From: Candidatus Binatia bacterium
GTDB lineage: Bacteria > Desulfobacterota > Binatia > HRBIN30 > BPIQ01
Length of the DNA stretch: 64,000 nucleotides
Assembly (NCBI GenBank): GCA_026004195.1
Contig: BPIQ01000003.1
Location: 310,001-374,000, forward strand
Direction: 5' to 3'
A program made the position numbers and the translations under genes. The notes beneath the pieces are model-generated. The model saw nothing but the letters and a program-made list of their open reading frames with translations. It was not told the DNA's origin and did no database searches. Shown one piece after another: positions 1-64,000 of the stretch (the stretch's first letter is position 1; each line of letters starts with the position of its first letter).

Positions 1-672
1 CACGAGACGAGCACGGGTGTGCTCAACCCGATCGCCGAGCTCGGCCGAATCGCCCGCCAGTACGGCGTCCGGTTCCTCGTGGACTCCGTGAGCGGGCTCG
101 GCGGCGACGAGCTTTCGTGGGACGACGCGGGCCCCGACCTCTGCGCCGGCACGGCGAACAAGTGCCTGCAAGGCATCCCGGGCATTTCCTTCGTCCTCGT
201 CCGGCGTCGGGTCTCCGACGAACTCGCCTCCTACCCGCGCCGCTCGCTTTCCCTCCATCTCCCCGCTCACCTCTCGGCCCAGCGTGCGGACTCCCTTCTC
301 TTCACGATGGCCGTCCAGAGTCTCTACGCCTTCGACGCGGCGCTCGCCGAGCTCGAAGAAGAGACGGTCGCCGGGAGAATCGAGCGCTACCGGGAAGCCG
401 CCGCGTTGCTCCGGCGGGGTTTCGAGGACCTGGGACTTTCCTTCCTCGTGGCCCCACCCCACCGCTCGAACTCCCTCACGGCCCTCTGGCTCCCGGCCGG
501 GAAGACCTACGAAGAACTCCACGACCGCCTCAAAGACGAGGGGTTCGTCGTCTACGCGGGACAGGGAGACTTCGCGCGGCGGATCTTCCGGGTGGCGAAC
601 ATGGGCGCGCTCGAGAGGCGCGACTTCGAGCGCTTTCTCGTCGCGCTCCGCAAGGTTCTCGGACGCCCATGA
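1..672 (+). CDS. phnW: 2-aminoethylphosphonate-pyruvate transaminase, 5'-truncated
   Basis: This is the C-terminal part of a class V, PLP-dependent aminotransferase; the reading frame is open from base 1, so the start lies outside the window. It begins in the HETSTGVLNP block and contains TANKCLQGIPG, where the Lys is the expected PLP Schiff-base residue of PhnW-type enzymes. The family interconverts phosphonoacetaldehyde plus alanine with AEP plus pyruvate. Next to a nucleotidyltransferase and a CDP-alcohol phosphotransferase, a biosynthetic role (making AEP for a phosphonolipid head group) is more likely than phosphonate breakdown; that direction is inference. Its stop overlaps the next start (ATGA), so the two are probably translationally coupled. 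Confidence 0.85.
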   Translation, partial: HETSTGVLNPIAELGRIARQYGVRFLVDSVSGLGGDELSWDDAGPDLCAGTANKCLQGIPGISFVLVRRRVSDELASYPRRSLSLHLPAHLSAQRADSLLFTMAVQSLYAFDAALAELEEETVAGRIERYREAAALLRRGFEDLGLSFLVAPPHRSNSLTALWLPAGKTYEELHDRLKDEGFVVYAGQGDFARRIFRVANMGALERRDFERFLVALRKVLGRP

Positions 673-1415
673 CGGCCATCGTGCTCGGAGCCGGCGTGGG
701 ACGCCGCCTGCGGGAGCTCACGGGGGGACGCCCGAAATGTCTTCTCCGATTCGGGGGCCGTTCGCTGCTCCGCCGCCTTCTCGAGAGTCTCGGGCGAGCG
801 GGCGTGGACCGCGCCGCCGTCGTGGTCGGCGCGGGAGCGGACGAGATCCGCGCCGAGCTCCGGGACTGGGCAGGCCCACCGCGGGTCTTTTTCGTCGAGA
901 ACCCCGACTACGAAAGGGGTGCGATCCTTTCTCTCTGGGCGGCCCGGGAGTTCTTCGACGACGCGATCCTCGTCATGGACGCGGACGTCCTCTGCCCCGT
1001 CGCCATGGTCCGGAGACTGGTCGAGTCTCCGCGCGAGAACTGCTTTCTCCTCGACGGGCGGGTCCGGAGCACGGGCGAGGAGCAGATGCTCATGGCGTCG
1101 GGGGGGCGCGTCCTCGACATCTCGCGCCGCCCCGAGCCGGGCTACGAAACCTACGGCGAGTCCGTCGGCTTCCTCAAGCTTTCCCGCGACGCGGCCCGGA
1201 CGCTGCGTGCGGTCCTCGAAGACGAAATCGCACGAGGCCGGCTCGACATCGAACACGAAGAAGCGTACCCGCGCCTCCTCCGCGCCGTCCCGGTGGGCTA
1301 CGAGCGCGTCGACGACCTCCCGTGGACCGAGATCGACTTCCCGGAAGACGTGCGCAGGGCGCGGGAGGAGATCCTACCCCTCGTCGAAGCTCTCGACGCA
1401 CGAGAAAAGGCGTGA
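669..1415 (+). CDS. pntC: Sugar-phosphate-type nucleotidyltransferase, likely AEP cytidylyltransferase
   Basis: A 248-residue NTP-transferase. The N-terminus reads AIVLGAGVGRRLRELTGGRPKCL, but with segments kept short the key parts are the Gly-rich LGAGVGRR loop and the Lys of RPKCL, which bind the nucleotide; the metal-binding DAD is seen in LVMDADVL. The start ATG overlaps the transaminase stop. LicC-like CTP:phosphocholine cytidylyltransferases and the AEP-specific enzyme PntC share this fold. Position between an AEP transaminase and a CDP-alcohol phosphotransferase supports CDP-AEP formation. The substrate is inferred from context; CTP:phosphocholine or phosphoethanolamine activity is the main alternative. 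Confidence 0.75.
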   Translation: MTAIVLGAGVGRRLRELTGGRPKCLLRFGGRSLLRRLLESLGRAGVDRAAVVVGAGADEIRAELRDWAGPPRVFFVENPDYERGAILSLWAAREFFDDAILVMDADVLCPVAMVRRLVESPRENCFLLDGRVRSTGEEQMLMASGGRVLDISRRPEPGYETYGESVGFLKLSRDAARTLRAVLEDEIARGRLDIEHEEAYPRLLRAVPVGYERVDDLPWTEIDFPEDVRRAREEILPLVEALDAREKA

Positions 1416-1455
1416 AACACTTCCTGTCTTCTGGGAACGACCGCCGCCGGAGAGC

Positions 1456-2758
1456 ATGAAAGGACGAGATCACACCGCCGATCGCCGGGTCCGCCGGGCC
1501 GTCCTCTTCGCGGGCTCGGCACCCTCGCTTCGCGTGGGCGGACGCCCGCTGGTCGAGCGGGCGCTGATCGTTCTCTCCCGCGCCGGCGTCGAAGAGTGCT
1601 ACGTCGTCGGACAGTCTCCGCCCGAACGGCGCAAAGTGGGATACCCGCGCACCATCCGCCGCATCGTCGACCACGGCCGGCGCGCCGTGGACGAGCTTCG
1701 GGCCGAAGGCGTGAAGCCCGAAGAGCCCGTCCTGTTCCTCCACACGAGCCTCCTGACCGAAGCGCCCGCGCTGCGCTCCTTCGTCCGCGGAACTTCCTTC
1801 CGCGGTTCTCTCGCCACGGCCGAGGGCGAGCCCCTGCCTCTCCTTTGCGCCACGACCGAGAAGATCCGCGAGCTCTGGGAGCCGCTACGCCGGGGCGACG
1901 GGGCTGCGCTGGCCCGCGGAGCAAGGGAAGCAGGATTCGAAGAGCGGCCGCTCGAAGGTTTCGCCGCTGTCGTGCGCACGCGGGAAGAAGCCGAGCGGGC
2001 GGTCACCCGACTCCTCCTCTCGCTCGAGAACCCGCGGGACGGCGTTCTCGACCGGTGGCTTCGCCGGAGGCTTTCGCGACCGCTGAGCCGGTTTTTCCTG
2101 CGCTTTCCTTTCCTCCGGCCCAACCACGTCACCGCTCTTTCCTTCCTGACCGCCGTCCTTTCGGCCTGGGCCTTCTCGAGGGGCAACTACGGCGCCGGAA
2201 TCGCGGGAGCGCTTCTCTTCGAATTCTCTTCCGTCCTCGACTGCTCGGACGGCGAGGTGGCACGCGTGAAACTCGAGGAAAGCCGGTTCGGCGACCTTCT
2301 CGACATCACGCTCGACGCGGCGGGAAACCTGCTCGTGTTTCTGGGCATTGCCGCGGGAGTATGGCCGCGGCTTCCGTCGGCGGGCCTTCTCGGCGCGATC
2401 CTCGCCGCCGGTATCGCCGTCGCCTTTCCCGTCGTCTCCTACGTCGAGCGACGCCTTCCCGAGCGGGGGTCCCTACTCCCGCGCCGCGCACCGTCTCGTC
2501 GCCACCCTGAGCACGCGCGATTTCTCGGCCGTGATTTTCCTCGCCGCACTCACGGGCACGCTGCCGTGGCTTCTCTGGGGAGCCGCTTTCGGCTCGCACG
2601 CTTTCTCGGTCTCGCTCGGGGCACTTCTCCTCCTGGCCCGCGCCCGCGAAAGGCACGACGAGGAAAAACCCCGGGAGGCTCCGGACCGGGCGACTCACGC
2701 CTTCGAGGGAAGGGAGAGCCCGACGGCGAGCCTTTCCCAGCCCGGGCAATCGGCGTAG
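1456..2758 (+). CDS. NTP-transferase-like/CDP-alcohol phosphatidyltransferase fusion, with apparent frameshift
   Basis: Residues about 10-190 resemble a degenerate nucleotidyltransferase domain. They are followed by a membrane CDP-alcohol phosphotransferase with a perfect catalytic motif: D262, D265-G266, A269-R270, G279, D283 and D287 in the family spacing. The enzyme should transfer a phospho-alcohol, here probably AEP from CDP-AEP, to a lipid acceptor. The frame breaks near 2465-2469, a run of five G. Before it frame 1 is coding; after it frame 2 carries the remaining membrane helices (LSTRDFSAVIFLAALTG onward) to the TAG at 2756-2758. Removing one G restores PERGPYSR and a single 433-residue protein. 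This may be a sequencing error or a true pseudogene. The gene starts 40 bases after the cytidylyltransferase. Confidence 0.75.
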
Positions 2759-2938
2759 GAGGACCCGCTTTCCGACCGCCGATGCCGAGGGCACGCGTCG
2801 TCGCTGCCCCGGCGCGATCCGAGGCAGAGGGGGTGCTCGTCGTTTTCCTCCGGGCGACAAGCCGGGCGGTGCTAGCCCGGAAAGTTCCGCGACTTTTCGG
2901 CGCAAGCCGAGACACCGGCGTTTTTCGGGCAGCGGCGC

Positions 2939-2967
2939 TTGACGCCGGGCTCGCTCCGACCTAGGCG
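2939..2967 (+). promoter_or_regulatory. Candidate promoter for the 2976 gene
   Basis: TTGACG (2939-2944), 17-base spacer, TAGGCG (2962-2967). The GTG start at 2976 lies 8 bases after the -10 box, the geometry of a leaderless mRNA. Read by eye only. Confidence 0.3.
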
Positions 2968-2975
2968 GCTCGGAA

Positions 2976-4505
2976 GTGAGGCGGGAGTGCCGGCAGGAAA
3001 CCCGGACGGGAGGAGCAACGGTCGGGGCCGCTTGCCTCCTCGCTCTCGCCGCGGCCGCCGTACGCTGGGTGCTCGTCCGCACCTCCTACGCGGCGCACGC
3101 CCACTGGGAGGAACCCGTCTTTCTGTTCGGCTCGGTCGAGCTTGCGCGCCGGGGGCTATCCGCGATCTGGGACTACCAGGACGACCTCGCCCACGGCGGT
3201 TCCCTGCCTCTTTTACTTCTCGGCACGCTCTGGGTCCGATGGTTCGGGCCTTCCATCCTGGCACTGAAGGGAATCGCGGTCGCGTGGTCGTCCGTGGCCT
3301 TCTTCGTTCTCCTCCTCGCCGTGCGCCGCGCATGGAACGGGAACGCGGCTCTTTTGTGCGGCGTTTTCCTGCTCGGGTTGTCGCCGAACCTGGCGAGGCT
3401 GCAAGCGACACTGGTCGGCTCCCATCCCGAGGCGCTCCTGCCCGCGGCGGCGGCGCTCCGGGTTTTCGCCGCGCAGGGAGGCGGGCAGACGCGGAGGGTC
3501 GCGCCGTGCCTTCTCTTCGGCTTTTTCGCCGCGACGGCGGCGTGGATGTCGCTTACCTTCGTGCCGTGGATGGCCTCCCTGGCGCTCCTCTGGCCTTTCT
3601 CCCCGCGACGGCGCCCGAGCTCGCTCGCGGGGTTGGTGGCCGGTGGAGCCCTGGGCGCGCTGCCCTGGGTTTACCAAAACCTCTACCTTCGACCGCACGG
3701 AGCCACCCTCTGGCTTCGGCGCCTTCGAGGCCACGCGCCGCGACTCCCGAGTGGCGGAGCGCACGCCGAGTGGGGCACGCTCGGTTTTTTTCCCGAGTCG
3801 TGGGGGCTCGGGCACGCAGGGGTGCCGCTCACGATCGTTCTGCTGCTCGCCTTTTTCGTGCTCGCCGGAGCCGTCGTCTTCGACCGCGACCTCCCGCCGG
3901 AGCGACGGAGATTCGCGGCCGCGCTTCTCCTCGGCACGTTGCTCGCCGCCGTGAGCCTCCGGGCCCTGCCGCTCTCGCCGGAACCGAACGAGGGGTATTA
4001 CTTCGCCCGCTTCTTCGTCGCGTTGCAGGTGCAGCTCCTGTGCACGGCGGCACTCGCCGCGGAGTGGCTCGCGAACAGGTTGGGTAACGCGCTGCGAGTG
4101 CTCTTCGCCGCCGCGGCCGTGGCGATGGGGGCCCTTTTCCTCGCTCCGCTCTTCGGGACCGGAGGACAGGTCCCTCCGGTGGAGGTTCTCTTGCGCCGGG
4201 GATGCCTGGTCTTCGGTATTGCCGAGTACGCGCGTGCAGGTGAACCCGAGCGCGCCGTCACGCGGCTCCTCTCTCTCGGCGACCGAGATTGCAGCGAGAT
4301 GGCTTGCATCGGGTTGGGATGGGCCCTCACGGACGAGTATTTGCGCTACCGGACGGCTACGGGGGCGCGCCGGGCGCTCGAGCGAGCAGGAGGGACGGCG
4401 TGCCGGAAGCGGATTTGCGGGGGAATACGCTTCGTGCTCGACCGCCGCCTGCCGCGTTCGGAGCCGCGCACGTTGCCGCCGGAAGTGCAAGAGTATTGCC
4501 GATGA
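2976..4505 (+). CDS. Multi-pass membrane protein, GT39/PMT-like
   Basis: A 509-residue protein with many hydrophobic segments. After an N-terminal helix (residues about 15-35) a periplasmic loop carries acidic and aromatic residues (AHWEEPVFLFG, IWDYQDDL), the layout of polyprenyl-phosphate-sugar glycosyltransferases of the GT39/ArnT type, but I recognise no specific subfamily. A Cys-rich C-terminal tail (CLVFG, DCSEMACIG, CRKRICGG) lies outside the last helix and may form disulfides. GTG at 2976 is the first start and sits just behind a candidate promoter; a later GTG near 3069 is possible. It follows the phosphonolipid genes but is separated by 217 bases that hold nothing else I can name. 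Confidence 0.6.
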   Translation: MRRECRQETRTGGATVGAACLLALAAAAVRWVLVRTSYAAHAHWEEPVFLFGSVELARRGLSAIWDYQDDLAHGGSLPLLLLGTLWVRWFGPSILALKGIAVAWSSVAFFVLLLAVRRAWNGNAALLCGVFLLGLSPNLARLQATLVGSHPEALLPAAAALRVFAAQGGGQTRRVAPCLLFGFFAATAAWMSLTFVPWMASLALLWPFSPRRRPSSLAGLVAGGALGALPWVYQNLYLRPHGATLWLRRLRGHAPRLPSGGAHAEWGTLGFFPESWGLGHAGVPLTIVLLLAFFVLAGAVVFDRDLPPERRRFAAALLLGTLLAAVSLRALPLSPEPNEGYYFARFFVALQVQLLCTAALAAEWLANRLGNALRVLFAAAAVAMGALFLAPLFGTGGQVPPVEVLLRRGCLVFGIAEYARAGEPERAVTRLLSLGDRDCSEMACIGLGWALTDEYLRYRTATGARRALERAGGTACRKRICGGIRFVLDRRLPRSEPRTLPPEVQEYCR

Positions 4506-4665
4506 AGCCATGGCATTCCGACCCGAATGGGGGTGAGTGTCGCCGGAGCGGAAGGCGATCGTTCCGCGCGGCGGCAAGGCCGAAAATGGTCCGCGGCCGC
4601 ACAGGTCGCGTTGGCTGCAGGCCTGGGGCTTCTTCCCTCGGAACGCTCGTTCCCGGCGCGTCCGT

Positions 4666-5715
4666 CTACCCCGCCCCGCCGCCCGAGAGCCATGGCGTCA
4701 AGAGAAATCCGAGAACGCTGAAGACGAGCTCCCGGACGCGCTTGAGGAGGGCGAGCGCCATCCCTGCAGCCTCTCCGAGCCCGAGAAGGCGGCAGAGAAG
4801 GGCCCCGCCGAGCTCGTGGACGCCGAGGCCACCGGGGAGAACGACGGAGCCGAGAGCCATCGTCGCCTGCGTGAGCGATTCCACGACGAGCGCCTGCTCC
4901 CACGTGCAGCGGACGCCCATGAGCCAGAAAAGAAGCAGCACCTCTCCCACACCGACGAACCAGGCCACGAGGTGGTACCCCACGACGAAGACGAAACCCC
5001 GGTGGTCCTTGCGGTAGAACTCGGCGAGGATGTGGTCGATTTCGGCGGCACGCCGCTCGATCCGACTCTGAAGGCGGGGGCGGAGCCGCAAGACGCGGAG
5101 GGAACGGGCGAGACGGACGAGAAGGCGCGCGCTCTGTCCGGCAATGATGGCGGCGACGACCAGAGCGCCCGCCGCCCAGGCTCCGGCGAGCCAGAGGGCA
5201 CGCGCCCGAAGGAGCCCGAGGAGGTGCGCGAAGCACACGAGCCCCAGAAGGGTGAAGAAAATCTGCCCCGTGACCAGCGCCGTCTTCGCCACCACGACCG
5301 AAGCCACGGCCGCTCCGGTCGGAACGCCGTGACGGCGCAGGAGATAGGCCTTCAGCGGCTCGCCCACGAGCCCGCCGCTCGGGGTCACGTTGTTGATGGC
5401 TTCCCCCGCGAGCCGGATGGCGTAGAGCTTCGCGAGGGAGACCTTCCCCCGTGCCGACCCGACGAACGCTCGCGCCCAGCCGAGAACGTCGAAAAAAGCG
5501 CCCACGGCGTAGGGAACGAGGATGAGCGGCGCGGCGAACCCGAGGGCGAAAAGATGGTCGCCGACCTCGCGAAACCCGACCCGGTAGAGCACGAGGAAGA
5601 CGAGGAGAAGGCCCGCGAGCACGAAGAGCGCGTTCGCGCGCCCGAGCCGAATCGGGCCGGGGGGAGGAGGGTCGAGCTTTTCGAGCTCGGCGGGAGCGGA
5701 GTCCGGACTCTTCAA
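4666..5715 (-). CDS. Flippase-like integral membrane protein (LPG synthase TM region family, UPF0104)
   Basis: About 349 residues with seven to eight hydrophobic segments and the family hallmarks AIRLAGEAINNVTPSGGLVGEP in the middle and LPGGLGVHELGG near the C-terminus (only key parts quoted). The family is the membrane domain of MprF and includes HpnL, linked to hopanoids, so a lipid-flipping or lipid-partitioning role is possible. No in-frame ATG exists near the start; TTG at 5715-5713, 7 bases after the macrodomain stop, is my choice and gives the usual family length. It is probably co-transcribed with the macrodomain gene. The open frame continues upstream through the repeat array, but that extension is not coding. 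Confidence 0.8.
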   Translation of the reverse strand: MKSPDSAPAELEKLDPPPPGPIRLGRANALFVLAGLLLVFLVLYRVGFREVGDHLFALGFAAPLILVPYAVGAFFDVLGWARAFVGSARGKVSLAKLYAIRLAGEAINNVTPSGGLVGEPLKAYLLRRHGVPTGAAVASVVVAKTALVTGQIFFTLLGLVCFAHLLGLLRARALWLAGAWAAGALVVAAIIAGQSARLLVRLARSLRVLRLRPRLQSRIERRAAEIDHILAEFYRKDHRGFVFVVGYHLVAWFVGVGEVLLLFWLMGVRCTWEQALVVESLTQATMALGSVVLPGGLGVHELGGALLCRLLGLGEAAGMALALLKRVRELVFSVLGFLLTPWLSGGGAG

Positions 5716-5722
5716 GGGGTTC

Positions 5723-6268
5723 TCACCGGAAATCCCGTGCGAGCTCGTCGAGAGCTTCTTCGTAGACCTGCAGGTCCTTTTCCGTGAAAAGGACGAAGCG
5801 CACGAGTTCGATCCCGGGAAGACGCGGGAGAGTTTCGGCGACGGTGCGCAGCGCGATGCGCGACGCCTCGCGGATCGGGAAGCGGTACGCTCCCGTGCTG
5901 ATGGAAGGAAAAGCGATCGTGCGGACACCGTTTTCGGCCGCGACCTCGAGGCTACGGCGGTAGGCGCTCGCGAGAAGGTTGGCTTCCCCGTGCCGCCCGT
6001 CGCGGTAGACGGGACCCACCGCGTGGACGACGTACTTCGCCTTGAGTTTTCCGCCGCGGGTGATCTTCGCGTCCCCGGTCGCGCAGCCCCCGAGCTTTTT
6101 GCACTCTTCGAGGATTTCCGGGCCCCCGGCCCTGTGGATGGCGCCGTCCACGCCGCCTCCCCCGAGTAGCGTCGTGTTGGCGGCGTTGACGATGGCGTCC
6201 GTGTCCTGCTGCGTGATGTCCCCCTGGACGAGCTCGATCCGACTCCGTCCGATCTCGAAACTGCGCAT
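5723..6268 (-). CDS. Macrodomain protein, O-acetyl-ADP-ribose deacetylase (MacroD/YmdB type)
   Basis: A 181-residue single macrodomain. QGDITQQDTDAIVNAANTTL and LLGGGGVDGAIHRAGG are the ADP-ribose-binding segments of MacroD-type hydrolases, with the catalytic-loop Asn and Asp present; ISTGAYRFP is the second phosphate loop. Such enzymes hydrolyse O-acetyl-ADP-ribose and remove ADP-ribose from acidic side chains. Two ATGs (6274 and 6268) are in frame. The run AAAAGGGGG ends 9 bases before the second and only 3 before the first, so 6268 is chosen. A Sir2 enzyme, which makes O-acetyl-ADP-ribose, is encoded 10 kb away. It is followed by the flippase-like gene. Confidence 0.9.
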   Translation of the reverse strand: MRSFEIGRSRIELVQGDITQQDTDAIVNAANTTLLGGGGVDGAIHRAGGPEILEECKKLGGCATGDAKITRGGKLKAKYVVHAVGPVYRDGRHGEANLLASAYRRSLEVAAENGVRTIAFPSISTGAYRFPIREASRIALRTVAETLPRLPGIELVRFVLFTEKDLQVYEEALDELARDFR

Positions 6269-6357
6269 GACCATCGGCCCCCTTTTCGGCACGAAAGATA
6301 CGACGACATGCAAGGGAGAGCACGCCCCGGCGTCTCGTGCAACTCTCCGGGAGGGAG

Positions 6358-6900
6358 GGCCACGACTCGGACGCGTTCGTACGATCGCCTCCTTCCGGAC
6401 AAGTCGGAGGGCCACGCTCTGTCGTGGCCATGGCCGCATACGCCGACGTCGTTCATTCGGGACGCGACGGAGCGCGTACGTGCGACGGGTTCGTGTTCGT
6501 CCATGGTACGCCGCACGTCGTTGTCACGACACGGACGCGCTCGTACGATCGCCTCCTTCCGGACAAATCGGAGGGCCACGCTCTGTCGTGGCCATGGCCG
6601 CATACGCCGACGTCGTTCATTGGGGACGCGACGGAGCGCGTCCCTCCGCGGGGTTCGTGTCCGTCCATTGGACGCGACGGAGCGCGTACGTGCGACGGGT
6701 TCGTGTTCGTCCATGGTACGCCGCACGTCGTTGTCACGACACGGACGCGTTCGTACGGTCGCCTCCTTCCGGACAAATCGGAGGGCCACGCTCTGTCGTG
6801 GCCATGGCCGCATACGCCGACGTCGTTCATTCGGGACGCGACGGAGCGCGTCCCTCCGCGGGACACGCCGGGACGCGACGGAGCGCGTCCCTCGGAGGGC
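6358..6900. repeat. Imperfect tandem repeat array with hairpin modules
   Basis: Three long copies of one unit begin at about 6361, 6525 and 6735 (periods 164 and 210). Each runs from CACGACxCGGACGCG through the block CTCTGTCGTGGCCATGGCC to a hairpin module. The core of the module is GGACGCG-ACGGAG-CGCGTCC, a 7-bp inverted repeat round the loop ACGGAG. Module cores start at 6460, 6624, 6670, 6834 and 6871; those at 6624, 6834 and 6871 are perfect, the other two end in GTAC. The 46-base difference between periods is an extra module. Long open frames cross the array in several frames only because it is GC-rich and nearly stop-free. It lies between divergent genes. Confidence 0.9.
6834..6890. repeat. 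Pair of perfect hairpin modules (REP-like)
   Basis: GGACGCG (6834-6840), loop ACGGAG, CGCGTCC (6847-6853), then the same hairpin at 6871-6890. Both are followed by CTCGG or CTCCG. The same element in the opposite orientation is at 13090-13109. The size, palindrome and intergenic position resemble REP elements; no adjacent TnpA-REP transposase is present. Confidence 0.75.
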
Positions 6901-6905
6901 GCGAA

Positions 6906-6934
6906 TTGACTCCGATTGCACCGCTCCCTACGAT
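6906..6934 (+). promoter_or_regulatory. Candidate promoter for pgpA-cinA-thpR
   Basis: TTGACT (6906-6911), 17-base spacer, TACGAT (6929-6934), directly after the last repeat module and 30 bases before the pgpA start. It is one of the best promoter matches in the window. Confidence 0.55.
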
Positions 6935-6964
6935 CGGCGCGCTCCGAGAAAGAGGCATCCTCCT

Positions 6965-7432
6965 TTGCGTCGACTCGTCGTGGCCATCGCTTCGGGCGGT
7001 TTCGTCGGTTACATCCCCGTCGTTCCTGCCACGTTCGGCTCGCTCTGGGGTATCCCGCTCTTCTGGTGCGTATCGAAACTGCCGCCGTGGGCCTGGGCTC
7101 TCGCCGTGCTCGCCACGGTCGGCGCCTCCTGCTGGGTGGCCGAGCGTGCCGAGGAGTACTTCGGGGAGAAAGACAGCAGCAAGATCGTGGTCGACGAGAT
7201 CGCGGGCTATCTCGTGACGACGCTCTGGCTTCCGTTCGGCGCTTTCCACGCCGCCGTGGCCTTCGTCGCATTCCGGTTTTTCGACATCGTCAAGATTTTC
7301 CCGGCGCGCTCGATCGACCGCTCCGTTCCGGGGGGGCTCGGCGTGGTTCTCGACGACGTCGTCTCGGGCGTGTACGCGAATCTTTTCACGCGCCTTTTTT
7401 TGCTCCTCTGGGTGCGCGGAGGCACGGGGTGA
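6965..7432 (+). CDS. pgpA: Phosphatidylglycerophosphatase A
   Basis: A 155-residue membrane protein, the usual PgpA length. PGTFGS-type N-terminal motif appears as VPATFGSLWG, followed by the conserved KDSSKIVVDEIAGYLV and FRFFDIVKIFPA segments, which hold the catalytic acidic residues. It dephosphorylates phosphatidylglycerophosphate to phosphatidylglycerol in the inner membrane. TTG at 6965 is chosen because no ATG fits and it gives the family length; GTG at 6980 is an alternative. The frame is open far upstream through the repeats, which is not coding. Its stop overlaps the cinA start (GTGA). Confidence 0.9.
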   Translation: MRRLVVAIASGGFVGYIPVVPATFGSLWGIPLFWCVSKLPPWAWALAVLATVGASCWVAERAEEYFGEKDSSKIVVDEIAGYLVTTLWLPFGAFHAAVAFVAFRFFDIVKIFPARSIDRSVPGGLGVVLDDVVSGVYANLFTRLFLLLWVRGGTG

Positions 7433-8715
7433 CGATCGAACGAGCGCTGGTCCTCAGCACGGGCGACGAGCTCACGAGCGGCCGCACGCTCGACACGAAC
7501 GCCCACTACCTCGCCGACCGTCTCTACTCGACCGGGATCGACGTCGTCGCCCTCCTGGCCGTGGGCGACGACCGCGAGCGGATCGCCTGGGCCTGGCGCG
7601 AGGGGATGCGCCAGGCCGACCTCGTCGTCTCGACCGGCGGGCTCGGACCCACGGTGGACGACCTCACGACGGAAACCGTGGCCAGCGTCACGGGACGAAA
7701 GCTCGTCTTCCATCCCGAGGTCGCCGAACACATCCGGGCGCTGTTCGCGGCCATGAAGCGCGAGATGCCCGAGAACAACCTGAAGCAAGCCTACTTTCCC
7801 GAAGGAGCCGTCGTCCTTCCCAACCGCCTCGGCACGGCCCCCGGCTTCCGACTCGAAGTCGAGGCCGAGGGCGGCACCCGCCACCTCGTCGTCCTCCCCG
7901 GCGTGCCGCGCGAAATGAAGCCCATGTTCGAAGAGCAGGTCCTTCCGTGGCTCGAGAGTCTCCGCGGAACCGCGGAAAGGTTCGTGAGTCGCACCTTCCA
8001 GACGTTCGGCCTTTCCGAGTCGGCGCTCGACGCCCGCGTGGCGGCCTGCGTCTCGCCGGAGGAAGCACGGGTCTCGCTGCGCGCGGCCTTCCCCAAGATC
8101 GCGCTGCGGCTCACGGTCCGCGGGACCCCGAAGGAGGCGGAGGCCAAGCTCGAGGAGCTGGCCCACCGCGTCCGGGAACACCTCGGCGAGTTCGTCTACG
8201 CCGAGGGCGAGCTGTCGATGGAGGAAGTCGTCGGGGACCTCCTGCGGAAGCACCACAGGACGCTCGCCGTGGCGGAGTCCTGCACGGGAGGGCTCGTGGG
8301 CCACAGGCTCACCGAGGTCCCCGGAAGCTCGGAGTACTTCCTGGGCGGCATCGTGGCCTACGCGAACCGGGTCAAGACCGAAGCCCTGGGGGTCCGGCCC
8401 GAAACGCTCGAACGCCACGGCGCCGTGAGCGAAGAGACGGCCCGCGAGATGGCCGAAGGCGTCCGCCGCCGCCTCGGGGCCGACATCGGCCTTGCCACGA
8501 CCGGCATCGCCGGCCCCACGGGCGGCACGCCCGAGAAGCCCGTGGGCACCGTGTGCGTGGCGCTCGCGACGGAAGGCGACACGTTTTCCCGGCGTTACCA
8601 GCTCTGGGGCACGCGCGATTGGATCAAGCTCCTTACCTCGCAGATCGCCCTCGACTGGGTCCGGCGACACCTTCTCGGGTGGGACCCCCGAGGGTCGGGG
8701 TTCGTGCGGTCGTGA
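7429..8715 (+). CDS. cinA: CinA family NMN deamidase / competence-damage protein
   Basis: 428 residues with both CinA domains: an N-terminal MoaB/MogA-like domain (STGDELTSG, STGGLGPTVDD) and a C-terminal amidohydrolase domain (AVAESCTGGLVGHRLTEVPG, ATTGIAGPTGGTPEKPVG). The C-terminal domain deamidates nicotinamide mononucleotide in NAD salvage. The Ser and Thr of the ESCTGG nucleophile region are intact. The GTG start overlaps the pgpA stop, and the gene overlaps thpR at its end, so the three form an operon; recA follows, a link seen in many bacteria (cinA-recA). Confidence 0.95.
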   Translation: MTIERALVLSTGDELTSGRTLDTNAHYLADRLYSTGIDVVALLAVGDDRERIAWAWREGMRQADLVVSTGGLGPTVDDLTTETVASVTGRKLVFHPEVAEHIRALFAAMKREMPENNLKQAYFPEGAVVLPNRLGTAPGFRLEVEAEGGTRHLVVLPGVPREMKPMFEEQVLPWLESLRGTAERFVSRTFQTFGLSESALDARVAACVSPEEARVSLRAAFPKIALRLTVRGTPKEAEAKLEELAHRVREHLGEFVYAEGELSMEEVVGDLLRKHHRTLAVAESCTGGLVGHRLTEVPGSSEYFLGGIVAYANRVKTEALGVRPETLERHGAVSEETAREMAEGVRRRLGADIGLATTGIAGPTGGTPEKPVGTVCVALATEGDTFSRRYQLWGTRDWIKLLTSQIALDWVRRHLLGWDPRGSGFVRS

Positions 8716-9287
8716 GCGAGCGCCTTCGGGCTTTCGTCGCCGTGCCTCTCGGCCACGAGGTCGCACGGGAGGTCTCGGCGCTCCTCGAGGATCTCGCTCG
8801 GACAGGGGTCGACGTCCGCTGGGTGCGCCCCGAAGGTCTCCACTGCACGCTCAAGTTCCTGGGGCTCGTCGAAAAGACCGACCTCGAAGCCCTCTCCGAA
8901 AAGCTCCGCGCGCCGCTTGCGTCCGTCGGGCCCTTTCCGGTCCGGGTTCGGGGAATCGGCGCCTTCCCGAGCTGGAAAAACCCCCGCGTCCTCTGGTTGG
9001 GCCTCGAGGGCGAGCCCCTCGGCAGGCTCGCCGAGATCGTCGAGACCGAGGCGGCTTCGCTCGGCTTCCCGCGTGAAACGCGTCCCTTCCGGCCCCACCT
9101 GACACTCGGGCGTTTCCGCTCGCAGCGCCAGTGGAGCCGCGCCGCACCCGTCGTGGAAGAAAAAGGGCGGAGGGAACTCGGGTCTTTCACCGTGCGGGAC
9201 GTCGTCGTCTTCCGCAGCGAGCTTTCGCGCGAAGGGGCGCGGTACACCCCCCTCTGGACAATCCCCCTTGGCCCATCTACTCTCTGA
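8712..9287 (+). CDS. thpR: RNA 2',3'-cyclic phosphodiesterase (2H family)
   Basis: 191 residues with the two HxTx catalytic motifs of the 2H phosphoesterase family, HCTLKFLG (about residue 40) and HLTLGRF (about residue 130), and the ThpR/LigT-type N-terminus RLRAFVAVPL. It opens 2',3'-cyclic phosphate ends of RNA. The GTG start overlaps the cinA stop by four bases. cinA-thpR-recA is a common gene order. Confidence 0.92.
   Translation: MSERLRAFVAVPLGHEVAREVSALLEDLARTGVDVRWVRPEGLHCTLKFLGLVEKTDLEALSEKLRAPLASVGPFPVRVRGIGAFPSWKNPRVLWLGLEGEPLGRLAEIVETEAASLGFPRETRPFRPHLTLGRFRSQRQWSRAAPVVEEKGRRELGSFTVRDVVVFRSELSREGARYTPLWTIPLGPSTL
9255..9283 (+). promoter_or_regulatory. Candidate recA promoter inside the end of thpR
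   Basis: TGGACA (9255-9260), 17-base spacer, TACTCT (9278-9283). The predicted transcript would have a leader of about 180 bases before the recA ATG. I see no clear LexA-type operator in 9284-9470, and no other gene in that stretch. Confidence 0.4.
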
Positions 9288-9470
9288 AGCGCTCGCCCGG
9301 GCGAGTACCGGAGATGCGGGCGAAAACCAAGCGGGAGGTGCATCATGGAAGATGCGGGAAAAGGGCATGCGGGCAGGGTGCCCGAGCGTGGACACGTCAC
9401 GAAGAACGCGCAGAGCGGAGCCGAGAAGAGGGGGAGTCCCGAGAGGGGCGCGGCGGGAGAGGAGGGCACG

Positions 9471-10556
9471 ATGGCCGTGGAAAGCATCCGGGATCGCGTG
9501 AGCAGCGGCGACGGTAACCGACAGCGCGCCGTCGAGCTGGCCGTGAGCCAGATCGAGCGCCAGTTCGGCAAGGGCGCCATCATGAAACTCGGCGAGGAGG
9601 CCGCGGTAGGGGAGATTCCGGTCGTCTCGACCGGTTCTCTCGGTCTCGATCTCGCCCTCGGCGTGGGCGGTCTCCCGCGGGGGCGCGTGGTGGAGATCTA
9701 CGGGCCCGAATCCTCCGGAAAGACGACGCTCGCGCTCCACGCCGTCGCCGAAGCGCAGAAGCAGGGAGGCATCTGCGTTTTCATCGACGCCGAGCACGCC
9801 CTCGACGTCTCCTACGCGAAAAAGCTCGGGGTGAAGACCGAGGACCTCCTCATCTCGCAGCCCGACTACGGCGAGCAGGCGCTCGAGATCGCCGAGACGC
9901 TCGTCCGGAGCGGCGCCATCGACGTCATGGTCATCGACTCGGTCGCGGCGCTGGTTCCCAGATCCGAGCTCGAGGGAGAGATGGGCGAGCCGCAGATGGG
10001 GCTCCAGGCCCGCCTCATGTCGCAGGCGCTCCGGAAGCTCACGGCCACCATTTCGCGCTCGCGCACGATCGTGATTTTCATCAACCAGATCCGGATGAAG
10101 ATCGGCGTCATGTTCGGAAACCCGGAGACGACGACGGGAGGCAACGCGCTCAAGTTCTACGCCTCCTGCCGCCTCGACATCCGGCGGGTGGGCGCGATCA
10201 AGCAGGGCGACCAGGTCATCGGCAGCCGCACCAAGGTACGCGTCGTGAAAAACAAGGTCGCCCCGCCCTTCAAGGAAGCGGAATTCGACATCCTCTACGG
10301 GACGGGTATTTCCCGCGAGGGAGAGCTCGTCGACCTCGGAGCGCAGTACGGGATCCTCGAGAAGAGCGGTGCCTGGTACAGTTTCGACGGGGAAAGGATC
10401 GGCCAGGGACGGGAAAATGCCAAGGAATACCTCGCCGAGCACCCGGAAATTGCCCGAGCCATCGAGGAGAAGCTCCGGGCACGATTCGGGCTAGGAAAGC
10501 CCGCGGACGGGACCGGAGAGAAGGTCGCAAAGGGCGAAATCCGGCGCAGCAAATAG
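9471..10556 (+). CDS. recA: Recombinase RecA
   Basis: 361 residues. Walker [10 protein letters not shown], Walker [11 protein letters not shown], the L1 region ([17 protein letters not shown]) and L2 ([20 protein letters not shown]) are all present, as is the polymerisation segment KGAIMKLG. It forms the strand-exchange filament on single-stranded DNA and triggers LexA cleavage where LexA exists. ATG 9471 is chosen: GGAGGG lies 6-11 bases upstream and the product has the normal RecA length. An in-frame ATG at 9345 would add 42 residues rich in Gly, Arg and Glu unlike RecA. The C-terminal tail is basic rather than acidic ([11 protein letters not shown]), which is mildly unusual. Confidence 0.97.
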
Positions 10557-10604
10557 CCGGGCAGCCGGCATATCCCGGTCCCGCCGAAGGAAGGAGGATC
10601 GGGT

Positions 10605-11735
10605 ATGTCGTTCGACGAAATCCTCGAGGCTGCGCTCGAGCGGGCGGCCACGGACGTGATCCTGAAAGGCGGCCGTCCGCCGGCCTTCCGGATCGCGAAC
10701 CAGCTTCTCGCCCAGACCGAGCTCGGCGTCCTCTCGCCCCGGGACGTCGAGGACATCGTGGACGAGCTCTTCGACGAGTATCGGAAAAAGCGCTTTCTCG
10801 CCGAGCTCCACGCCGACTTCGCACACGAAACTCCGCGGGGGCGCTTTCGCGTGAACGTCTTTCGCCAGAGGGGGCAGCTCGCCCTGGCGGTCCGTCTCAT
10901 CTCGCCCACGATCCGGACGTGCGCCCAGCTCCACCTCCCGCCGGTCGTCGAGCGGCTCGCCGAGGAGCGGCGGGGTCTCGTGCTCGTCACCGGGGCCACC
11001 GGCTCGGGGAAGAGCACGACGCTCGCCGCCATGATCGACCACATCAACCGGACCCGCGCCGCCCACGTCATCACGATCGAGGACCCGATCGAGTACCTCC
11101 ACGAAGACAAAAAAAGCTTCGTCGAGCAGCGGGAGGTGGGCTACGACGCCGTGGACTTCGCCTCGGCGCTCAAGGCCGCGCTACGGCAGAACCCCGACGT
11201 GATTCTCGTCGGCGAGATGCGCGACCTCGAAACGATTCGCACGGCGTTGCTCGCCGCCGAGACGGGCCACCTCGTGCTGAGCACGCTCCACACGACGGAC
11301 GCACCGCAGACGATCACGCGCACGATCAGCACCTTTCCCGAAGCCCAGCGCGACGAGGTCCGTCTCGTGCTCGCGAGCGTCGTGAAAGGAATCGTGAGCC
11401 AGCGCCTCGTACCGCGAGCCGACGGGCAGGGCCTCGTGCCGGCCGTGGAAGTCCTCGTGGCGAGCGAGCGGACGCGGGAGTACATCGCCGACCGCGACAA
11501 GACCCGTGCTCTCCGCGACGTCATCGCGCAGGGGCACGAGTCCTACGGCATGCAGACCTTCGACCAGTCGCTCATGGCCCTTTACCGGGCCGGTCTCGTG
11601 AGTTACGAAGAGGCCCTGGCCCACGCGACCAACCCGTCGGATTTCGCTCTTCGGGCGAGCGGTATCGCCTCGAGCGACGGGCACTGGCGCGGATTCGACG
11701 ACCGGGAGGAAAAGGTCGAGATCGAGCGTTTCTGA
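10605..11735 (+). CDS. pilT: Type IV pilus retraction ATPase, PilT/PilU family
   Basis: 376 residues. The N-terminal PAS-like domain begins [18 protein letters not shown], followed by a RecA-type ATPase with Walker [10 protein letters not shown], Asp box [11 protein letters not shown], Walker [12 protein letters not shown] and His box [11 protein letters not shown]. The C-terminus has [14 protein letters not shown]. It powers pilus depolymerisation at the cell pole for twitching or DNA uptake. AAGGAGG sits 10 bases before the ATG. The C-terminal sequence resembles PilU as much as PilT, so the paralogue assignment is uncertain. No other pilus gene is in the window. Confidence 0.9.
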
Positions 11736-11766
11736 GCGTCGTCCGGAGAGCCCGGGAGAAAGCGTC

Positions 11767-12087
11767 GTGGCACGCGTCTGGTTCGCACGAAAGCGGGGTG
11801 CTCGGTGGGTGGCGGGCCCGGAGCCCGCCTTCGACCTTCCGCTCGAGCTTCTCGCCCACCGGCTCGACCTGGGCCCGCAGAGAAAGGTGCCCGAGACCGA
11901 AACCCCCGTGACGGGCCGGCCTGCCTTACCCGCTTCGGGACCCGAGAAAGTGTTCGTCGAGGTGACCTCCGAGGATCTCCGAGCCGTTCCTTTTCCGGGG
12001 CTCGCTCCGGGATGGTACGACTCTCCGTTCTCCCGCGCGGAGGTGGAACGGCGGCTCGCGCCACTCGCCCTCCGAAAAGCGGCCTGA
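11767..12087 (+). CDS. Hypothetical protein, 106 aa
   Basis: A small soluble protein starting with GTG, 31 bases after pilT on the same strand, so likely in its transcript. It has a basic N-terminus ([12 protein letters not shown]), a Pro-rich middle and a W-Y-D containing C-terminal part ([17 protein letters not shown]). No signal peptide or helix spans a membrane. I do not recognise a family. Codon use looks like its neighbours. Confidence 0.5.
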
Positions 12088-12135
12088 GCGGCACCGAGCT
12101 TGCGTTAGCCCGCGGTCTCGTGTCTCGTTCTTCCC

Positions 12136-13116
12136 ATGTCCGTGCCGCTGCACACCCGAATGCTCACCGTCCGCCTTTTTTCGGAACCCGGAGACACCCT
12201 GCGGGCCGAGGGGCGAATCCTCGACCTGAGAAAGCGCGGTGTCGTCCCCGTCGCGGGCAGGCTCCAGGGGCCCGGAATCGTCCACGACATGTCCGTCGAA
12301 CTCCGTCTGGCCCGAGCGGACCTCCGAATCCTGGAATCGCGCGCGGCCATGTCGGCCTACCCCTTCGGCGGCGGTGAGGCGACGTCGGGCGAGGCGTGCC
12401 CGGACATCCTGCCCAACGTCACCCTGCTCCGGGGGCGACGCCTGGACGCGGGGTTCGGAGGCGCCGTCGAGGAGACCATCGGCGGGCCGCGGGGGTGCTT
12501 CCACGTTTTCACGCTCGTGCGCATGCTCGGCCCGACGGTGCTCTGGGCTCTCGAACGTCACGGAGAGACGGCACTCGGGGAGGGGCCCCTTTTCGCGCGG
12601 AGCATCCTGGTCGACGGATTCCACCTCGGGGGTCTCAGGATCGCGCTGCGGGGAAGTCTCTTCGACATCGAGTACGTGCCCGGGGCGGAGAGGCTCCCCG
12701 TGGAAGAGGAGCTGGCCGCTTCGGTCGAAGTCGTGGGCGAGATCGAAGTCGAGGTTCCCTCGATGGAAGTGGGCCGGAGCGAGGCGCGGATGCGCGAAGG
12801 CGGGCCGGGAGTCGAGCGGCTCGGCCCGTGGCGGGAGATCACGAAGGCTCGGGTGCTACGCGGCTCCTCGGTACGCAAGGGGTTCACGGCACGCACGCAG
12901 GAGCTCCTCGAGGGCGAGCCGCTCCCGGTGCTCCACCTCTTTTTCGCGCTCGCACCGACGCTCGTGCAGTGCATGCCGAGCCTTTTCGAGGAGCTCGGTA
13001 CCCTGCCGCGGCGTGCCGAAGGCCCCCGCGCCGCCGTCGATTCGTGCCACATGTGGCGCGCCGGGGGCCCGCTCGTGCGCCACGCGGAGGGACGCGCTCC
13101 GTCGCGTCCGGAATGA
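12136..13116 (+). CDS. DUF2889 family protein
   Basis: 326 residues. HDMSVELRLARADLRI and SCHMWRAGGP are typical of DUF2889, a family of unknown function whose signature ends with a strongly conserved DSCHMWRxxGP block. Extra domains lie between residues about 85 and 280. The last 11 residues (HAEGRAPSRPE) and the stop codon are encoded by the first copy of the downstream repeat, so the repeat has been captured as the C-terminus; the original stop was probably upstream. There is no Shine-Dalgarno sequence; a weak TTGCGT-17-TCTCGT promoter would place the ATG 7 bases after the -10 box. Confidence 0.75.
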   Translation: MSVPLHTRMLTVRLFSEPGDTLRAEGRILDLRKRGVVPVAGRLQGPGIVHDMSVELRLARADLRILESRAAMSAYPFGGGEATSGEACPDILPNVTLLRGRRLDAGFGGAVEETIGGPRGCFHVFTLVRMLGPTVLWALERHGETALGEGPLFARSILVDGFHLGGLRIALRGSLFDIEYVPGAERLPVEEELAASVEVVGEIEVEVPSMEVGRSEARMREGGPGVERLGPWREITKARVLRGSSVRKGFTARTQELLEGEPLPVLHLFFALAPTLVQCMPSLFEELGTLPRRAEGPRAAVDSCHMWRAGGPLVRHAEGRAPSRPE

Positions 13117-13320
13117 CGGCCTGCGATCGGCGAGCACGGACCCGACAGAGCGGGTCCCTCCGATCGCGGGCGGATGGACGAGCCCGGTCCGTCGCGACGT
13201 GCGACCACGGCCACGCGGAGGGACGCCCTCCGTCGCTTCCGGAATGACGGGACCCTGCGATCGGCGAGCACGGACCCGACAGAGCGGGTCCCTCCGATTG
13301 CGGGCGGATGGACGCCCGCC
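13081..13320. repeat. Two-copy repeat with two hairpin types
   Basis: A unit of about 131 bases occurs twice (from 13081 and 13212). Each unit holds hairpin A, the reverse complement of the 6.4-6.9 kb module (perfect at 13090-13109: GGACGCG-CTCCGT-CGCGTCC; decayed at 13219-13240), then hairpin B, GGACCCG-ACAGAG-CGGGTCC, perfect at 13138-13157 and 13272-13291. A and B share the loop pattern ACRGAG and the following CCTCCG but have different, compensating stems. The array separates convergent genes and could act as a bidirectional transcription end; there is no U tract. Confidence 0.85.
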
Positions 13321-13335
13321 CCCCCGGAACACCCC

Positions 13336-15843
13336 CTACGCCGCCGCCCGCAAGGCGAGTTCGTCGAGCACCCGGCGGAGCGACTCGGGGGTACAGGGTT
13401 TCCGCAGGATCGGCTGCGGCGGCAGTTCCTCGGAGAGAGTGGCCGTACCCGACCGCCAGAGCCCGCCCGTGACGAACACGATCTTTCGGGCCTGCTCGGC
13501 CCGCTTCTCCCTGAGGCGAGAGTACACCTCGATTCCGGGGAGGTCGGGCAGACGGAGATCGAGAAACACGACGTCGAACTCGTCGTTCTCGAGGAGGCGA
13601 TCGACCGCCTCGCGCCCGCTTCCGACCCATTCCGCATCGAGTCCCGTCTCCCCGAGCATTTCGACGAAACTTCGCGCCACCTCCGGGTCGTCGTCGACGA
13701 CGAGCGCCCGCTTCTGCGCGCGGGGGGCCGGCAAGGGCAGCCGGAGGGTGAACACGGTGCGGCCTTCGCGGCTCTCGACCGACAACTCGCCTCCGTGATC
13801 GCGCGCGATGCGGTCGGCCACGGTGAGTCCGAGGCCCGTACCCGACGGCTTCGTCGTGAAGAAGGGGTCGAAGACCCTGTGGAGCTTTTCCGGCGGGATT
13901 CCCGGACCGTTGTCTTCGACCCGGAGCAACGCAGCGTGATCCGTCCGCTCGACCGAGAGAGAAATCCGCGGCTGCGCACGGCCTTCGAGCGCCTGTCGGG
14001 CGTTCGTGATCAGGTTCACGAGAAGCTGCTCGATTTGCTTCGGGTCCACCCACAGGGTCGCGTCTTCGGCGACGCACACGTCCACTTCGATCCCGGCCCG
14101 GTCGAGCTCGTAACGCTGGAGCGCCAGCGTCTCCTGGAGGAGCGCCCGTGCGGACACCTCCCGACGCGCGGGCTCCCTGGGTCGCGCGAAGTCGAGCAGC
14201 TGTGCTGCCACGTCACCGATTCGCTTCGCATGCCGCCGGATTTCCGCGAGGACCGCACGCATTTCGTCCGCCGTCTCCGCCTTCTCTCCCCGGGCCACGT
14301 GGCGGAGAAGGGCGACGAGCGCGTTGTTGACGTCGTGGGCGATGCCGGCGGCCATCTCGCCCGCCGTCGCGAGCCGGTCCGCCCGCTGGAGCTGCTCTTC
14401 CATCCTCTTCCGCTCGCTCGCGTCCTCGAGGATGGCGACGAGCCCGTTCACCTTGCCTTCGCCGTCGTGGATCGGGTTCAGGTGGAAGACGACGGGAACG
14501 CTCGAGCCGTCCTTTCGCCTGAGGAAGGTCTCGCCGCTCTGCGGCTCGAATCCCCAGCGGAGGCTCAGCTCGGGAAAAACCTTGACGGCTTCGCGGCCGA
14601 GAACTTCGTCCGACCCGAACTGGAAAAGCCGGAGAACGGCGGGGTTCGCGTACACGATCCGCCCGCGGGCGTCCGAGAGAAAGACGGCCTCGTCCGTACT
14701 TTCGAGCGCCTGGACGAGCCGTGCCCCCTGCTCGATGAGCGCGGCCCGTTCCATCGCCATCGCCACGTGCGGCGCGATCCCGTTGGCTACGGCGATGTCG
14801 TGCTGGGTGAAGGAAGCCTCGCGACGGCGACGGGCGAGGAAGAGAATGCCGAAAAACTCGTCGGACTGGAGCGGGACGAGCAAAGCCGCGGAACCGGTAT
14901 GCGGCCCGAGCGGCCCGGGCACGCCCGGGACGACGGAGGACTTCCGGAGGTGGCGCACCCACTCGAGGTCCGGAACGGCCCGACGGCCGAGCCGCAACCG
15001 GCCGAACGCCTCGGCCGTACGCGCATCGACCCCGTAGAGGGCTCCGCCGCGATAACACTCCTCGTCGGCGTCCCAGACGAAGATGCCCGCGATGTCCACG
15101 TCCAGGAGCCTGGGGACCAGGGCGACCACGGTGCGGCAGACTTCGGCGATCGTGGTGAGTCGGCTCACCGCCTCGCTCACCACGACCTGCGGCACCGCGA
15201 GCTCGTAGGCGCGGCGCAGCCTGGCCGCCTCGGCGCGGTCCCGCTCGGCGGCGAGCCGCGCTTCGTCTTCCCGCAGCCGGATTTGCCGCACGAGGATCGC
15301 TGCACCCACGAGCAGGAACGCCACGAAGGCGAGTCGAGCCCCGAGAGAGATGCGCCAGAGGAGGGGGGGAGGAATGGCTTCGGGGGGTGTCGTTTCCCAG
15401 AGACCGCGAACGTCGGCGAGAATCCACCCAAGCCCGAGGACGACGACCGCCAGGATGCTCGCCACCCCGATTTCGAGACCGAAGAGCACCAGGTAGCCCG
15501 CGATCTTCAGAAGGTAGAGGACCGCGAGAGGACTGAGCGGTCCGCCGGAGGCGTGCACGACGACACTGATCGGCACCAGATTGAACCCGAGGTCCACGAC
15601 GAGCCATCCCGCCGTGGCCCTTCCCCCGAGGTACGCGAGGGCTACGACCAGGTTTCCCAGGAGATAGGCGACGAGCGCCCCGTGCACCCACTCCCCGTGC
15701 GAGGCGACCCGGAGATAGACCAGGTCGAAAACGATCCAGGCCGAGAGCCCCTCGAGAACGCGGAGAACGAGGACCGGAACCGCCGTGTCCCGCAGCAGCT
15801 CGGGGCGAATCGCCGATCGGATCCTTTCGATCCACGAGCCCAC
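13336..15843 (-). CDS. Hybrid sensor histidine kinase with membrane, GAF, PAS and receiver domains
   Basis: 835 residues. The N-terminal region (about 20-190) has six hydrophobic segments. A linker coiled coil (190-215) leads to a GAF-like domain (about 220-365), a PAS domain (about 372-480), a HisKA domain with phospho-acceptor His503 in AAGIAHDVNN, an ATPase domain (N box near 614, DNGPGIP 644-650, GTGLGL near 670) and a C-terminal receiver (DDDP near 717, phosphorylatable Asp762, KPC Lys near 815). Carrying its own receiver, it probably passes phosphate to a separate phosphotransferase or regulator; none is adjacent. The start is GTG; a TAGAGT box 6 bases upstream (15855-15850) hints at a leaderless mRNA. 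Confidence 0.9.
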   Translation of the reverse strand: MGSWIERIRSAIRPELLRDTAVPVLVLRVLEGLSAWIVFDLVYLRVASHGEWVHGALVAYLLGNLVVALAYLGGRATAGWLVVDLGFNLVPISVVVHASGGPLSPLAVLYLLKIAGYLVLFGLEIGVASILAVVVLGLGWILADVRGLWETTPPEAIPPPLLWRISLGARLAFVAFLLVGAAILVRQIRLREDEARLAAERDRAEAARLRRAYELAVPQVVVSEAVSRLTTIAEVCRTVVALVPRLLDVDIAGIFVWDADEECYRGGALYGVDARTAEAFGRLRLGRRAVPDLEWVRHLRKSSVVPGVPGPLGPHTGSAALLVPLQSDEFFGILFLARRRREASFTQHDIAVANGIAPHVAMAMERAALIEQGARLVQALESTDEAVFLSDARGRIVYANPAVLRLFQFGSDEVLGREAVKVFPELSLRWGFEPQSGETFLRRKDGSSVPVVFHLNPIHDGEGKVNGLVAILEDASERKRMEEQLQRADRLATAGEMAAGIAHDVNNALVALLRHVARGEKAETADEMRAVLAEIRRHAKRIGDVAAQLLDFARPREPARREVSARALLQETLALQRYELDRAGIEVDVCVAEDATLWVDPKQIEQLLVNLITNARQALEGRAQPRISLSVERTDHAALLRVEDNGPGIPPEKLHRVFDPFFTTKPSGTGLGLTVADRIARDHGGELSVESREGRTVFTLRLPLPAPRAQKRALVVDDDPEVARSFVEMLGETGLDAEWVGSGREAVDRLLENDEFDVVFLDLRLPDLPGIEVYSRLREKRAEQARKIVFVTGGLWRSGTATLSEELPPQPILRKPCTPESLRRVLDELALRAAA

Positions 15844-15883
15844 GGGAGCACTCTACTGCCGCCGGGCTCGCGCAAGCAAGGCG

Positions 15884-16438
15884 TCAGTTTTTTCCGTCTT
15901 CTGCGGCCTTTTTCGGCGACCCGCAGGGCCGGAAGTCTTCGGGCATCACGTAGAGGGCGTAGTACGGCAGGTCGTCTCCTTTTCGGACGTAGCGCTCGCC
16001 CACGTCCATCTCGAGCCATCGGTCGGACTTCTTCTCGTCCGTGGCCCCCATGAGGATCCGGAAAAACCCGCTTTTGGTGGTGCGCGTCTTCACGATCCAG
16101 CCGTTCGGAAAAAAGAAATGGACGAGCTTGTTCTCCACGGGCTTCCCCTCCTCGTCGAGCAGCGTCCCCTTGATCATGAGGTCGTAGGGGTATTTCAGGA
16201 GGACGCCCCAGTTGGCCTCGACGAGGCACTTCCCGCACGGCTCTTTTCCGAGAAAGCCCTCTTCGGCTCCGCCGAAGTACTTCTTGCGGTCGGGCTCCGC
16301 GTCGGGTTGGCGACAGTCGACCACGACGCCGTAGGACTTTCCCTCCTTGTCCTGGAGCCTCAACATTTCCGCTCCGTCGACTCCTGCGGCGAGGGTCACC
16401 GAAGCCGCGAGTGCCAAAAGCGTGCTCACCTTCCTCAT
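15884..16438 (-). CDS. Secreted hypothetical protein, 184 aa
   Basis: An N-terminal signal peptide (MRKVSTLLALAASVTLAAGVDGA) directs it out of the cytoplasm. The mature part has a CGKC pair near residue 70, then a segment (KGTLLDEEGKPVENKLVHFFFPNGW followed by TTKSGFFRI) that resembles a carboxypeptidase-regulatory-like beta-sandwich. I do not recognise a named family. It is transcribed divergently from the Sir2 gene and lies 40 bases upstream of the sensor kinase on the same strand, so it could be the first gene of that transcript and perhaps a partner of the sensor; that is speculation. Confidence 0.7.
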   Translation of the reverse strand: MRKVSTLLALAASVTLAAGVDGAEMLRLQDKEGKSYGVVVDCRQPDAEPDRKKYFGGAEEGFLGKEPCGKCLVEANWGVLLKYPYDLMIKGTLLDEEGKPVENKLVHFFFPNGWIVKTRTTKSGFFRILMGATDEKKSDRWLEMDVGERYVRKGDDLPYYALYVMPEDFRPCGSPKKAAEDGKN

Positions 16439-16496
16439 CCGCGAACTCTCCTTCCGGGCCGGGAATCCTCTTCTCGCTTCCTCGGAAGGCTCGTCC

Positions 16497-16502
16497 TATA
16501 CT
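16497..16502 (+). promoter_or_regulatory. Candidate -10 box of the Sir2 gene
   Basis: TATACT, the closest match to TATAAT in this region; no good -35 box stands 16-18 bases upstream. Transcription from here would start near 16509, downstream of the ATG at 16505 and upstream of GGAGG, which supports the GTG start at 16526. Confidence 0.35.
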
Positions 16503-16525
16503 CCATGCCCTGCGGAGGCTCAACC

Positions 16526-17341
16526 GTGACCGACGACGAACGGCTGGACGGGGCCATCGAACGAGCGGCGGAGATCCTGCACCGAGCTCGCTACGTCGTG
16601 GCGCTCACGGGTGCGGGGATCTCGGTCGACAGCGGCATCCCGCCTTTCCGGGGACCCGGCGGACTCTGGACCAAACACGGCGAACCCCCCATGGACGGCT
16701 ACCAGAGATTTCTCGCCGACCCGCGCAAAGCATGGGAAGAGCGGCTCTCGCCCAAGGGGCCCTTGCGCGAACTGTGGGAAACCCTCCGCCGCGCCAGGCC
16801 CAATCCCGGCCACTACGCGCTCGCGGAGCTCGAATCCATGGGCGTGCTGCGCTGCCTGATCACGCAGAACGTCGACAACCTGCACACCGAGGCCGGAAGC
16901 AGGGAAGTCGCCGAAATCCACGGAAACTACCGCCTCGTCCGTTGCATCGATTGCGTCCGGCGGTTTCCGCGAGAGGCCGTCTCCCTCGACGTGCTGCCCC
17001 CGCGGTGTCCCGAGTGCGGAGGCGTACTCAAGTCGGATACCGTGTCCTTCGGAGAGCCGATTCCGCCGGACGTGCTCGCGCGGTGTTTCGAAGAAGCGGC
17101 ACAGGCGGACTGCATGCTCGTCGCCGGGACTTCGGCGACGGTCTATCCTGCCGCCCAGTTCCCCTACGACGTCCGGGCGCGCGGCGGGAAACTCGTCGAG
17201 GTGAACCTCTACGAAAGCGAGCTCACGCCCTTTTGCGACGTGAGCCTGCGCGGGAGGTCCGCCGAAGTGCTTCCGAAGCTCGTCGCGAAGCTGCGGGAAC
17301 TCCGTTCCGACTCGGGGCCGGAACCCGAGCTTCTCGCTTGA
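16526..17341 (+). CDS. cobB: Sir2-family NAD-dependent protein deacylase (sirtuin)
   Basis: 271 residues. NAD-binding ALTGAGISVDSGIPPFRG, catalytic region TQNVDNLHTEAGS with the His in EIHGNY, and a zinc module with Cys pairs CIDC and CPEC. It removes acyl groups from lysines, releasing nicotinamide and O-acyl-ADP-ribose. The GTG at 16526 has GGAGG 8 bases upstream; the in-frame ATG at 16505 would lie before the likely transcription start. The absence of the Tyr-x-x-Arg pair expected of SIRT5-like desuccinylases was not established. The macrodomain protein 10 kb away could process its product. Confidence 0.92.
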   Translation: MTDDERLDGAIERAAEILHRARYVVALTGAGISVDSGIPPFRGPGGLWTKHGEPPMDGYQRFLADPRKAWEERLSPKGPLRELWETLRRARPNPGHYALAELESMGVLRCLITQNVDNLHTEAGSREVAEIHGNYRLVRCIDCVRRFPREAVSLDVLPPRCPECGGVLKSDTVSFGEPIPPDVLARCFEEAAQADCMLVAGTSATVYPAAQFPYDVRARGGKLVEVNLYESELTPFCDVSLRGRSAEVLPKLVAKLRELRSDSGPEPELLA

Positions 17342-17374
17342 CACGACGGCCGCGAAACGGGCAAGGACCGACGC

Positions 17375-17944
17375 ATGGCGCATCTTACCCAGACCGAACT
17401 CCGTCGTGCCGTCGCGCTGCTTGCCGCCGAGCACGGCCTTCAGCGACTCCGGGACAGGCTCGTGCGCCTGAACGCCTTCGTGAGCCGCCGTCGGGTTTCG
17501 TCTCCGGAAACGCTCGCGGACCAGCTCTACGCGCTCACTTCGGGTCTCCGCAAGCAGGTGCCCGCCACTCTCGCGTTCCACGGGATCTGGAACGAGTCCC
17601 TCTCGGAAAAACTCGGGGAGGAAGGCGAGAAGAAAATGGACGAGCTCGCCACCAAGGTGAACGAGTGCCTCGACGAAGGGGACCGCATCCGGGAAGGGAA
17701 AGAGCAGGAACTCGAAGCGGCGCTCTCGGCTTACGCGGAAGAGCTCGCGGGTCGGGTGGGAGAGGAATGGACCTACCTCGACATGCTCATCAAGGCCGTC
17801 CCCGAAATCGCTCGGAGGCTTCGGGAAGAGGGACTTCCCCGCCGCAAGGAGACGGCAGGGTCGCCGGGCACCGACCCGGCTGTCTCGACGCGAGAAGAAA
17901 AAGACCCGAGGGAAGAGCCCGCGGGAGAACGAGAGTCGGAATGA
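17375..17944 (+). CDS. Hypothetical helical protein, 189 aa
   Basis: A highly charged, mostly helical soluble protein that starts 33 bases after the Sir2 stop. Residues about 95-150 (EKKMDELATKVNECLDEGDR and on) look like a coiled coil or helical bundle; the last 40 residues are low-complexity, rich in Glu, Arg and Pro. No known family recognised. Same-strand spacing suggests co-transcription with the Sir2 gene and the glutaredoxin-like gene downstream. Confidence 0.55.
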   Translation: MAHLTQTELRRAVALLAAEHGLQRLRDRLVRLNAFVSRRRVSSPETLADQLYALTSGLRKQVPATLAFHGIWNESLSEKLGEEGEKKMDELATKVNECLDEGDRIREGKEQELEAALSAYAEELAGRVGEEWTYLDMLIKAVPEIARRLREEGLPRRKETAGSPGTDPAVSTREEKDPREEPAGERESE

Positions 17945-18091
17945 TCCGCGCGTGTTCGTCCGGCCGCTCGGCCGCAGGTCCTCCGAAGCTCGGGCTGCCG
18001 CGCCCGTGGGCGAGCATCCGGCCGCCGGACGGCGTGCGCACCACGGCCGGGCCGCCGCCCGCACGAGGAAAACCAAGGGGAGGAACGGACC

Positions 18092-18847
18092 ATGCCACTC
18101 GCGAGAGACGCCTCGTCGTACGCCGCCACGATCGTCCGCGGAGCCCGCGGGATCTTCGCGCGGACGACGCGCGACCGGCGTAAAGGCCCGGAGCGCCTGC
18201 TCGAGCTGTTCGACTTCGAAGCCTGCCCGTACTGCCGGAAGGTCCGCGAAGCGCTCACGGAGCTCGACCTCGACTACCTCGCCCGCCCGGTCGCGCGCGG
18301 GAGCCGGCGCCGCGAACTTCTCCGCGAGCTCGGCGGAAAGGTGCAAGTGCCGTACCTCGTGGACCCCAACACCGGGACACGCATGTACGAATCGGACGAC
18401 ATCGTGAGCTACCTCAACGAGCACTACGCCCGCGACGGCAAAGCGGGCTGGCCCGTGCCGCTCCCGAGCTTCCTCGACGACCTGAACTCCTTCGCCGCGA
18501 GCGCCGTGACGCTCGGGCGGGGACGGGTCTGCCGCGTTGTACGGGAGAGCGGTCCCCCGAAGCTCCTCGAGCTCTTCAACATGGAAGGGTCGCCCTACTG
18601 CAGGAAAGTCCGCGAGGTCCTTTCGGAACTCGACCTGGAGTACGTGGTGCGCAACGTTCCCAAGGGTAGCCCCCAGAGAAAAGAGCTCGAGCGCCTCGGC
18701 GGAAAAGTGCAGGTCCCTTTCCTCGTCGACCCGAATACCGGCGTCCGCATGTACGAGTCCGACGACATCGTGACCTACCTCGAGCGCGAGTACGGGAACG
18801 AGAAAAGGAGGGCACGACCGAGCGGGCGGGCGTCGCAGGCGCGGTGA
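18092..18847 (+). CDS. Tandem glutaredoxin/GST N-terminal domain protein
   Basis: 251 residues with two copies of a GST-N/glutaredoxin-like thioredoxin fold (about residues 35-112 and 156-235). The copies align closely: LLELF, PYCRKVRE, GGKVQVP(Y/F)LVDPNTG and MYESDDIV occur in both. The first has a dithiol CPYC (Cys45, Cys48), the second a monothiol-type SPYC (Cys170 only), so the active sites have diverged. Expected role is thiol-disulfide exchange or glutathione-linked chemistry in the cytoplasm. AGGGGAGG lies 8 bases before the ATG. The 147 bases between it and the previous gene hold no other gene that I can support. Confidence 0.85.
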   Translation: MPLARDASSYAATIVRGARGIFARTTRDRRKGPERLLELFDFEACPYCRKVREALTELDLDYLARPVARGSRRRELLRELGGKVQVPYLVDPNTGTRMYESDDIVSYLNEHYARDGKAGWPVPLPSFLDDLNSFAASAVTLGRGRVCRVVRESGPPKLLELFNMEGSPYCRKVREVLSELDLEYVVRNVPKGSPQRKELERLGGKVQVPFLVDPNTGVRMYESDDIVTYLEREYGNEKRRARPSGRASQAR

Positions 18848-18937
18848 GGGCCGGAGGGGAGGCCGCCTCCCCGGCGCCGCGCTCCGGCCTGCCCGCGGTG
18901 CGAGCCTCGGGCTTTTTTTCGGCGCGCCCGCCGGCGG

Positions 18938-20377
18938 TCAGGCCGCCGCCCGCCGGGCCTTTTGCGCCCGTCTCTGCCGCATCGAAGCGAGAAAGTCCGC
19001 GGCTTCCCCGAGCATGCGCTTCCGCTCGTCCGGATCCCGGAGCATCTTGCGCACGGCCTTGAAGACGTACTTCGGCCGGAAATAGTACTTCCGGTAGAAG
19101 CGCTCGACCGCGTCGAACATTTCCTCGGCCGAGATTTCCGGGTAGCTCACGGTGCACTTCTGGTAGCCCGAGGGGTCGTTGTAGACGTTCTCGACGAGGA
19201 AGCCGTGGTCCTGGACGTACTTGTAGAACTCCGTCCCGGGATACGGCGAAGCCAACGACACCTGGATCGTCTCCGGGTTCATCTCCCGCGCGAACCGGAT
19301 CGTCTCCTCGATGGTTTCGCGCGTCTCGCCGGGCAACCCGATGATGAAGGTCCCGTGGATCAGGATCCCGAGCTCGTGGCAGTCCCGGGTGAAGCGGCGG
19401 GCGGTCTCGAGTCCGACTCCTTTCTTGATGTTCTTCAGGATCTGCGCGTTCCCGGACTCGTAGCCCACGACGAAAAGACGGAGCCCGGCGTCCTTGAGCA
19501 CCTTCAGGGTTTCGCGGTCGACGTTGGCGCGTGCGTTCGTCGACCAGCAGAGCCCGAGCGGCTTGAGAAGCTCGGCGATCCGGCGCGCGCGGCGCGGGTC
19601 GGCCGTGAACGTGTCGTCGTCGAAAAAGAGCTCCTTCATCCTGGGAAAGAGCCGTTTCACGTTCTTCACTTCCTCGAGGACGTTCTCCGGGGTCCGCGTG
19701 CGGTAGGAGTGCCCCGTGGTGACCTGCGGCCAGAGACAGAACGTGCAGCGAGCGGGACAGCCCCGCCCGGTGTACAGAGAGACGTACGGATACTGGCAGT
19801 ACGGGCTGTTGTACTTGAGGTAGTCGAGGTCGCGAGCGTAAATCTCGGTGACGAAGGGCAGCGCGTCGAGCTCCTCGGTGGTGAGGGGAGGCCGCTCGGG
19901 GTTCTGGCGGATCGCGCCGTTCTCCCGGTAGGTGAGATTCGGGATCTCGTGCCAGGGACGCCCGCGCGCGATGTCGGCTACCGGCAGGTCGAATTCCTTG
20001 CGGACCACGACGTCGATGGCTTTCGACGCCTCGAGGGACTCCACCGGACGAGCCGTCACGTGGCCACCGACGAAGGCCACGACACACCGCGGGTTCGCCT
20101 CTTTGATCTTCTCGGCGGTGTCCACGTCGAGAGAAAACGACGGCGTGCTCGTGTGGATCACCACGAAGTCGTAGTGGCGAGCGATCTCGACGGTCTCTTC
20201 CTGGCCGAGACCTTCCGGCGGCGCATCGAGGACCCGGCTTTCCTCGACGAGGCCCGCGGGATAGCAGAGCCAGGTCGGGTACCAGAACGACCACACCTCC
20301 CGGCGAGCCTGGTAGCGCGACCCTGCCCCCCCGTCGAAGTCCTCGTAGGCCGGTGGATTCAAGAGCAAAGTTTTCAT
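18938..20377 (-). CDS. hpnJ: Hopanoid biosynthesis radical SAM protein HpnJ
   Basis: 479 residues. The N-terminal B12-binding-like domain begins MKTLLLNPPAYEDFDGGAGS, characteristic of HpnJ, followed by a radical SAM barrel with the 4Fe-4S motif C207-x3-C211-x2-C214. HpnJ is needed, with HpnI and HpnK, to form the cyclitol ether head group of bacteriohopanetetrol, by a proposed ring contraction of the glucosamine. No other hpn gene is in this window, so the rest of the pathway must be elsewhere. A Shine-Dalgarno AAGGAG precedes the ATG, and a promoter is visible about 90 bases upstream. The C-terminus is basic. Confidence 0.88.
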   Translation of the reverse strand: MKTLLLNPPAYEDFDGGAGSRYQARREVWSFWYPTWLCYPAGLVEESRVLDAPPEGLGQEETVEIARHYDFVVIHTSTPSFSLDVDTAEKIKEANPRCVVAFVGGHVTARPVESLEASKAIDVVVRKEFDLPVADIARGRPWHEIPNLTYRENGAIRQNPERPPLTTEELDALPFVTEIYARDLDYLKYNSPYCQYPYVSLYTGRGCPARCTFCLWPQVTTGHSYRTRTPENVLEEVKNVKRLFPRMKELFFDDDTFTADPRRARRIAELLKPLGLCWSTNARANVDRETLKVLKDAGLRLFVVGYESGNAQILKNIKKGVGLETARRFTRDCHELGILIHGTFIIGLPGETRETIEETIRFAREMNPETIQVSLASPYPGTEFYKYVQDHGFLVENVYNDPSGYQKCTVSYPEISAEEMFDAVERFYRKYYFRPKYVFKAVRKMLRDPDERKRMLGEAADFLASMRQRRAQKARRAAA

Positions 20378-20467
20378 CCTTTACGAACTCCTTCCGGTCG
20401 GCGGTCCGGGAGCGGGAAAAGGCAAAACGCTCGTCGTCGCTCCGCCAAACCGATCGGTCAGGCCGGG

Positions 20468-20496
20468 AAACTACCCCCGACCGCGGTCGAAATCAA
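20468..20496 (-). promoter_or_regulatory. Candidate hpnJ promoter
   Basis: On the minus strand, TTGATT (20496-20491), 17-base spacer, TAGTTT (20473-20468), about 90 bases before the hpnJ start. The rest of the 334-base gap from 20378 to 20711 shows no gene; it holds only this site and the start region of the next gene. Confidence 0.45.
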
Positions 20497-20711
20497 CCAC
20501 CCCACCCCTCCGGTCCTCCCTCACCGCCCCGGAAGAAAGCCGGCTCCTTCCGGGAGAAAATCTCGCAACGCCGAGAGCTTCCGGCGGGGGCGGGGAGAAA
20601 GGGAGTACCGAGTGTTGAGTTTCGACGGGCCCGATGCGAAAGAAGAGCGAAGCTTCCGAGCCGGACTCGGGGGAACGTCACAGGTCGACGGACCTGGAAA
20701 GGGGGCGATCC

Positions 20712-21116
20712 ATGGAAATCGAGGGCGGGTGTTACTGCAAGGCGGTGCGGTACAAGATCCAGGGGGAGCCGATGTTTCGGGCCCAGTGCCACTGCCGGGA
20801 GTGCCAGTACATCTCGGGCGGGGCGCCGAACATCGTCCTGGGGGTCCCCGAGGATGCCTTCGCGTACGTCAAGGGATCGGCCAAGGCGTTCCGGAGAAGC
20901 GACCTCGAGAGGCCTGTCACGCGGGAGTTCTGCCCCGAGTGCGGGACGCATCTCGTCTCTCGGGCTCCCGGCATCCCTGCCGTGATGATCAAGGTCGGAA
21001 CGCTCGACGACCCGAGCGTTTTCGGGATGCCCCAGATGGCGATCTTCACGATCGACAAGCAGGCCTTTCACTGGATCCCGGAAGGTATCCCGACCTTCGA
21101 GCGGACGCCGGGCTGA
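20712..21116 (+). CDS. GFA-family protein (CENP-V/GFA zinc-binding domain)
   Basis: 134 residues, one GFA domain. Zinc ligands are seen in GGCYCKAVRY, QCHCRECQ and FCPECGTHL. The family is named after a glutathione-dependent formaldehyde-activating enzyme, though most members have no proven activity. ATG 20712 is chosen because AAAGGGGGC lies just upstream and the product then matches the normal domain start; an ATG at 20634 would add a charged tail without similarity. Confidence 0.85.
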   Translation: MEIEGGCYCKAVRYKIQGEPMFRAQCHCRECQYISGGAPNIVLGVPEDAFAYVKGSAKAFRRSDLERPVTREFCPECGTHLVSRAPGIPAVMIKVGTLDDPSVFGMPQMAIFTIDKQAFHWIPEGIPTFERTPG

Positions 21117-21236
21117 GAACTTCCGGGCTCCGCTCGGGCGACCGGTACCCGCGCGCCGGGCGGAAGTGCAGGAGGAGAAGACCCGAGGGACGATCGCCCT
21201 GGGCACGGGTCGTGGGCATATATTTTGTCCGTTTCC

Positions 21237-21265
21237 TTGACGTGCCAAAGCATCCAAACTAAGCG
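21237..21265 (+). promoter_or_regulatory. Candidate leaderless promoter of vapBC
   Basis: TTGACG (21237-21242), 17-base spacer, TAAGCG (21260-21265). The vapB ATG lies 7 bases after the -10 box and has no Shine-Dalgarno sequence, so translation may start at or next to the mRNA end. The stretch 21215-21275 is notably AT-rich for this window. Confidence 0.45.
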
Positions 21266-21272
21266 TAATCGT

Positions 21273-21479
21273 ATGCGTACCACGCTCGATCTTCCCGAGG
21301 ACCTCGTGGAAGAGGCCCGTCGACTCCTGGGTTTCAAATCCAAAACCGACACCGTCATCCTTTCCCTCCGCGAACTCGTGCGCCGGCGCCGGATCGAAGA
21401 GCTCAAGGAGCTCGCGGGCAAGGTTCGCCTCGACATCGACCTGCCGAAATCCAGGCGACGGCCGCGAAAGGGCCGGTGA
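21273..21479 (+). CDS. vapB: VapB-type antitoxin
   Basis: 68 residues. MRTTLDLPEDLVEEARRLLG is the N-terminal ribbon-helix-helix pattern of VapB/DUF2191 antitoxins (a DNA-binding dimer that represses its own operon), followed by a basic C-terminal tail that would wrap the toxin. It overlaps vapC by four bases (GTGA). Upstream in-frame codons to 21225 are not needed and do not resemble the family. Confidence 0.85.
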   Translation: MRTTLDLPEDLVEEARRLLGFKSKTDTVILSLRELVRRRRIEELKELAGKVRLDIDLPKSRRRPRKGR

Positions 21480-21865
21480 TCGTCGTCGACACTTCGGTCT
21501 GGATCGCCTTCTTCCGGGGAGCGGACTCGCGTCTCGTGGGACATCTCCGCGATCTCCTCGACCGGGACGACGTGCTTCTCGCCGCCCCCGTGCGCCTCGA
21601 GCTGCTCTCCGGCGCTCCGCGCCGAGACTACGGCAGGCTTGACCGGCTGCTCACGGCCCTCCCGGTGGCGTACCCGACCGAGAAAACCTGGGAGAGGCTC
21701 GACGGCTGGGTCCGGAAAACCGTGGAGGCCGGCGAGAGGTTCGGCTTCGCGGATCTGCTGATCGCCGCCCTGGCGGCCGACGAGAAAGCGGCTGTCTGGT
21801 CCCTCGATCGGGATTTCCGGCGGCTCGGTCGACTCGGTTTCGTCACGCTCCACACGCCCTCCTGA
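21476..21865 (+). CDS. vapC: VapC-type PIN-domain ribonuclease toxin
   Basis: 129 residues. The PIN active site is complete: Asp5 in VVDTSVW, Glu42 in RLELLSG, Asp93 in GFADLLIA, and Asp111/Asp113 near SLDRDF. VapC toxins cleave tRNA or rRNA and are held inactive by VapB. GTG start overlaps the vapB stop. The gene ends 45 bases before the NurA-HerA-Mre11-Rad50 operon on the same strand; the operon has its own promoter candidate, so co-transcription is possible but not required. Confidence 0.92.
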   Translation: MIVVDTSVWIAFFRGADSRLVGHLRDLLDRDDVLLAAPVRLELLSGAPRRDYGRLDRLLTALPVAYPTEKTWERLDGWVRKTVEAGERFGFADLLIAALAADEKAAVWSLDRDFRRLGRLGFVTLHTPS

Positions 21866-21891
21866 AGGGCCACGCGGGGCTGTGGTATAAG
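21862..21891 (+). promoter_or_regulatory. Candidate promoter of the nurA-herA-mre11-rad50 operon
   Basis: CTGAAG (21862-21867), 18-base spacer, TATAAG (21886-21891), with the gene start 19 bases further on. The -10 box is strong, the -35 box poor. Confidence 0.4.
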
Positions 21892-21910
21892 ACCCGGCGG
21901 GAGGGCGAGA

Positions 21911-22909
21911 GTGTTCGGGGAGTTCGACGTCCGGATCGATCCTTGGGAAAGCCCCTACGGCGGCGAAGTTCCGTTCGACCCGGCCGTCGAAGAAAAAGCG
22001 GAAGACGTCGATCTCGGGGTCGAAGTCCCCCCCGACCGCTGGGCGCCCCTCTCCCCCGGGGCGACGCCCGTTTTCGCGACCGTCTTTTTCGTCGACGGCG
22101 TACGGCGCATCGACGCGCGGATCCTCGTCCGGCGGGGCGACGACATGGCCCACGGCGCTTTCGGGAGCTACGCCGTAGGCGCCGTCGTTTGCGAGAACGG
22201 ACGGGCCGCCTTCGGCGACGTGCACACGGGTCGGGTGGTGGTGACGGCCTCCGGCACGCTTTTTCCCGAGGTCGTTCGCGTGGCACCGAATCTCGTCTAC
22301 CGCCCCCTCGCCGTCGCGGACTCGGATCCCGACGCACCGCTTCGCGGAATCCAGGAGGAAATGAGACGGGCCGAGGAGAGGGCGGCACGCGAGCTCGCCG
22401 ACCGCGAGGGTTCGCTCGTGGTCGCGGACGGGCCGTTGACCTTCGAGGAGCCGGTACGCGGAGCCGCCGTGGGAATGGTGAAGCGGCTCTTCCAGCTCTA
22501 CCTGCCCGCCGAAAAAGTCCCCCTCCTCCGCCGACTCCCCCCGTCCTCTCGCACTCCCCTTTTCGCCCTCCGCTCGACTCGCCGCTTCGCCCGCTACAGC
22601 TGGTTTTTGCGCCTCGCCCCCCCACAGCCGATCGACTCGGAACTTTCGGGCCTCGTCCGCCTCGAGGTGTCGGAGTCCGTGGGAGCCGAGCGAGCACGGG
22701 ACCTCGCGGACGCGACGACACACCTGCTGCCCCGCTTCGTCTCCGGCCGGGCCCGGGATCCGCGGTCGCCGCAGAACCTGGTCCCCATCTCGGCGCTCGA
22801 GGGCGAGCTCCGGCGTCGCCTCGGCGACGCCCGGCTCCTCAGGCGGAGAATCGAGGAGCTTTTGCTCGAGGCGAGAAACTCCGGCAAAAGGGAGGAACGC
22901 CGAACGTGA
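21911..22909 (+). CDS. nurA: NurA-domain nuclease
   Basis: 332 residues. FFVDGVRR (Asp62) and VVADGPL (Asp173), separated by the Glu/Ala-rich helix EEMRRAEERAARELAD, fit the two Asp-containing motifs of the NurA RNase H-like nuclease fold; the C-terminal third contains SGLVRLEV, as NurA proteins do. NurA degrades the 5' strand at DNA ends in complex with the HerA translocase. The identification is strengthened by the overlapping HerA gene next to it and by Mre11 and Rad50 after that. GTG start with GGGAGGG upstream. I rank divergence from archaeal NurA as high, so an HHpred-type comparison would be needed for proof. Confidence 0.75.
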   Translation: MFGEFDVRIDPWESPYGGEVPFDPAVEEKAEDVDLGVEVPPDRWAPLSPGATPVFATVFFVDGVRRIDARILVRRGDDMAHGAFGSYAVGAVVCENGRAAFGDVHTGRVVVTASGTLFPEVVRVAPNLVYRPLAVADSDPDAPLRGIQEEMRRAEERAARELADREGSLVVADGPLTFEEPVRGAAVGMVKRLFQLYLPAEKVPLLRRLPPSSRTPLFALRSTRRFARYSWFLRLAPPQPIDSELSGLVRLEVSESVGAERARDLADATTHLLPRFVSGRARDPRSPQNLVPISALEGELRRRLGDARLLRRRIEELLLEARNSGKREERRT

Positions 22910-24579
22910 AAGAACCCACCAGGGAAGTTGCGGGACTGGTTCTCGGGTCGATGGACGCGACGCCGCTCGAGTTCTGGGTCGGCGTCGAGGAAGGCAAGCG
23001 GATCCAGCTCGACGACCTCGTCGTCGTGGAAAGCGCGATCCCGGGCGGCGAGCGCGTCCGCTTTTTCGGGATCGTCGATCTCGTCCGAAAACGCTACGAA
23101 GGCGCCCCCTTCGACACGGACGCCTTTCGCGCCTCGCGCGGCGTCCTCCCGGTGGACGTGTCCTACGCCGCCCACGTGCAGGTGACACGGATCGAACCCG
23201 AAATCTTCGTCCCCCCTCACCCCGGAGACCCGGCCGAGGTGGTGCGCGGCGAGCGCTTCGCCCGCGCCCTCTACTTCGACCGGATGGAGCGGCGCTTCCC
23301 GGCGGGCCTCACCCGGACGGGCGAGCCCGTGTACGCCAACCTCGATTTTCTCGACGGCACGCACGGCGCCCACCTCTCGGTGAGCGGGATCTCGGGGGTG
23401 GCGACGAAGACCTCCTACGCCACCTTCCTTCTCTTCTCGATCTTCCACTCGGGCGTTCTCGGCGCCGACGCTTCCGCGACCCGTGCGCTCGTCTTCAACG
23501 TGAAGGGCGAAGACCTTCTCTGGCTCGACCGCCCCAACGCCCGCCTCGACGAAACGAGCCGGGCCGAGTACGCGAAGCTCGGCCTCCCCCCGACGCCTTT
23601 CCAGAGCGTGGCCCTTTACGCCCCGGTCCACCGCGGCTCGAAGGTTCCCATGCCCGCGACGGGAGGGCGCCAGGAAGGCGTAGAACCCTACGTGTGGACG
23701 CTGCGGGAATTCGCCCGGGAACGGATGCTCCGCTTCGCCTTCGCCGAGGCCGAGGACGCGCGGGCGCAGATTTCCTTCGTGATCCAGCGGGTCGAACGCG
23801 TGCTCGAAGAGGCGGCGAAGGAAGGACCGGAAGACGACCCCGGTCTCGAGCTCGGGGGAAAACGGATGGCCTCGTTCTCGGACCTGGTCGACCTCCTCGA
23901 CACGGAATTCCTCGAGAGCGTCGTCCCCCAGATGGTCCAGGGCACGCTCGGAGCCTTCCGCCGGAGACTCCACGCCGCCGCCTCGAGAATGGGACACCTG
24001 GTCCAGGGGGAACCCTGGGCGGTGGGCCGGCAAATCTCCTGGGACTCCCAGCAGGTCACGGTCGTCGACATCCACACGCTCCACTCCACGGCGCAGATGT
24101 TCGTGGTCGGCGTGCTGCTCAAGCGGATGATGGAAGAAAAAGAACGGCGCGGGACGGCGAAGCCGCTCACTTTCGTCCTCCTCGACGAGCTCAACAAGTA
24201 CGCGCCGCGAGAGGGCTGGAGCCCCATCCAGGACGTGCTGCTCGACATCGCCGAGCGGGGCCGGTCGCTCGGTGTCTCGCTCTTCGGCGCGCAACAGACG
24301 GCGAGCGAAGTGGAACGCCGGGTGTTCGCCAACGCGTCGGTCAAGGTGGTGGGGCGCCTCGACGCCGCCGAAGCCGAGCGCAGCGAGTACGGATTTCTCA
24401 CACGTGTGGCACGGCTCCGGGCCACCATGCTCCCGCCCGGAAGCATGATCGTCTCCCAGCCCCAGATCCCCACCCCCGTCCTCCTCCGCTTCCCGTTCCC
24501 GGCCTGGGCGACCCGCCGGGCCGAGGCGCTCGAACCCGACGCGCCCGACCCCTTCGAGGGCTTCGACGAGAACCGATGA
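22906..24579 (+). CDS. herA: HerA-type DNA translocase ATPase
   Basis: 557 residues. An N-terminal HAS-barrel-like region (about 5-110) is followed by a FtsK/HerA ATPase. The P-loop region is SGISGVATKTSY with Lys168; the Gly that normally precedes this Lys is replaced by Thr. Walker B is VLLDELNK (Asp427, Glu428), and an arginine-rich segment (DIAERGRSLGVS, FGAQQTASEVERR) follows as in HerA. It should form a hexameric ring that pumps DNA to NurA. GTG start overlaps the NurA stop (GTGA), and its own stop overlaps the next ATG, so all are coupled. Confidence 0.88.
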   Translation: MKEPTREVAGLVLGSMDATPLEFWVGVEEGKRIQLDDLVVVESAIPGGERVRFFGIVDLVRKRYEGAPFDTDAFRASRGVLPVDVSYAAHVQVTRIEPEIFVPPHPGDPAEVVRGERFARALYFDRMERRFPAGLTRTGEPVYANLDFLDGTHGAHLSVSGISGVATKTSYATFLLFSIFHSGVLGADASATRALVFNVKGEDLLWLDRPNARLDETSRAEYAKLGLPPTPFQSVALYAPVHRGSKVPMPATGGRQEGVEPYVWTLREFARERMLRFAFAEAEDARAQISFVIQRVERVLEEAAKEGPEDDPGLELGGKRMASFSDLVDLLDTEFLESVVPQMVQGTLGAFRRRLHAAASRMGHLVQGEPWAVGRQISWDSQQVTVVDIHTLHSTAQMFVVGVLLKRMMEEKERRGTAKPLTFVLLDELNKYAPREGWSPIQDVLLDIAERGRSLGVSLFGAQQTASEVERRVFANASVKVVGRLDAAEAERSEYGFLTRVARLRATMLPPGSMIVSQPQIPTPVLLRFPFPAWATRRAEALEPDAPDPFEGFDENR

Positions 24580-25742
24580 GGATCGCCCACACGAGCGACT
24601 GGCACGCGGGACGCATCTGGAAAAACATCCAGCGCATCGACGAGCTCGCCGCGGTGCTGGACCACCTCGCGCGGTTTCTGGAGAGCGAAAAGGCGGACCT
24701 GCTTCTCGTCTCCGGCGACGTGTTCGACAGCGGGGCGCCTTCCGCGGAAGCCGAACGGCTCGTCTTCGAGTTCCTCAAGCGCACCGGGCAGGCGGGCACA
24801 CGCTCGGTCGTCGTCGCGGGAAACCACGATCATCCGGCCCGCCTCGACGCCTGGGGGACGCTCGCCGAGCTCGTGGGCGTCCGGGTCGTGGGCCTTCCCC
24901 GGCGCGCCGAGAAGGGCGGCGTGATCCGGCTCACGACCCGGTCCGGCGAGAGCGCCACCGTCGCCGCGCTTCCCTTCGCGCCCGCCCATCGCCTGGTCTC
25001 GGCGCTCGAGCTCGCGCGGGACGAAACACTCGCCAAGCAGCGTTACGCGGACGGGTTCCGCCGCATGGTGGAAGCGCTTTCCGCGGAGTTCCGGGCCGAT
25101 ACGGTCAACCTTCTCGTCTGCCACACCCACCTCGAGGGAGCCGTCTTCTCCGGCTCCGAGCGGCAGGTGCACCTCGGAGACGAATGGGCCGCGGCACCCC
25201 AGGCACTCCCCCACCGTGCCCACTACGTGGCCCTCGGACACATCCACCGGCCTCAGCGCGTCCCCGGCGCGCCCGCCCACGCCGAGTACGCCGGCTCGCC
25301 GCTCCAGCTCGACTTCGGGGAAGAGGGGGAGGCGAAAAGTTTCGTGTGGATCGAAGCCTCGCCCGGCGTCCCGGCGCGCGTCGAGAGGATCCCGTACGAG
25401 GGAGGCAAGGAGCTCGAGACCGTGCGCACCACGCTCGAGGATCTCCCGAACATCGCCGACCGGGCGCGCGCCGACCGCTGGCTTCGGGTGGTCCTCTCGC
25501 TTCCCGGCCGAATCCCCGACGCGAGCCGCCGCGTCCGGGAGCTTCTCCCGAACGCGCTCGTCGTACAGGTCGAGCTGCCCGAAGAAGAGCGGGAGGAAAC
25601 CGAGCCGGTTCGCCGGGACGCGAGGCCGGACGCCCTCTACCGGGAGTACTTCCGGAAAGCCCACGGACACGAACCGCCGGCCGAGCTCGTGGAGGCCTTC
25701 GCGAGCCTCTACGAGGGGGAGCTGAGCGAGGAAACCAGCTGA
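24576..25742 (+). CDS. sbcD: Mre11/SbcD-type DNA repair exonuclease
   Basis: 388 residues with the complete calcineurin-like phosphoesterase site: Asp8 and His10 in SDWHAGR, SGDVFDSG, AGNHDHP, CHTHLEG and LGHIHRPQ. The C-terminal third (after about residue 290) is the capping and Rad50-binding part. Working with Rad50, it opens hairpins and processes DNA ends with Mn2+-dependent 3'-5' exonuclease and endonuclease activity. The ATG overlaps the HerA stop and only 6 bases separate it from rad50. Confidence 0.95.
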   Translation: MRIAHTSDWHAGRIWKNIQRIDELAAVLDHLARFLESEKADLLLVSGDVFDSGAPSAEAERLVFEFLKRTGQAGTRSVVVAGNHDHPARLDAWGTLAELVGVRVVGLPRRAEKGGVIRLTTRSGESATVAALPFAPAHRLVSALELARDETLAKQRYADGFRRMVEALSAEFRADTVNLLVCHTHLEGAVFSGSERQVHLGDEWAAAPQALPHRAHYVALGHIHRPQRVPGAPAHAEYAGSPLQLDFGEEGEAKSFVWIEASPGVPARVERIPYEGGKELETVRTTLEDLPNIADRARADRWLRVVLSLPGRIPDASRRVRELLPNALVVQVELPEEEREETEPVRRDARPDALYREYFRKAHGHEPPAELVEAFASLYEGELSEETS

Positions 25743-25748
25743 CGACCC

Positions 25749-28700
25749 ATGCGTCCCCTTCGCCTCGCCGTCGAAGGCTTCACCTGTTTCAAGCGGAGAC
25801 AGGAGGTCGACTTTTCCGACCTCGACCTCTTCGTCGTTTCGGGCCCCACGGGAGCCGGGAAGTCGAGCCTCCTCGACGCCATGATCTTCGCCCTCTACGG
25901 GCGCGTCCCGCGCATGGGGGCACGCGGCCTCTTCGAGCTCGTCTCCCACGGGGCGGACTCCATGTCCGTACAGCTCGACTTCACGGCCCGAGGCCGGACC
26001 TACCGGATCGCGCGCCGCGTCCGCAGGTCGGGACGGAGCCAGGCCGAGCTCGAGGAGCTCCTCGACGGAAAGAGAGCGCCGATCGCAGGGAGCGTCCGCG
26101 AAGTCGACACGCACGTGCAGCGCATTCTCGGCCTCCGCTACGACGCTTTCACGCAGGCCGTCGTCCTCCCGCAGGGGGAGTTCCACCGGTTTCTCAAGAG
26201 CGAGCCCCGGGATCGCCGGGAGATTCTCCGCGACCTCCTCCGCCTCCAGATTTACGAGCGCATGCGGCAGCGGGCCGTGGAGCAGGCCAACGCGGCGCGT
26301 CTCGAGGTGCAGAACCGCGAGAGCCGCCTCGCCGAGGAGTACGCGGGCGCCGACGAGACGATGCTCGGGCGGAAAAAGCGCGAGCTCGAGGAGCTGCGCG
26401 CCCGGGCGGAAGAAAAGCGGCTCGTGCGGGACCGAAAGCGCGAGGAACTCGAAGCCGTGCAGGACCGTCACGAAAAGACGCGGGAGCTCGAAAAAGTCCG
26501 CCAGGAGCGCTCCGAGCTTCTCGGGCAGGAGGAGGAGATACGGGAGCGCAGGAAAGAGCTCGAGCTCGCCCGCAAGGCAAGAGAGGTCGAACCGGTCCGC
26601 CGAAGCACGGAGGCACTCGAGACACGTGCCCGGACGGCGCGGGAGCGCGCCGTCGAAATGCGAACGGAACTCGAGAAGCTCGAGAAGTCGGCCGCCGAGG
26701 CGCGCGAGGCTCTCGCGTGCCGCGAGGCCGAAGCCGAGCGAATTCCCTCCCTCCGCCGGCGGATCCCGGAGCTCGGCGCCGCCGAACGGACACTCGAACA
26801 GCTCGAGAGTGCGAGAAAAAGGCTGACAGAAGCGGAACGGGAGCGGACCCGACGGGAGAAGGAGGCCGAACAGGCGAAAAAAGAGGAAGAAAAGCTCTCC
26901 GAGCGCGCGGCCGAGCTCGAAGCCCTCGTCGCGAAGTGCCGGAAGGAAGTCGAGGGGCTCGGCTATTCCCCGGAACTCGACGAAGCGCTCGAACGGCTCA
27001 GGGAGCCCGCTCTCGAGCTTCGGCGCAAACGGCAGGATCTCGCACGCTACGCCGGGGAAATCGAAAAACGCCGCCGGGAATACGAGACCGCGCGCTCCGC
27101 ACGAGAGCGCGCCGAAGCGCTGTGGAAGGCGGCCGCCGAAGCCGTCGAGCGCGCCGAGGGCGAGCTCGCGCGGGCCGAAGCGCGACGTCGCGAGGCCGAG
27201 CGGACCTCCGCTGCCGCCGTCCTGCGGGAAAATCTCGAAGAGGGAAAACCCTGCCCCGTCTGCGAGCAGGACGTCACCCGACTTCCGCCTCCGCTTCCCG
27301 CTCCCGAGCTCGAGACGGCGCGTCTCGAAGAGCGGCGGGCCGCGGAAGCGCTCCGCGAGGCGCGGGCCGCCGTCGAGTCGGCCCGCGCCGAAAAAGAGTC
27401 GGCCCTGGCCGAAGAACGCGCGGCGACCGAACGGCTCGAGGAATCGCGCCGAGCACGCTCGGAGCTCGAAGCGGACATCCGTCTCGCCGAAGAGCGGCTA
27501 TCGGGAGAAGCGCCCCCGCCCGTCCACGCGGAAAGGGAAGCCACCGTGGAAGAGAAGATCCTGGCGCTCGCCTCGCGCCTCGCCGCGCTCCGCCGCAAGT
27601 TCCGGGAAGCCGAGGAGAAACGGCGCGGAGCCGAGACCGAGCTCGCGAAAGTGCGCGCGAAGCGCGAGGGAGCAGCGACCCGAAAATCCGACCTCGCGGC
27701 GCGTCTCCGAGAGGCGGAGCGGCGGCTCGAAGACTTCCGCCACGAGGTGCGAGAGCTCGAGGAACGTCTCCGCGAGGTTTCGCCCGAGGGCAACCCTCGC
27801 CAGGAACGCGAGCGGATCGAGTCGGAAATCGCACGCCTCGAGAAAGCTCTCGAGGAGGCCCGGCGCCGGGACCGAAAGGCGGAGAGAGACGCCGCCGCCG
27901 CGCGCGAAAAGACACTCGAGGCCGAGCGAAGCGCCGAGCGGGCCGAAGCCGAGGCACGGGAGGCTCGGCGGGATTTCGAAGAGGCTCTGCGGGCCCGGGG
28001 GTTCACGACACCCGACGACCTCCGTCGCGCGTTCCGGGCGGACGAGGAGATGGCGCGGACCGAAAAAACGATCCGCGAGTGGGAAGAGAGCCGCGCGGCC
28101 GTCGAACGCCGCCTCCGCGAGCTCGAAAACGACCTGCGGGGACGTACGGCGAGCGACGAAGAACTCCAGGGCGCGAAAAAGGCTCTCGAAACCGCCGAGC
28201 GCGAACACGAGGAAATCCTTCGTGCCGAGTCGAGGGCCGAGACCGAGCTCCGCGACCTCGAAGAAAGGGTCGCCACGGCCGGTCGACTCCGTGAAGAGCT
28301 CGAGCGTCACAGGACCGTGTACGAGCGCTACCGCCTTCTCGCCGAGGACCTGAAGAGCGACGCCTTCCAGGCCTTCGTGCTCGAGGAAACGTTCCGGTCC
28401 CTCGTCCGAGGCGCCTCCGCCAGGGTTCGCGAGCTCAGCGGCCGCTACACGTTCGAGTTCCGCGACGACGCCTTCTACGTGGTCGACCACGACAACGCCC
28501 GGGAGGAGCGAAGCACGGACACGCTCAGCGGTGGAGAGACCTTCCTGGCCTCCCTCGCGCTCGCGCTCGAACTCAGCGAGCAGGTGCAGCGAGCGGCGGG
28601 CGCCGTGCAGCTCGACAGCCTCTTCGTCGACGAAGGCTTCGGTACGCTCGACCCCGAGACGCTGGACACGGTCGCCTCGGCGATCGAATCGCTCCGCGTG

Positions 28701-28820
28701 GGCGGGCGGATGGTCGGCATCGTCACCCACATCCCCGAGCTCACGGCCCGGCTGCCGCAGAGAATTCGCGTCGAGAAACGCCCCGAGGGATCGAGGGTCC
28801 GGGTCGAGCGCGAGGACTGA
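25749..28820 (+). CDS. sbcC: Rad50/SbcC-type SMC ATPase
   Basis: 1023 residues. Head parts: Walker A GPTGAGKSS (Lys38), Q-loop PQGEFHRFL, signature LSGGETFLAS (from residue 926) and Walker B LFVDEGFGTLD (Asp961, Glu962). Two very long coiled coils flank a zinc hook CPVC (Cys502, Cys505) in the exact middle, which joins two Rad50 molecules. It clamps DNA and controls Mre11. The coiled-coil parts are extremely rich in Glu, Arg and Ala, which makes several other frames open. Last gene of the operon; the convergent sixA gene ends 12 bases away. Confidence 0.97.
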   Translation: MRPLRLAVEGFTCFKRRQEVDFSDLDLFVVSGPTGAGKSSLLDAMIFALYGRVPRMGARGLFELVSHGADSMSVQLDFTARGRTYRIARRVRRSGRSQAELEELLDGKRAPIAGSVREVDTHVQRILGLRYDAFTQAVVLPQGEFHRFLKSEPRDRREILRDLLRLQIYERMRQRAVEQANAARLEVQNRESRLAEEYAGADETMLGRKKRELEELRARAEEKRLVRDRKREELEAVQDRHEKTRELEKVRQERSELLGQEEEIRERRKELELARKAREVEPVRRSTEALETRARTARERAVEMRTELEKLEKSAAEAREALACREAEAERIPSLRRRIPELGAAERTLEQLESARKRLTEAERERTRREKEAEQAKKEEEKLSERAAELEALVAKCRKEVEGLGYSPELDEALERLREPALELRRKRQDLARYAGEIEKRRREYETARSARERAEALWKAAAEAVERAEGELARAEARRREAERTSAAAVLRENLEEGKPCPVCEQDVTRLPPPLPAPELETARLEERRAAEALREARAAVESARAEKESALAEERAATERLEESRRARSELEADIRLAEERLSGEAPPPVHAEREATVEEKILALASRLAALRRKFREAEEKRRGAETELAKVRAKREGAATRKSDLAARLREAERRLEDFRHEVRELEERLREVSPEGNPRQERERIESEIARLEKALEEARRRDRKAERDAAAAREKTLEAERSAERAEAEAREARRDFEEALRARGFTTPDDLRRAFRADEEMARTEKTIREWEESRAAVERRLRELENDLRGRTASDEELQGAKKALETAEREHEEILRAESRAETELRDLEERVATAGRLREELERHRTVYERYRLLAEDLKSDAFQAFVLEETFRSLVRGASARVRELSGRYTFEFRDDAFYVVDHDNAREERSTDTLSGGETFLASLALALELSEQVQRAAGAVQLDSLFVDEGFGTLDPETLDTVASAIESLRVGGRMVGIVTHIPELTARLPQRIRVEKRPEGSRVRVERED

Positions 28821-28832
28821 AACGCGGCCGCG

Positions 28833-29315
28833 CTACCCCGCCGAAGCTTCCGAAAAAACCATCTCCGGCGTCACCAGCGCGACGACGACCCATCCCGCTC
28901 CTTCCCGCCCGAGCCCGACGAGCCCGCCCATGCGAAACCGGACGACCGGAGGCTCGCTGCGCCCCGCGACGAGAAGACTCGCGAGGCGAGAAAGGAACGG
29001 TAGGTGCCCGACGATCATCGAGGATTCTTCCGGTCTTTCCCCGAGCTCGCGGGCGAGGGGCTCCGGGTCGTCGTTCGGCGCGAGCCCCTCGCGCGACCGA
29101 ACCGCGCCCTCCAGAGAGAGCGCCCTCGCGAAAATCTCCGCCGTCTCCGCCGCCCGCCGCTTCCCGCTGTGGAGGATCTCGCGCGGCCGCACGAGGCTCG
29201 AGCGGGCGAAGAAGTCGGCGACCTTTTCGACCTCGGCCCGCCCCCGCGGCGTGAGCGGCCGCTCCGGATTTTCCCGCTCCGTCGTCGCTTCCCCGTGCTG
29301 GACCAGGTAGAGCAT
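28833..29315 (-). CDS. sixA: SixA-type phosphohistidine phosphatase
   Basis: 160 residues of the histidine phosphatase superfamily. The catalytic motif is VQHGEA near the N-terminus (RHG variant with Gln-His-Gly), and the second His is in VGHLPFL. SixA enzymes remove phosphate from phosphohistidine proteins, for example Hpt domains or the nitrogen phosphotransferase system. Replacement of the usual Arg before the catalytic His by Gln is unusual but occurs in SixA proteins. A hybrid kinase is encoded 13 kb away, but no direct link is visible. Confidence 0.85.
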   Translation of the reverse strand: MLYLVQHGEATTERENPERPLTPRGRAEVEKVADFFARSSLVRPREILHSGKRRAAETAEIFARALSLEGAVRSREGLAPNDDPEPLARELGERPEESSMIVGHLPFLSRLASLLVAGRSEPPVVRFRMGGLVGLGREGAGWVVVALVTPEMVFSEASAG

Positions 29316-29490
29316 GGTCGAATACCGCTCCCGCTCGGCGCCCCTTCGCCCATAGTTGGAGAACGGCCCCGGGCGGATGTCAAGGACGAGCCCATCTCGA
29401 CGCGGACGGCCTTCCCCTCTCGCACCGCTCGCCTCCCGACGTTTTCTCGGATATGGAAACTTTCCGTCGGGATTCCCGTTGGAGAATACC

Positions 29491-30102
29491 GTGAGCCTTC
29501 TTCCGATGCTTTTTCTCTTCGCGGGTGCGGCGGCTCCGACGCCGGCTATCGATGCGGCTACACCGACCCGCGTCGTCGAACGTTTCCATGAAACTCTCGT
29601 CTCCGTGCTCCAGGAAGCGGAGACACTCGCCTACGAAGGACGGTTCCGGCGTCTCGAACCCGCGATAGAACGTGCCTTCGACCTCGAATTCATGGCGCGG
29701 TTCGCCATCGGAACGGCGTGGAACGACCTCGACGAAGGCCAGCGCCGGACCTGGGTCGAACAGTTCCGTGCGTTCACCATCGCGAACTACGCGAGCAGGC
29801 TCCGCCGCTACGGGGGGGAGCGCTTCGAAGTACTCGGCGAGGAACCCGCGGCACGGGGAACGGTCTTCGTCCGAACGCGCGTCGTTCGACCCGGAGACGA
29901 AGACGTCTCGCTCGTCTACCGGCTCCGCGAGACCGAACAGGGCTGGCGGATCGTCGACGTCTACGCCAAGGGTACGGTGAGCGAGCTCGCACTCCGACGA
30001 TCGGAATATTCCTCGGTGCTCAGGAAAGACGGATTCACCCGGCTCCTCGAGGTGATCCAGGGGAAGATCTCGGAACTGGCGGCCGGCAAAACCGACGCGT
30101 AA
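29491..30102 (+). CDS. mlaC: MlaC/Ttg2D-type phospholipid-binding protein
   Basis: 203 residues, with a hydrophobic N-terminus (LLPMLFLFAGAAAP) acting as signal peptide. FDLEFMARFAIGTAWNDL and the following FTIANYASRLRRYGGE plus the VRTRVVRP and YRLRETEQGWRIVDVY segments match the MlaC fold, which carries phospholipids across the periplasm between the inner-membrane MlaFEDB complex and outer-membrane MlaA. GTG at 29491 is chosen: TTGGAG lies upstream and the length fits. Only MlaC and MlaA types occur here; the ABC parts must be elsewhere. Confidence 0.85.
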   Translation: MSLLPMLFLFAGAAAPTPAIDAATPTRVVERFHETLVSVLQEAETLAYEGRFRRLEPAIERAFDLEFMARFAIGTAWNDLDEGQRRTWVEQFRAFTIANYASRLRRYGGERFEVLGEEPAARGTVFVRTRVVRPGDEDVSLVYRLRETEQGWRIVDVYAKGTVSELALRRSEYSSVLRKDGFTRLLEVIQGKISELAAGKTDA

Positions 30103-30273
30103 GCCGCCCACGGATCTCCTGCCCCGCGGGCGTCCGGCCGCCCGCCCCGCCGACGCGAGGGGAGCCCCCGACGCCGGACACCTCGAGCGCCGGCCGCACC
30201 CGGCCCCCCTTGGCCCGGAGCTCGACCACCGGGAACGTCCCGCCCGAGCGCGAGAGAGCGGCCCCGCAAGCCC

Positions 30274-31038
30274 TCAAGTCCGCGGAACGAAGGGAGGGCG
30301 GTTGCGCCTGTGCTCTCGCCGACTCCAGATCTCGGCCTCGCGGTTCTGCGAATAAGCGCTCCGGAGTGCGGCGTAGTAGTCGACGGCGGAGCTTTCGAGC
30401 GCTTCGAGCTCCTCGTAGTGCGCCTCGCGGGTGACGAGACCCGCGCCCCCGCCGTAGACGAGCTGCTGCCCCGGGCCGAACACGTAGGAGGTCGGCTGGA
30501 AGAAGAAGTCGACGACATCGCCCACGACATCCCGCGCGGTCGTGGGCCCCAGAAGCGGAACGACCAGGTAGGGCCCGCTCCCGATCCCCGCGAGAGCTAG
30601 GGTCTGTCCGAAATCCGAATGGTGCGGCTCGAGCCGGAGTCCGGCTGCCGGGTCGAAAAGGCCCAGAATTCCGACGGTCGAGTTCAAGAAAAACCGGCCG
30701 AGCGTCGTGCCCGCGTCGCGGAACTCGAGCTGGAGCGTGTCGTTGACGAAGATCGAGGGGGAATTCAGGTTCGCGAAGAAGTTCCGGACGCGGAGCTTCA
30801 CGGGACCCGGAACTACCTTGGAATAAAGTTTCGTCACCGGGTCGAGAAACCAGCGCTCGAGACCTCGGTGGAAAGCGAGCGTCCTGCGGTTGAGCCACTC
30901 GAGGGGGTCCGGCACCGGCTCCTCCGCGAGCTCGAGAGCGAGGAGGTCGACTTCTGCAGCGGGGGATTCGGCAGCCGCGCGCCCCACGGCCGAGCCTGCG
31001 AGGAGCAACACCGAGAACAAAAGCACGCGAACGCGCAC
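30274..31038 (-). CDS. mlaA: MlaA (VacJ) family outer-membrane lipid transport protein
   Basis: 254 residues. Conserved MlaA segments are DPLEWLNRRTLAFHRGLE, LNSPSIFVNDTLQ and GPYLVVPLLGPTTARD. It forms a donut in the outer membrane that removes misplaced phospholipids. The GTG at 31038 is preferred: GGAGAGGG lies 6 bases upstream and a signal peptide (VLLFSVLLLAGSAVGRAAA) begins right after it. No lipobox Cys is visible, so it may not be lipidated. ATG 31080 would overlap metF. It is convergent to mlaC, an arrangement that differs from a standard mla operon; the 171 bases between them hold no gene I can support. Confidence 0.88.
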   Translation of the reverse strand: MRVRVLLFSVLLLAGSAVGRAAAESPAAEVDLLALELAEEPVPDPLEWLNRRTLAFHRGLERWFLDPVTKLYSKVVPGPVKLRVRNFFANLNSPSIFVNDTLQLEFRDAGTTLGRFFLNSTVGILGLFDPAAGLRLEPHHSDFGQTLALAGIGSGPYLVVPLLGPTTARDVVGDVVDFFFQPTSYVFGPGQQLVYGGGAGLVTREAHYEELEALESSAVDYYAALRSAYSQNREAEIWSRREHRRNRPPFVPRT

Positions 31039-31060
31039 CGGAGCCCTCTCCGAACGGCGG

Positions 31061-31975
31061 TCACCGCAACGCCGTCGCATCGGTGAGTCCCAGGTTTTTC
31101 CAGATCTCGACCGTGGCCGTCGACTTGTTGAGCGTGTAGAAGTGGATGCCCCGCACCCCGTGATCGAGGAGATCGCGGCACTGCTCCGTAGCCCAGTGGA
31201 TTCCCACGCGCTCGACCGCGCGAGGATCGTCTCCGCACCGCGCGATCGCCCGCAAGAGACCTGCGGGAAAGCGTGCCCCGCCGGCCAGCTCGGCCATCCT
31301 CTTCATGTTCTCGACGCTCGTGATGGGCATGATCCCGGCGATGATCGGCACGCGGATTCCGGCGATCTCGCACCGCTCGCAAAAGTCGTAGAAGTCCCGG
31401 TTGTCGAAAAAGAGCTGCGTGCAAATGTAGTCGGCACCGGCGTCCACCTTGGCCTTGAGATAGTCCATCTCCAGGAGCCGATTCGGGGTGGCCGGGTGTC
31501 CCTCCGGAAAACCCGCCACCCCGATCCCGAACCCCCGAGGATCGGGGTGAACGCCGCTTTCGTTGAAGGCACGGATGAACCGCACGAGGTCGGCGGCGTA
31601 GCGGAACCGATCCTTCGAGCGGTCGTAGTTCGGCCTGTCCCGAGGGGGGTCGCCGCCGAGCGCGAGGATGTTGCTCACGCCGGCCGCGGCGTAACGCTCC
31701 AGGATCTGCCGGATCTCGTCCTCGGTGTGGCAGACACAGGTCAGGTGCGGGATCGGATCGAGCGAAGTCGTCCGCTGGATCCGGACGACCAGGTCGTGCG
31801 TGAGCTCGCGTGTGGACCCCCCCGCCCCGTAGGTGATCGAAACGAAAGACGGCTTCAGCTCTTCGAGGCGGCGAATCGTCTCGAAAAGGGCTTCGGCGCC
31901 TTTCGGAGTCTTGGGCGGGAAGAACTCGAACGAAACCGTCGTTCTCGTCCGGGCGAAGATGTCGCGGATGTGCAT
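31061..31975 (-). CDS. metF: Methylenetetrahydrofolate reductase
   Basis: 304 residues. VSFEFFPPKTPKG at the N-terminus holds the catalytic Glu of MetF; SITYGAGGS, HLTCVC and LALGGDPP are flavin- and folate-binding segments, and the QLFFDN block binds FAD. It reduces 5,10-methylene-THF to 5-methyl-THF for methionine synthesis. Its stop lies just before the mlaA start on the same strand, so the two may be co-transcribed. A promoter candidate lies 12 bases upstream of the ATG, giving a very short leader; no SAM riboswitch is visible. Confidence 0.95.
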   Translation of the reverse strand: MHIRDIFARTRTTVSFEFFPPKTPKGAEALFETIRRLEELKPSFVSITYGAGGSTRELTHDLVVRIQRTTSLDPIPHLTCVCHTEDEIRQILERYAAAGVSNILALGGDPPRDRPNYDRSKDRFRYAADLVRFIRAFNESGVHPDPRGFGIGVAGFPEGHPATPNRLLEMDYLKAKVDAGADYICTQLFFDNRDFYDFCERCEIAGIRVPIIAGIMPITSVENMKRMAELAGGARFPAGLLRAIARCGDDPRAVERVGIHWATEQCRDLLDHGVRGIHFYTLNKSTATVEIWKNLGLTDATALR

Positions 31976-31987
31976 GCGTCGTTTCTC

Positions 31988-32017
31988 TTTGTACGATCGC
32001 GGGGTGCGGCGAATCAA
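31988..32017 (-). promoter_or_regulatory. Candidate metF promoter
   Basis: On the minus strand, TTGATT (32017-32012), 18-base spacer, TACAAA (31993-31988), with the metF ATG 12 bases further on. Confidence 0.4.
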
Positions 32018-32167
32018 CCGCCCGCGGGCTTGGAAGACGGCAGCGAAAAGCGCTAGGAGTTGTCGGGCCTTCCGAAAAAACGAGCCATCCGCGGCAGCCA
32101 CGAGATCTCCCTTTCGAGTTTTCGGGCGCGTTTTTTCCGGAGGGACACGAGCGTCGCGGGAGGAGCC

Positions 32168-33052
32168 ATGATCTCGGCGGAAGAACGTTACCCGAAAAAG
32201 AAAGTCGAAGTGCACGGCAGGCACATGGCCTACGTGGAAGTGGGCGAGGGGGATCCCGTCGTTTTTCTTCACGGAAACCCGACGTCGTCCTACCTCTGGC
32301 GGAACGTCATCCCCCACGTCGAGGGACTCGGCCGTTGCATCGCGCCCGACCTCGTGGGCATGGGGGACTCGGACAAACTCGAGCCTTCGGGACCCGACCG
32401 GTACCGCTTCGTCGAACACAGGAAGTTTCTCGACGCCTTTTTGGAGCGAGTCGGTGTCCGGAAGAACGTGACCTTCGTCGCGCACGACTGGGGGTCGGCT
32501 CTCGCCTTCGACTGGACACGCCGGCACCCCGAAGCCGTCCGTGGCCTCGTCTACATGGAGGCCATCGTCCGTCCCCTCCGCTGGGAGGAGTGGCCCGAGG
32601 CCGCCCGCTCGATCTTCCAGGCACTGCGTTCCCCCGCCGGCGAGGAAATGATCCTCGAGCGGAACCTTTTCGTCGAAACGATCCTTCCCGCCTCCATCCT
32701 GAGAAAACTCGCCCCGGAAGAGATGGAGGTCTACCGGAGACCGTACCGCGAGCCGGGCGAGAGCCGCCGGCCGACGCTCACCTGGCCGCGAGAGATCCCG
32801 CTCGACGGGGAACCTGCCGACGTGGCGGAAATCGTGGACGCTTATGCGCGTTTTCTCTCGAAGAGCGAGATCCCGAAGCTTTTCGTCGACGCCGATCCCG
32901 GTGCCATTCTCGTCGGTCCCCAGCGCGAGTTCTGTCGCGGCTGGCCCAATCAGGAGGAAGTTACCGTACGCGGCATCCATTTCGTGCAAGAAGACTCTCC
33001 CGACGAGATCGGTCGAGCCATCGCCGGGTGGCTCCGCAAGCTACGCGGCTAG
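32168..33052 (+). CDS. dhaA: Haloalkane dehalogenase (alpha/beta hydrolase)
   Basis: 294 residues. HGNPTSSYLWRNVIPH gives the oxyanion and halide-binding Asn of the LinB/DhaA subfamily; the nucleophile Asp is in VAHDWGSAL (Asp and the halide-stabilising Trp together), and the catalytic His is in GIHFVQEDSP. It hydrolyses carbon-halogen bonds of haloalkanes to alcohols. GGAGGAGCC precedes the ATG. Close homologues also act as epoxide or ester hydrolases, but the HDW nucleophile elbow with the Asn favours dehalogenase. Confidence 0.9.
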   Translation: MISAEERYPKKKVEVHGRHMAYVEVGEGDPVVFLHGNPTSSYLWRNVIPHVEGLGRCIAPDLVGMGDSDKLEPSGPDRYRFVEHRKFLDAFLERVGVRKNVTFVAHDWGSALAFDWTRRHPEAVRGLVYMEAIVRPLRWEEWPEAARSIFQALRSPAGEEMILERNLFVETILPASILRKLAPEEMEVYRRPYREPGESRRPTLTWPREIPLDGEPADVAEIVDAYARFLSKSEIPKLFVDADPGAILVGPQREFCRGWPNQEEVTVRGIHFVQEDSPDEIGRAIAGWLRKLRG

Positions 33053-33116
33053 CTTCGCAGCCGAGAAACCCTTTCGGCATTGCCCCCACGCCCGGTCTCG
33101 ACGAAAGGAGGCGCCC

Positions 33117-33341
33117 ATGGCCGAACAGCGCAGTCGCCGCCGCCACACAGCGCGGGGCGCGGTCACGTTGCCGAGCCTCGGAAGAGCCGGTGCTTCGATC
33201 CGAATCGAAGTCTACCGGGACGAAGAAAAAATCGGTGAACTCGGGCTCGGGCAAGGGTCGATCTGGTGGTACGGGCGGAAGTGGAAACACCCCAAAAGGT
33301 TTTCCTGGTCGAAGTTCGCTCAGCTCATGAGCGAGGCGTGA
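33117..33341 (+). CDS. Small hypothetical protein, 74 aa
   Basis: A basic protein with a strong Shine-Dalgarno AAAGGAGG 7 bases before its ATG. After an Arg-rich tail, the sequence has a pattern of alternating strands (RIEVYRDEEKIGELGLG) ending in an aromatic and Lys-rich stretch (IWWYGRKWKHPKRFSW). No family recognised. The gene stands 64 bases after the dehalogenase on the same strand. The 206 bases downstream hold no further gene, only the promoter of the next one. Confidence 0.65.
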   Translation: MAEQRSRRRHTARGAVTLPSLGRAGASIRIEVYRDEEKIGELGLGQGSIWWYGRKWKHPKRFSWSKFAQLMSEA

Positions 33342-33504
33342 CGGGAGGTTGCAGGCGGCCCGCACCCCCCACCGGAGCCGCGCCTGCCACCACCGACACG
33401 GGAACACGAGCGCCGGCCCTCGCCGGACCGAAGGGGCTTCGCGGCGGCGATGGCCCGAAGGAGCAACGGGGGGGGAACCTGCGAGGCGAACCGGACTTCC
33501 GCCG

Positions 33505-33533
33505 TTGACAGTCACGGGGGCGGGGGCTACGGT
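33505..33533 (+). promoter_or_regulatory. Candidate promoter of the diiron protein gene
   Basis: TTGACA (33505-33510), 17-base spacer, TACGGT (33528-33533). The ATG lies 14 bases after the -10 box, so the leader would be about 8 bases. Confidence 0.55.
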
Positions 33534-33547
33534 CGCCGTGAGCGGTC

Positions 33548-34660
33548 ATGGCCGAGCACATCACGCACGATCCCGTTTACGACACGGTCGACCGGGACGA
33601 TTTTCTCGCCATGATCGAGCCGGACCGTTACGGAGAGCGGTCGCCGGCTTTCGACGCCATCATCTCCGCGACGGTCGATCACTTCTGGGACCCGAACGAT
33701 CCCACGTACCTGGACTTCGGCCGACCTTTCGACCTCGAGAGCGACACGGTCCTTCCGATGCGCATGGTCCCCGAGCTCAACTGCGCGGTCGCGGACCGTC
33801 TCGACGAGGGCCAGAAGATCCGTTTCGCCAACGAAAACGCCCGCTTCGTTCTCTCGAACATCCTTCACGGCGAGCAGGGGGCACTTTCGCTTTCGGCGAG
33901 TCTCTGCCAGATCCTCCGGGACCCAGGCCCTCAGGAGTACGCGGCGAACCAGGCACGCGAAGAAGCGCGACACGTGACGGCCTTCTCCCGATACATCGCA
34001 AAGCGGTGGGGGAAGCCGCTTCGGGCGGGCAGAACGCTCGCCACGCTCCTCGACGAGCTCGTCCGGGCGCCGGAGGTGTACAAGAAGCTCGTGGGCATGC
34101 AGATGCTCGTCGAGGGACTCGCCATGGGTGCCTTCGCGACGATCCACGCGCGCACCCGCGATCCCCTGCTCCGACGGCTCGTGCAACTCGTGATGACCGA
34201 CGAGGCTTTCCATCACAAGTTCGGGAGGATCTGGGCCGAAAGGACGGTACCGAAGCTCACGCCCGAAGAACACGAGCGCGTCGAGCTCTGGGCCGCGGAG
34301 GTCTTCCGGCACCTCCTCTTCAACCTCATCAACGCCGAGCAGAAGCAGGAAATCTACGCCCGATTCGGGCTCGACTGGCAGTGGGTGCGCGGCGCCGTCC
34401 TCGAAGCGTTCGGCGACGCCGACCGCCGCAAGGCCATGGCCGAAAGCACGAACATTTTCCGGGTCCTGATCAAAACGCTGCTCAAGGCCGGCATCATCAC
34501 CGAGAGGACGCGCTCCTTTTACGCCGCGTGGGTCGACATGGACGAGCTCGCCCGCGAAAGCGAACACCTCGTCGGCGCGGAGATCGCGGAGGAAGGCCTC
34601 CGGCAACTCCGGGAAATCAACCGCGGACGGAAAAAGATCGGGCGGGTCCTGCAAGGTTGA
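33548..34660 (+). CDS. Ferritin-like diiron-carboxylate protein
   Basis: 370 residues. Metal-ligand patterns of a four-helix diiron site are visible: Glu and His in ENARF and HGEQGAL, EEARH in NQAREEARHVTAF, Glu in VEGLAMGAF, and DEAFHHKF. The pattern suggests an oxygen-activating enzyme such as an oxygenase, N-oxygenase or desaturase rather than an iron store, because the ligands are spaced over a long protein. I do not recognise the exact subfamily. The following dehydrogenase gene overlaps by four bases (TTGA), so the two may act in one pathway, for example oxidation of a substrate and of the alcohol formed; that is inference. Confidence 0.75.
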   Translation: MAEHITHDPVYDTVDRDDFLAMIEPDRYGERSPAFDAIISATVDHFWDPNDPTYLDFGRPFDLESDTVLPMRMVPELNCAVADRLDEGQKIRFANENARFVLSNILHGEQGALSLSASLCQILRDPGPQEYAANQAREEARHVTAFSRYIAKRWGKPLRAGRTLATLLDELVRAPEVYKKLVGMQMLVEGLAMGAFATIHARTRDPLLRRLVQLVMTDEAFHHKFGRIWAERTVPKLTPEEHERVELWAAEVFRHLLFNLINAEQKQEIYARFGLDWQWVRGAVLEAFGDADRRKAMAESTNIFRVLIKTLLKAGIITERTRSFYAAWVDMDELARESEHLVGAEIAEEGLRQLREINRGRKKIGRVLQG

Positions 34661-35577
34661 GCGACTCGACACCCGCGAAAAGCGCCGTTTCCCGCCGCTA
34701 CGACGTGGCGTTCGTCGGTCTCGGCCGGATGGGTTACCCGATGGCCGGCCACCTCGCCCGTGCGGGGCATCGCGTCCGCGTCTACAACCGGAGCCCCGAA
34801 AAGTCCTCCCGCTGGGTCGCGGAGTACGGTGGTCGCGCCGGGCACAGCGCTGCCGAGGCGGCCCGCGGGGCCTCGTTCGTCTTCGCGTGCGTCGGTAACG
34901 ACGACGACGTCCGTGCGGTGACCCTGGGAAACGAGGGTGCGTTTTCCTCGATGGCGGGAGGCGCGATCTTCGTCGACCACACGACCACCTCGGCCCGCCT
35001 CGCGCGCGAGCTCGCGACCGAAGCCTCCCGGCGCGGCCTCTTCTACGTCGACGCTCCCGTGTCGGGCGGGCAACAGGGTGCCGAAGCAGGCACGCTGACG
35101 ATCATGATGGGCGGCGAGCAGACGGCCTGCGAGAGGGTGCTTCCGCTCCTTCGTTGCTACGCCTCCACGGCGAAAAGGCTCGGCCCCCCCGGGAGCGGCC
35201 AGCTCGCCAAGATGGTCAACCAGATCTGCATCGCCGGCCTTCTCGAGGCGCTGGCGGAGGGGATCCACTTCGCGAAGAGGGTGGGGCTCGACACGGAAGC
35301 CCTCCTGGAAGTCCTCTCCCGCGGGGCAGCGGGATCGTGGCAGATGACGCACCGTTGGAGCACCATGGCCGAGGGCCGCTTCGAGTTCGGATTCGCCGTC
35401 GACTGGATGCGCAAGGACCTCGCCATCGTACTCGAAGAGGCCCGGCGCGTCGGCGCTCACCTTCCCGTCACGGCTCTGGTGGACCAGTTGTATTCCGAGG
35501 TCCAGGCCATGGGCGGCGGGCGATGGGACACCTCGAGCCTCGTCGCCCGTCTCGAGAGGCCGCACCGGAAGTCCTAG
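34657..35577 (+). CDS. Beta-hydroxyacid dehydrogenase (3-hydroxyisobutyrate dehydrogenase family)
   Basis: 306 residues. An NAD(P)-binding Rossmann motif VGLGRMGYPMAGHL starts about residue 17, followed by DAPVSGGQQGAEAGTL (substrate-binding), and the catalytic Lys in GQLAKMVNQ. The family oxidises beta-hydroxyacids or reduces succinic-type semialdehydes (GLYR, GarR, HIBDH). I start at TTG 34657, which overlaps the preceding stop (TTGA); the next in-frame start is a GTG around residue 17. Its TAG stop shares the CTAG sequence with the stop of the convergent GT39 gene. Confidence 0.9.
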   Translation: MSDSTPAKSAVSRRYDVAFVGLGRMGYPMAGHLARAGHRVRVYNRSPEKSSRWVAEYGGRAGHSAAEAARGASFVFACVGNDDDVRAVTLGNEGAFSSMAGGAIFVDHTTTSARLARELATEASRRGLFYVDAPVSGGQQGAEAGTLTIMMGGEQTACERVLPLLRCYASTAKRLGPPGSGQLAKMVNQICIAGLLEALAEGIHFAKRVGLDTEALLEVLSRGAAGSWQMTHRWSTMAEGRFEFGFAVDWMRKDLAIVLEEARRVGAHLPVTALVDQLYSEVQAMGGGRWDTSSLVARLERPHRKS

Positions 35578-37148
35578 GGCGGACTCCGCCTTCCGTCCCG
35601 GGACACCAGGAGCACGGCTTCCCCACGGTACGGATGCCGAAACTCGATCCGGAACCGTCCGCTCCGCGGCTTCCTTTTTTCGTAAGCGACGAGAAGCCCG
35701 TCCGGGTACCGGGCGAACCAAGCCGCCTCTTCGGAGGGCAGCACGACGTCGAGCGGCCGTTCCAGCCTTCCGAGGAAATGGAACTGCCCCCGGTAGTAAC
35801 CGTAATGGCCGACCCGGCGCCCGGAGAGTTCCGCGCGCTTCAGGAAGCCGGCCACGGGAGTCAGGTCGTACCGCTCGCGAAGGAGGCTACGGGCCTCGAG
35901 ATGGGCGAGAAGCAGAGCCACGACCGTGGCGATCCCGACGAGACGAACCGCCGCCGCGGTGTCCAGAGGGGAACGAAGGCAAAGAAGAGCCGCTGCGGCA
36001 GCTCCGAGAACGATGCCCGGCCAAACCGGTGCGCCGTGCATCCACTCGAGGAAACGAACCTCGGAGCCCCCGAGCGCCTTCCACCAGGAGCCCGCGAACG
36101 GGAGCGCCGCGCCAGCCACTCCGACGAGAAGCGGGAAGACGAGGAAGAACGACTCCCCGGCACGCTCCTGCTCGAGAAGGCCGAGCCCACGGGCGAGAAG
36201 CAGGGCCACGGGAAGAACGACCGGAAGAACGTAGTGGAGCTGCTTTCCCTCCACCAGGGAAAAGGTCGCCACCACGAGGACGACCGAAGCGGCGAGCGCA
36301 CGCGCGGGCGGGTCGGGGTTCCGCAGGCACGCGCGCGCGGCACGCCACGCTCTCGGCCAGAAAACCAGAGGCAGCAGGAGAACCGGCAGCCTCGGCAAAT
36401 ACCACCACCAGGGATGCGCGTGCGCGAAGGAGTCCCGGATGCGGCCCGCCGTCTGTGCCCAGAGAATCGCGTTCGCGTACCGCTCTCCCCCGGCCCTCGC
36501 GGCCGGCAGGGCCCAGGCGAGCGCGAGCGAGCTCGCGACCAGGACGACGAGGCCGACACCGGCGAGCCACGCGCCGCGACCCTCTCTCGGGGCGAGGAGG
36601 AGAGCCAGAGGAAGGACAGGGACGAACGCGACCGGGCCTTTGGCGAGGATGCCGAGCCCGAGAGCCACTCCGGACAGAAGAAAGCCCGCGGACCTGCGCC
36701 CTCGGTAAGCCACCGAAAGCCCCGAGACCGAGAAGGAGACGCAAGCCACGAGAAGCCCGTCCGTCATGATCACCCCGCCGAGAAGCACCCAGATTCCGCA
36801 CCCGAGGAGAACCCAGGGGACGAATTCCCCGGCCCGGGGAAGATCGGGCCAGAGATTCGCCGCAATCCTTCCCGACACCCACAGGGTCGCGGCGCCGCAG
36901 AGAAAAGGGAGAAGCCGCGCCCAGAGATCGCCCACGCCGAAGATCGCCCAGCCCGCGTGTACCATCCAGAAGAGCAACGGGGGCTTTTCCGGGTAAGGCA
37001 CTCCGTTCGACAGGGGGACGAGAAAATTTCCCCGCTGCCACATTTCCCACGCCACGGAGAGAAGGCGCGTTTCGTGGGGAGGCAGGAGAGGACGAGTCCC
37101 GATGGCGACCGCGGCCAGCGCGGCCCAGAGAAAGAGCCAGCTCCTCAT
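35574..37148 (-). CDS. ArnT-like GT39 glycosyltransferase
   Basis: 524 residues with about twelve hydrophobic segments. The N-terminus has RPLLPPHETRLLSVAWEMW, where the Glu before the Thr-Arg matches the catalytic acidic residue in the first periplasmic loop of ArnT/PMT enzymes, and YPEKPPLLFWMV is the typical second-loop motif. It moves a sugar from polyprenyl phosphate to lipid A or another envelope acceptor. The ATG overlaps the LpxB-N gene stop (ATGA). The C-terminal soluble part (LSGRRVGHYGYYRG and on) resembles the ArnT C-terminal domain. Confidence 0.88.
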   Translation of the reverse strand: MRSWLFLWAALAAVAIGTRPLLPPHETRLLSVAWEMWQRGNFLVPLSNGVPYPEKPPLLFWMVHAGWAIFGVGDLWARLLPFLCGAATLWVSGRIAANLWPDLPRAGEFVPWVLLGCGIWVLLGGVIMTDGLLVACVSFSVSGLSVAYRGRRSAGFLLSGVALGLGILAKGPVAFVPVLPLALLLAPREGRGAWLAGVGLVVLVASSLALAWALPAARAGGERYANAILWAQTAGRIRDSFAHAHPWWWYLPRLPVLLLPLVFWPRAWRAARACLRNPDPPARALAASVVLVVATFSLVEGKQLHYVLPVVLPVALLLARGLGLLEQERAGESFFLVFPLLVGVAGAALPFAGSWWKALGGSEVRFLEWMHGAPVWPGIVLGAAAAALLCLRSPLDTAAAVRLVGIATVVALLLAHLEARSLLRERYDLTPVAGFLKRAELSGRRVGHYGYYRGQFHFLGRLERPLDVVLPSEEAAWFARYPDGLLVAYEKRKPRSGRFRIEFRHPYRGEAVLLVSRDGRRSPP

Positions 37149-37435
37149 GACAGGCCGACGGGAGCGGAAACCCGCTCCCCCCGCCTGCGGAGGAGCCAGA
37201 GGTTGCGGGTGTAGACGAAAAGCCCCCCGGCCTGTCCGAGGACGAAGACGGGATCGACCCGGTGGATGGCGTAGAGGAGAAGCGCGAGGGAACCTCCGAT
37301 GCTCAGGTACCAGAACTCGACGGGGAGGACGCTTCGCCCCAGGCGTTCGCTCCGAAGCCACTGCACGAAAAACCGCAGCGAGAACAGGACCTGACCCGCG
37401 AACCCCAGGAGCAGCCAGAGCGTTTCCCGGTCCAT
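37145..37435 (-). CDS. LpxB N-terminal-like small membrane protein
   Basis: 96 residues. LLGFAGQVLFSLRFFVQWLRSERLGRSVLPVEFWYLSIGG (key parts quoted) is the LAB_N/PF07578 membrane domain found at the N-terminus of some lipid-A-disaccharide synthases and as a stand-alone protein beside ArnC/ArnT-like genes. It has three short membrane segments. Role is unknown; flipping or presenting a polyprenyl-linked sugar is plausible. It lies between GT2 and GT39 genes with tiny gaps. Confidence 0.88.
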   Translation of the reverse strand: MDRETLWLLLGFAGQVLFSLRFFVQWLRSERLGRSVLPVEFWYLSIGGSLALLLYAIHRVDPVFVLGQAGGLFVYTRNLWLLRRRGERVSAPVGLS

Positions 37436-37447
37436 CGCATCCCCCCT

Positions 37448-38155
37448 TCAATCCTCGATTTCCGAAGCCGAGGCCGAGATCGGACGCCGCCGAAGCCACC
37501 AGACGCCGAAGAGATCCACGAGGCCCACTCCGAGCCGGTCGAGGATCCCGTAGTGCGAGCGGCCGTGAGTCCTGGGACGGTGGGAGACCTCGACGGAAAG
37601 GACGGTCGCCCCTTCCCGGAGGAAAAGGGCCGGCAAGAAGCGGTGCATGTGATCGAACGGGGGCAGGCGGAGGAACGTCTCGCGGTGAAAGACTTTGAGA
37701 CCGCAGCCCGTGTCGGGCGTGCCGTCTTCGAGGGCCCACGCGCGGACGGCATTGGCGACACGCGAGGAGACCCGCTTCGGCCACGGATCCTCCCGGCCGG
37801 CACGACACCCGCAGACGAGCGCGGCCTCCTCTCGGCGCGCGAGCAACGAGGGAATGTCCCGCGGGTCGTTCTGGCCGTCTCCGTCCATGGTCACGATCCA
37901 TTCGGCCCGAGCCGCTCGGACCCCGGTGCGCAGCGCGGCCGTCTGTCCCGACCGGCCGGAATGCCGCAAAACCCGCACCCGCGGCCAACCCCGCCTCGCC
38001 TCGAGCAGCCGCTCGAGCGTCGCGTCTTCGCTCCCGTCGTCGACGGCCACGACCTCGAACTCGAAGCGCCCCTCGAGGCAGCTCCGGAGCTCGGTGAAGA
38101 GCCGTGCGACGTTCTCGGCCTCGTTGTGGAACGGGACGACGACGCTGAAATCCAC
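37448..38155 (-). CDS. GT2 polyprenyl-phosphate glycosyltransferase (DPM1/ArnC-like)
   Basis: 235 residues. Typical GT2 motifs: VVVPFHNEAENV, VVAVDDGSEDATLE (nucleotide-binding Asp), MDGDGQNDP (the DxD of DPM1-like enzymes) and the HGRSHYG segment. It lacks C-terminal membrane helices, like bacterial DPM1-type enzymes. It loads a sugar on undecaprenyl phosphate, to be used by the GT39 enzyme. GTG 38155 is chosen as start because the conserved FSVVVPFHNE follows at once. It heads the trio GT2, LpxB-N, GT39. Confidence 0.88.
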   Translation of the reverse strand: MDFSVVVPFHNEAENVARLFTELRSCLEGRFEFEVVAVDDGSEDATLERLLEARRGWPRVRVLRHSGRSGQTAALRTGVRAARAEWIVTMDGDGQNDPRDIPSLLARREEAALVCGCRAGREDPWPKRVSSRVANAVRAWALEDGTPDTGCGLKVFHRETFLRLPPFDHMHRFLPALFLREGATVLSVEVSHRPRTHGRSHYGILDRLGVGLVDLFGVWWLRRRPISASASEIED

Positions 38156-38218
38156 GGCAAACCCGCTTCGCGCATAGCACGCTCGGCCGAAGAGCGGAAC
38201 TCGGACGCCACTTTCCGT

Positions 38219-38247
38219 TTGACCGACCTTCGCCCCGCCGATAACCG
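38219..38247 (+). promoter_or_regulatory. Candidate leaderless promoter of the RGL/YetA-like gene
   Basis: TTGACC (38219-38224), 17-base spacer, TAACCG (38242-38247). The ATG at 38255 begins 7 bases after the -10 box, and no Shine-Dalgarno sequence is visible. Confidence 0.45.
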
Positions 38248-38254
38248 TGAGATT

Positions 38255-40450
38255 ATGCGTCCGGTCCTGCGGCTCGCCTTCCTCCTTCTCGGGATCGGAA
38301 CGCTCCTCGAATCCCCCTGCCTCGCCACCCCCTCGCCGTCGCCGGAGCCCGAGAGCCCTGCCGCACCGGTCTCGGTCGTGGAACGGCAAGCGCTCCGGCG
38401 GCAAGGCTGGCCGCTGACTTTCGGCTTCCCGCTCCCGAAGGGCTGGGTACGCCCCGGAGAACCCCTTTCGGTTTCGTCCGATCGAGGAACCCTCCCCACG
38501 CAAAGCGAGCCTCTCGTCCTCTGGGAGGACGGAAGCGTCCGATGGGTTCTTCTCGACACCCAGACGGATCTCGGGCCGGGCGAAAAGAAGCGCCTTTTCG
38601 TCGAAAAGAAGCAGGCTCCTTCCCCGCCCGGCGCGATCCGGATCTCGGACCGCAACGACTTCCTCCTCGTCGACACGGGCGCCTTCGAGCTCCGGGTGTC
38701 GCGCCGGACGTTTTCCGTGCGCCTCCAGGTGGCGAGCCCCGGAGGCAAACACAAAGACGTGCCGCTGGGGCCCTTCGTGGTCGTGGGAGACGAACGCTCG
38801 GTGCCGCTTGCGCCCGACCGGGTCGACGTCGTCGCCAGGGGGCCCTTGCGGGCGGAGCTCTCCGTCGAAGGAAAATACGCGAACGGCCTCTCGTACGCCC
38901 TGCGGCTCGAGGCGTACGCGGGCAAGCCGTTTCTCCGTGTCCTCCACACCGTCGTGCACACCCGAAGCGAGACGACCCTTCCGCTCCGAAGGATCGGCGT
39001 CGACATCCCTCTGGCCCTCGGGAAGTACCCGCAGTACTACGCCGCCGTGGAAGACGCGGCCCCTCTCGCCGGACCGCTTTCTTCCTCGGGTCTCCAGCTT
39101 ACGCAGGTCGACGCGCGGAGCTTCGCGGAAGCGGGCATCGAGAGGATCGGACGCCTCGCGGGCTGGTTCGAGGTCGAGGGAAACGACGCGGGTATCGGGC
39201 TCCACGTCCCGTTCTTCTGGCAGGAGTTTCCGCAATCGGTCCGGCTCTCCCCGGTGGGCCTCACGTATTCCCTCCGTGCCGACGTCGGGCCGCCCGCGGA
39301 GTTCGGTATCGGTTCGGCGAAAACCCACGAGTTTTTTCTGGTCCTCGGCACCCTGGAGCCGGAACGCGTGAGGCCCGTGGTTCTACGCAGGCCCGGGCGC
39401 GCGACCGTGGCCCACGTCGACCCTGCCTGGCTCGTCCGCACCCGTGCCCTGCCCAACGTCGTCGATCCGCGAAAGCGACCGGAGCTGCTCGAGAACGCGA
39501 GGGCGGGCTTCGCCCGTTTCTGGCGGACCTTGGGGAACGAACGCTGGGACGAGGCGGGCGGGGCGAGCTGCCCGCCCAAGTCGGCCGAAAGGCCCCGGCA
39601 GGGCTTCTTCGGCATGTTTCACTGGGGGGACTGGAACTTCCCCGGCTACCACGACACGACCAAGGGGTGCGATGCCTGGGGGAACCAGGAGTACGACCTC
39701 ACCCAGGCCCTGGCTCTCCTTTTTCTGGCCACCGGCGATCCGGCCGTGCACGACTATCTCGTCGCGGCCGCCCGCCACTTCTCGGACGTCGACGTGATCC
39801 GTCATCTTCCTTCGCGTCCGAGCTGGGTGGGGATGAACCACCCGAAAAACCCCGGACACTTCTCCTTCGAACTCGGCGGAGTGGATCCGGGTCACACGTG
39901 GGTGGAGGGCCTTTTTTCCTACTGGCTGCTCACGGGGGAGTCGCGGGCACGCGACACCGCGCTCGGGATCGCCGACGCCCTGGTGCGGCGGGGAGCGAGC
40001 AAGCAAAGGGGCAATCCCCGCCAGTTCGGGTGGCCGGCTCTCGCCCTCGCGGCGGCTTTCGATCTCACCCGCGAGGCCCGCTACGCCGAGGCCGCCGAGG
40101 AATACGCCCGCCGGGGCATGGAGCTCCACCCCGCCCGGAAGGGCCCGGAGCACTGGAAAATGGGGATTCTCGCCGACGCCCTGGCCTACGTGCACTCCGT
40201 GCGGCCGAAGCCCGACTATCTGACCTGGCTCACCGAATACGGAAAGCGCATCCTCGAAAAGAACCCGAAAGACATCCGTTTCTATCCGGCTCTGGCCTAC
40301 CTGGCGGCGCGGACGGGGTCCGGGGACTACCGGCGCGCCGCGGAAAAGGCCCTCGAGCGCGTCCGGTTCGGAAGCTGGGGCAAGCCTTTTACCGTCGGCG
40401 TACGGTACGGGTTTCGCATCGCCTACCTGCTCGACACCCCCTCGCCTTGA
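38255..40450 (+). CDS. Secreted RGL/YetA-like protein (rift barrel plus alpha/alpha barrel)
   Basis: 731 residues. A signal peptide (residues 1-24) is followed by a Pro-rich linker, a beta-rich N-terminal domain with the start (GWPLTFGFPLPKG and on) of the YetA/exo-rhamnogalacturonan lyase family, and a helical toroid after about residue 400. Repeated WGDWNFPGYHD, GVDPGHTWVEGLFSYWLLTGE are the catalytic-cleft type motifs. The family includes exo-acting uronic acid polysaccharide lyases; the true substrate is not clear. No sugar transport genes are near. The start ATG is set by the leaderless-type promoter. Confidence 0.7.
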   Translation: MRPVLRLAFLLLGIGTLLESPCLATPSPSPEPESPAAPVSVVERQALRRQGWPLTFGFPLPKGWVRPGEPLSVSSDRGTLPTQSEPLVLWEDGSVRWVLLDTQTDLGPGEKKRLFVEKKQAPSPPGAIRISDRNDFLLVDTGAFELRVSRRTFSVRLQVASPGGKHKDVPLGPFVVVGDERSVPLAPDRVDVVARGPLRAELSVEGKYANGLSYALRLEAYAGKPFLRVLHTVVHTRSETTLPLRRIGVDIPLALGKYPQYYAAVEDAAPLAGPLSSSGLQLTQVDARSFAEAGIERIGRLAGWFEVEGNDAGIGLHVPFFWQEFPQSVRLSPVGLTYSLRADVGPPAEFGIGSAKTHEFFLVLGTLEPERVRPVVLRRPGRATVAHVDPAWLVRTRALPNVVDPRKRPELLENARAGFARFWRTLGNERWDEAGGASCPPKSAERPRQGFFGMFHWGDWNFPGYHDTTKGCDAWGNQEYDLTQALALLFLATGDPAVHDYLVAAARHFSDVDVIRHLPSRPSWVGMNHPKNPGHFSFELGGVDPGHTWVEGLFSYWLLTGESRARDTALGIADALVRRGASKQRGNPRQFGWPALALAAAFDLTREARYAEAAEEYARRGMELHPARKGPEHWKMGILADALAYVHSVRPKPDYLTWLTEYGKRILEKNPKDIRFYPALAYLAARTGSGDYRRAAEKALERVRFGSWGKPFTVGVRYGFRIAYLLDTPSP

Positions 40451-40475
40451 CAACGAGGCGGATGGCGATTAAGCC
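40447..40475 (+). promoter_or_regulatory. Candidate promoter of the PuuD-like gene
   Basis: TTGACA (40447-40452; it overlaps the previous stop codon), 17-base spacer, TAAGCC (40470-40475). The leader would be about 66 bases and would contain the hairpin at 40506-40524. Confidence 0.45.
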
Positions 40476-40505
40476 TGGATGCGTCCCAGAGCTTCAACAT
40501 AAAAC

Positions 40506-40524
40506 GGCCCCTGCTCGCGGGGCC
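40506..40524 (+). other. Hairpin in the PuuD-like gene leader
   Basis: GGCCCC (40506-40511), 7-base loop, GGGGCC (40519-40524), about 23 bases before the ATG. A perfect 6-bp GC stem in a leader otherwise fairly poor in structure may influence translation; no known riboswitch is recognised. Confidence 0.3.
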
Positions 40525-40547
40525 CGGTCCGAAGCAGGAGGGGTGCG

Positions 40548-41303
40548 ATGCAGTTTCTCGAGTCGCTTTTCCGCTGGATCCATGTCGTCGCGGGAATTCT
40601 GTGGATCGGCCTTCTCTACTTCTTCAACTGGGTGAACAGCGCCTTCGCGCCCACGATGGACGCGGACACGCGCAAGAAGGTCGTCCCGGAGCTGATGCCG
40701 CGCGCGCTCTACTGGTTCCGCTGGGGAGCCGCCTTCACGTGGGTCACCGGGGTTCTGTTGTTGATCCTGGTGTACTACCACACGGGTCTTCTCTTCGAGG
40801 GCGGCAGCGGCAGCTGGGGGCTCAGCACGCTGATTTCCCTGGCCGTCGTCTTCCTGGGCGTCTTCGCTTACGACGCGCTGTACAAGGGCCCGCTCTCGAA
40901 CCCTCAGGCGCAGTTCTGGGGCGGTCTCGTCCTGGCGATCGTCGTCGTGGCGATCCTCGAGTATTTCGGCGGCTTCAGCTATCGGGGCGTCGCCATCCAT
41001 CTCGGGGCGACGTTCGGCACGATCATGGCTTTCAACGTGTGGTTCCGGATCTGGCCCGCGCAGCAAAAGATCATCCGCGCGATCAAGAACGGCGAGACAC
41101 CGGACCCGCAGCTCGCGAGCCTCGCGGGCACGCGCTCGAAGCACAACACGTACATGTCCGTGCCTCTGGTTTTCATGATGGTGAGCCAGCACGCGACCTG
41201 GGCCGCGAGCTGGCCCATCGTCTGGCTTCCGCTCGTCGTGCTCGCGGGCTGGGCCGTCGTCTACCACATCTACGACCGCGCCTCGAAAGTGCCGGGATTC
41301 TGA
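40548..41303 (+). CDS. PuuD-like urate hydroxylase membrane domain
   Basis: 251 residues with about seven hydrophobic segments. RWIHVVAGILWIGLLYFFNWVN is the N-terminal helix of PuuD-type urate hydroxylases (quoted in part), with conserved His and Trp residues that may bind heme. The C-terminal cytochrome c domain of full-length PuuD is absent and no other urate gene is close, so calling it a urate oxidase would be premature; it may be a respiratory membrane protein of unknown substrate. GGAGGGG lies 5 bases before the ATG. Confidence 0.65.
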   Translation: MQFLESLFRWIHVVAGILWIGLLYFFNWVNSAFAPTMDADTRKKVVPELMPRALYWFRWGAAFTWVTGVLLLILVYYHTGLLFEGGSGSWGLSTLISLAVVFLGVFAYDALYKGPLSNPQAQFWGGLVLAIVVVAILEYFGGFSYRGVAIHLGATFGTIMAFNVWFRIWPAQQKIIRAIKNGETPDPQLASLAGTRSKHNTYMSVPLVFMMVSQHATWAASWPIVWLPLVVLAGWAVVYHIYDRASKVPGF

Positions 41304-41377
41304 GCCCTCGGGATTCCGTGGGTCGGAGGCGAGGGGGAGAGCGGCTGGCCTAGGACGGGAGCTGCTCGCTGCGGATT

Positions 41378-41396
41378 CCCGGCACTCCTCGCCGGG
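41378..41396. terminator. Hairpin between convergent genes
   Basis: CCCGGC (41378-41383), loop of 7, GCCGGG (41391-41396), lying right after the stop of the beta-helix gene and downstream of the PuuD-like gene. There is no T tract, so a terminator function is only suggested. Confidence 0.3.
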
Positions 41397-41399
41397 CCC

Positions 41400-43253
41400 T
41401 CACTTGAACGGCCCCACGTTCGACTTGAGTGCGGGCACGCAGAGGAGCTTTTCCCGCTTCGTCCTCACCTGCAGCTCGGCGAGCTGGTCCGTCGAAGTCC
41501 AGCTCTTCCCCGCGAACTTCGTCTGGCCCTTCACGTCCCGGATCTTGTAGCACATCAAGTGGTCGATCGGGTTGTCGATCCCGCTTCCGTTCTTGTTCAC
41601 GGGGTTGCAGAAGACGAAGGGTCGGATCACTTCCGTCTGCCGGTTCGCGAGGAACTGGTCGCTGAGCGTCACCGTGGTGCGGGCGAATTTCGGGGCGCCC
41701 GGGACCGGCTTCGGGACGTAACACTTGAAGTGATCGATCGGGTTCCGCTCGACGCACGAGTCGGAATGGAAGCATTGGCCGCCCACACACTTGTCGGTCC
41801 CGTTGCAGGTCACCCCGTCGTCGCAATTCGTCCCGTCGGGCAGGTCGTTGTGGACGCAAACCCCGGCCCCGTCGCACACGTCCTCCGTGCAGGCGTTCCC
41901 GTCGTCCGAGCACGCCGCGCCGGAGGGGTCGAAACAGTTCCGAGCGGTCTCGTTGCAGGTCGCCCTGCAGTCGGAACCGGGGCAGGGGCTTCCGGCGCTT
42001 TCGTCGCAAGCTCCCGAGGAGCAGAGGCCCACCTGGGAGCAGAAGACCCCGTCCGTGTCGCAAATCGCACCCTCGAGCTCGGCGCAGGAAGCCTCGTAGG
42101 CACCGATGTCGCACCCGAGTTGCGTGTCGCCGTTGCCGTCGACGTGCCGCACCTCCCCTCGCTGATCCGTCCCCAGCGCACAGCTTCCACGGTCGATGGC
42201 GGGGCTCGGACCGCCACAGGAGGGATCCGGAACGCCGGCCGCGACGCAGAGAGCATGGGTACGCGTCGGCCCGCCGTTGTCCGCGAGCGGGGCGAGCGCG
42301 GGAGCGGTGTTGGAAAGGTCGTTCGGTTGCGTGAACCCGCAGGTCGACCCGCTGTCGAGGTTGTGGTCGTTGCTCGTGATCGTGGTGTTGCAGTTGCCGG
42401 GCGTGTTGTTCGCCACGATCGTGCTCGAGACGGCCGTCTGGAGTCCGAAGTGGGCGATCCCGCCCCCGTTGCCGGAGGTCGGGACGCTGTTCGACACGAT
42501 CGTCGAGTTCGAAGCGTTCACGGTCCCGAAGTTCGAGATTCCGCCCCCGAACTTCGCCGTGTTCCCGCTCACCGTAACCTGCTCGAGAGTGAGCAGGTTG
42601 GAGTTGGAGATCCCCCCGCCGTCCCCGTTCGAGCTCGTGTTCCCGCTCACGGTGCTGTCCCGGAACGTCGCCGTATCCAGGTTGAGGACGCCGCCGCCGT
42701 CGTTGGACGCGGTGTTGCCACGGATCTCGGAGCGCTCGACCACGAGCACGTCGAAATTGGCGATCCCGCCACCGTCCCCCGTCGCTGCGTTCCCGGCCAC
42801 GACGGAGTCGAGAAGCGTGAGGTCGTTGAAGTTGCGGATTCCCCCGCCCGTGATTTCGCTACCGCCCTGGATCGTGACCCCGCTCATCGTGACCGCGGCA
42901 CCGATGTGGATGTCGAAGACCCGGTCGAGTCCGTTTCCGTCCACGACCGTCAGAAGGGCCCCCGCGCCCGAGATCGTCGTGGCTCCGGTCAGGTCGAGGT
43001 CCCCCGTCGCCGCCCCGTCCTCGCCGGTACCCGGCAGCGTGAGCAGATACGTCCCGGCGGGCACCGTGATCGTGTCCGGCCCCGGATTCGCGTTGGCGGC
43101 GATCACGGCCTCCCGTAGCGAGCAGTCGGCGTCGCACGTACCGTCGTTCGTGTCCGCCGTCTTCGTGACGGTGAAGGTCGCGGCGGGAGCGTAGGAAGAC
43201 AGAAGGAGCAAGCTGCCCGCGACGAGAACGACCCCCTTCGCGTGTCCGATCAT
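41400..43253 (-). CDS. CSLREA-domain right-handed beta-helix secreted protein
   Basis: 617 residues. Signal peptide (GVVLVAGSLLLLSSYAPAA), then the CSLREA block CSLREAVIAANANPGPDT at residue about 45, a parallel beta-helix of repeats such as GGGISNxxxLTL and VSGNTA, and the choice-of-anchor Q signature near residue 345-385 (LADNGGPTRTHALC, IGAYE). A Cys-rich segment (about 390-500) has CxxDGNACTxDxC-type repeats seen in myxobacteria, followed by a beta-rich C-terminal part with two similar halves (NPIDHFKCYVP and NPIDHLMCYKI). Expected location is the cell surface; role unknown. GAGGAGGG precedes the ATG. Confidence 0.8.
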   Translation of the reverse strand: MIGHAKGVVLVAGSLLLLSSYAPAATFTVTKTADTNDGTCDADCSLREAVIAANANPGPDTITVPAGTYLLTLPGTGEDGAATGDLDLTGATTISGAGALLTVVDGNGLDRVFDIHIGAAVTMSGVTIQGGSEITGGGIRNFNDLTLLDSVVAGNAATGDGGGIANFDVLVVERSEIRGNTASNDGGGVLNLDTATFRDSTVSGNTSSNGDGGGISNSNLLTLEQVTVSGNTAKFGGGISNFGTVNASNSTIVSNSVPTSGNGGGIAHFGLQTAVSSTIVANNTPGNCNTTITSNDHNLDSGSTCGFTQPNDLSNTAPALAPLADNGGPTRTHALCVAAGVPDPSCGGPSPAIDRGSCALGTDQRGEVRHVDGNGDTQLGCDIGAYEASCAELEGAICDTDGVFCSQVGLCSSGACDESAGSPCPGSDCRATCNETARNCFDPSGAACSDDGNACTEDVCDGAGVCVHNDLPDGTNCDDGVTCNGTDKCVGGQCFHSDSCVERNPIDHFKCYVPKPVPGAPKFARTTVTLSDQFLANRQTEVIRPFVFCNPVNKNGSGIDNPIDHLMCYKIRDVKGQTKFAGKSWTSTDQLAELQVRTKREKLLCVPALKSNVGPFK

Positions 43254-43316
43254 GGGTTCCCTCCTCGAATTCGCTTCCCGGGCTCGAGACCTCGCGGGCG
43301 TGCCCGGCACCCCTCT

Positions 43317-43347
43317 CCCGTAGCACACCCGCGAACCGAGTTGTCAA
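43317..43347 (-). promoter_or_regulatory. Candidate promoter of the beta-helix gene
   Basis: On the minus strand, TTGACA (43347-43342), 19-base spacer, TACGGG (43322-43317). The -35 box is perfect; the spacer is longer than at the other sites. Confidence 0.4.
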
Positions 43348-43411
43348 GGGACGGTCTCGGCGGGAAGATCCGAGCGCGTCAAGGGGAAGTGGCCCCCCGC
43401 GCGGAGAGCGC

Positions 43412-44164
43412 CTATCCCTCCGCGGCGCGGAAAACGAACTCGGCTCGAACCGATCCCTTCGGCGGGAGGGAAACGTGCGACTCCTTCCGACCCAAGCGCT
43501 CGTGCCAGGCCACGAGTGTGTAATCGCCGGGGGGCACGTTCTCGAAGGAAAACTTCCCGTCGGCCCCGGTCACGGCGAAGTACGGATGGTCGAACACGCC
43601 GAGAAAAGCCTTCATCCAGGGATGGACGTCGCAACGGATCACGATCACCGGGTCCTCTTCGTTCACGTAGACCGTTCTGGCCGCGCCGCGGACGGCAAGG
43701 CTGAAGTTCCAACCTCGTGCCCGGCCCGGCTCGGCACGAACGTTGTGCAGAAACGCGTCGCTGTTCAGGAACCGAATCGGCTGTCCGACGCGGGCGGCGG
43801 TCACACGCGGTACGAAAAGGCAGTCTTTCTGATCGATCACGACCGGTTCTTCCGGAACGGGGAAAACCCTCCCTTCGAGACCCCGGGCGATGTAGACGAT
43901 CGCGTTCTGCACCTTCCCGTCGCGCACCAGGACGTCCCCGGCCGGAACCTCGGCGCCACGGAGACGAGAGCACTCGGCGTCGCTCCGGAGCGAGAGCATC
44001 GTCTCCGGCGGAGCTTCGCCCTCGAGCCGGACTTCCCCGTCGATGCGCCCGACCGTCGAGAGGTCGAGCGGCGTGGGCGTCCGCGGCCGAGGTCCCTCTT
44101 CGCGCCGGCAAGAGACGGCCGCGAGCCCGAGAGCCAGAGCGAGCAGCAGGAACCGCAAAAGCAT
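43412..44164 (-). CDS. Predicted lipoprotein with cupredoxin-like and regulatory-like domains
   Basis: 250 residues. A signal peptide ends in the lipobox LAAVSC, so the protein is probably lipid-anchored. The mature protein contains a segment with His and Cys (DAFLHNVRAEP and VIRCDVHPWMKAF) that matches the cupredoxin-like pattern seen in methylamine-utilisation-type and plastocyanin-like proteins, and then a carboxypeptidase-regulatory-like sandwich (DGKFSFENVPPGDYTLVAWHE). Copper binding is a guess from these His and Cys residues. GAGGGAAAG lies directly before the ATG at 44164. Confidence 0.75.
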   Translation of the reverse strand: MLLRFLLLALALGLAAVSCRREEGPRPRTPTPLDLSTVGRIDGEVRLEGEAPPETMLSLRSDAECSRLRGAEVPAGDVLVRDGKVQNAIVYIARGLEGRVFPVPEEPVVIDQKDCLFVPRVTAARVGQPIRFLNSDAFLHNVRAEPGRARGWNFSLAVRGAARTVYVNEEDPVIVIRCDVHPWMKAFLGVFDHPYFAVTGADGKFSFENVPPGDYTLVAWHERLGRKESHVSLPPKGSVRAEFVFRAAEG

Positions 44165-44218
44165 TCTTTCCCTCGGCTGCTCAGACTGCCACACGAGCGC
44201 GGACGTGCAACCACCGGG

Positions 44219-44497
44219 TCACCCGAACGTTCTTTTCGCGACCCACCACACCAGTGCCCCGGCCGCCACATACGCCAGGACTCCTTCGACCAAACCGGCT
44301 CCGCCCGCGAAAAGAAACACCCCGAGCACCAAAAGCGTGGCCACGACGGCGACCACCCGCTCGATCCTTTCTTCCCGCTCCCGCTCTTCCTGCACGTGGC
44401 GGCGCACGTCGGCACCGCACTCCGGGCAACGCCCCCCGGGCTTGCGTACCAGGCGGGCGCCGCACCGAGGGCAGTCGGGTCGGACGACCAGCGGCAT
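44219..44497 (-). CDS. Zinc-ribbon membrane protein, 92 aa
   Basis: The N-terminus has two CxxC pairs (CPRCG and CPECG) forming a zinc ribbon, followed by a charged coiled segment and two hydrophobic helices (VVAVVATLLVLGVFLFAGG and GVLAYVAAGALVWWVA). The function is unknown. It lies 9 bases after the sppA stop on the same strand and is probably in its transcript. Confidence 0.75.
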   Translation of the reverse strand: MPLVVRPDCPRCGARLVRKPGGRCPECGADVRRHVQEEREREERIERVVAVVATLLVLGVFLFAGGAGLVEGVLAYVAAGALVWWVAKRTFG

Positions 44498-44506
44498 CGG
44501 CGATCC

Positions 44507-46171
44507 TCAGAAAAACCGGATCTCGAAGGGCAAGACAGCCCAGACAAGGTCCCTCTCGACGGAATTGCGGGCACCCGAGAAGCCCGTCCTCCACGGGCGC
44601 CCGAGCCGCGCGAGCCGCCAGAGGGGCCGTCTCGGGACTCCGAGGATCGGAACGGGCTCGCTCGGCGGGATTCCCGCCCGACGCTTGGCCTCCTCCAGAG
44701 CCTCGAGAAGCCCGCCGAGAGCGTCGACGAGCTTTCGTCCGAGCGCCTGGCGTCCGGTCCAGACGCGACCTCGCGCGGCTCTCTCCGCGTCTTCGATCGA
44801 AAGCCCCCTGGCCTCGGCGACTTTCTCGAGAAAACGGACATAGAACGACCGGGCGTGGGCTTCGAGGCGTTCGCGCTCGCTCTGCGCGAGCGGCGTGTAG
44901 TCCGAGTAAAAGCGAGCGTGCTCGCCTCGGCTTACCGCCTCCTTGGCAACCCCGACGCGGTCGTAGAGTCCCCGAAAGTTGGCCTTACCCGCCAGGACCC
45001 CGATGGACCCGGTGAGCGTCGCCTTCTCCGCGTAGAGGGGGTTTCCGGCGCACGCCACGTAGTACGCCCCCGAGGCCGCCGTCTCCCCGAGCGAGACCAC
45101 GACGGGCTTCTTTTCGCGCACCCGGACGACGGACCGCCACAGGAGGTCGGAGGCGAAACCCGAACCGCCCGGACTCGAGACCCGCAAGACCAGCGCTCGG
45201 ACATCCGGGCGGTCTCCGAGCCGATCGAGCTCTTTCTCGAGCGTCGCCGCTCCCGCGGTCGCCCAACCACCCGGTCCGGGCTGGCTCTCGCCGCTGGTGA
45301 GGGGACCGCTCACCTCGACGAGGCCGATCGCCCCGTGGGCGCTCCGCAGAGCGCGCCGCCGCAGCGCTCGGTTTCGGTGACGAGCGTATCGGCGGAACGG
45401 CACGACCGGGCCGCCGCACTCCGCCTCGAACTCCCGAAGGGCCTCGTCCCGGTACATCACGGCATCCACGAGCCTCCGCTCGAGCGCTTCGTGCGCCAGG
45501 TAGGGACCGCGGCCCAGAACGTCCTCCGCCTTTCCTCGAAGAAAAGGCCTTGCCCGCTCCACCTCGGCACAGACCTGCTGGTAGAGGTCCCCCACGAGCT
45601 CCTCGAGCATCTGCCGGTGCTCCGCGGACATTTCGCGGCGCGTGAACGGCTCCGCGGCGCTTTTGAACTCTCCTACCTGCACCAGCTCCGCCGCCACTCC
45701 GAGCTTGTCGAGAAGGTCGCGGAGAAAAACGACCTCGGCGGCCAGACCCGTGAGCTCGAGCGTGGCGGAGGGGGGCAGAAGAATGCGCTCGGCCGCCGTG
45801 GCCACGAGATAGTCCACGAGCTTGCCTCGGTGCCAGTGAACCCAGACTCGCTTGCCGTGCTCGCGGAGAGCCACGAGCACGCGGCGGAGTTCCTCCGCCC
45901 GTGCCCATCCCAGGTCTACCCCGTCGAGATAGACGAGGACACCCCGCAACTCCTCGTCCTCGCGGGCCCACCGGAGCGCGGCGAGGAGCCCGAGATACTC
46001 ACCGCCTCCACGCGAAAAAAGGCGCGCCGGTCGCTCCTCCTCGCCCAGTTCGGACCGGAGCGGCAGGAAAACGGTCCGAAACGGGCCCGCACGCCCCGCG
46101 ACCCGTGCCACGAGCTCGGCGGCGGCAAGATACGCCCGCTCGGCCGTGCGCCGCATCCGGGGGGCCCTCAT
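44507..46171 (-). CDS. sppA: Signal peptide peptidase SppA (protease IV type)
   Basis: 554 residues, the two-domain form. The catalytic dyad is Lys170 in VGEFKSAAEPFTRREMS and Ser367 in GETAASGAYYVA, with the same spacing as in the E. coli enzyme. It cuts remnant signal peptides in the inner membrane. An N-terminal membrane anchor is not obvious (ERAYLAAAELVARVAG is only weakly hydrophobic), unlike most SppA proteins. A weak TTCAGC-17-TAGGTA promoter ends 9 bases before the ATG. Confidence 0.92.
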   Translation of the reverse strand: MRAPRMRRTAERAYLAAAELVARVAGRAGPFRTVFLPLRSELGEEERPARLFSRGGGEYLGLLAALRWAREDEELRGVLVYLDGVDLGWARAEELRRVLVALREHGKRVWVHWHRGKLVDYLVATAAERILLPPSATLELTGLAAEVVFLRDLLDKLGVAAELVQVGEFKSAAEPFTRREMSAEHRQMLEELVGDLYQQVCAEVERARPFLRGKAEDVLGRGPYLAHEALERRLVDAVMYRDEALREFEAECGGPVVPFRRYARHRNRALRRRALRSAHGAIGLVEVSGPLTSGESQPGPGGWATAGAATLEKELDRLGDRPDVRALVLRVSSPGGSGFASDLLWRSVVRVREKKPVVVSLGETAASGAYYVACAGNPLYAEKATLTGSIGVLAGKANFRGLYDRVGVAKEAVSRGEHARFYSDYTPLAQSERERLEAHARSFYVRFLEKVAEARGLSIEDAERAARGRVWTGRQALGRKLVDALGGLLEALEEAKRRAGIPPSEPVPILGVPRRPLWRLARLGRPWRTGFSGARNSVERDLVWAVLPFEIRFF

Positions 46172-46180
46172 GGGCCCTGT

Positions 46181-46209
46181 TACCTAGCAGCGTTTCCGCG
46201 CAGGCTGAA
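46181..46209 (-). promoter_or_regulatory. Weak candidate sppA promoter
   Basis: On the minus strand, TTCAGC (46209-46204), 17-base spacer, TAGGTA (46186-46181); the ATG lies 9 bases further on. Confidence 0.25.
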
Positions 46210-46216
46210 GGGGGGT

Positions 46217-46633
46217 TCAGCCCGCCGCCGCAAGGTTCTCGTCGGCTTCCGCGCCGACCTCCTTTTCGGCGTCTTTCGGCCTCTGTCCGGCCCGGAGCGC
46301 TTCTTGGCGGGCCCGCCACCGGAGCAACCCCTGGCGGAGCCAGTCGGGATCGATGTTGAGGAGCATGCAGACGTTCTCGAAGGAGAAAAAGTACTCCTTG
46401 TCCCCGGAGAAGATCCACTCCTCGGCGTCGCGGAAGAGCTGCCGGGACTTCTGGTCGCGGGCGAAAAGGTGCTTCTGGTAGCACTCGATCGCGTCCTGCA
46501 GGATCGCGATCACGAGCCGCAACTCGGGCTCGTGGCGCCCGCGGCGTCCGAGCGCCGCGAAAAACTGGGACGGGAGGATGGTATCGGGTTGGAAGAGCTG
46601 AGGATACGCTTCGCCTACGCTATGGTCTTTCAT
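46217..46633 (-). CDS. Conserved hypothetical protein, 138 aa
   Basis: A soluble helical protein whose C-terminal half, AEEWIFSGDKEYFFSFENVCMLLNIDPDWLRQGL (in parts), looks like a conserved domain that I have seen in deltaproteobacterial hypothetical proteins, with FSFExxC, DPxxLR and a Trp-Arg pair. No function is known to me. It lies 116 bases after the iscA-type gene on the same strand. Confidence 0.65.
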   Translation of the reverse strand: MKDHSVGEAYPQLFQPDTILPSQFFAALGRRGRHEPELRLVIAILQDAIECYQKHLFARDQKSRQLFRDAEEWIFSGDKEYFFSFENVCMLLNIDPDWLRQGLLRWRARQEALRAGQRPKDAEKEVGAEADENLAAAG

Positions 46634-46749
46634 GGTGCCTCACTCGCGGTCCGAGCCTCGTCCTAGATAGACGCGCCACCCGCCCGGTTATTCACGGGCA
46701 CCGCCGCCGGCCCGCCTTGGCTTCGAGAGCGACGCGGCCCGAGCCGCCG

Positions 46750-47073
46750 TCAAATGGAAAAAGACGCCCCGCAGCCGCAAGTCCGCTTTGCGTTGGGGTT
46801 CCGCAAGTGGAACCCGGCTTCCATGAGGGTGTCCCTGTATTCCAGCACGGTGCCTTTCAGGTAGAGGAAGCTCTTCGGGTCGACGATGACCTTGGCCCCG
46901 CCGCGCTCGAAAACACGATCGTTCTCCTTCGGGGAGTCGAGCTCCATCTTGTAGGTCAGCCCCGAACATCCGCCTCCGACGACTTTGATTCGGAGGCCCC
47001 GGGCGGGGTCCTGGCCCACCAGAGCTTGGATCCTTGCCGCCGCTTGTTCCGAAATTTCGATTCCCACGGTCAC
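46750..47073 (-). CDS. erpA: A-type iron-sulfur carrier protein (IscA/ErpA family)
   Basis: 107 residues. The three Cys ligands are in GGGCSGLTY and TCGCGASF, which is the exact A-type pattern. It receives iron-sulfur clusters from a scaffold and hands them to apoproteins. Six bases separate it from iscS. There is no IscU scaffold gene or ferredoxin next to it, so the scaffold must be elsewhere. Whether it is IscA or ErpA cannot be decided from sequence alone. Confidence 0.93.
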   Translation of the reverse strand: MTVGIEISEQAAARIQALVGQDPARGLRIKVVGGGCSGLTYKMELDSPKENDRVFERGGAKVIVDPKSFLYLKGTVLEYRDTLMEAGFHLRNPNAKRTCGCGASFSI

Positions 47074-47079
47074 GTCCCT

Positions 47080-48270
47080 TCAAACGCGTGCTTGCGCTTT
47101 TCGTTTCTGCTCGGCCGCATAGAACGGGGAAAGCGCTCTCAGGCGCCGCACCTCCGTCGCCACGCGCTCGGCCACGTAGTCCACGTCTTCCTCGGTGTTG
47201 AAACGCCCGAGCCCGAAACGCAGCGAACTCTGGGCGAGCTCCTCGTCGAGCCCGATTGCCCTGAGCACGTGCGAGGGCTCGAGGGTGGCGGAGCTACAGG
47301 CGGCACCCGAAGAAACCGCCACGTCGTCGAGGGCCAACAAAAGCGACTCCCCCTCGACGTACCGGAACCCCACGTTGAGATTGCCGGGAAGCCGAGCCGT
47401 GGGATGGCCGTTGAGGAACACGTCGTCCAGGGCTTCGAGGAGCCTGCGGAAAAGGCGGTCCCGGAGGGCCGAGACCCTTTCCGCCTCCGCCTGCATCTCG
47501 GCGGCACAGAGTTCGGACGCGGCTCCCAATCCCACGATGCCCGGCACGTTCAGCGTCCCGGAGCGCAGGCCCCGCTCGTGCCCGCCGCCGTAAACGAGCG
47601 GCCGCAGCCGCACGCCCGCACGCACGTAAAGCGCGCCGACCCCCTTCGGGCCGTACATCTTGTGAGCGCTCAGGGAAAGCAAATCGACTCCCAGCGAATC
47701 CACGCGCACGGGAATTTTGCCCACGGCCTGGGCGGCATCCGTGTGAAGAAGCACGCCCCGCTCTCGGGTGATTCGACCGATTTCCGCGAGCGGTGCGATC
47801 GTGCCGATTTCGTTGTTCGCGAGCATGACGCTCACGAGCACCGTGTCTCGGTCGATGGCCCGGCGCACGTCGTCCGGGTCCACGACGCCTTGCCGGTCGA
47901 CCGGCACGTAGGTCACCCGGGCCCGGCCCGCTTTCTCGAGCGCGCGGCACGTGTCGAGAACGGCCCGGTGTTCCGTGACCACGGTCACGATGTGCGGCGT
48001 CTTCGAGGCGTTACCGAGGACCCCCTGGATGGCGAGGTTGTCCGACTCCGTGGCCCCGCTCGTGAACACGATTTCTCGCGGCTTCGCCCCGAGAAGCCGC
48101 GCCACTTGTGCCCGCGCGTTTTCGACGGCCTCCTCGGCCTCCCAGCCGTACGCGTGGTTCCGGCTCGAGGCGTTGCCGAAGCGCTCGCAAAAATAAGGAA
48201 CCATCCGCTCGAAGACCCGAGGGTCGACGGGCGTCGTGGCATGGCAGTCCATGTAGACAACGCGCTTCAT
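47080..48270 (-). CDS. iscS: Cysteine desulfurase
   Basis: 396 residues. It begins [15 protein letters not shown], with the PLP lysine in [12 protein letters not shown] and the active Cys in [17 protein letters not shown], a group I (IscS/NifS-like) loop. It takes sulfur from cysteine and supplies iron-sulfur cluster assembly, tRNA thiolation or molybdenum cofactor. It is the first gene after uvrA and has its own promoter candidate. Confidence 0.96.
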
Positions 48271-48323
48271 CGCGGGTGCGGGAACCGGGGTCCTCGCCGG
48301 GAACGTGGACCTTGTAACTCCAT

Positions 48324-48353
48324 CACTTACACACAGGTACGGTCCGATGTCAA
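48324..48353 (-). promoter_or_regulatory. Candidate iscS promoter
   Basis: On the minus strand, TTGACA (48353-48348), 18-base spacer, TAAGTG (48329-48324), starting 14 bases after the uvrA stop. It would give a leader of about 47 bases. Confidence 0.45.
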
Positions 48354-48366
48354 CGCCACGCGGGCC

Positions 48367-51210
48367 TCAAGCCGCTCGGTCCAGAAGGAGCGGCGCCAGC
48401 GCCCGACCGGTATGGGAGGCGGGAGAGGCCGCAATTTCTTCGGGGGTCCCCTCGGCCACGATCCGCCCGCCGCGTTCGCCTCCTTCCGGACCCAGGTCGA
48501 TGACGTGATCGGCCGTCTTGACGACTTCCATGTTGTGCTCGATCACGAGAACCGTGTTGCCGGCATCCACGAGCCTGTGCAAGACCTCGAGAAGCCGCCG
48601 GATGTCCTCGAAGTGGAGGCCCGTCGTCGGCTCGTCCAGGATATACAGGGTGCGGCCGGTCGCCTTTCTGGCGAGCTCCCGGGCCAGTTTGAGCCTCTGC
48701 GCTTCGCCCCCGGAAAGCGTCGTTCCCGGCTGCCCGAGCTTGAGATAGTCGAGCCCCACGGCGCGGAGGCTCTCGAGTTTCTGCCGGGCGCGCGGGATCT
48801 GCGACAGAAACTCCCACGCTTCACCGACCGTCATGTCGAGCACGTCCGCGATACTCCGCCCCTTGAAGGTCACTTCCAGGGTTTCCCGGTTGTAGCGCCG
48901 ACCCCCGCACACCTCGCACGGGACGTAGACATCGGGAAGGAAATGCATCTCGACCCGAAGCACTCCGTCTCCCCGGCAGGCCTCGCAACGTCCGTCGGGG
49001 ACGTTGAAGGAAAAACGGCCCGGTCCGTAGCCCCGCAACCGCGATTCGGGCAGTTGCGCATAGAGCTCGCGGAGCAGGGTAAAGAGGCCGCTGTACGTGG
49101 CGGCGTTCGACCGCGGCGTGCGTCCGATGGGAGTCTGATCGACGTCGACCACCTTGTCCACGAGCTGCCAGCCCTCGAGTGCGTCGTGCTCCCCGGGTTG
49201 CTCCCGGGCCCCGTGCAGGCGCTGGGCGAGGGCCCGATAGAGCGTGTCGATCACGAGCGAGCTTTTCCCGGAGCCCGAGACTCCGGTGACGCACGTGAAG
49301 GTTCCGAGAGGAATCGAGACGTCGATTCCCCGAAGGTTGTGGTGCCGTGCGCCCAGGAGGCGAAGCGTCCACCCGCTGCCCCGACGTCTCGTGCGGGGGA
49401 CGGAAATCGCGCGGCTTCCCGAAAGGTACGCGCCCGTGAGAGACCGGGGGTTTCGAGAGAGCTCGTCCGGCGACCCCGCGGCAACCAGGTGGCCCCCGTG
49501 GATTCCGGCCCCCGGACCCAGCTCGAGGACGTAGTCGGCGGCCAGAATCGTGTCCCGGTCGTGCTCGACCACGACCACGGTGTTCCCGAGATCCCGGAGC
49601 TCCCCGAGCGTTCGCAGAAGTCTCCGGTTGTCCCGGGGGTGGAGGCCGATGGAGGGCTCGTCGAGCACGTAGAGAACTCCGGAAAGCTTGGCTCCGACCT
49701 GCGTCGCGAGTTGGATCCGGCGCCCCTCCCCCCCCGAGAGCGTGGCGGCCGGGCGGTCGAGCGTGAGGTAGTCGAGGCCCACGTCCTCGAGAAAACCGAG
49801 CCGCGCCTCGATCTCGCGGACGATCGGCTCCGCCACGAGTCGCTGCCGAGGCGGCCACGCGACTTCCGCGAACCACCTCCGGGCCTCCGCGACCGAAAAG
49901 GCACCGACCTCCGCGATCGTCTTGCCGGCAATCCGCACCGAGAGCGCTTCCGGGCGGAGCCTGGACCCCGAGCACGCCGAACACGGCTTTTCGGTCATGT
50001 ACGTCTCGATTTCGGCGCGAACCCACTCCTTCGCGGATTCCCGGTAGAGCCGCTCGAGGTAGGGGACGACCCCCTCGTACGGTCTTCGCACCTCGTGCCG
50101 CTTGCCGCCGCGCGCGAAAACGAAGGTCAGCTCCACCCCGCCGGTACCGTAGAGAACCGCGTGCCGTACCTCTTCGGGAAGCTCCCGGAACGGCAGCTCC
50201 GGCGAAAACCGAAAGCGGCGAGCCAGGGCGCGGACGACCATCTCTTTGGTCGAGCCGCCCGTCCGCTTGGACTCCCAGGGCCGGATCGCCCCGCCGAGCA
50301 GGGGACGGTCCGGATCGGCCACCACGCGTTCGGGGTCGATTTCCCGGGAGACCCCGAGGCCGCTGCAGCTCGGGCAGGCGCCGTGGGGGTTGTTGAAGGA
50401 AAAGATCCGCGGCGAGAGCTCGGGGAAAGAAACGCCGCAGTCGGGACAAGCCAGACGGCGGCTGAAGAGCATCTCCCTCTCGGTGCTCCCGTCTGCGCCC
50501 ACGACCTCGACTTTCGCGAGCTCGTTGCCGTAACGGAACGCGACCTCGAGCGAATCCGCGAGCCGCCGGCGGATCCCTTCCCGGAGGACGAGTCGGTCCA
50601 CGACGACCTCGATCCAGTGAGGGGTTTGTCTCGGAAGGGAGATTTCCTCGTCGAGCTCCACGAGATGGCCGTCGATCCGGGCGCGGACGAACCCGGCCCG
50701 CCGGAGCTGTTCGAGTTGCTTGCGAAACTCTCCCTTGCGCCCGCGGACGACGGGCGCGAGCAGGTGAACCCGCGTTCCTTCCGGAAGCCCGAGGAGCTGG
50801 TCGACCACTTGCTCGACGCTCTGGGCCCGGATGGGCTTCCCGCAGCGGAAGCAGTGGGGAGTCCCCACCCTGGCGAAAAGAAGCCGAAGGTAGTCGTGGA
50901 TCTCGGTGACCGTCCCCACGGTGGAGCGGGGATTGCGCGCGGCCGACCTCTCTTCGATGGCGATGGCGGGGGAGAGCCCCTCGACGGAGTCCACGTCCGG
51001 CTTTTCCATTCTCTCGAGAAACTGTCGAGCGTAGGCGGAAAGGGACTCCACGTAACGGCGCTGCCCCTCGGCGTAGAGGGTGTCGAACGCGAGCGAAGAC
51101 TTCCCCGAACCGGAGATTCCGGTGACGACCACGAGCTTGCCCCGGGGGATGTCGACGTCGATGTTTTTCAGGTTGTGCTCGCGCGCCCCGCGGACGCGGA
51201 TCGAGTTCAC
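48367..51210 (-). CDS. uvrA: UvrABC excinuclease subunit A
   Basis: 947 residues. Two ABC ATPase halves: Walker [10 protein letters not shown] and GVSGSGKSS, signatures LSGGEGRR and LSGGEAQR, and Walker [10 protein letters not shown] and TLYILDEPT. Zinc modules are present (CPDC with CPSC; CEAC with CEVC). It scans DNA for lesions and loads UvrB. The GTG start overlaps the yvcK stop (GTGA), and it ends the long operon that begins with mfd, which recruits UvrA to stalled RNA polymerase. The frame continues upstream of 51210 but is not coding there. Confidence 0.97.
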
Positions 51211-52433
51211 GCTCCCCTCCTGGCCCTGGAAAGCACGCCGAGGACGGCGCGAACGAGTTTTTCCGGGTCGTGCCGCAGGACCCGCTTCGACCCGTTCGCT
51301 TCCCGGATTTCCTCGATTCGCACGGCATCGATGCCGACGACCCGCGCGCCCGCGAGCGTGCGCTGACCGGGACGGGCGAGGACCTGACCACGATCCCCCC
51401 GGGGCCGGCTCACCTGTTCGAGGAGCGACCGGATGCGGGCGACGCGCAGCGGGACGATCTGTCCCACCGCCCTCCGGCTTTCGGTATCGAGCGCACGCTT
51501 GAGGTTCTCCACCTCTCGTTCCAGGCGTTCGAGGAGGTAGAGACGCGCCAGCGTAGGATCGACCCGGGAGCGGTTCGCCAGCACGTAGTCGACGCGAATC
51601 CGCCCGTGCCGGTAGAGAGCTCGCACGTGATCCTCCAGGGAGTAGTCGTCCGTCTCCCCCGGCTCGACCATCAAGTTCGCGACGTAGATCTTGACGGCCC
51701 GGGCCCGGCGAACGGCCTCGGCCACGTCCGGCACGAGCAGGCTCGCGACGACGCTGCTGTAGAGGCTCCCGGGGCCGAGAACGATCGCGTCCGCGGCCTC
51801 GATCGCCTCGATCGCCTCCGGAGTGGCCGGCAGGCGGGCGGCTTTCTCCGGCTTCGGATGCCGGGATCCCCGACGAGCCAGGAACACCCGGGAGATGGGT
51901 GCGGGATTGGCCCGCGACGCAATGGCCGACTCGCCGACGACCACGCTCCCGTCCTCGAGCTGCGCGCAGAGGACGGCCGGTGCCAGCGTCGGGAAGACGA
52001 TCTTTCCCTCGATCCCGAGCAGCCGACCCGCGTCGAGGATCGCTTTCCTCACGTCCCCGCCGTGGAGCTGCGAAAGGGCGAGGAGGAAGAGGTTTCCCGC
52101 GCTGTGCCCCGCGAGCGTCTCCCCCTCGCCGGGGCCGAAGCGGTGGTTGAAAAAATGGGTCATCAGGGGCTCGATCTCGGGGTCGGCGAGCGCGAGCAGG
52201 CAGTTGCGGAGATCGCCGGGCGGAAGGACCCCGTAAGCCTTCACGAGCCTCCCCGAGCTCCCGCCGTCGTCGGAGAAGGCGACGATCGGCGTCACGGCCG
52301 AGAGATCGAGCTTTTCCGAGCCCGGGAGGTTGCGCCTCCGGTACTCCCGCAAACCGCGCAAAAGCACCGGAAGGCCCGTCCCGCCGCCGATGCACACGAT
52401 CCGGTACGGCCCCGAAGAGCTCGCCCTCGCCAC
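51207..52433 (-). CDS. yvcK: YvcK/CofD-type gluconeogenesis factor
   Basis: 408 residues. [15 protein letters not shown] and [12 protein letters not shown] are the nucleotide-sugar-binding motifs of YvcK, followed by NxxLLAL-type helices, NLFLLAL and VYSSVV-like loops ([14 protein letters not shown]). YvcK proteins bind UDP-sugars and link carbon metabolism with cell-wall synthesis in Bacillus. GTG at 52433 is chosen: GAGGGG lies before it and the preceding stop is 4 bases upstream. The extra C-terminal stretch after about residue 330 (basic) is longer than in Bacillus YvcK. Confidence 0.9.
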
Positions 52434-52437
52434 GGGC

Positions 52438-54570
52438 TCAACCCCCCTCGGACAGGAAGAAAAGTTCGCGGAGCCGGGCCGCGTGAGGCCGGAATCGTTC
52501 GTCCTCGAGAACCGCCGCGATCCCGGGCGCGACGAGATGGCGTGGATCCTTCCCGTAGCCTCGCAGCCTCTCTTCGACCCAGCTCTCGAGGCCGGGATCG
52601 CCACGCTCGAGGCGCTCCGCGAGTTCGGGGAGGAAACGCTCGCAGAAGTCGACGCGATTCTCCACGGAGACGAGCTGCGAGAGGAGAAGCCCGGGGCGCG
52701 CGACACGGAAACCGAGCCCGGCCAGGAGCCACTCGGCCGTCGCGAGGTCGATTCCGCGCACTTCTTCCCGGACGCGCCGGGCTTCCTCGTAGGTGCCCCG
52801 GCCCTCGACGTAGATCTTCAGCTTCGGCTCCGTTCCCGACGGCCGAACCGTCACTTTCGCGCCGCCTTCCAGAAACAGCACGACGACGTTCCGCGACGCC
52901 CTGTCGGTCTCGGAAAGCAAGGGACCGAAGCGCTGCTCGTCCCAGTGGTCCGTCCGCTCGAGTACGCGACGCCCCGCGATCTCCGACGGCGGGGCCGACC
53001 GCAGGAGCCGCATGGCTTCCTCGATTCGCGCGAGCCCCGTCACCCCCTCGAGAACCAGAGAATAGCTCGCCTGCGCGAAGTAGCCGTAACGCCGGTAGAG
53101 GTCCTCGAGGAGCTCCGGCGCCGTCCGGCCCTCGTCTTTCGCCTCCGAAAGAAGTTCCCCGAGAAGCAGCGCCGCCCCGGCCGCGTCCTTGTCGCGCAGC
53201 GCCGGGCTCGCGAGGACTCCGTGGCTTTCCTCGACCCCGAGGAGGAAATCCTCGGGTCCGGCTTCGAGGGAACCGTACCTGCCTTCGCGAGCGAGCGACT
53301 CGAGGACCGCGGCGACGTACTTGAACCCGACCAGCAGATCGCCCACCACGGCCACCCCGTTCCGGCGCGCGATCTCGGCGACGAGCTCCGTCGTGACGCC
53401 GGTCTTCACCACGAAGGGCCGCCGGGGCAGCGTCCCCGTACGGCGACGCTTTTCGACGACGTACGCGACGAGCAGCGCCCCGATTTCGTTGCCCGTGAGA
53501 AACCGGGGCCCCTCGCCCGTCCGCACGACGAGGCCGATGCGATCCGCGTCGGGGTCGCTCGCCATCGCCGCATCCGCCCCCGTGCGCTCCATTTCGCGCA
53601 CCGCTCCTTCCATGGCGTCGGGCACCTCCGGGTTCGGAATCCGGTAGCGCACGGCGGGGAAAGAACCGTCGATTTCGGCTTCCTCGGGAACCAGACGGAC
53701 CGCGAAGCCCGCGCGCGAGAGGACGTCGTAAACGGTGAAGCGGCCGGTACCGTGCAGCGGGCTGTAGACGATCGTCGCGCTACGGGCCCGGGGGGAAAGC
53801 GAGCAGCGGAGGTTGGCTTCCACGTAAGCCGCGTGCTCCTCCTCGCTCCACCACCGCACGAGCCCTCGCGAGACGGCTTCGGAGAAGTCGAGCCGGCGGA
53901 CCGTTTCCACACCTTCGACGGCCTCGGCCATCCGTTCGTCCTCGGGCGGCACGGGCTGCCCCCCGTACTCGGTGTAGAACTTCGCGCCGTTGTCGTCCGG
54001 GTGGTTGTGGGAGGCGGAGACGTTGAGGCCCCCCGCGGCGGCGCAGTGCCGGATGGCGAAGGAAAGTTCCGGCGTGGAGAGCAGAAACCCGTCTCCGGGT
54101 ACCGTGACCACCTCCACCCCGTTTCCCGCGTACACTTCGGTCGCGAGCCGGGCGAAATCCCGCGATCCCATCCCGAGGAGCGGGTTCGGCCGCGCCGGGT
54201 CGTAGAGCCCACGCAGATCCCGGAAGACCCTGCAGTCGAACGCGACGACGACGCGCAGGTCCTTTCCGCCGAAGCGCCGCCGCAGATATTCCACGTGCCC
54301 CTGCACCGAAGTGGCGATGGTGTAGGGGTTGATCCGGTTGGTACCTATGCCGACAGGCCCCCGGCGTCCGCCCGTTCCGAACGGGATCGTGCGGTAGAAG
54401 GAGTCCAGGAGAAACTCCCACCTTCCCGACTCGACGAGCGCGTGAAGCTGCGGCCGGTACGGGGCGAACTCCTCCCGCTCGAGCCATTCCAGAAGCCGTG
54501 CCTCGGCGATCTCGCGAACGGCCGCGTCCACGTCGAGCGCCGCGAAGCCCGCGCGAATTCGGTCCTTCAT
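52438..54570 (-). CDS. Phosphohexomutase (phosphomannomutase/phosphoglucomutase family)
   Basis: 710 residues, longer than the usual 450-580. The phosphoserine loop is NVSASHNHPDD (Ser-His), the metal loop SDPDADRIG, the sugar-binding loop GVEESHGV, and the phosphate-binding loop RPSGTEPKLKIY, so all four active-site loops are present. Extra length lies at the N-terminus (about 60 residues) and the C-terminus (after about residue 610, helical). It would convert sugar 1-phosphates and 6-phosphates for envelope synthesis. Position before yvcK suggests a link with sugar-nucleotide metabolism. It lies 55 bases after pdxA. Confidence 0.88.
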   Translation of the reverse strand: MKDRIRAGFAALDVDAAVREIAEARLLEWLEREEFAPYRPQLHALVESGRWEFLLDSFYRTIPFGTGGRRGPVGIGTNRINPYTIATSVQGHVEYLRRRFGGKDLRVVVAFDCRVFRDLRGLYDPARPNPLLGMGSRDFARLATEVYAGNGVEVVTVPGDGFLLSTPELSFAIRHCAAAGGLNVSASHNHPDDNGAKFYTEYGGQPVPPEDERMAEAVEGVETVRRLDFSEAVSRGLVRWWSEEEHAAYVEANLRCSLSPRARSATIVYSPLHGTGRFTVYDVLSRAGFAVRLVPEEAEIDGSFPAVRYRIPNPEVPDAMEGAVREMERTGADAAMASDPDADRIGLVVRTGEGPRFLTGNEIGALLVAYVVEKRRRTGTLPRRPFVVKTGVTTELVAEIARRNGVAVVGDLLVGFKYVAAVLESLAREGRYGSLEAGPEDFLLGVEESHGVLASPALRDKDAAGAALLLGELLSEAKDEGRTAPELLEDLYRRYGYFAQASYSLVLEGVTGLARIEEAMRLLRSAPPSEIAGRRVLERTDHWDEQRFGPLLSETDRASRNVVVLFLEGGAKVTVRPSGTEPKLKIYVEGRGTYEEARRVREEVRGIDLATAEWLLAGLGFRVARPGLLLSQLVSVENRVDFCERFLPELAERLERGDPGLESWVEERLRGYGKDPRHLVAPGIAAVLEDERFRPHAARLRELFFLSEGG

Positions 54571-54625
54571 GGAATCCGGATGCTACACAGGAAGCCGAAA
54601 GAGCGCCAACCCGAGAACGGAGAAC

Positions 54626-55624
54626 CTAGCGCCGCCGCGCTCTCCGGCGGCGGGAGAGTCTCGCCGCGAGCAGCACGGCCTCCTCCATGCTGCGCGAACT
54701 CGCCGTGCCCCGACCGGCGAGGTCGAAGGCGGTGCCGTGGTCGGGCGAGGTGCGGACGAAGGGGAGCCCCAGCGTGAGGTTCACCCCGTCCTCGAAATGG
54801 ACGAGCTTGAAGGGAGCGAGACCTTGATCGTGGTAGAGGCAGACGATCGCGTCGTACTTCCGATGCAACGCGAAGGCGGCATCGGCGGGCAGCGGCCCCT
54901 CCACCCCGACCCGGCGCCGTCGCAGCCGGCGCACGGCCGGGTCGAGAAGTCGAGCCTCTTCGTCCCCCCAGAGCCCCCCCTCGCCCGCGTGGGGGTTGAG
55001 CCCGCAGAGCGCGAGCCTCGGACGCCGGAGGCCGAAAAGAGTCCGCAGCGCGCCGTGGGCCAGCGCGACCGTCCGCTCCACCTTCCCCGAGTCGATCGCC
55101 CCGGGCACGTCCCGGAAAGCGACGTGCGTCGTGACCAGAACGACGCGCAGCGTCGAACCCACGAGCATCATGCGAACGTCGCTCGCTCCCGAAAGCTCCG
55201 CGAGGAGCTCCGTGTGACCGGAAAACCGGTGTCCTGCCTCGCAAATCCATCGCTTGCTCACCGGCCCGGTCACGAGCGCATCGAACCGTCCCGCCAGCAC
55301 TTCCTCGACCGCCGCGAGAATCGCCCGGTAAGAAGCCTCCCCCCCGGCAGCGGTGGGACGGCCCGGCCTTCGCGCCGACGCAGGCAGTTCCGAGCAGGGA
55401 CGCAGCGCCATCGCTCGACCGGAAAAGGGGTGTCCGTCCTCGGAAAGCCGAAACGCCACGCCGAGGCCGAGCCGACGGGACGTCTCCTCGAAGACCGCGG
55501 GGTCGCCGAAAAGCACGGGCACGAGGGACCGTCGTACCTCCGGCCGGGCCAGGGCGCGCAGGGCGACCTCCGGCCCGACTCCCGACGGATCCCCCATGGT
55601 GACGGCGATCCGGGGCAGGTTCAC
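54626..55624 (-). CDS. pdxA: 4-hydroxythreonine-4-phosphate dehydrogenase
   Basis: 332 residues. TMGDPSGVGPE at the N-terminus, SGHTELLAE (metal-binding His), and HDQGLAPFKL near the C-terminus are PdxA hallmarks. It makes 3-amino-1-hydroxyacetone phosphate in vitamin B6 synthesis (DXP-dependent route), using NAD. GTG 55624 overlaps the previous stop. surA-pdxA order is the same as in many Proteobacteria. Confidence 0.95.
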   Translation of the reverse strand: MNLPRIAVTMGDPSGVGPEVALRALARPEVRRSLVPVLFGDPAVFEETSRRLGLGVAFRLSEDGHPFSGRAMALRPCSELPASARRPGRPTAAGGEASYRAILAAVEEVLAGRFDALVTGPVSKRWICEAGHRFSGHTELLAELSGASDVRMMLVGSTLRVVLVTTHVAFRDVPGAIDSGKVERTVALAHGALRTLFGLRRPRLALCGLNPHAGEGGLWGDEEARLLDPAVRRLRRRRVGVEGPLPADAAFALHRKYDAIVCLYHDQGLAPFKLVHFEDGVNLTLGLPFVRTSPDHGTAFDLAGRGTASSRSMEEAVLLAARLSRRRRARRR

Positions 55625-56568
55625 GGCCGGATCTCGATGTGATGCCGCTTCTTCAGGTCTTCGCGCAGCCACCGGTCGAAGCGGTTCTGCAGGGCCTCGG
55701 CGTACAGCTTCTCGCGGATCGAAGGCGCTACTTCTTCGAGGGGCCGGTAACGGGAGCCCGACCGCTTCTCGACGCGCACGATGTGCACTCCCACGGAGGT
55801 CCGCACCGGGTCGCTCACCTCGCCTTCGTCGAGGCCGAGGACCACGCGTTCGATTTCCTCGAGCATCTCGCCCCTGCGGACCCAACCCAGGTCTCCCCCT
55901 TCCTCGGCGGCCGAGTCCTGCGAATACCGGCGGGCGAGCTTCTCGAAGCTCTCCCCCGAGCGCAGCCGCCGGACGAGATCCCGGGCGAGCTTCATCGCTT
56001 CCTCCTCGCGCTCCGGTGCCGCCCCCTCCGGCAGAAGAAGCACGATGTGGCGCAGGTGGAAGCTTTCCGGGAGCGCGTAGTCCTGCTTGTGCGCCTCGTA
56101 GTAGCGACGGACGTCTTCCGGCGTCACGTTCACCTTGCCGCGGATTTCTCTGTGCACGAGCTGGGCCTTTTCGATTTCCCGGCGGACGTGTTCCCGGTAC
56201 TCCTCCCATTCGAGGCCCTGCGCCGCCACGGCCGCCCGCAACCCCTCCTCGGAAAGCCGGTTCCGGCTTCGCACCTGCTCCACGTACCGGTCGACGTCCT
56301 CCTCGGTCACCCGAATCCCGGCGTCCGCGATCTCCTTCTCGAGGATTTTCTCGGTGAGGTAATCGTCGAGGTAGGAAGAAACGTCGAACTCCGCCTCCGG
56401 GGGCAACCGGCCCCCGGAGCGCTTGCGAGCGAACGTCTTGACCTCGTAGAGCGTGACGGGCTCGCCGTCGAGCGTCGCCACGACGCGGTCGACCAGTAGG
56501 GCACGGGCGTGCGGCAAACCGACGAGCAGCGCGAGGAGCCCCGAGCCAATCGCAAGACGACGCCGCAT
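55621..56568 (-). CDS. surA: SurA-like periplasmic peptidyl-prolyl isomerase
   Basis: 315 residues. A signal peptide (residues 1-24) is followed by a SurA N-terminal domain (VVATLDGEPVTLYEV onward), helical segments, and one parvulin domain (FHLRHIVLLLPEG to GGDLGWVRRGEM, residues about 180-275). E. coli SurA has two parvulin domains; one is typical outside gammaproteobacteria. It folds outer-membrane proteins. Its ATG overlaps the mfd stop by one base. Confidence 0.92.
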   Translation of the reverse strand: MRRRLAIGSGLLALLVGLPHARALLVDRVVATLDGEPVTLYEVKTFARKRSGGRLPPEAEFDVSSYLDDYLTEKILEKEIADAGIRVTEEDVDRYVEQVRSRNRLSEEGLRAAVAAQGLEWEEYREHVRREIEKAQLVHREIRGKVNVTPEDVRRYYEAHKQDYALPESFHLRHIVLLLPEGAAPEREEEAMKLARDLVRRLRSGESFEKLARRYSQDSAAEEGGDLGWVRRGEMLEEIERVVLGLDEGEVSDPVRTSVGVHIVRVEKRSGSRYRPLEEVAPSIREKLYAEALQNRFDRWLREDLKKRHHIEIRP

Positions 56569-59500
56569 CAGATCCTCCCGAGAACGCTCTCGACCTCGCG
56601 GCTCAGAGCGACAGGTTCCGGGTCGTCCACCCGGAAGGCGAGCTGGTAGTCGCCACCCAGGCGAAAGCGCCCGGACTCCGAACGAACGAGGGCCGCCACT
56701 CGTTCGACGTCGACATCCGCCTCGGGGTGGAAGTGCAAGAGCACCCAGGTTCCGCGGCGCACCGCGCGGAGGACACGCCGTGCTCGCAGTCTCTGGCGGA
56801 GTCGCATGAGGACGACCAGATTTTCGACGATGGCGGGCGGGGGGCCGTAGCGATCGCGGAGTTCCTCGAGAACCGCATCGAGCTGCTCGGGTTCCTCCGC
56901 CGACGCGAGACGGCGGTAGAACACGAGCCTCTGGTGCTCGTCGGGCACGTAGCTCTCCGGGAGAAAGGCCGGGATCCCGAGCTGGATTTCCGGTTCCACA
57001 TCCGGCTCCGGCGGCAGGCCGCGGAGCTCGCGCACCGCCTCGGCGAGCATCTTTTCGTAGAGGTCGAAGCCCACCGCCGCGATTTGTCCCGACTGCTGTT
57101 TTCCGAGCAAGTTTCCGGCGCCCCGGATTTCGAGATCGTGGACCGCGAGGCGGAAGCCGCCCCCGAGCTCGTCGAGCTCCTGGAGGACCTGGAGCCGTTT
57201 CTGTGCTTCTTTCGTGATCAGGTGCTCCCCGGGCACCACGAGATAGCAGTAGGCCCTCTGGTGGGAGCGACCCACGCGCCCGCGGAGCTGGTACAGCTCG
57301 GCCAGCCCGAAGCGGTCCGCCCCGTGAACGATCATGGTGTTGGCGTTCGGGATGTCGAGACCCGACTCGACGATCGCCGTGCAGACCAGGACGTCGACAC
57401 GTCCCTCGACGAATTCCAGCATGACCTTTTCGAGAGCGCCCGACGGCATCTGCCCGTGGGCCACCGCGACCCTGGCCTCCGGTACGAGCTCGCGCAAACG
57501 GGCCGCCATGACCTCGATGTTCTCGACCCGATTCTGGACGAAAAAGACCTGCCCGCCGCGAGAGAGTTCGCGCAGGATGGCCTCCCGCAAGAGACTTTCG
57601 TCGTAGCGGGTCACGTACGTGCGCACCGCCTGGCGATCGACCGGGGGGGTCTCGATCACGCTCAAGTCGCGGATTCCCGAAAGCGACATCTGCAGGGTCC
57701 GGGGTATCGGCGTGGCCGTGAGCGTGAGCACGTCGACGAGACGGCGCATTTTCTTGAGCTGCTCTTTGTGCCGCACGCCGAAACGGTGCTCCTCGTCGAC
57801 GACGAGGAGCCCGAGCTTCCGGAACCGGACGTCGGGACGCAAAAGCCTGTGCGTCCCGATCACGATGTCCACGGTGCCCGCGGCGAGACCCTCGAGAATT
57901 TCGCGGGTCTTCTCCCTCGGGACGAAGCGCGAGAGCATCTCGACGCGCACGGGATAGGGCTCGAGCCGCGAGCGGAAGGTTCGGAGGTGTTGCTGTGCGA
58001 GAACCGTGGTGGGCACGAGAACCGCCACCTGCCGGCCGTCCAGGACCGCGAGAAGGGCGGCGCGCAGGGCCACTTCCGTCTTCCCGAAGCCCACGTCGCC
58101 GCAAACCAGACGGTCCATGGGTTTCGGTCGGAGCAGGTCGGCCACCGTTTCCTCGATGGCGCGCAGTTGGTCCGGTGTTTCCTCGTAGGGAAACGAAGCT
58201 TCGAATTCGCGGTAGAGGTCGTCCGGGGGCGCGTAGGGTTCGCGTTCCAGCACTTCCCGAGCCGCGTAGATCTCGACGAGCTCTTTGGCCATGGCGAGGA
58301 CCGACTCGCGCACCTTCTTTTTCGTGCGCTCCCACGAAGGACTCCCGAGCCGGTCGAGCGGCGGTGCCGTACCGTCGGTCCCGACGTACTTCCGAACGAG
58401 GTTGATCCGGTCCACCGGAACGTAGAGACGATCCCCGCCCGCGTACTCCAGGTGCAGGTAATCTCCCTCGGTCCCCGCGACGCGCAGGTGCTTGAGACCC
58501 CGGTAGAGGCCGATGCCGTGGTCCACGTGCACGACCACGTCGTCCCGCCGTAGCTCGCCGAGATCCCGCAAGAGCTCGCCGACGCGGGGGCGATGCGAGC
58601 GCCGGCGCGGTCGCGGCTCCGCGAAAAGGTCCGCTTCGGTGACGAAGACGAGCCGCTCGTCCGCAAGCCGGAATCCGGAACCGAGCTCCCCCACGAGAAT
58701 CCGGGGGCGGCCCGCCGCCGGCGCGCCCAGGACCGCCCCGATCGGTTCTTTCGGAAGGGACGGCACGACGCCGTGAGCTTCCAGAAGAGCGCTCACCCTC
58801 CGCGCTTGCGACTCGCTCGTGGTGACCACGAAGACCCGCTCGCCCTCGCGGCACCAGCGGTCGAGCCTCTCGGCCACGGCGGCGAACGAGGGCTCCCCCG
58901 GGTGCCGCTCGAGCCGCAGGTCGCGCGTTCCCGCGCACCGAACCTCGAGGACGGGACCGCTTTCCGGCGAAGAGAGGGCGAGGCCGCCCGACTCCACGCG
59001 CAAAAAGCGGCGCGTCGCGTCTTCCCACTCGTCCGCCGCGAGAAAAAGAAGCCCCGGGGGAGGCAGGAACTTCCGCTCTGCCTCGCGCTCGGCGGCGCGC
59101 CGGGCGATCGCCCGCTCCGCGGCGGCGAGAGCGCCTTCCACTCCGAGGGGGTCTTCCGTCCAGAGCAGCGCCGACTCCGGGAGGTAGGCCGAGACCGGGA
59201 CGAGCTCGGGGTAGAAGTAGGGAAGAAAAAACTCGATGCCGGGAACCCAGAGCCCCTCGCGCAACGCTTGTTCGATCTCGAGCCTGTCTTCCCTGCGGAG
59301 TTCGAGCTCCCGGCACCGCTCGGCGACCCGTGCCACGCAACCGCGCTGGGCGGAGAGAGAAAATTCCCGCGCGGGAAGCAGGAGAACTTCGCGGAGCGGG
59401 CCGCACGACCGCTGGGACCCGACGTCGAACGCCGAAATCCGTTCGATCACGTCGCCGGAAAGCTCGAGCCGCACGGGGTGGGCCGACCCCGCGGGGTACA

Positions 59501-60047
59501 CGTCCAGGATTCCCCCGCGAACGCGGAACTCCCCTCTTTCCTCGACGAGCGCCAACCTCCGGTAGCCCCAGTCGACGAGCTTCGCGGCCACCGTTTCGAG
59601 GTCCACCTCCTGGCCCGCCTCGAGGCGCAGCCATTCTCTTCCGAACACGTCGGGGGGAGGCACCCGCTGAAGAACCGCCTCCGCCGGCGCCACCACCAGG
59701 GGTGTCGGAGTCCGAACGAGACCGAACAAGGCCTGCACACGGAGCATGGCCGCGTCGGGGGAAGGGGAGCAATCCTCGAAGGGCGGAACGTCCCACGGGG
59801 GCAGGAGCCAGATGCGCCGCCTCTCGAGCGGCGTGTCGTCCGTCTCCTCGAAGAAAAAACGGAGGTCGGCGAACATCCGCTCGGCCTCGGCCGGAGTCGG
59901 GAGGACGACGAGACCGGGACGGGGCTCGGCCGAAAGCAGACGAAAGAGGCAGTAGGCACTGGCGCTCCCGGTCAGGCCCTGGATGCGTAGAGGGGCCGCC
60001 TCCCGCTGCGAACGAAAAGCGCGTCCGAGCTCTTGCCCAAGATGCAT
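56568..60047 (-). CDS. mfd: Transcription-repair coupling factor Mfd
   Basis: 1159 residues, the normal Mfd length. N-terminal UvrB-like region (about 1-330; begins LRIQGLTGSASAYCL), RNA-polymerase-interacting domain (GDYLHLEYAGGDRLYVPVD, about 480-560), helicase domains with Walker A GDVGFGKTE and Walker B VVDEEHRFGV, the TRG motif region and the C-terminal autoinhibitory domain. It removes stalled RNA polymerase and brings in UvrA. ATG 60047 is used because LGQELGRAF follows as in other Mfd proteins; earlier in-frame starts (60101) lie before the promoter. Confidence 0.96.
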   Translation of the reverse strand: MHLGQELGRAFRSQREAAPLRIQGLTGSASAYCLFRLLSAEPRPGLVVLPTPAEAERMFADLRFFFEETDDTPLERRRIWLLPPWDVPPFEDCSPSPDAAMLRVQALFGLVRTPTPLVVAPAEAVLQRVPPPDVFGREWLRLEAGQEVDLETVAAKLVDWGYRRLALVEERGEFRVRGGILDVYPAGSAHPVRLELSGDVIERISAFDVGSQRSCGPLREVLLLPAREFSLSAQRGCVARVAERCRELELRREDRLEIEQALREGLWVPGIEFFLPYFYPELVPVSAYLPESALLWTEDPLGVEGALAAAERAIARRAAEREAERKFLPPPGLLFLAADEWEDATRRFLRVESGGLALSSPESGPVLEVRCAGTRDLRLERHPGEPSFAAVAERLDRWCREGERVFVVTTSESQARRVSALLEAHGVVPSLPKEPIGAVLGAPAAGRPRILVGELGSGFRLADERLVFVTEADLFAEPRPRRRSHRPRVGELLRDLGELRRDDVVVHVDHGIGLYRGLKHLRVAGTEGDYLHLEYAGGDRLYVPVDRINLVRKYVGTDGTAPPLDRLGSPSWERTKKKVRESVLAMAKELVEIYAAREVLEREPYAPPDDLYREFEASFPYEETPDQLRAIEETVADLLRPKPMDRLVCGDVGFGKTEVALRAALLAVLDGRQVAVLVPTTVLAQQHLRTFRSRLEPYPVRVEMLSRFVPREKTREILEGLAAGTVDIVIGTHRLLRPDVRFRKLGLLVVDEEHRFGVRHKEQLKKMRRLVDVLTLTATPIPRTLQMSLSGIRDLSVIETPPVDRQAVRTYVTRYDESLLREAILRELSRGGQVFFVQNRVENIEVMAARLRELVPEARVAVAHGQMPSGALEKVMLEFVEGRVDVLVCTAIVESGLDIPNANTMIVHGADRFGLAELYQLRGRVGRSHQRAYCYLVVPGEHLITKEAQKRLQVLQELDELGGGFRLAVHDLEIRGAGNLLGKQQSGQIAAVGFDLYEKMLAEAVRELRGLPPEPDVEPEIQLGIPAFLPESYVPDEHQRLVFYRRLASAEEPEQLDAVLEELRDRYGPPPAIVENLVVLMRLRQRLRARRVLRAVRRGTWVLLHFHPEADVDVERVAALVRSESGRFRLGGDYQLAFRVDDPEPVALSREVESVLGRI

Positions 60048-60060
60048 AGAGTGGCTGGCA

Positions 60061-60090
60061 AGCGTAGCAGCCGGCACCGGAAGGCTGCAA
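60061..60090 (-). promoter_or_regulatory. Candidate mfd operon promoter
   Basis: On the minus strand, TTGCAG (60090-60085), 18-base spacer, TACGCT (60066-60061). The ATG lies 13 bases after the -10 box, giving a leader of about 6 bases and excluding the start at 60101. Confidence 0.5.
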
Positions 60091-60118
60091 CACGGTGGCA
60101 CTGCGCGAAAAACGCGTG

Positions 60119-60147
60119 TTGACAGCCTCTCGGGGCGCGCCTACGCT
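60119..60147 (+). promoter_or_regulatory. Candidate promoter of the HEAT-repeat gene
   Basis: TTGACA (60119-60124), 17-base spacer, TACGCT (60142-60147), 17 bases before the ATG. Divergent from the mfd promoter; both -10 boxes read TACGCT. Confidence 0.6.
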
Positions 60148-60164
60148 GTCTTGTCGGAGCTGCA

Positions 60165-60905
60165 ATGGGAAGGCAGGCCGGGTTCGCGCTCGTCGTTCTC
60201 GCCCTCGGGGTGGGAGTGGCCCTCTGGTACTGGAACGCGTCGGGTCCGCACCCGCGAGAGGGCTTCCCGCGTCTCGAACGAGGCGAGCGGGCGAAGCCCG
60301 GCACCGATGCCGCCCGGCGCGAGCCCGACCGGCGTTTCGGCTTCGAACGGCTGCCGGGCGCAAGCCCCGGGGAGCGGTTGCGAGAGATGCGGGCGCGAGA
60401 GCTGCCCACGCCCGCCGTAGGCGGCGCACAGGTCTCGAAACTCGCGCGGAGGCCGTCGGGGTCGGCCCCAGGGGACGCCGAGGACGATATCGATCCCGAC
60501 GACTTCGAGTCGCTCAGCCGCATGGCGCTCCACGACCAGGATCCCGACAACCGCATCGTCGCCGCCTGGCTCCTCGCCAGCGTCGAGGACGCACCGGTCC
60601 GGCCGGTGCTCGCACAGGTCCTGGACGATCCGGACCCCGAAGTTCGTCTCGCGGCCGTGGAGTCGATTTCCGACCTCGAGGATCTCGAAGAAAACCCGCC
60701 GCTCGACCTGCTGGAGAAAGCACTCGGGGACGAAGACGCGGAAGTCCGCTTCGAGGCGCTCAGTGTTCTCGGCGACATCGGCGGCCCCGACGTCGAACCT
60801 CTCGTACGCAAGGCACTTCAGGATCCGGACGAGGACGTCCGATCGCTCGCGGAGAGTCTGCTCGAGCTCGAAGAGGACTTCGCCGACGAAGTCGCGAGCC
60901 CCTGA
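60165..60905 (+). CDS. Membrane-anchored HEAT-repeat protein
   Basis: 246 residues. An N-terminal hydrophobic helix (AGFALVVLALGVGVALWYW) anchors the protein, followed by a low-complexity linker rich in Arg, Pro and Gly (residues about 30-105). Four HEAT-type helix pairs follow, each with DPDxxVRxxAxxxL-like features (HDQDPDNRIVAAWLL, DDPDPEVRLAAVESI, GDEDAEVRFEALSVL, QDPDEDVRSLAESLL). It probably binds another protein in the periplasm. The function is unknown. Confidence 0.85.
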   Translation: MGRQAGFALVVLALGVGVALWYWNASGPHPREGFPRLERGERAKPGTDAARREPDRRFGFERLPGASPGERLREMRARELPTPAVGGAQVSKLARRPSGSAPGDAEDDIDPDDFESLSRMALHDQDPDNRIVAAWLLASVEDAPVRPVLAQVLDDPDPEVRLAAVESISDLEDLEENPPLDLLEKALGDEDAEVRFEALSVLGDIGGPDVEPLVRKALQDPDEDVRSLAESLLELEEDFADEVASP

Positions 60906-60915
60906 GAGCGCGGCC

Positions 60916-61131
60916 TCACCGCTCCCAGACGACGTACTCGTCGAGCTCTTGCCCGTCGGCGAACACCGGGAAAGGGCCGGCCACGACCAGCTCCCCGGTT
61001 CCGTTCGAGGGTGGAAGGCCGAGCCGCGCGCGGTCCAGCTCGAGAGCCTCCCAAAAGGCTTCTTCCGGGGGTCGTGTCGACCCCCGAGGCACCCGGACGG
61101 TCGCCAAAGCGATGGACCTGCCAGCGAGCAT
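60916..61131 (-). CDS. Small hypothetical protein, 71 aa
   Basis: An open frame convergent with the HEAT gene. Residues FWEALELDRARLGLPPSNGTGELVVAGPFPVFADGQ look protein-like, but there is no clear Shine-Dalgarno sequence and no family match. It could be a shadow frame. Confidence 0.35.
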   Translation of the reverse strand: MLAGRSIALATVRVPRGSTRPPEEAFWEALELDRARLGLPPSNGTGELVVAGPFPVFADGQELDEYVVWER

Positions 61132-61187
61132 CGTGGTAGTCGTTTTTACAGGAGGAGCAAAACCGGCTCAACGGGAGGGGGAAGCGT

Positions 61188-63644
61188 ATGCATTCGTCCC
61201 GGAAGTGGATCGTGCGCTCGATTACGGGCGGCCTTTTCGTCTCCGCCGTCGGGCTCGTGTTCGCCCCGCCGGCTGGAGCGCACGGGGAGCCCCCGTCGCT
61301 CGATTTTTACGGCAACTTCCAGTCGGCCGCGGATTGCCAGCGGAGGGTCTCCCGCGTCGCGCGGCTCTGCTTCGAGCGAGTCCTCTTCGGAAAACTCCGT
61401 TGCGACGCGAACGTTCTCGCCGGGCGCGGGTGTGACACCGGGAAATTCGAGAGCCTCGTCGGGAGGGCCGTTTCCGGGCTCGAGCGCGACCTTTCGGGAT
61501 GTTCGGACGGGGAGCTCGCGATTCTCGGCTACGAGTCTCGCACCGAGGCTCTTTCCGACCTGACCGAGTCGTGCCGCGAGGAGGCGCAGCGGGCGCTCGA
61601 GGTCGTTTTCGCCCCGGCGATGTACACCGGACGCATCGAGCCGGGAGCGCGGGGCCGGGACCGGTGCCTCCGCCTCACGGCCCGCTTTGCCGTGAGCGTC
61701 TTGCGCAGCGCCGCCCGCCAGAAAGCGAGGGCGCTGGACATCATCGCGTCCGGGAATTTCTCCCGGGCCCAGAAACTCGACATTCTCGCGCGCGCCGAGG
61801 AACGAGTCCGTGCGCTCCGGGACCGGGGGGCGGCCGTGGCGGGGCGAGTTTGCACTCCGGAGGAGTTCGCGGGTAGTTACCGAACCTCGCCCGGGGAGCT
61901 TTTCGCGCGTATCGTCGGGCGCGCGGACTGTGTCGTGGCCGCGAGTCACGTGCAGAACGCGGTCACCTGCGCGGCCCCCGTCTGCGGCAACGGCGTGCGG
62001 GAAGAGGCAGAGGAGTGCGACGACGGGAACGACGCGGACGACGACGCCTGCCGGAACGATTGCCGCAGGGCGGAGTGCGAGGTGTTCCCGAGCACGTTCG
62101 CCCTGATCCAGGCGGCCATTTTCGAGAAACGAGGCTGCACGAGCCAGGGCTGCCACGATTCGGCGAGCCGCCAGGGCGGCCTCGATCTCACCCGAGGGGC
62201 GTCCTACGGGAACCTGCTTCGCATCCCCTCGCAGAGGGACCCGCGTATGGTCCGCCTGGAACCCGGAGCTCCCGACGAAAGCCTCCTCTACCTCAAGCTC
62301 GCCGCCGCCACCATCCCCGAAAGTTACGACCCGGCGATCGGGGCTCCGATGCCCGTCGGGCTTCCTCCACTGCGCCGAAACGAGCTCGAAGCCGTGCGCA
62401 TCTGGATTCGGGACGGCGCTCCCGAAACGGGAGTCGTCCAGGGCACGGGAGAACTCCTCGACGCTTGCCTCCCGCCGCCCGATCCCGTCGAGATTCCGCC
62501 CCCACCGCCTCCCGCACCCGGGGAAGGCGTCCAGCTCCGCATGCCGAGATTCCTCGCACCCCCGCACAGCGAAACCGAGGTGTGCTTCGCTTCCTATTAC
62601 GACTTCACCGAGAAAGTGCCTGCCCGCTTTCTCGACCCTACGGGCACGCGCTTCCGGTACAAGAGCGAGGTCATGACGCAGGATCCCCTGAGCCATCACC
62701 TCGTGCGACAACCCTACACGGGCAGCTACGGCCCCCGTGACCCCGTCTGGGGGAAGTGGACCTGCAAGGGAGGCGAGCGCGACGGCGAGGAATGCGACCC
62801 GCTCGACCTGGACTTTTGCGGCCCCGAAGGCACCTGTGGCAGCGAGCCTCGCCGCTCGGTCGCCTGTATCGGTTACGGTCCCCCGGACCACAACGCCGTC
62901 GCGCAGCAGTCCTTCACGGGAATCGGGGAAACGCGAGGCCTCACGCGGTGGGCCCCCGGCGTCTACGACGAATTCCCGGTGCGCGGCATCGTGATCTGGA
63001 ATTCCCACAACTTCAACCTGAGCGACCGCCCCGGGAAGGTGGAAGCCTGGTCGAACTTCTACTTCGCGGAGCCCGAAGAGCAGCGGCATCGCGTCGAGCG
63101 GGTCACCGACGCGCGCTTCGTCTTCGTGATGAACGTGCCGCCTTTCGAGCAGCGGGAATACTGCGCCACCTACACCTTCCCCCGGGGCGTGCGCGTCTTC
63201 CAGGTATCCTCGCACACCCACAAAAGGGGGAAGCTCTTCCGGATCTGGAATCCGTCGGGAGAGCTCGTTTACCTGAACACCACCTACGAAGACCCCCTGC
63301 AGGTGAACTTCGACCCGCCTCTTCTTCTCGACGCCGAAGACCCCGCCGCACGCACGTTCCGGTACTGCGCCCTCTACGACAACGGTCTCACCGACCCCGG
63401 GGAGGTGAAGCGGCGCTCCACTTCCCCGCCGCCACCACCGCCCTTTCCCTTCGTACCCTGCACGGCCACGCACTGCGCCGAGGGTCGGGTCGGGGAGCCG
63501 TGCTCGGGGTCGACCGAGGAGGAAAGGAATCGGTCCTGCGATACGGCCCCGGGCGCGGGAGACGGACTCTGCGACGCCTGCGCCGTCACGGGAGGGGTGA
63601 CGACCGACGACGAAATGTTCGTTTTCCTCGCCGCTTACTACTGA
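61188..63644 (+). CDS. Large secreted multidomain protein with PHM-like C-terminal part
   Basis: 818 residues. Signal peptide (about 1-32), then an AHGEPPSLDFYGNFQSAADC start and a helical Cys-containing domain, a DUF4215-type Cys repeat CGNGVREEAEECDDGN near residue 265, a GCTSQGCHDS segment (Cys317, Cys322-His323) as in myxobacterial cytochrome-like domains, a Pro-rich linker (PPPPPPAPG), and a C-terminal beta-rich part with VSSHTHKRG that resembles copper type II ascorbate-dependent monooxygenase domains. GGGAGGGGG lies upstream of the ATG. The role is unknown; a copper or heme redox enzyme at the cell surface is plausible. A second gene with the same N-terminus follows. Confidence 0.75.
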   Translation: MHSSRKWIVRSITGGLFVSAVGLVFAPPAGAHGEPPSLDFYGNFQSAADCQRRVSRVARLCFERVLFGKLRCDANVLAGRGCDTGKFESLVGRAVSGLERDLSGCSDGELAILGYESRTEALSDLTESCREEAQRALEVVFAPAMYTGRIEPGARGRDRCLRLTARFAVSVLRSAARQKARALDIIASGNFSRAQKLDILARAEERVRALRDRGAAVAGRVCTPEEFAGSYRTSPGELFARIVGRADCVVAASHVQNAVTCAAPVCGNGVREEAEECDDGNDADDDACRNDCRRAECEVFPSTFALIQAAIFEKRGCTSQGCHDSASRQGGLDLTRGASYGNLLRIPSQRDPRMVRLEPGAPDESLLYLKLAAATIPESYDPAIGAPMPVGLPPLRRNELEAVRIWIRDGAPETGVVQGTGELLDACLPPPDPVEIPPPPPPAPGEGVQLRMPRFLAPPHSETEVCFASYYDFTEKVPARFLDPTGTRFRYKSEVMTQDPLSHHLVRQPYTGSYGPRDPVWGKWTCKGGERDGEECDPLDLDFCGPEGTCGSEPRRSVACIGYGPPDHNAVAQQSFTGIGETRGLTRWAPGVYDEFPVRGIVIWNSHNFNLSDRPGKVEAWSNFYFAEPEEQRHRVERVTDARFVFVMNVPPFEQREYCATYTFPRGVRVFQVSSHTHKRGKLFRIWNPSGELVYLNTTYEDPLQVNFDPPLLLDAEDPAARTFRYCALYDNGLTDPGEVKRRSTSPPPPPPFPFVPCTATHCAEGRVGEPCSGSTEEERNRSCDTAPGAGDGLCDACAVTGGVTTDDEMFVFLAAYY

Positions 63645-63759
63645 GGCCCACGCCCCGCATCGCCCTCTCCGAGGGCAGCGGGAGTTGCTGCGGAGCTACC
63701 GAACAGGCGTGCTTTCGGGTCGTTGGCAGGCCCGAAAAGGCCGCTTGCCAGCTCCGAGG

Positions 63760-63789
63760 TCGACCCGTCCCCGGGGTGCGGGATATACA
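63760..63789 (+). promoter_or_regulatory. Weak candidate promoter of the last gene
   Basis: TCGACC (63760-63765), 18-base spacer, TATACA (63784-63789), 50 bases before the ATG. The -10 box is good, the -35 box weak. A hairpin GCCCTC-tcc-GAGGGC (63662-63676) between the two genes could end the previous transcript, but has no T tract. Confidence 0.3.
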
Positions 63790-63839
63790 AAGCGCAGCTC
63801 CTGTGTTTTTTGTATCCAGGAGAAGCCGGGGGTAAGTCC

Positions 63840-64000
63840 ATGCGGGATTTTCGAGCGCTTTTTCTCGTTTTCGCGGCGGCCTCCCTTTTGGCTTCGCCGC
63901 CCCGAGTCGGAGCGCACGGGGATCCTCCGCCCCTCGAGTTTTACGGAAACTTCGAGAGTGCCGCGACCTGCCAGAGGCTCGTCTCCCGTGCGATGCGGGC
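63840..64000 (+). CDS. Paralogue of the 61188 secreted protein, 3'-truncated by the window
   Basis: Only the first 53 codons are inside the window, so no stop is seen. After a signal peptide (FRALFLVFAAASLLASP) the sequence AHGDPPPLEFYGNFESAATCQRLVSRAMR aligns residue for residue with the start of the mature 61188 protein (AHGEPPSLDFYGNFQSAADC and on). The signal peptides themselves differ, which shows the conserved part is under selection. This indicates a tandem duplication. A Shine-Dalgarno-like GGGGGTAAG lies before the ATG. Confidence 0.8.
   Translation, partial: MRDFRALFLVFAAASLLASPPRVGAHGDPPPLEFYGNFESAATCQRLVSRAMR

What the first reader, a model, noticed from the sequence alone, without database searches (positions are those of the whole stretch)
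21911..28820. Archaeal-type NurA-HerA-Mre11-Rad50 operon in a bacterium
Four genes overlap or sit within 6 bases: NurA-domain nuclease, HerA translocase, Mre11/SbcD and Rad50/SbcC. In archaea these four proteins form the DNA-end resection set; in most bacteria only SbcCD is present and resection is done by RecBCD or AddAB. Their coupling in one unit suggests a complete alternative end-processing pathway feeding RecA, which is encoded 11 kb upstream. HerA-NurA pairs also occur in phage-defence systems, so a defence role is a competing explanation.
Basis: partly seen in the sequence, partly recalled or inferred. Interest (0 to 1): 0.75.

Follow-up and report, generated by a model that had tools for sequence, protein, structure and literature searches.

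The report
Mobile four-gene DNA-end processing operon
A bacterium carries four adjoining genes for a machine that probably opens and chews DNA ends; the same set travels between unrelated bacteria and plasmids and in several of them sits beside anti-phage systems, so it looks like an optional extra rather than the cell's main DNA-repair route.

Summary
In detail: nurA-herA-sbcD-sbcC are intact and co-directional, with two 4-nt overlaps and a 6-nt gap. The NurA fold is supported by sequence and model, and published key residues of Deinococcus NurA and HerA are kept. But the set is not 'archaeal-type': NurA-HerA is the Deinococcus kind, and SbcD/SbcC match bacterial models best. It does not replace AddAB: the genome has two AddAB-like pairs, and 20 of 20 genomes with this HerA have a PDDEXK_1 nuclease of the AddB/RecB family. 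SbcC and SbcD occur only here in the genome. The genes travel together: the four-gene content recurs across phyla and on four plasmids, HerA and SbcD trees agree, and 0 of 14 same-order relatives have this HerA. Some relatives abut Wadjet I or II, a type I-G CRISPR locus, a GajA-like gene and probably Shango, but my control does not prove enrichment. Best reading: a horizontally spread accessory DNA-end processing and degradation cassette, leaning to defence. A bacterial precedent (Oceanithermus) is in print.

The parts
21273..21479 (+). vapB antitoxin (likely ATG at 21273; open frame from 21225); same strand, upstream neighbour, possibly co-transcribed
   Evidence: Pfam VapB_antitoxin E 8e-13; start inferred from sequence
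21476..21865 (+). vapC PIN-domain toxin, ends 45 nt before nurA
   Evidence: Pfam PIN E 9e-15
21911..22909 (+). nurA: NurA-fold nuclease, 332 aa, GTG start
   Evidence: phmmer to D. radiodurans NurA 7f6d_H E 6e-27 and TM1739 E 2e-8; AF2 model mean pLDDT 85.6, Foldseek 7f6d_G E 2.7e-20, 2ygk (Sulfolobus NurA) E 4e-5; W12, D62, K191, R285 invariant in 13 of 13 aligned NurA
22906..24579 (+). herA: Deinococcus-type HerA ATPase/translocase, 557 aa, GTG start, overlaps nurA by 4 nt
   Evidence: phmmer to D. radiodurans HerA 7f6d_B E 6e-149, residues 7-541; K168/T169, D203, D427/E428, R435, R453 invariant in 12 of 12 aligned HerA
24576..25742 (+). sbcD (Mre11 family), 388 aa, overlaps herA by 4 nt; the only SbcD found in the genome
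   Evidence: TIGR00619 173.4 bits, over cut-off; single genome hit; phosphoesterase motifs
25749..28820 (+). sbcC (Rad50 family), 1023 aa, 6 nt after sbcD; the only full-length SbcC found in the genome
   Evidence: TIGR00618 316.7 bits over the whole model, below the 478.5-bit cut-off; one full-length genome hit, the other hit is 32.8 bits over 51 positions; Walker A at residue 32, CPVC zinc hook at 502, LSGGE at 926

Best explanation
The operon encodes one DNA-end processing machine that is accessory and mobile, not the cell's main resection route. Proposed mechanism: the SbcC-SbcD (Rad50-Mre11) complex finds double-strand ends, hairpins or blocked ends and opens them with SbcD's nuclease. 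The hexameric HerA ring then loads on the opened duplex and translocates by ATP hydrolysis, feeding DNA into the NurA dimer on its HAS-barrel face, and NurA degrades the 5' strand or both strands. It acts beside two AddAB-like enzyme pairs. Its use is more likely clean-up or destruction of aberrant and invading linear DNA than supplying RecA with 3' tails. Shown here: the four intact genes, NurA fold and key residues, the sole SbcCD, the coexistence with AddAB-like genes, joint inheritance, lateral spread, and the neighbourhoods. Inferred: complex formation with SbcCD, order of action, polarity, and biological use.
For: Fold and residues: read against PMC9960219 (sections read): NurA D53/K201/R309 map to D62/K191/R285; HerA K175/T176, D220, D487/E488, R495, R513, R552 map to K168/T169, D203, D427/E428, R435, R453, R492. 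Coupling: content is kept while order changes; most copies are nurA-herA-sbcD-sbcC, the Streptomyces plasmid and Nonomuraea are herA-sbcD-sbcC-nurA. Not a replacement for AddAB. Mobile unit: HerA and SbcD trees put the window with an Acidobacteria record and other copies outside the main Binatia group; one clade of the Binatia rows is rejected (HerA, 13 rows, p 0.001; SbcD, 12 rows, p 0.004; named after the tree was seen); 0 of 14 same-order genomes have this HerA at E<=1e-20 and 0 of the 10 examined a convincing SbcD; plasmid copies. Defence-leaning: Wadjet I 18 nt downstream and HTH plus IrrE-like genes upstream in L049; Wadjet II and a CapP-like protease on the Streptomyces plasmid; nested in a type I-G CRISPR-cas locus in L065; GajA-like gene about 400 nt from nurA in L048. 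Literature: deleting nurA and herA made D. radiodurans about 10-fold more UV/MMC resistant (PMC9960219, section read); T. kodakarensis HerA-NurA degrades both strands, with an antiviral role proposed (PMC12977600, abstract and passages).
Against: No defence system was found beside the window's own copy, only VapBC; of 14 flanking ORFs examined the others named are radical SAM, GFA, SixA, MlaC, MlaA, GST-like, T2SSE, DUF2889 and AurF, and three have no family. In one Binatia family the operon has the same downstream metabolic neighbours in 5 of 5 genomes and the same upstream one in 4 of 5 (families from L053 only), as a housekeeping locus would. PADLOC control: 108 ORFs from 11 arbitrary regions gave 18 families at E<=1e-30 against 91 in 74 cassette-flank ORFs, some of which I already knew to be defence genes; families overlap on single genes and control hits cannot be placed, so enrichment is not established. 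SbcCD is the only copy in the genome. Loss of the HerA homologue HepA in T. thermophilus severely lowers UV resistance (PMC5448004, passages), nurA and herA mutants of D. radiodurans have lower intermolecular recombination (PMC4663267, passages), and herA/nurA are reported essential in Sulfolobus islandicus (PMC4351679, title): all favour repair. No empty site was found. No experiment seen tests SbcCD binding to HerA in bacteria.
Confidence: 0.5

Rival explanations
1. Housekeeping DNA repair: the operon is the genome's SbcCD with a dedicated HerA-NurA helper that trims ends SbcCD has opened (replication-born hairpins, protein-blocked ends), with no role in defence.
For: Only SbcCD in the genome; the 12 best-scoring of 17 Binatia SbcD all have HerA next to them; stable neighbours in one family; archaeal Rad50, Mre11 and HerA co-precipitate (PMC2288612, passages); HepA loss lowers UV resistance in T. 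thermophilus; lower recombination in D. radiodurans herA and nurA mutants.
Against: Patchy and laterally spread, absent from 14 of 14 same-order relatives; plasmid copies; several relatives adjoin defence systems; joint loss of nurA and herA raises UV/MMC resistance in Deinococcus.
Confidence: 0.32
2. One reading: a complete alternative resection pathway that feeds RecA in place of RecBCD/AddAB.
For: All four components present and intact; RecA at 9345-10556; D. radiodurans NurA-HerA makes 3' tails in vitro (PMC9960219 abstract).
Against: Two AddAB-like pairs in the genome (model scores below the equivalog cut-offs, and one AddA-like gene may be split) and an AddB/RecB-family nuclease domain in 20 of 20 genomes with this HerA. 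RecA 11 kb away is not operon linkage.
Confidence: 0.1
3. A plasmid- or element-maintenance function: the cassette protects or processes ends of mobile DNA (transfer intermediates, linear replicons) and the chromosomal copy is a remnant of such an element.
For: Copies on a conjugative, a mobilizable and a linear plasmid; NurA-HerA in Marinitoga camini virus 1; VapBC pair next to nurA in the window.
Against: All four genes intact in the window with key residues kept; no relaxase, integrase or transposase among the 14 flanking ORFs examined; many chromosomal copies.
Confidence: 0.05

Closest known systems
NurA-HerA complex of Deinococcus radiodurans (PDB 7f6d, 7wrw, 7wrx)
   Same: Same NurA and HerA families (phmmer E 6e-27 and 6e-149), the same atypical Walker A (GVATKTS), catalytic and DNA-contact residues kept (R154 is not)
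   Different: In the window sbcD and sbcC complete the operon and AddAB-like genes coexist; passages seen say Deinococcus lacks RecBCD or RecBCD/AddAB
nurA-hepA-sbcD-sbcC of Oceanithermus profundus (PMC5448004, passages read)
   Same: Same four-gene bacterial architecture with bacterial SbcD/SbcC downstream of the HerA homologue
   Different: Reported for one genus, with SbcCD thought recruited there; here the set is shared across several phyla and on plasmids. Sequences were not compared here
Archaeal herA-mre11-rad50-nurA cluster
   Same: Same four activities and linked genes; in two Actinobacteria copies nurA comes last (that this is the archaeal order is recalled)
   Different: Archaeal NurA matches only by fold (2ygk E 4e-5); Sulfolobus HerA 4d2i not among the sequence matches at E<=1; bacterial SbcD/SbcC models outscore archaeal ones (202.5 against 46.6 bits; 316.7 against 158.2 bits)
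HerA-based anti-phage systems (NF042943/NF042944; Sir2-HerA, DUF4297-HerA)
   Same: HerA-superfamily ring ATPase paired with a nuclease
   Different: Scores 18.6 and 15.9 bits against cut-offs of 800 and 850; the partner is NurA and SbcCD is added

Membership tests
Bacterial (Deinococcus-type) NurA-HerA | NurA RNase H-like nuclease fold with catalytic Asp, Lys and Arg (D53, K201, R309 in DrNurA) | tested here: met
   Foldseek 7f6d_G E 2.7e-20; D62, K191, R285 invariant in 13 of 13
Bacterial (Deinococcus-type) NurA-HerA | HerA with Walker A K175/T176, Walker B D487/E488 and arginines R495, R513, R552 | tested here: met
   K168/T169, D427/E428, R435, R453 invariant in 12 of 12; R492 in 11 of 12, mapped through the alignment. 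DrHerA R154 falls on D147 and is not kept
Bacterial (Deinococcus-type) NurA-HerA | Physical NurA-HerA complex with translocation-dependent nuclease activity | not testable with these tools
   Needs purified proteins; the complex was not modelled
SbcC-SbcD (Rad50-Mre11) | SbcD over model cut-off with phosphoesterase motifs | tested here: met
   TIGR00619 173.4 bits against 77.65; DWH, GDVFD, GNHD, GHIH
SbcC-SbcD (Rad50-Mre11) | SbcC with Walker A, zinc hook CxxC, signature and Walker B over its whole length | tested here: met
   Motifs at residues 32, 502, 926, 956; TIGR00618 1-1043/1043 but 316.7 bits, below the 478.5 cut-off, which only 1 of 14 control genomes passes
Archaeal HerA-NurA-Mre11-Rad50 set | Archaeal-type HerA and Mre11/Rad50 sequences | tested here: not met
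   Deinococcus HerA is the only strong solved match (organisms of three weak ones not given); bacterial SbcD/SbcC models outscore the archaeal ones. No tree with archaeal sequences was made
Replacement for RecBCD/AddAB | No RecBCD/AddAB/AdnAB in the genome | tested here: not met
   Two AddAB-like pairs in own genome (RecC and RecD not searched); 20 of 20 genomes with this HerA have PDDEXK_1 over cut-off, as do 12 of 14 control genomes
Known HerA anti-phage systems | HerA over the curated cut-off of NF042943/NF042944 and a Sir2 or DUF4297 partner | tested here: not met
   18.6 and 15.9 bits against 800 and 850; partner is NurA
Defence-island gene set | Significant enrichment of defence genes next to the cassette | tested here: inconclusive
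   Several clear cases, but the control scan cannot be assigned to regions

The most novel reading that the evidence does not exclude
NurA-HerA-SbcCD is an undescribed mobile immune system: a RecBCD-like end-degrading machine in which SbcCD supplies end recognition and opening and HerA-NurA supplies processive destruction of invading linear or hairpin-ended DNA. A plasmid branch carries its own damage-responsive switch (sigma-70-like factor, small protein, IrrE/CapP-like protease) in front of the four genes.
Probability: 0.33. Interest if true: 0.8.

Novelty: new member of a known kind. Interest (0 to 1): 0.5.

Why it matters
In archaea it is disputed whether HerA-NurA makes 3' tails for recombination or destroys foreign DNA. 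Bacteria that carry HerA-NurA together with SbcCD and also AddAB-like enzymes separate the two ideas: resection is already covered, so a phenotype of the cassette would show what else it does. Copies on plasmids and beside Wadjet and CRISPR loci make a direct phage or plasmid challenge in laboratory strains possible. If it is a defence system, proteins now named as DNA-repair SbcD, SbcC or NurA in such loci would need a second look.

Tried and rejected
Pfam NurA against the genome and Pfam on the proteins missed NurA and HerA; not taken as absence because phmmer and the fold search found them. NurA as a single query is a weak probe: 1 of 148 phylum genomes. PADLOC on the four window proteins gave partial or family-level hits (HerA: mad8 E 8e-10; SbcC: LmuB E 2.8e-25), not a system. 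A pattern scan gave no promoter-like site and no more terminator-like sites than shuffles. An empty site in same-order relatives was sought through MlaA: MlaA and MlaC are adjacent in 5 of 5 relatives, SixA and the operon have no match in the stretches taken, and the rest is not syntenic, so the insertion point is unresolved. Phage records hold only distant HerA (3 records, none covering 80% of the query). The Fisher test printed used a guessed control count and is not used. The AU tests were set after the tree was seen, so their p-values are optimistic. Constantinesco 2004 and Iyer 2004 could not be read; archaeal gene order rests on recall and on other papers. 'Not in print' goes only as far as searches (25 of 33 papers listed; 10 of 10; 13 of 13; 0 papers; 15 of 31; 1 of 1), judged from titles and abstract starts, plus passages of six papers. 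Labels of metagenome bins (Acidobacteria, Bacillota, Alphaproteobacteria) are the records' own and may be wrong, as the Klebsiella label of L061 is.
Full report
WHAT IS THERE. Four co-directional genes occupy 21911-28820: nurA (GTG, 332 aa), herA (GTG, 557 aa), sbcD (ATG, 388 aa) and sbcC (ATG, 1023 aa), separated by -4, -4 and +6 nt. A VapB-VapC pair (21273-21865) lies on the same strand 45 nt upstream; a SixA-like gene (28833-29315) follows on the other strand. RecA is at 9345-10556. Other flanking genes named are radical SAM, GFA, MlaC, MlaA, GST-like, T2SSE, DUF2889 and AurF. ARAGORN found no tRNA in the window.

IDENTITY. Pfam's NurA model finds nothing in the genome at E<=0.001 and Pfam finds no family in NurA or HerA. 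phmmer against solved structures links the 332-aa protein to D. radiodurans NurA (7f6d_H, E 6e-27) and T. maritima TM1739 (E 2e-8), and the 557-aa protein to D. radiodurans HerA (7f6d_B, E 6e-149, residues 7-541). Three further HerA chains match at E 0.018-0.24, their organisms not given; Sulfolobus 4d2i is not among the matches. An AlphaFold2 model of NurA from 13 sequences (mean pLDDT 85.6, pTM 0.85) matches 7f6d_G (E 2.7e-20), 1zup_A (E 8e-16) and, weakly, archaeal NurA 2ygk (E 4e-5) and 3tal (E 4e-4).

KEY RESIDUES. PMC9960219 (sections 5, 12 and 13 read) names D53, K201 and R309 of DrNurA, and K175/T176, D220, D487/E488, R495, R513 and R552 of DrHerA, as catalytic, ATP-site or DNA-contact residues. 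Through the alignments these map to D62, K191, R285 and to K168/T169, D203, D427/E428, R435, R453, R492; all are present. The NurA three are invariant in 13 of 13, the HerA ones in 12 of 12 except R492 in 11 of 12. DrHerA R154, thought to bind the gamma-phosphate, falls on D147 here and is not kept. SbcD matches TIGR00619 over cut-off. SbcC matches TIGR00618 end to end but below its cut-off, which only 1 of 14 control genomes passes. Both score better with bacterial than with archaeal Mre11/Rad50 models (202.5 against 46.6 bits; 316.7 against 158.2 bits). SbcC has Walker A, the CPVC zinc hook and LSGGE; SbcD has the phosphoesterase motifs.

GENOME CONTEXT. These are the only full SbcC and SbcD found in the genome. 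AddAB-like enzymes are present twice: C2 has an AddA/RecB-like protein of 1180 aa next to an AddB-like one of 1081 aa; C1 has an AddA-like gene (possibly split between frames) and an AddB-like gene. Scores lie below the equivalog cut-offs, hence 'like'. In 20 of 20 genomes with this HerA (the window's and 19 others) a PDDEXK_1 domain scores over the cut-off. In 19 of 20 the best match lies in a frame of at least 997 codons, the size of AddB; in the oversized bin G412 it lies in one of 614. The domain is common (12 of 14 control genomes), so this shows non-replacement, not association. RecC and RecD were not searched. AddAB together with nurA/hepA and sbcCD is already reported for Thermus (PMC13140390, passages).

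TAXON. The window genome is in the same class as genomes whose contig lengths equal those of records titled Candidatus Binatia (G423:C1 = OY282457.1; G417:C15 = L053). The class is therefore taken as Binatia.

DISTRIBUTION AND LINKAGE. A genome-contig scan with two short HerA patterns found 19 loci, a lower bound. NurA is upstream of HerA in 16 of 17 with at least 750 bp upstream (miss: L064), SbcD follows within 220 nt in 16 of 16, and SbcC follows in 14 of 15 (miss: L060). Spacing varies: SbcC lies 908 nt after SbcD in L061 and about 4 kb after it in L147. Among 78 Binatia genomes examined for SbcD, 17 match at E<=2e-29. The 12 best (E<=2e-50) all have HerA adjacent; of the other 5, 4 lack it and L084 has too little upstream sequence to judge. 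Identity to the window's SbcD alone (34-58% against 30-35%) does not separate the two sets; the tree does. Over the 148 held genomes of the class, 20 have HerA at E<=1e-20: the window's, 3 in family f4 and 16 in f113; G360 (f4) and G480 (f113) carry more distant HerA (32% and 34%). None of 14 same-order genomes has it, and none of the 10 of them examined has a convincing SbcD (one weak match, E 1e-6). In the sampled phylum of the Acidobacteria record 10 of 396 genomes match; the 4 best have all four genes adjacent, the fifth (57% identical) has HerA alone, and the other 5 belong to a different HerA group.

SPREAD AS A UNIT. HerA and SbcD trees agree: window, L049 (Acidobacteria SCN 69-37), L050, L052, f4 Binatia (and L048 for HerA) form one group (96/93 and 100/99) and f113 Binatia another, with stand-alone Binatia SbcD outside. 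L049 is the window's sister in both, with modest support (83/67 and 85/93); by HerA identity L063, L051 and L048 are nearer (73-75% against 70%). Holding the Binatia rows together is rejected for HerA (13 rows, p-AU 0.001) and SbcD (12 rows, p-AU 0.004); grouping window plus f4 SbcD with stand-alone SbcD is weakly rejected (p 0.04). These groups were named after the tree was seen. Bin labels may be wrong, so no donor phylum is claimed.

PLASMIDS AND ORDER. Among 72,556 plasmid records six have a HerA match. Four plasmid neighbourhoods carry all four genes: Streptomyces sp. BB1-1-1 (linear), Sphaerospermopsis (conjugative), Aulosira (mobilizable) and Chlorohelix; in the last two the NurA match is weak (E about 1e-6). 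A fifth, an 11.85-Mb Nonomuraea record, is of chromosome size. The two Actinobacteria have herA-sbcD-sbcC-nurA, the others nurA-herA-sbcD-sbcC. Aulosira and Chlorohelix, whose HerA are 43% identical, share a seven-gene order: sigma-70-like factor, small protein, IrrE/M78 protease, nurA, herA, sbcD, sbcC. The proteases score best with PADLOC's CapP.

NEIGHBOURS. L049 has an HTH regulator and an IrrE-like gene (21.5 bits, just under Pfam's cut-off of 22) upstream, and 18 nt downstream Wadjet type I JetA, a JetB-sized ORF and JetC. The Streptomyces plasmid has Wadjet II JetA and JetB and a CapP-like protease. In L065 the cassette, partly broken, lies between cas7g/cas5g genes and a cas4-cas1 gene followed by a CRISPR array of about 73-nt spacing. 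L048 has a GajA-like gene about 400 nt from nurA. L133 has a type I REase-like and an HNH gene near and, by inference from three consecutive genes and the SngA/B/C hits, Shango. Against this, five f113 Binatia share MaoC-like and luciferase-like genes downstream (5 of 5) and a MaoC/FAS1-DH-like gene upstream (4 of 5, not L062) (families from L053), and the window has only VapBC. A rough control (74 flank ORFs against 108 ORFs from 11 arbitrary regions, out of 197 ORFs in 20 regions called) gave 91 against 18 PADLOC families at E<=1e-30. Families overlap, some flank genes were known beforehand, and control hits (HEC-01, ThsB, AriA, GajB, DinG and others) cannot be placed; I claim no significance.

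HOW IT MOST LIKELY WORKS. Inferred from the families: SbcCD opens ends, HerA translocates, NurA cuts. In Sulfolobus Rad50, Mre11 and HerA co-precipitate (PMC2288612, passages). The literature on function is split. D. radiodurans NurA-HerA makes 3' tails in vitro (PMC9960219 abstract) and its mutants have lower intermolecular recombination (PMC4663267, passages), and HepA loss lowers UV resistance in T. thermophilus (PMC5448004, passages). Yet the D. radiodurans double deletion is about 10-fold more UV/MMC resistant (section read), a T. thermophilus paper reports UV resistance on inactivating nurA and herA (title in a reference list), and T. kodakarensis HerA-NurA destroys both strands, its authors suggesting antiviral use (PMC12977600, abstract and passages). 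With AddAB-like enzymes present, lateral spread and these neighbours, I favour an accessory end-processing and degradation machine leaning to defence (0.5), with housekeeping repair as the main rival (0.32). In this revision the odds were lowered from 0.55 and the rival raised from 0.3 because the opposing mutant data are now counted.

KNOWN OR NEW. The four-gene bacterial architecture was noted for Oceanithermus profundus in 2017 (PMC5448004, passages), and a nurA-csm6-herA cluster tied to CRISPR arrays is reported for Pyrobaculum (passage in PMC12977600). The window's operon is therefore a new member of a known kind. The mobile character of the four-gene set, the changed gene order in Actinobacteria, the plasmid branch with an IrrE/sigma switch and the defence neighbours of bacterial copies did not appear in the titles and abstract starts listed by searches (two of which listed only part of their papers).

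Noticed in passing
L139:3879-11489; NurA-like/HerA-like pairs of the same group in L142, L141, L137, L140, L045: A second NurA-like/HerA-like pair directly follows a 1122-aa protein that is a type IIG restriction-methylase in L139 (PADLOC E 0) and is followed there by a DNA methylase-like protein. Looks like a restriction system with a HerA-NurA module; only L139's partners were classified.
   Followed up: partly
L143:8486-14564 and L144:7691-13544: NurA-like, HerA-like, an HSP90/gyrase-type ATPase and a B12/radical SAM protein in a row in two genomes (families from L143), with lower GC3 than their surroundings: a possible mobile system.
   Followed up: partly
L103:2618-11930 and L104:2841-12155: Plasmid-borne seven-gene set: sigma-70-like factor, small protein, IrrE/M78 protease, nurA, herA, sbcD, sbcC, shared by a cyanobacterium and a Chloroflexota.
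   Followed up: partly
L105:4921-7629 (Marinitoga camini virus 1): A virus carries a NurA-HerA pair; no SbcCD is annotated in the stretch seen.
   Followed up: no
L062:9031-10080: NurA only about 51% identical to those of sister Binatia although the adjoining HerA is 95-97% identical; its GC3 is lower (0.49). NurA looks exchanged on its own.
   Followed up: no
G000:C1:936488-940914 (L046): The AddA-like gene of the first AddAB pair has its helicase part in one frame and its nuclease part in another; a frameshift or a split gene. The second pair has both genes as long open frames.
   Followed up: no
Mislabelled record.
   Followed up: partly
window 21273-21865: VapBC toxin-antitoxin pair on the same strand 45 nt before nurA; may be co-transcribed or a mark of mobility.
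   Followed up: partly
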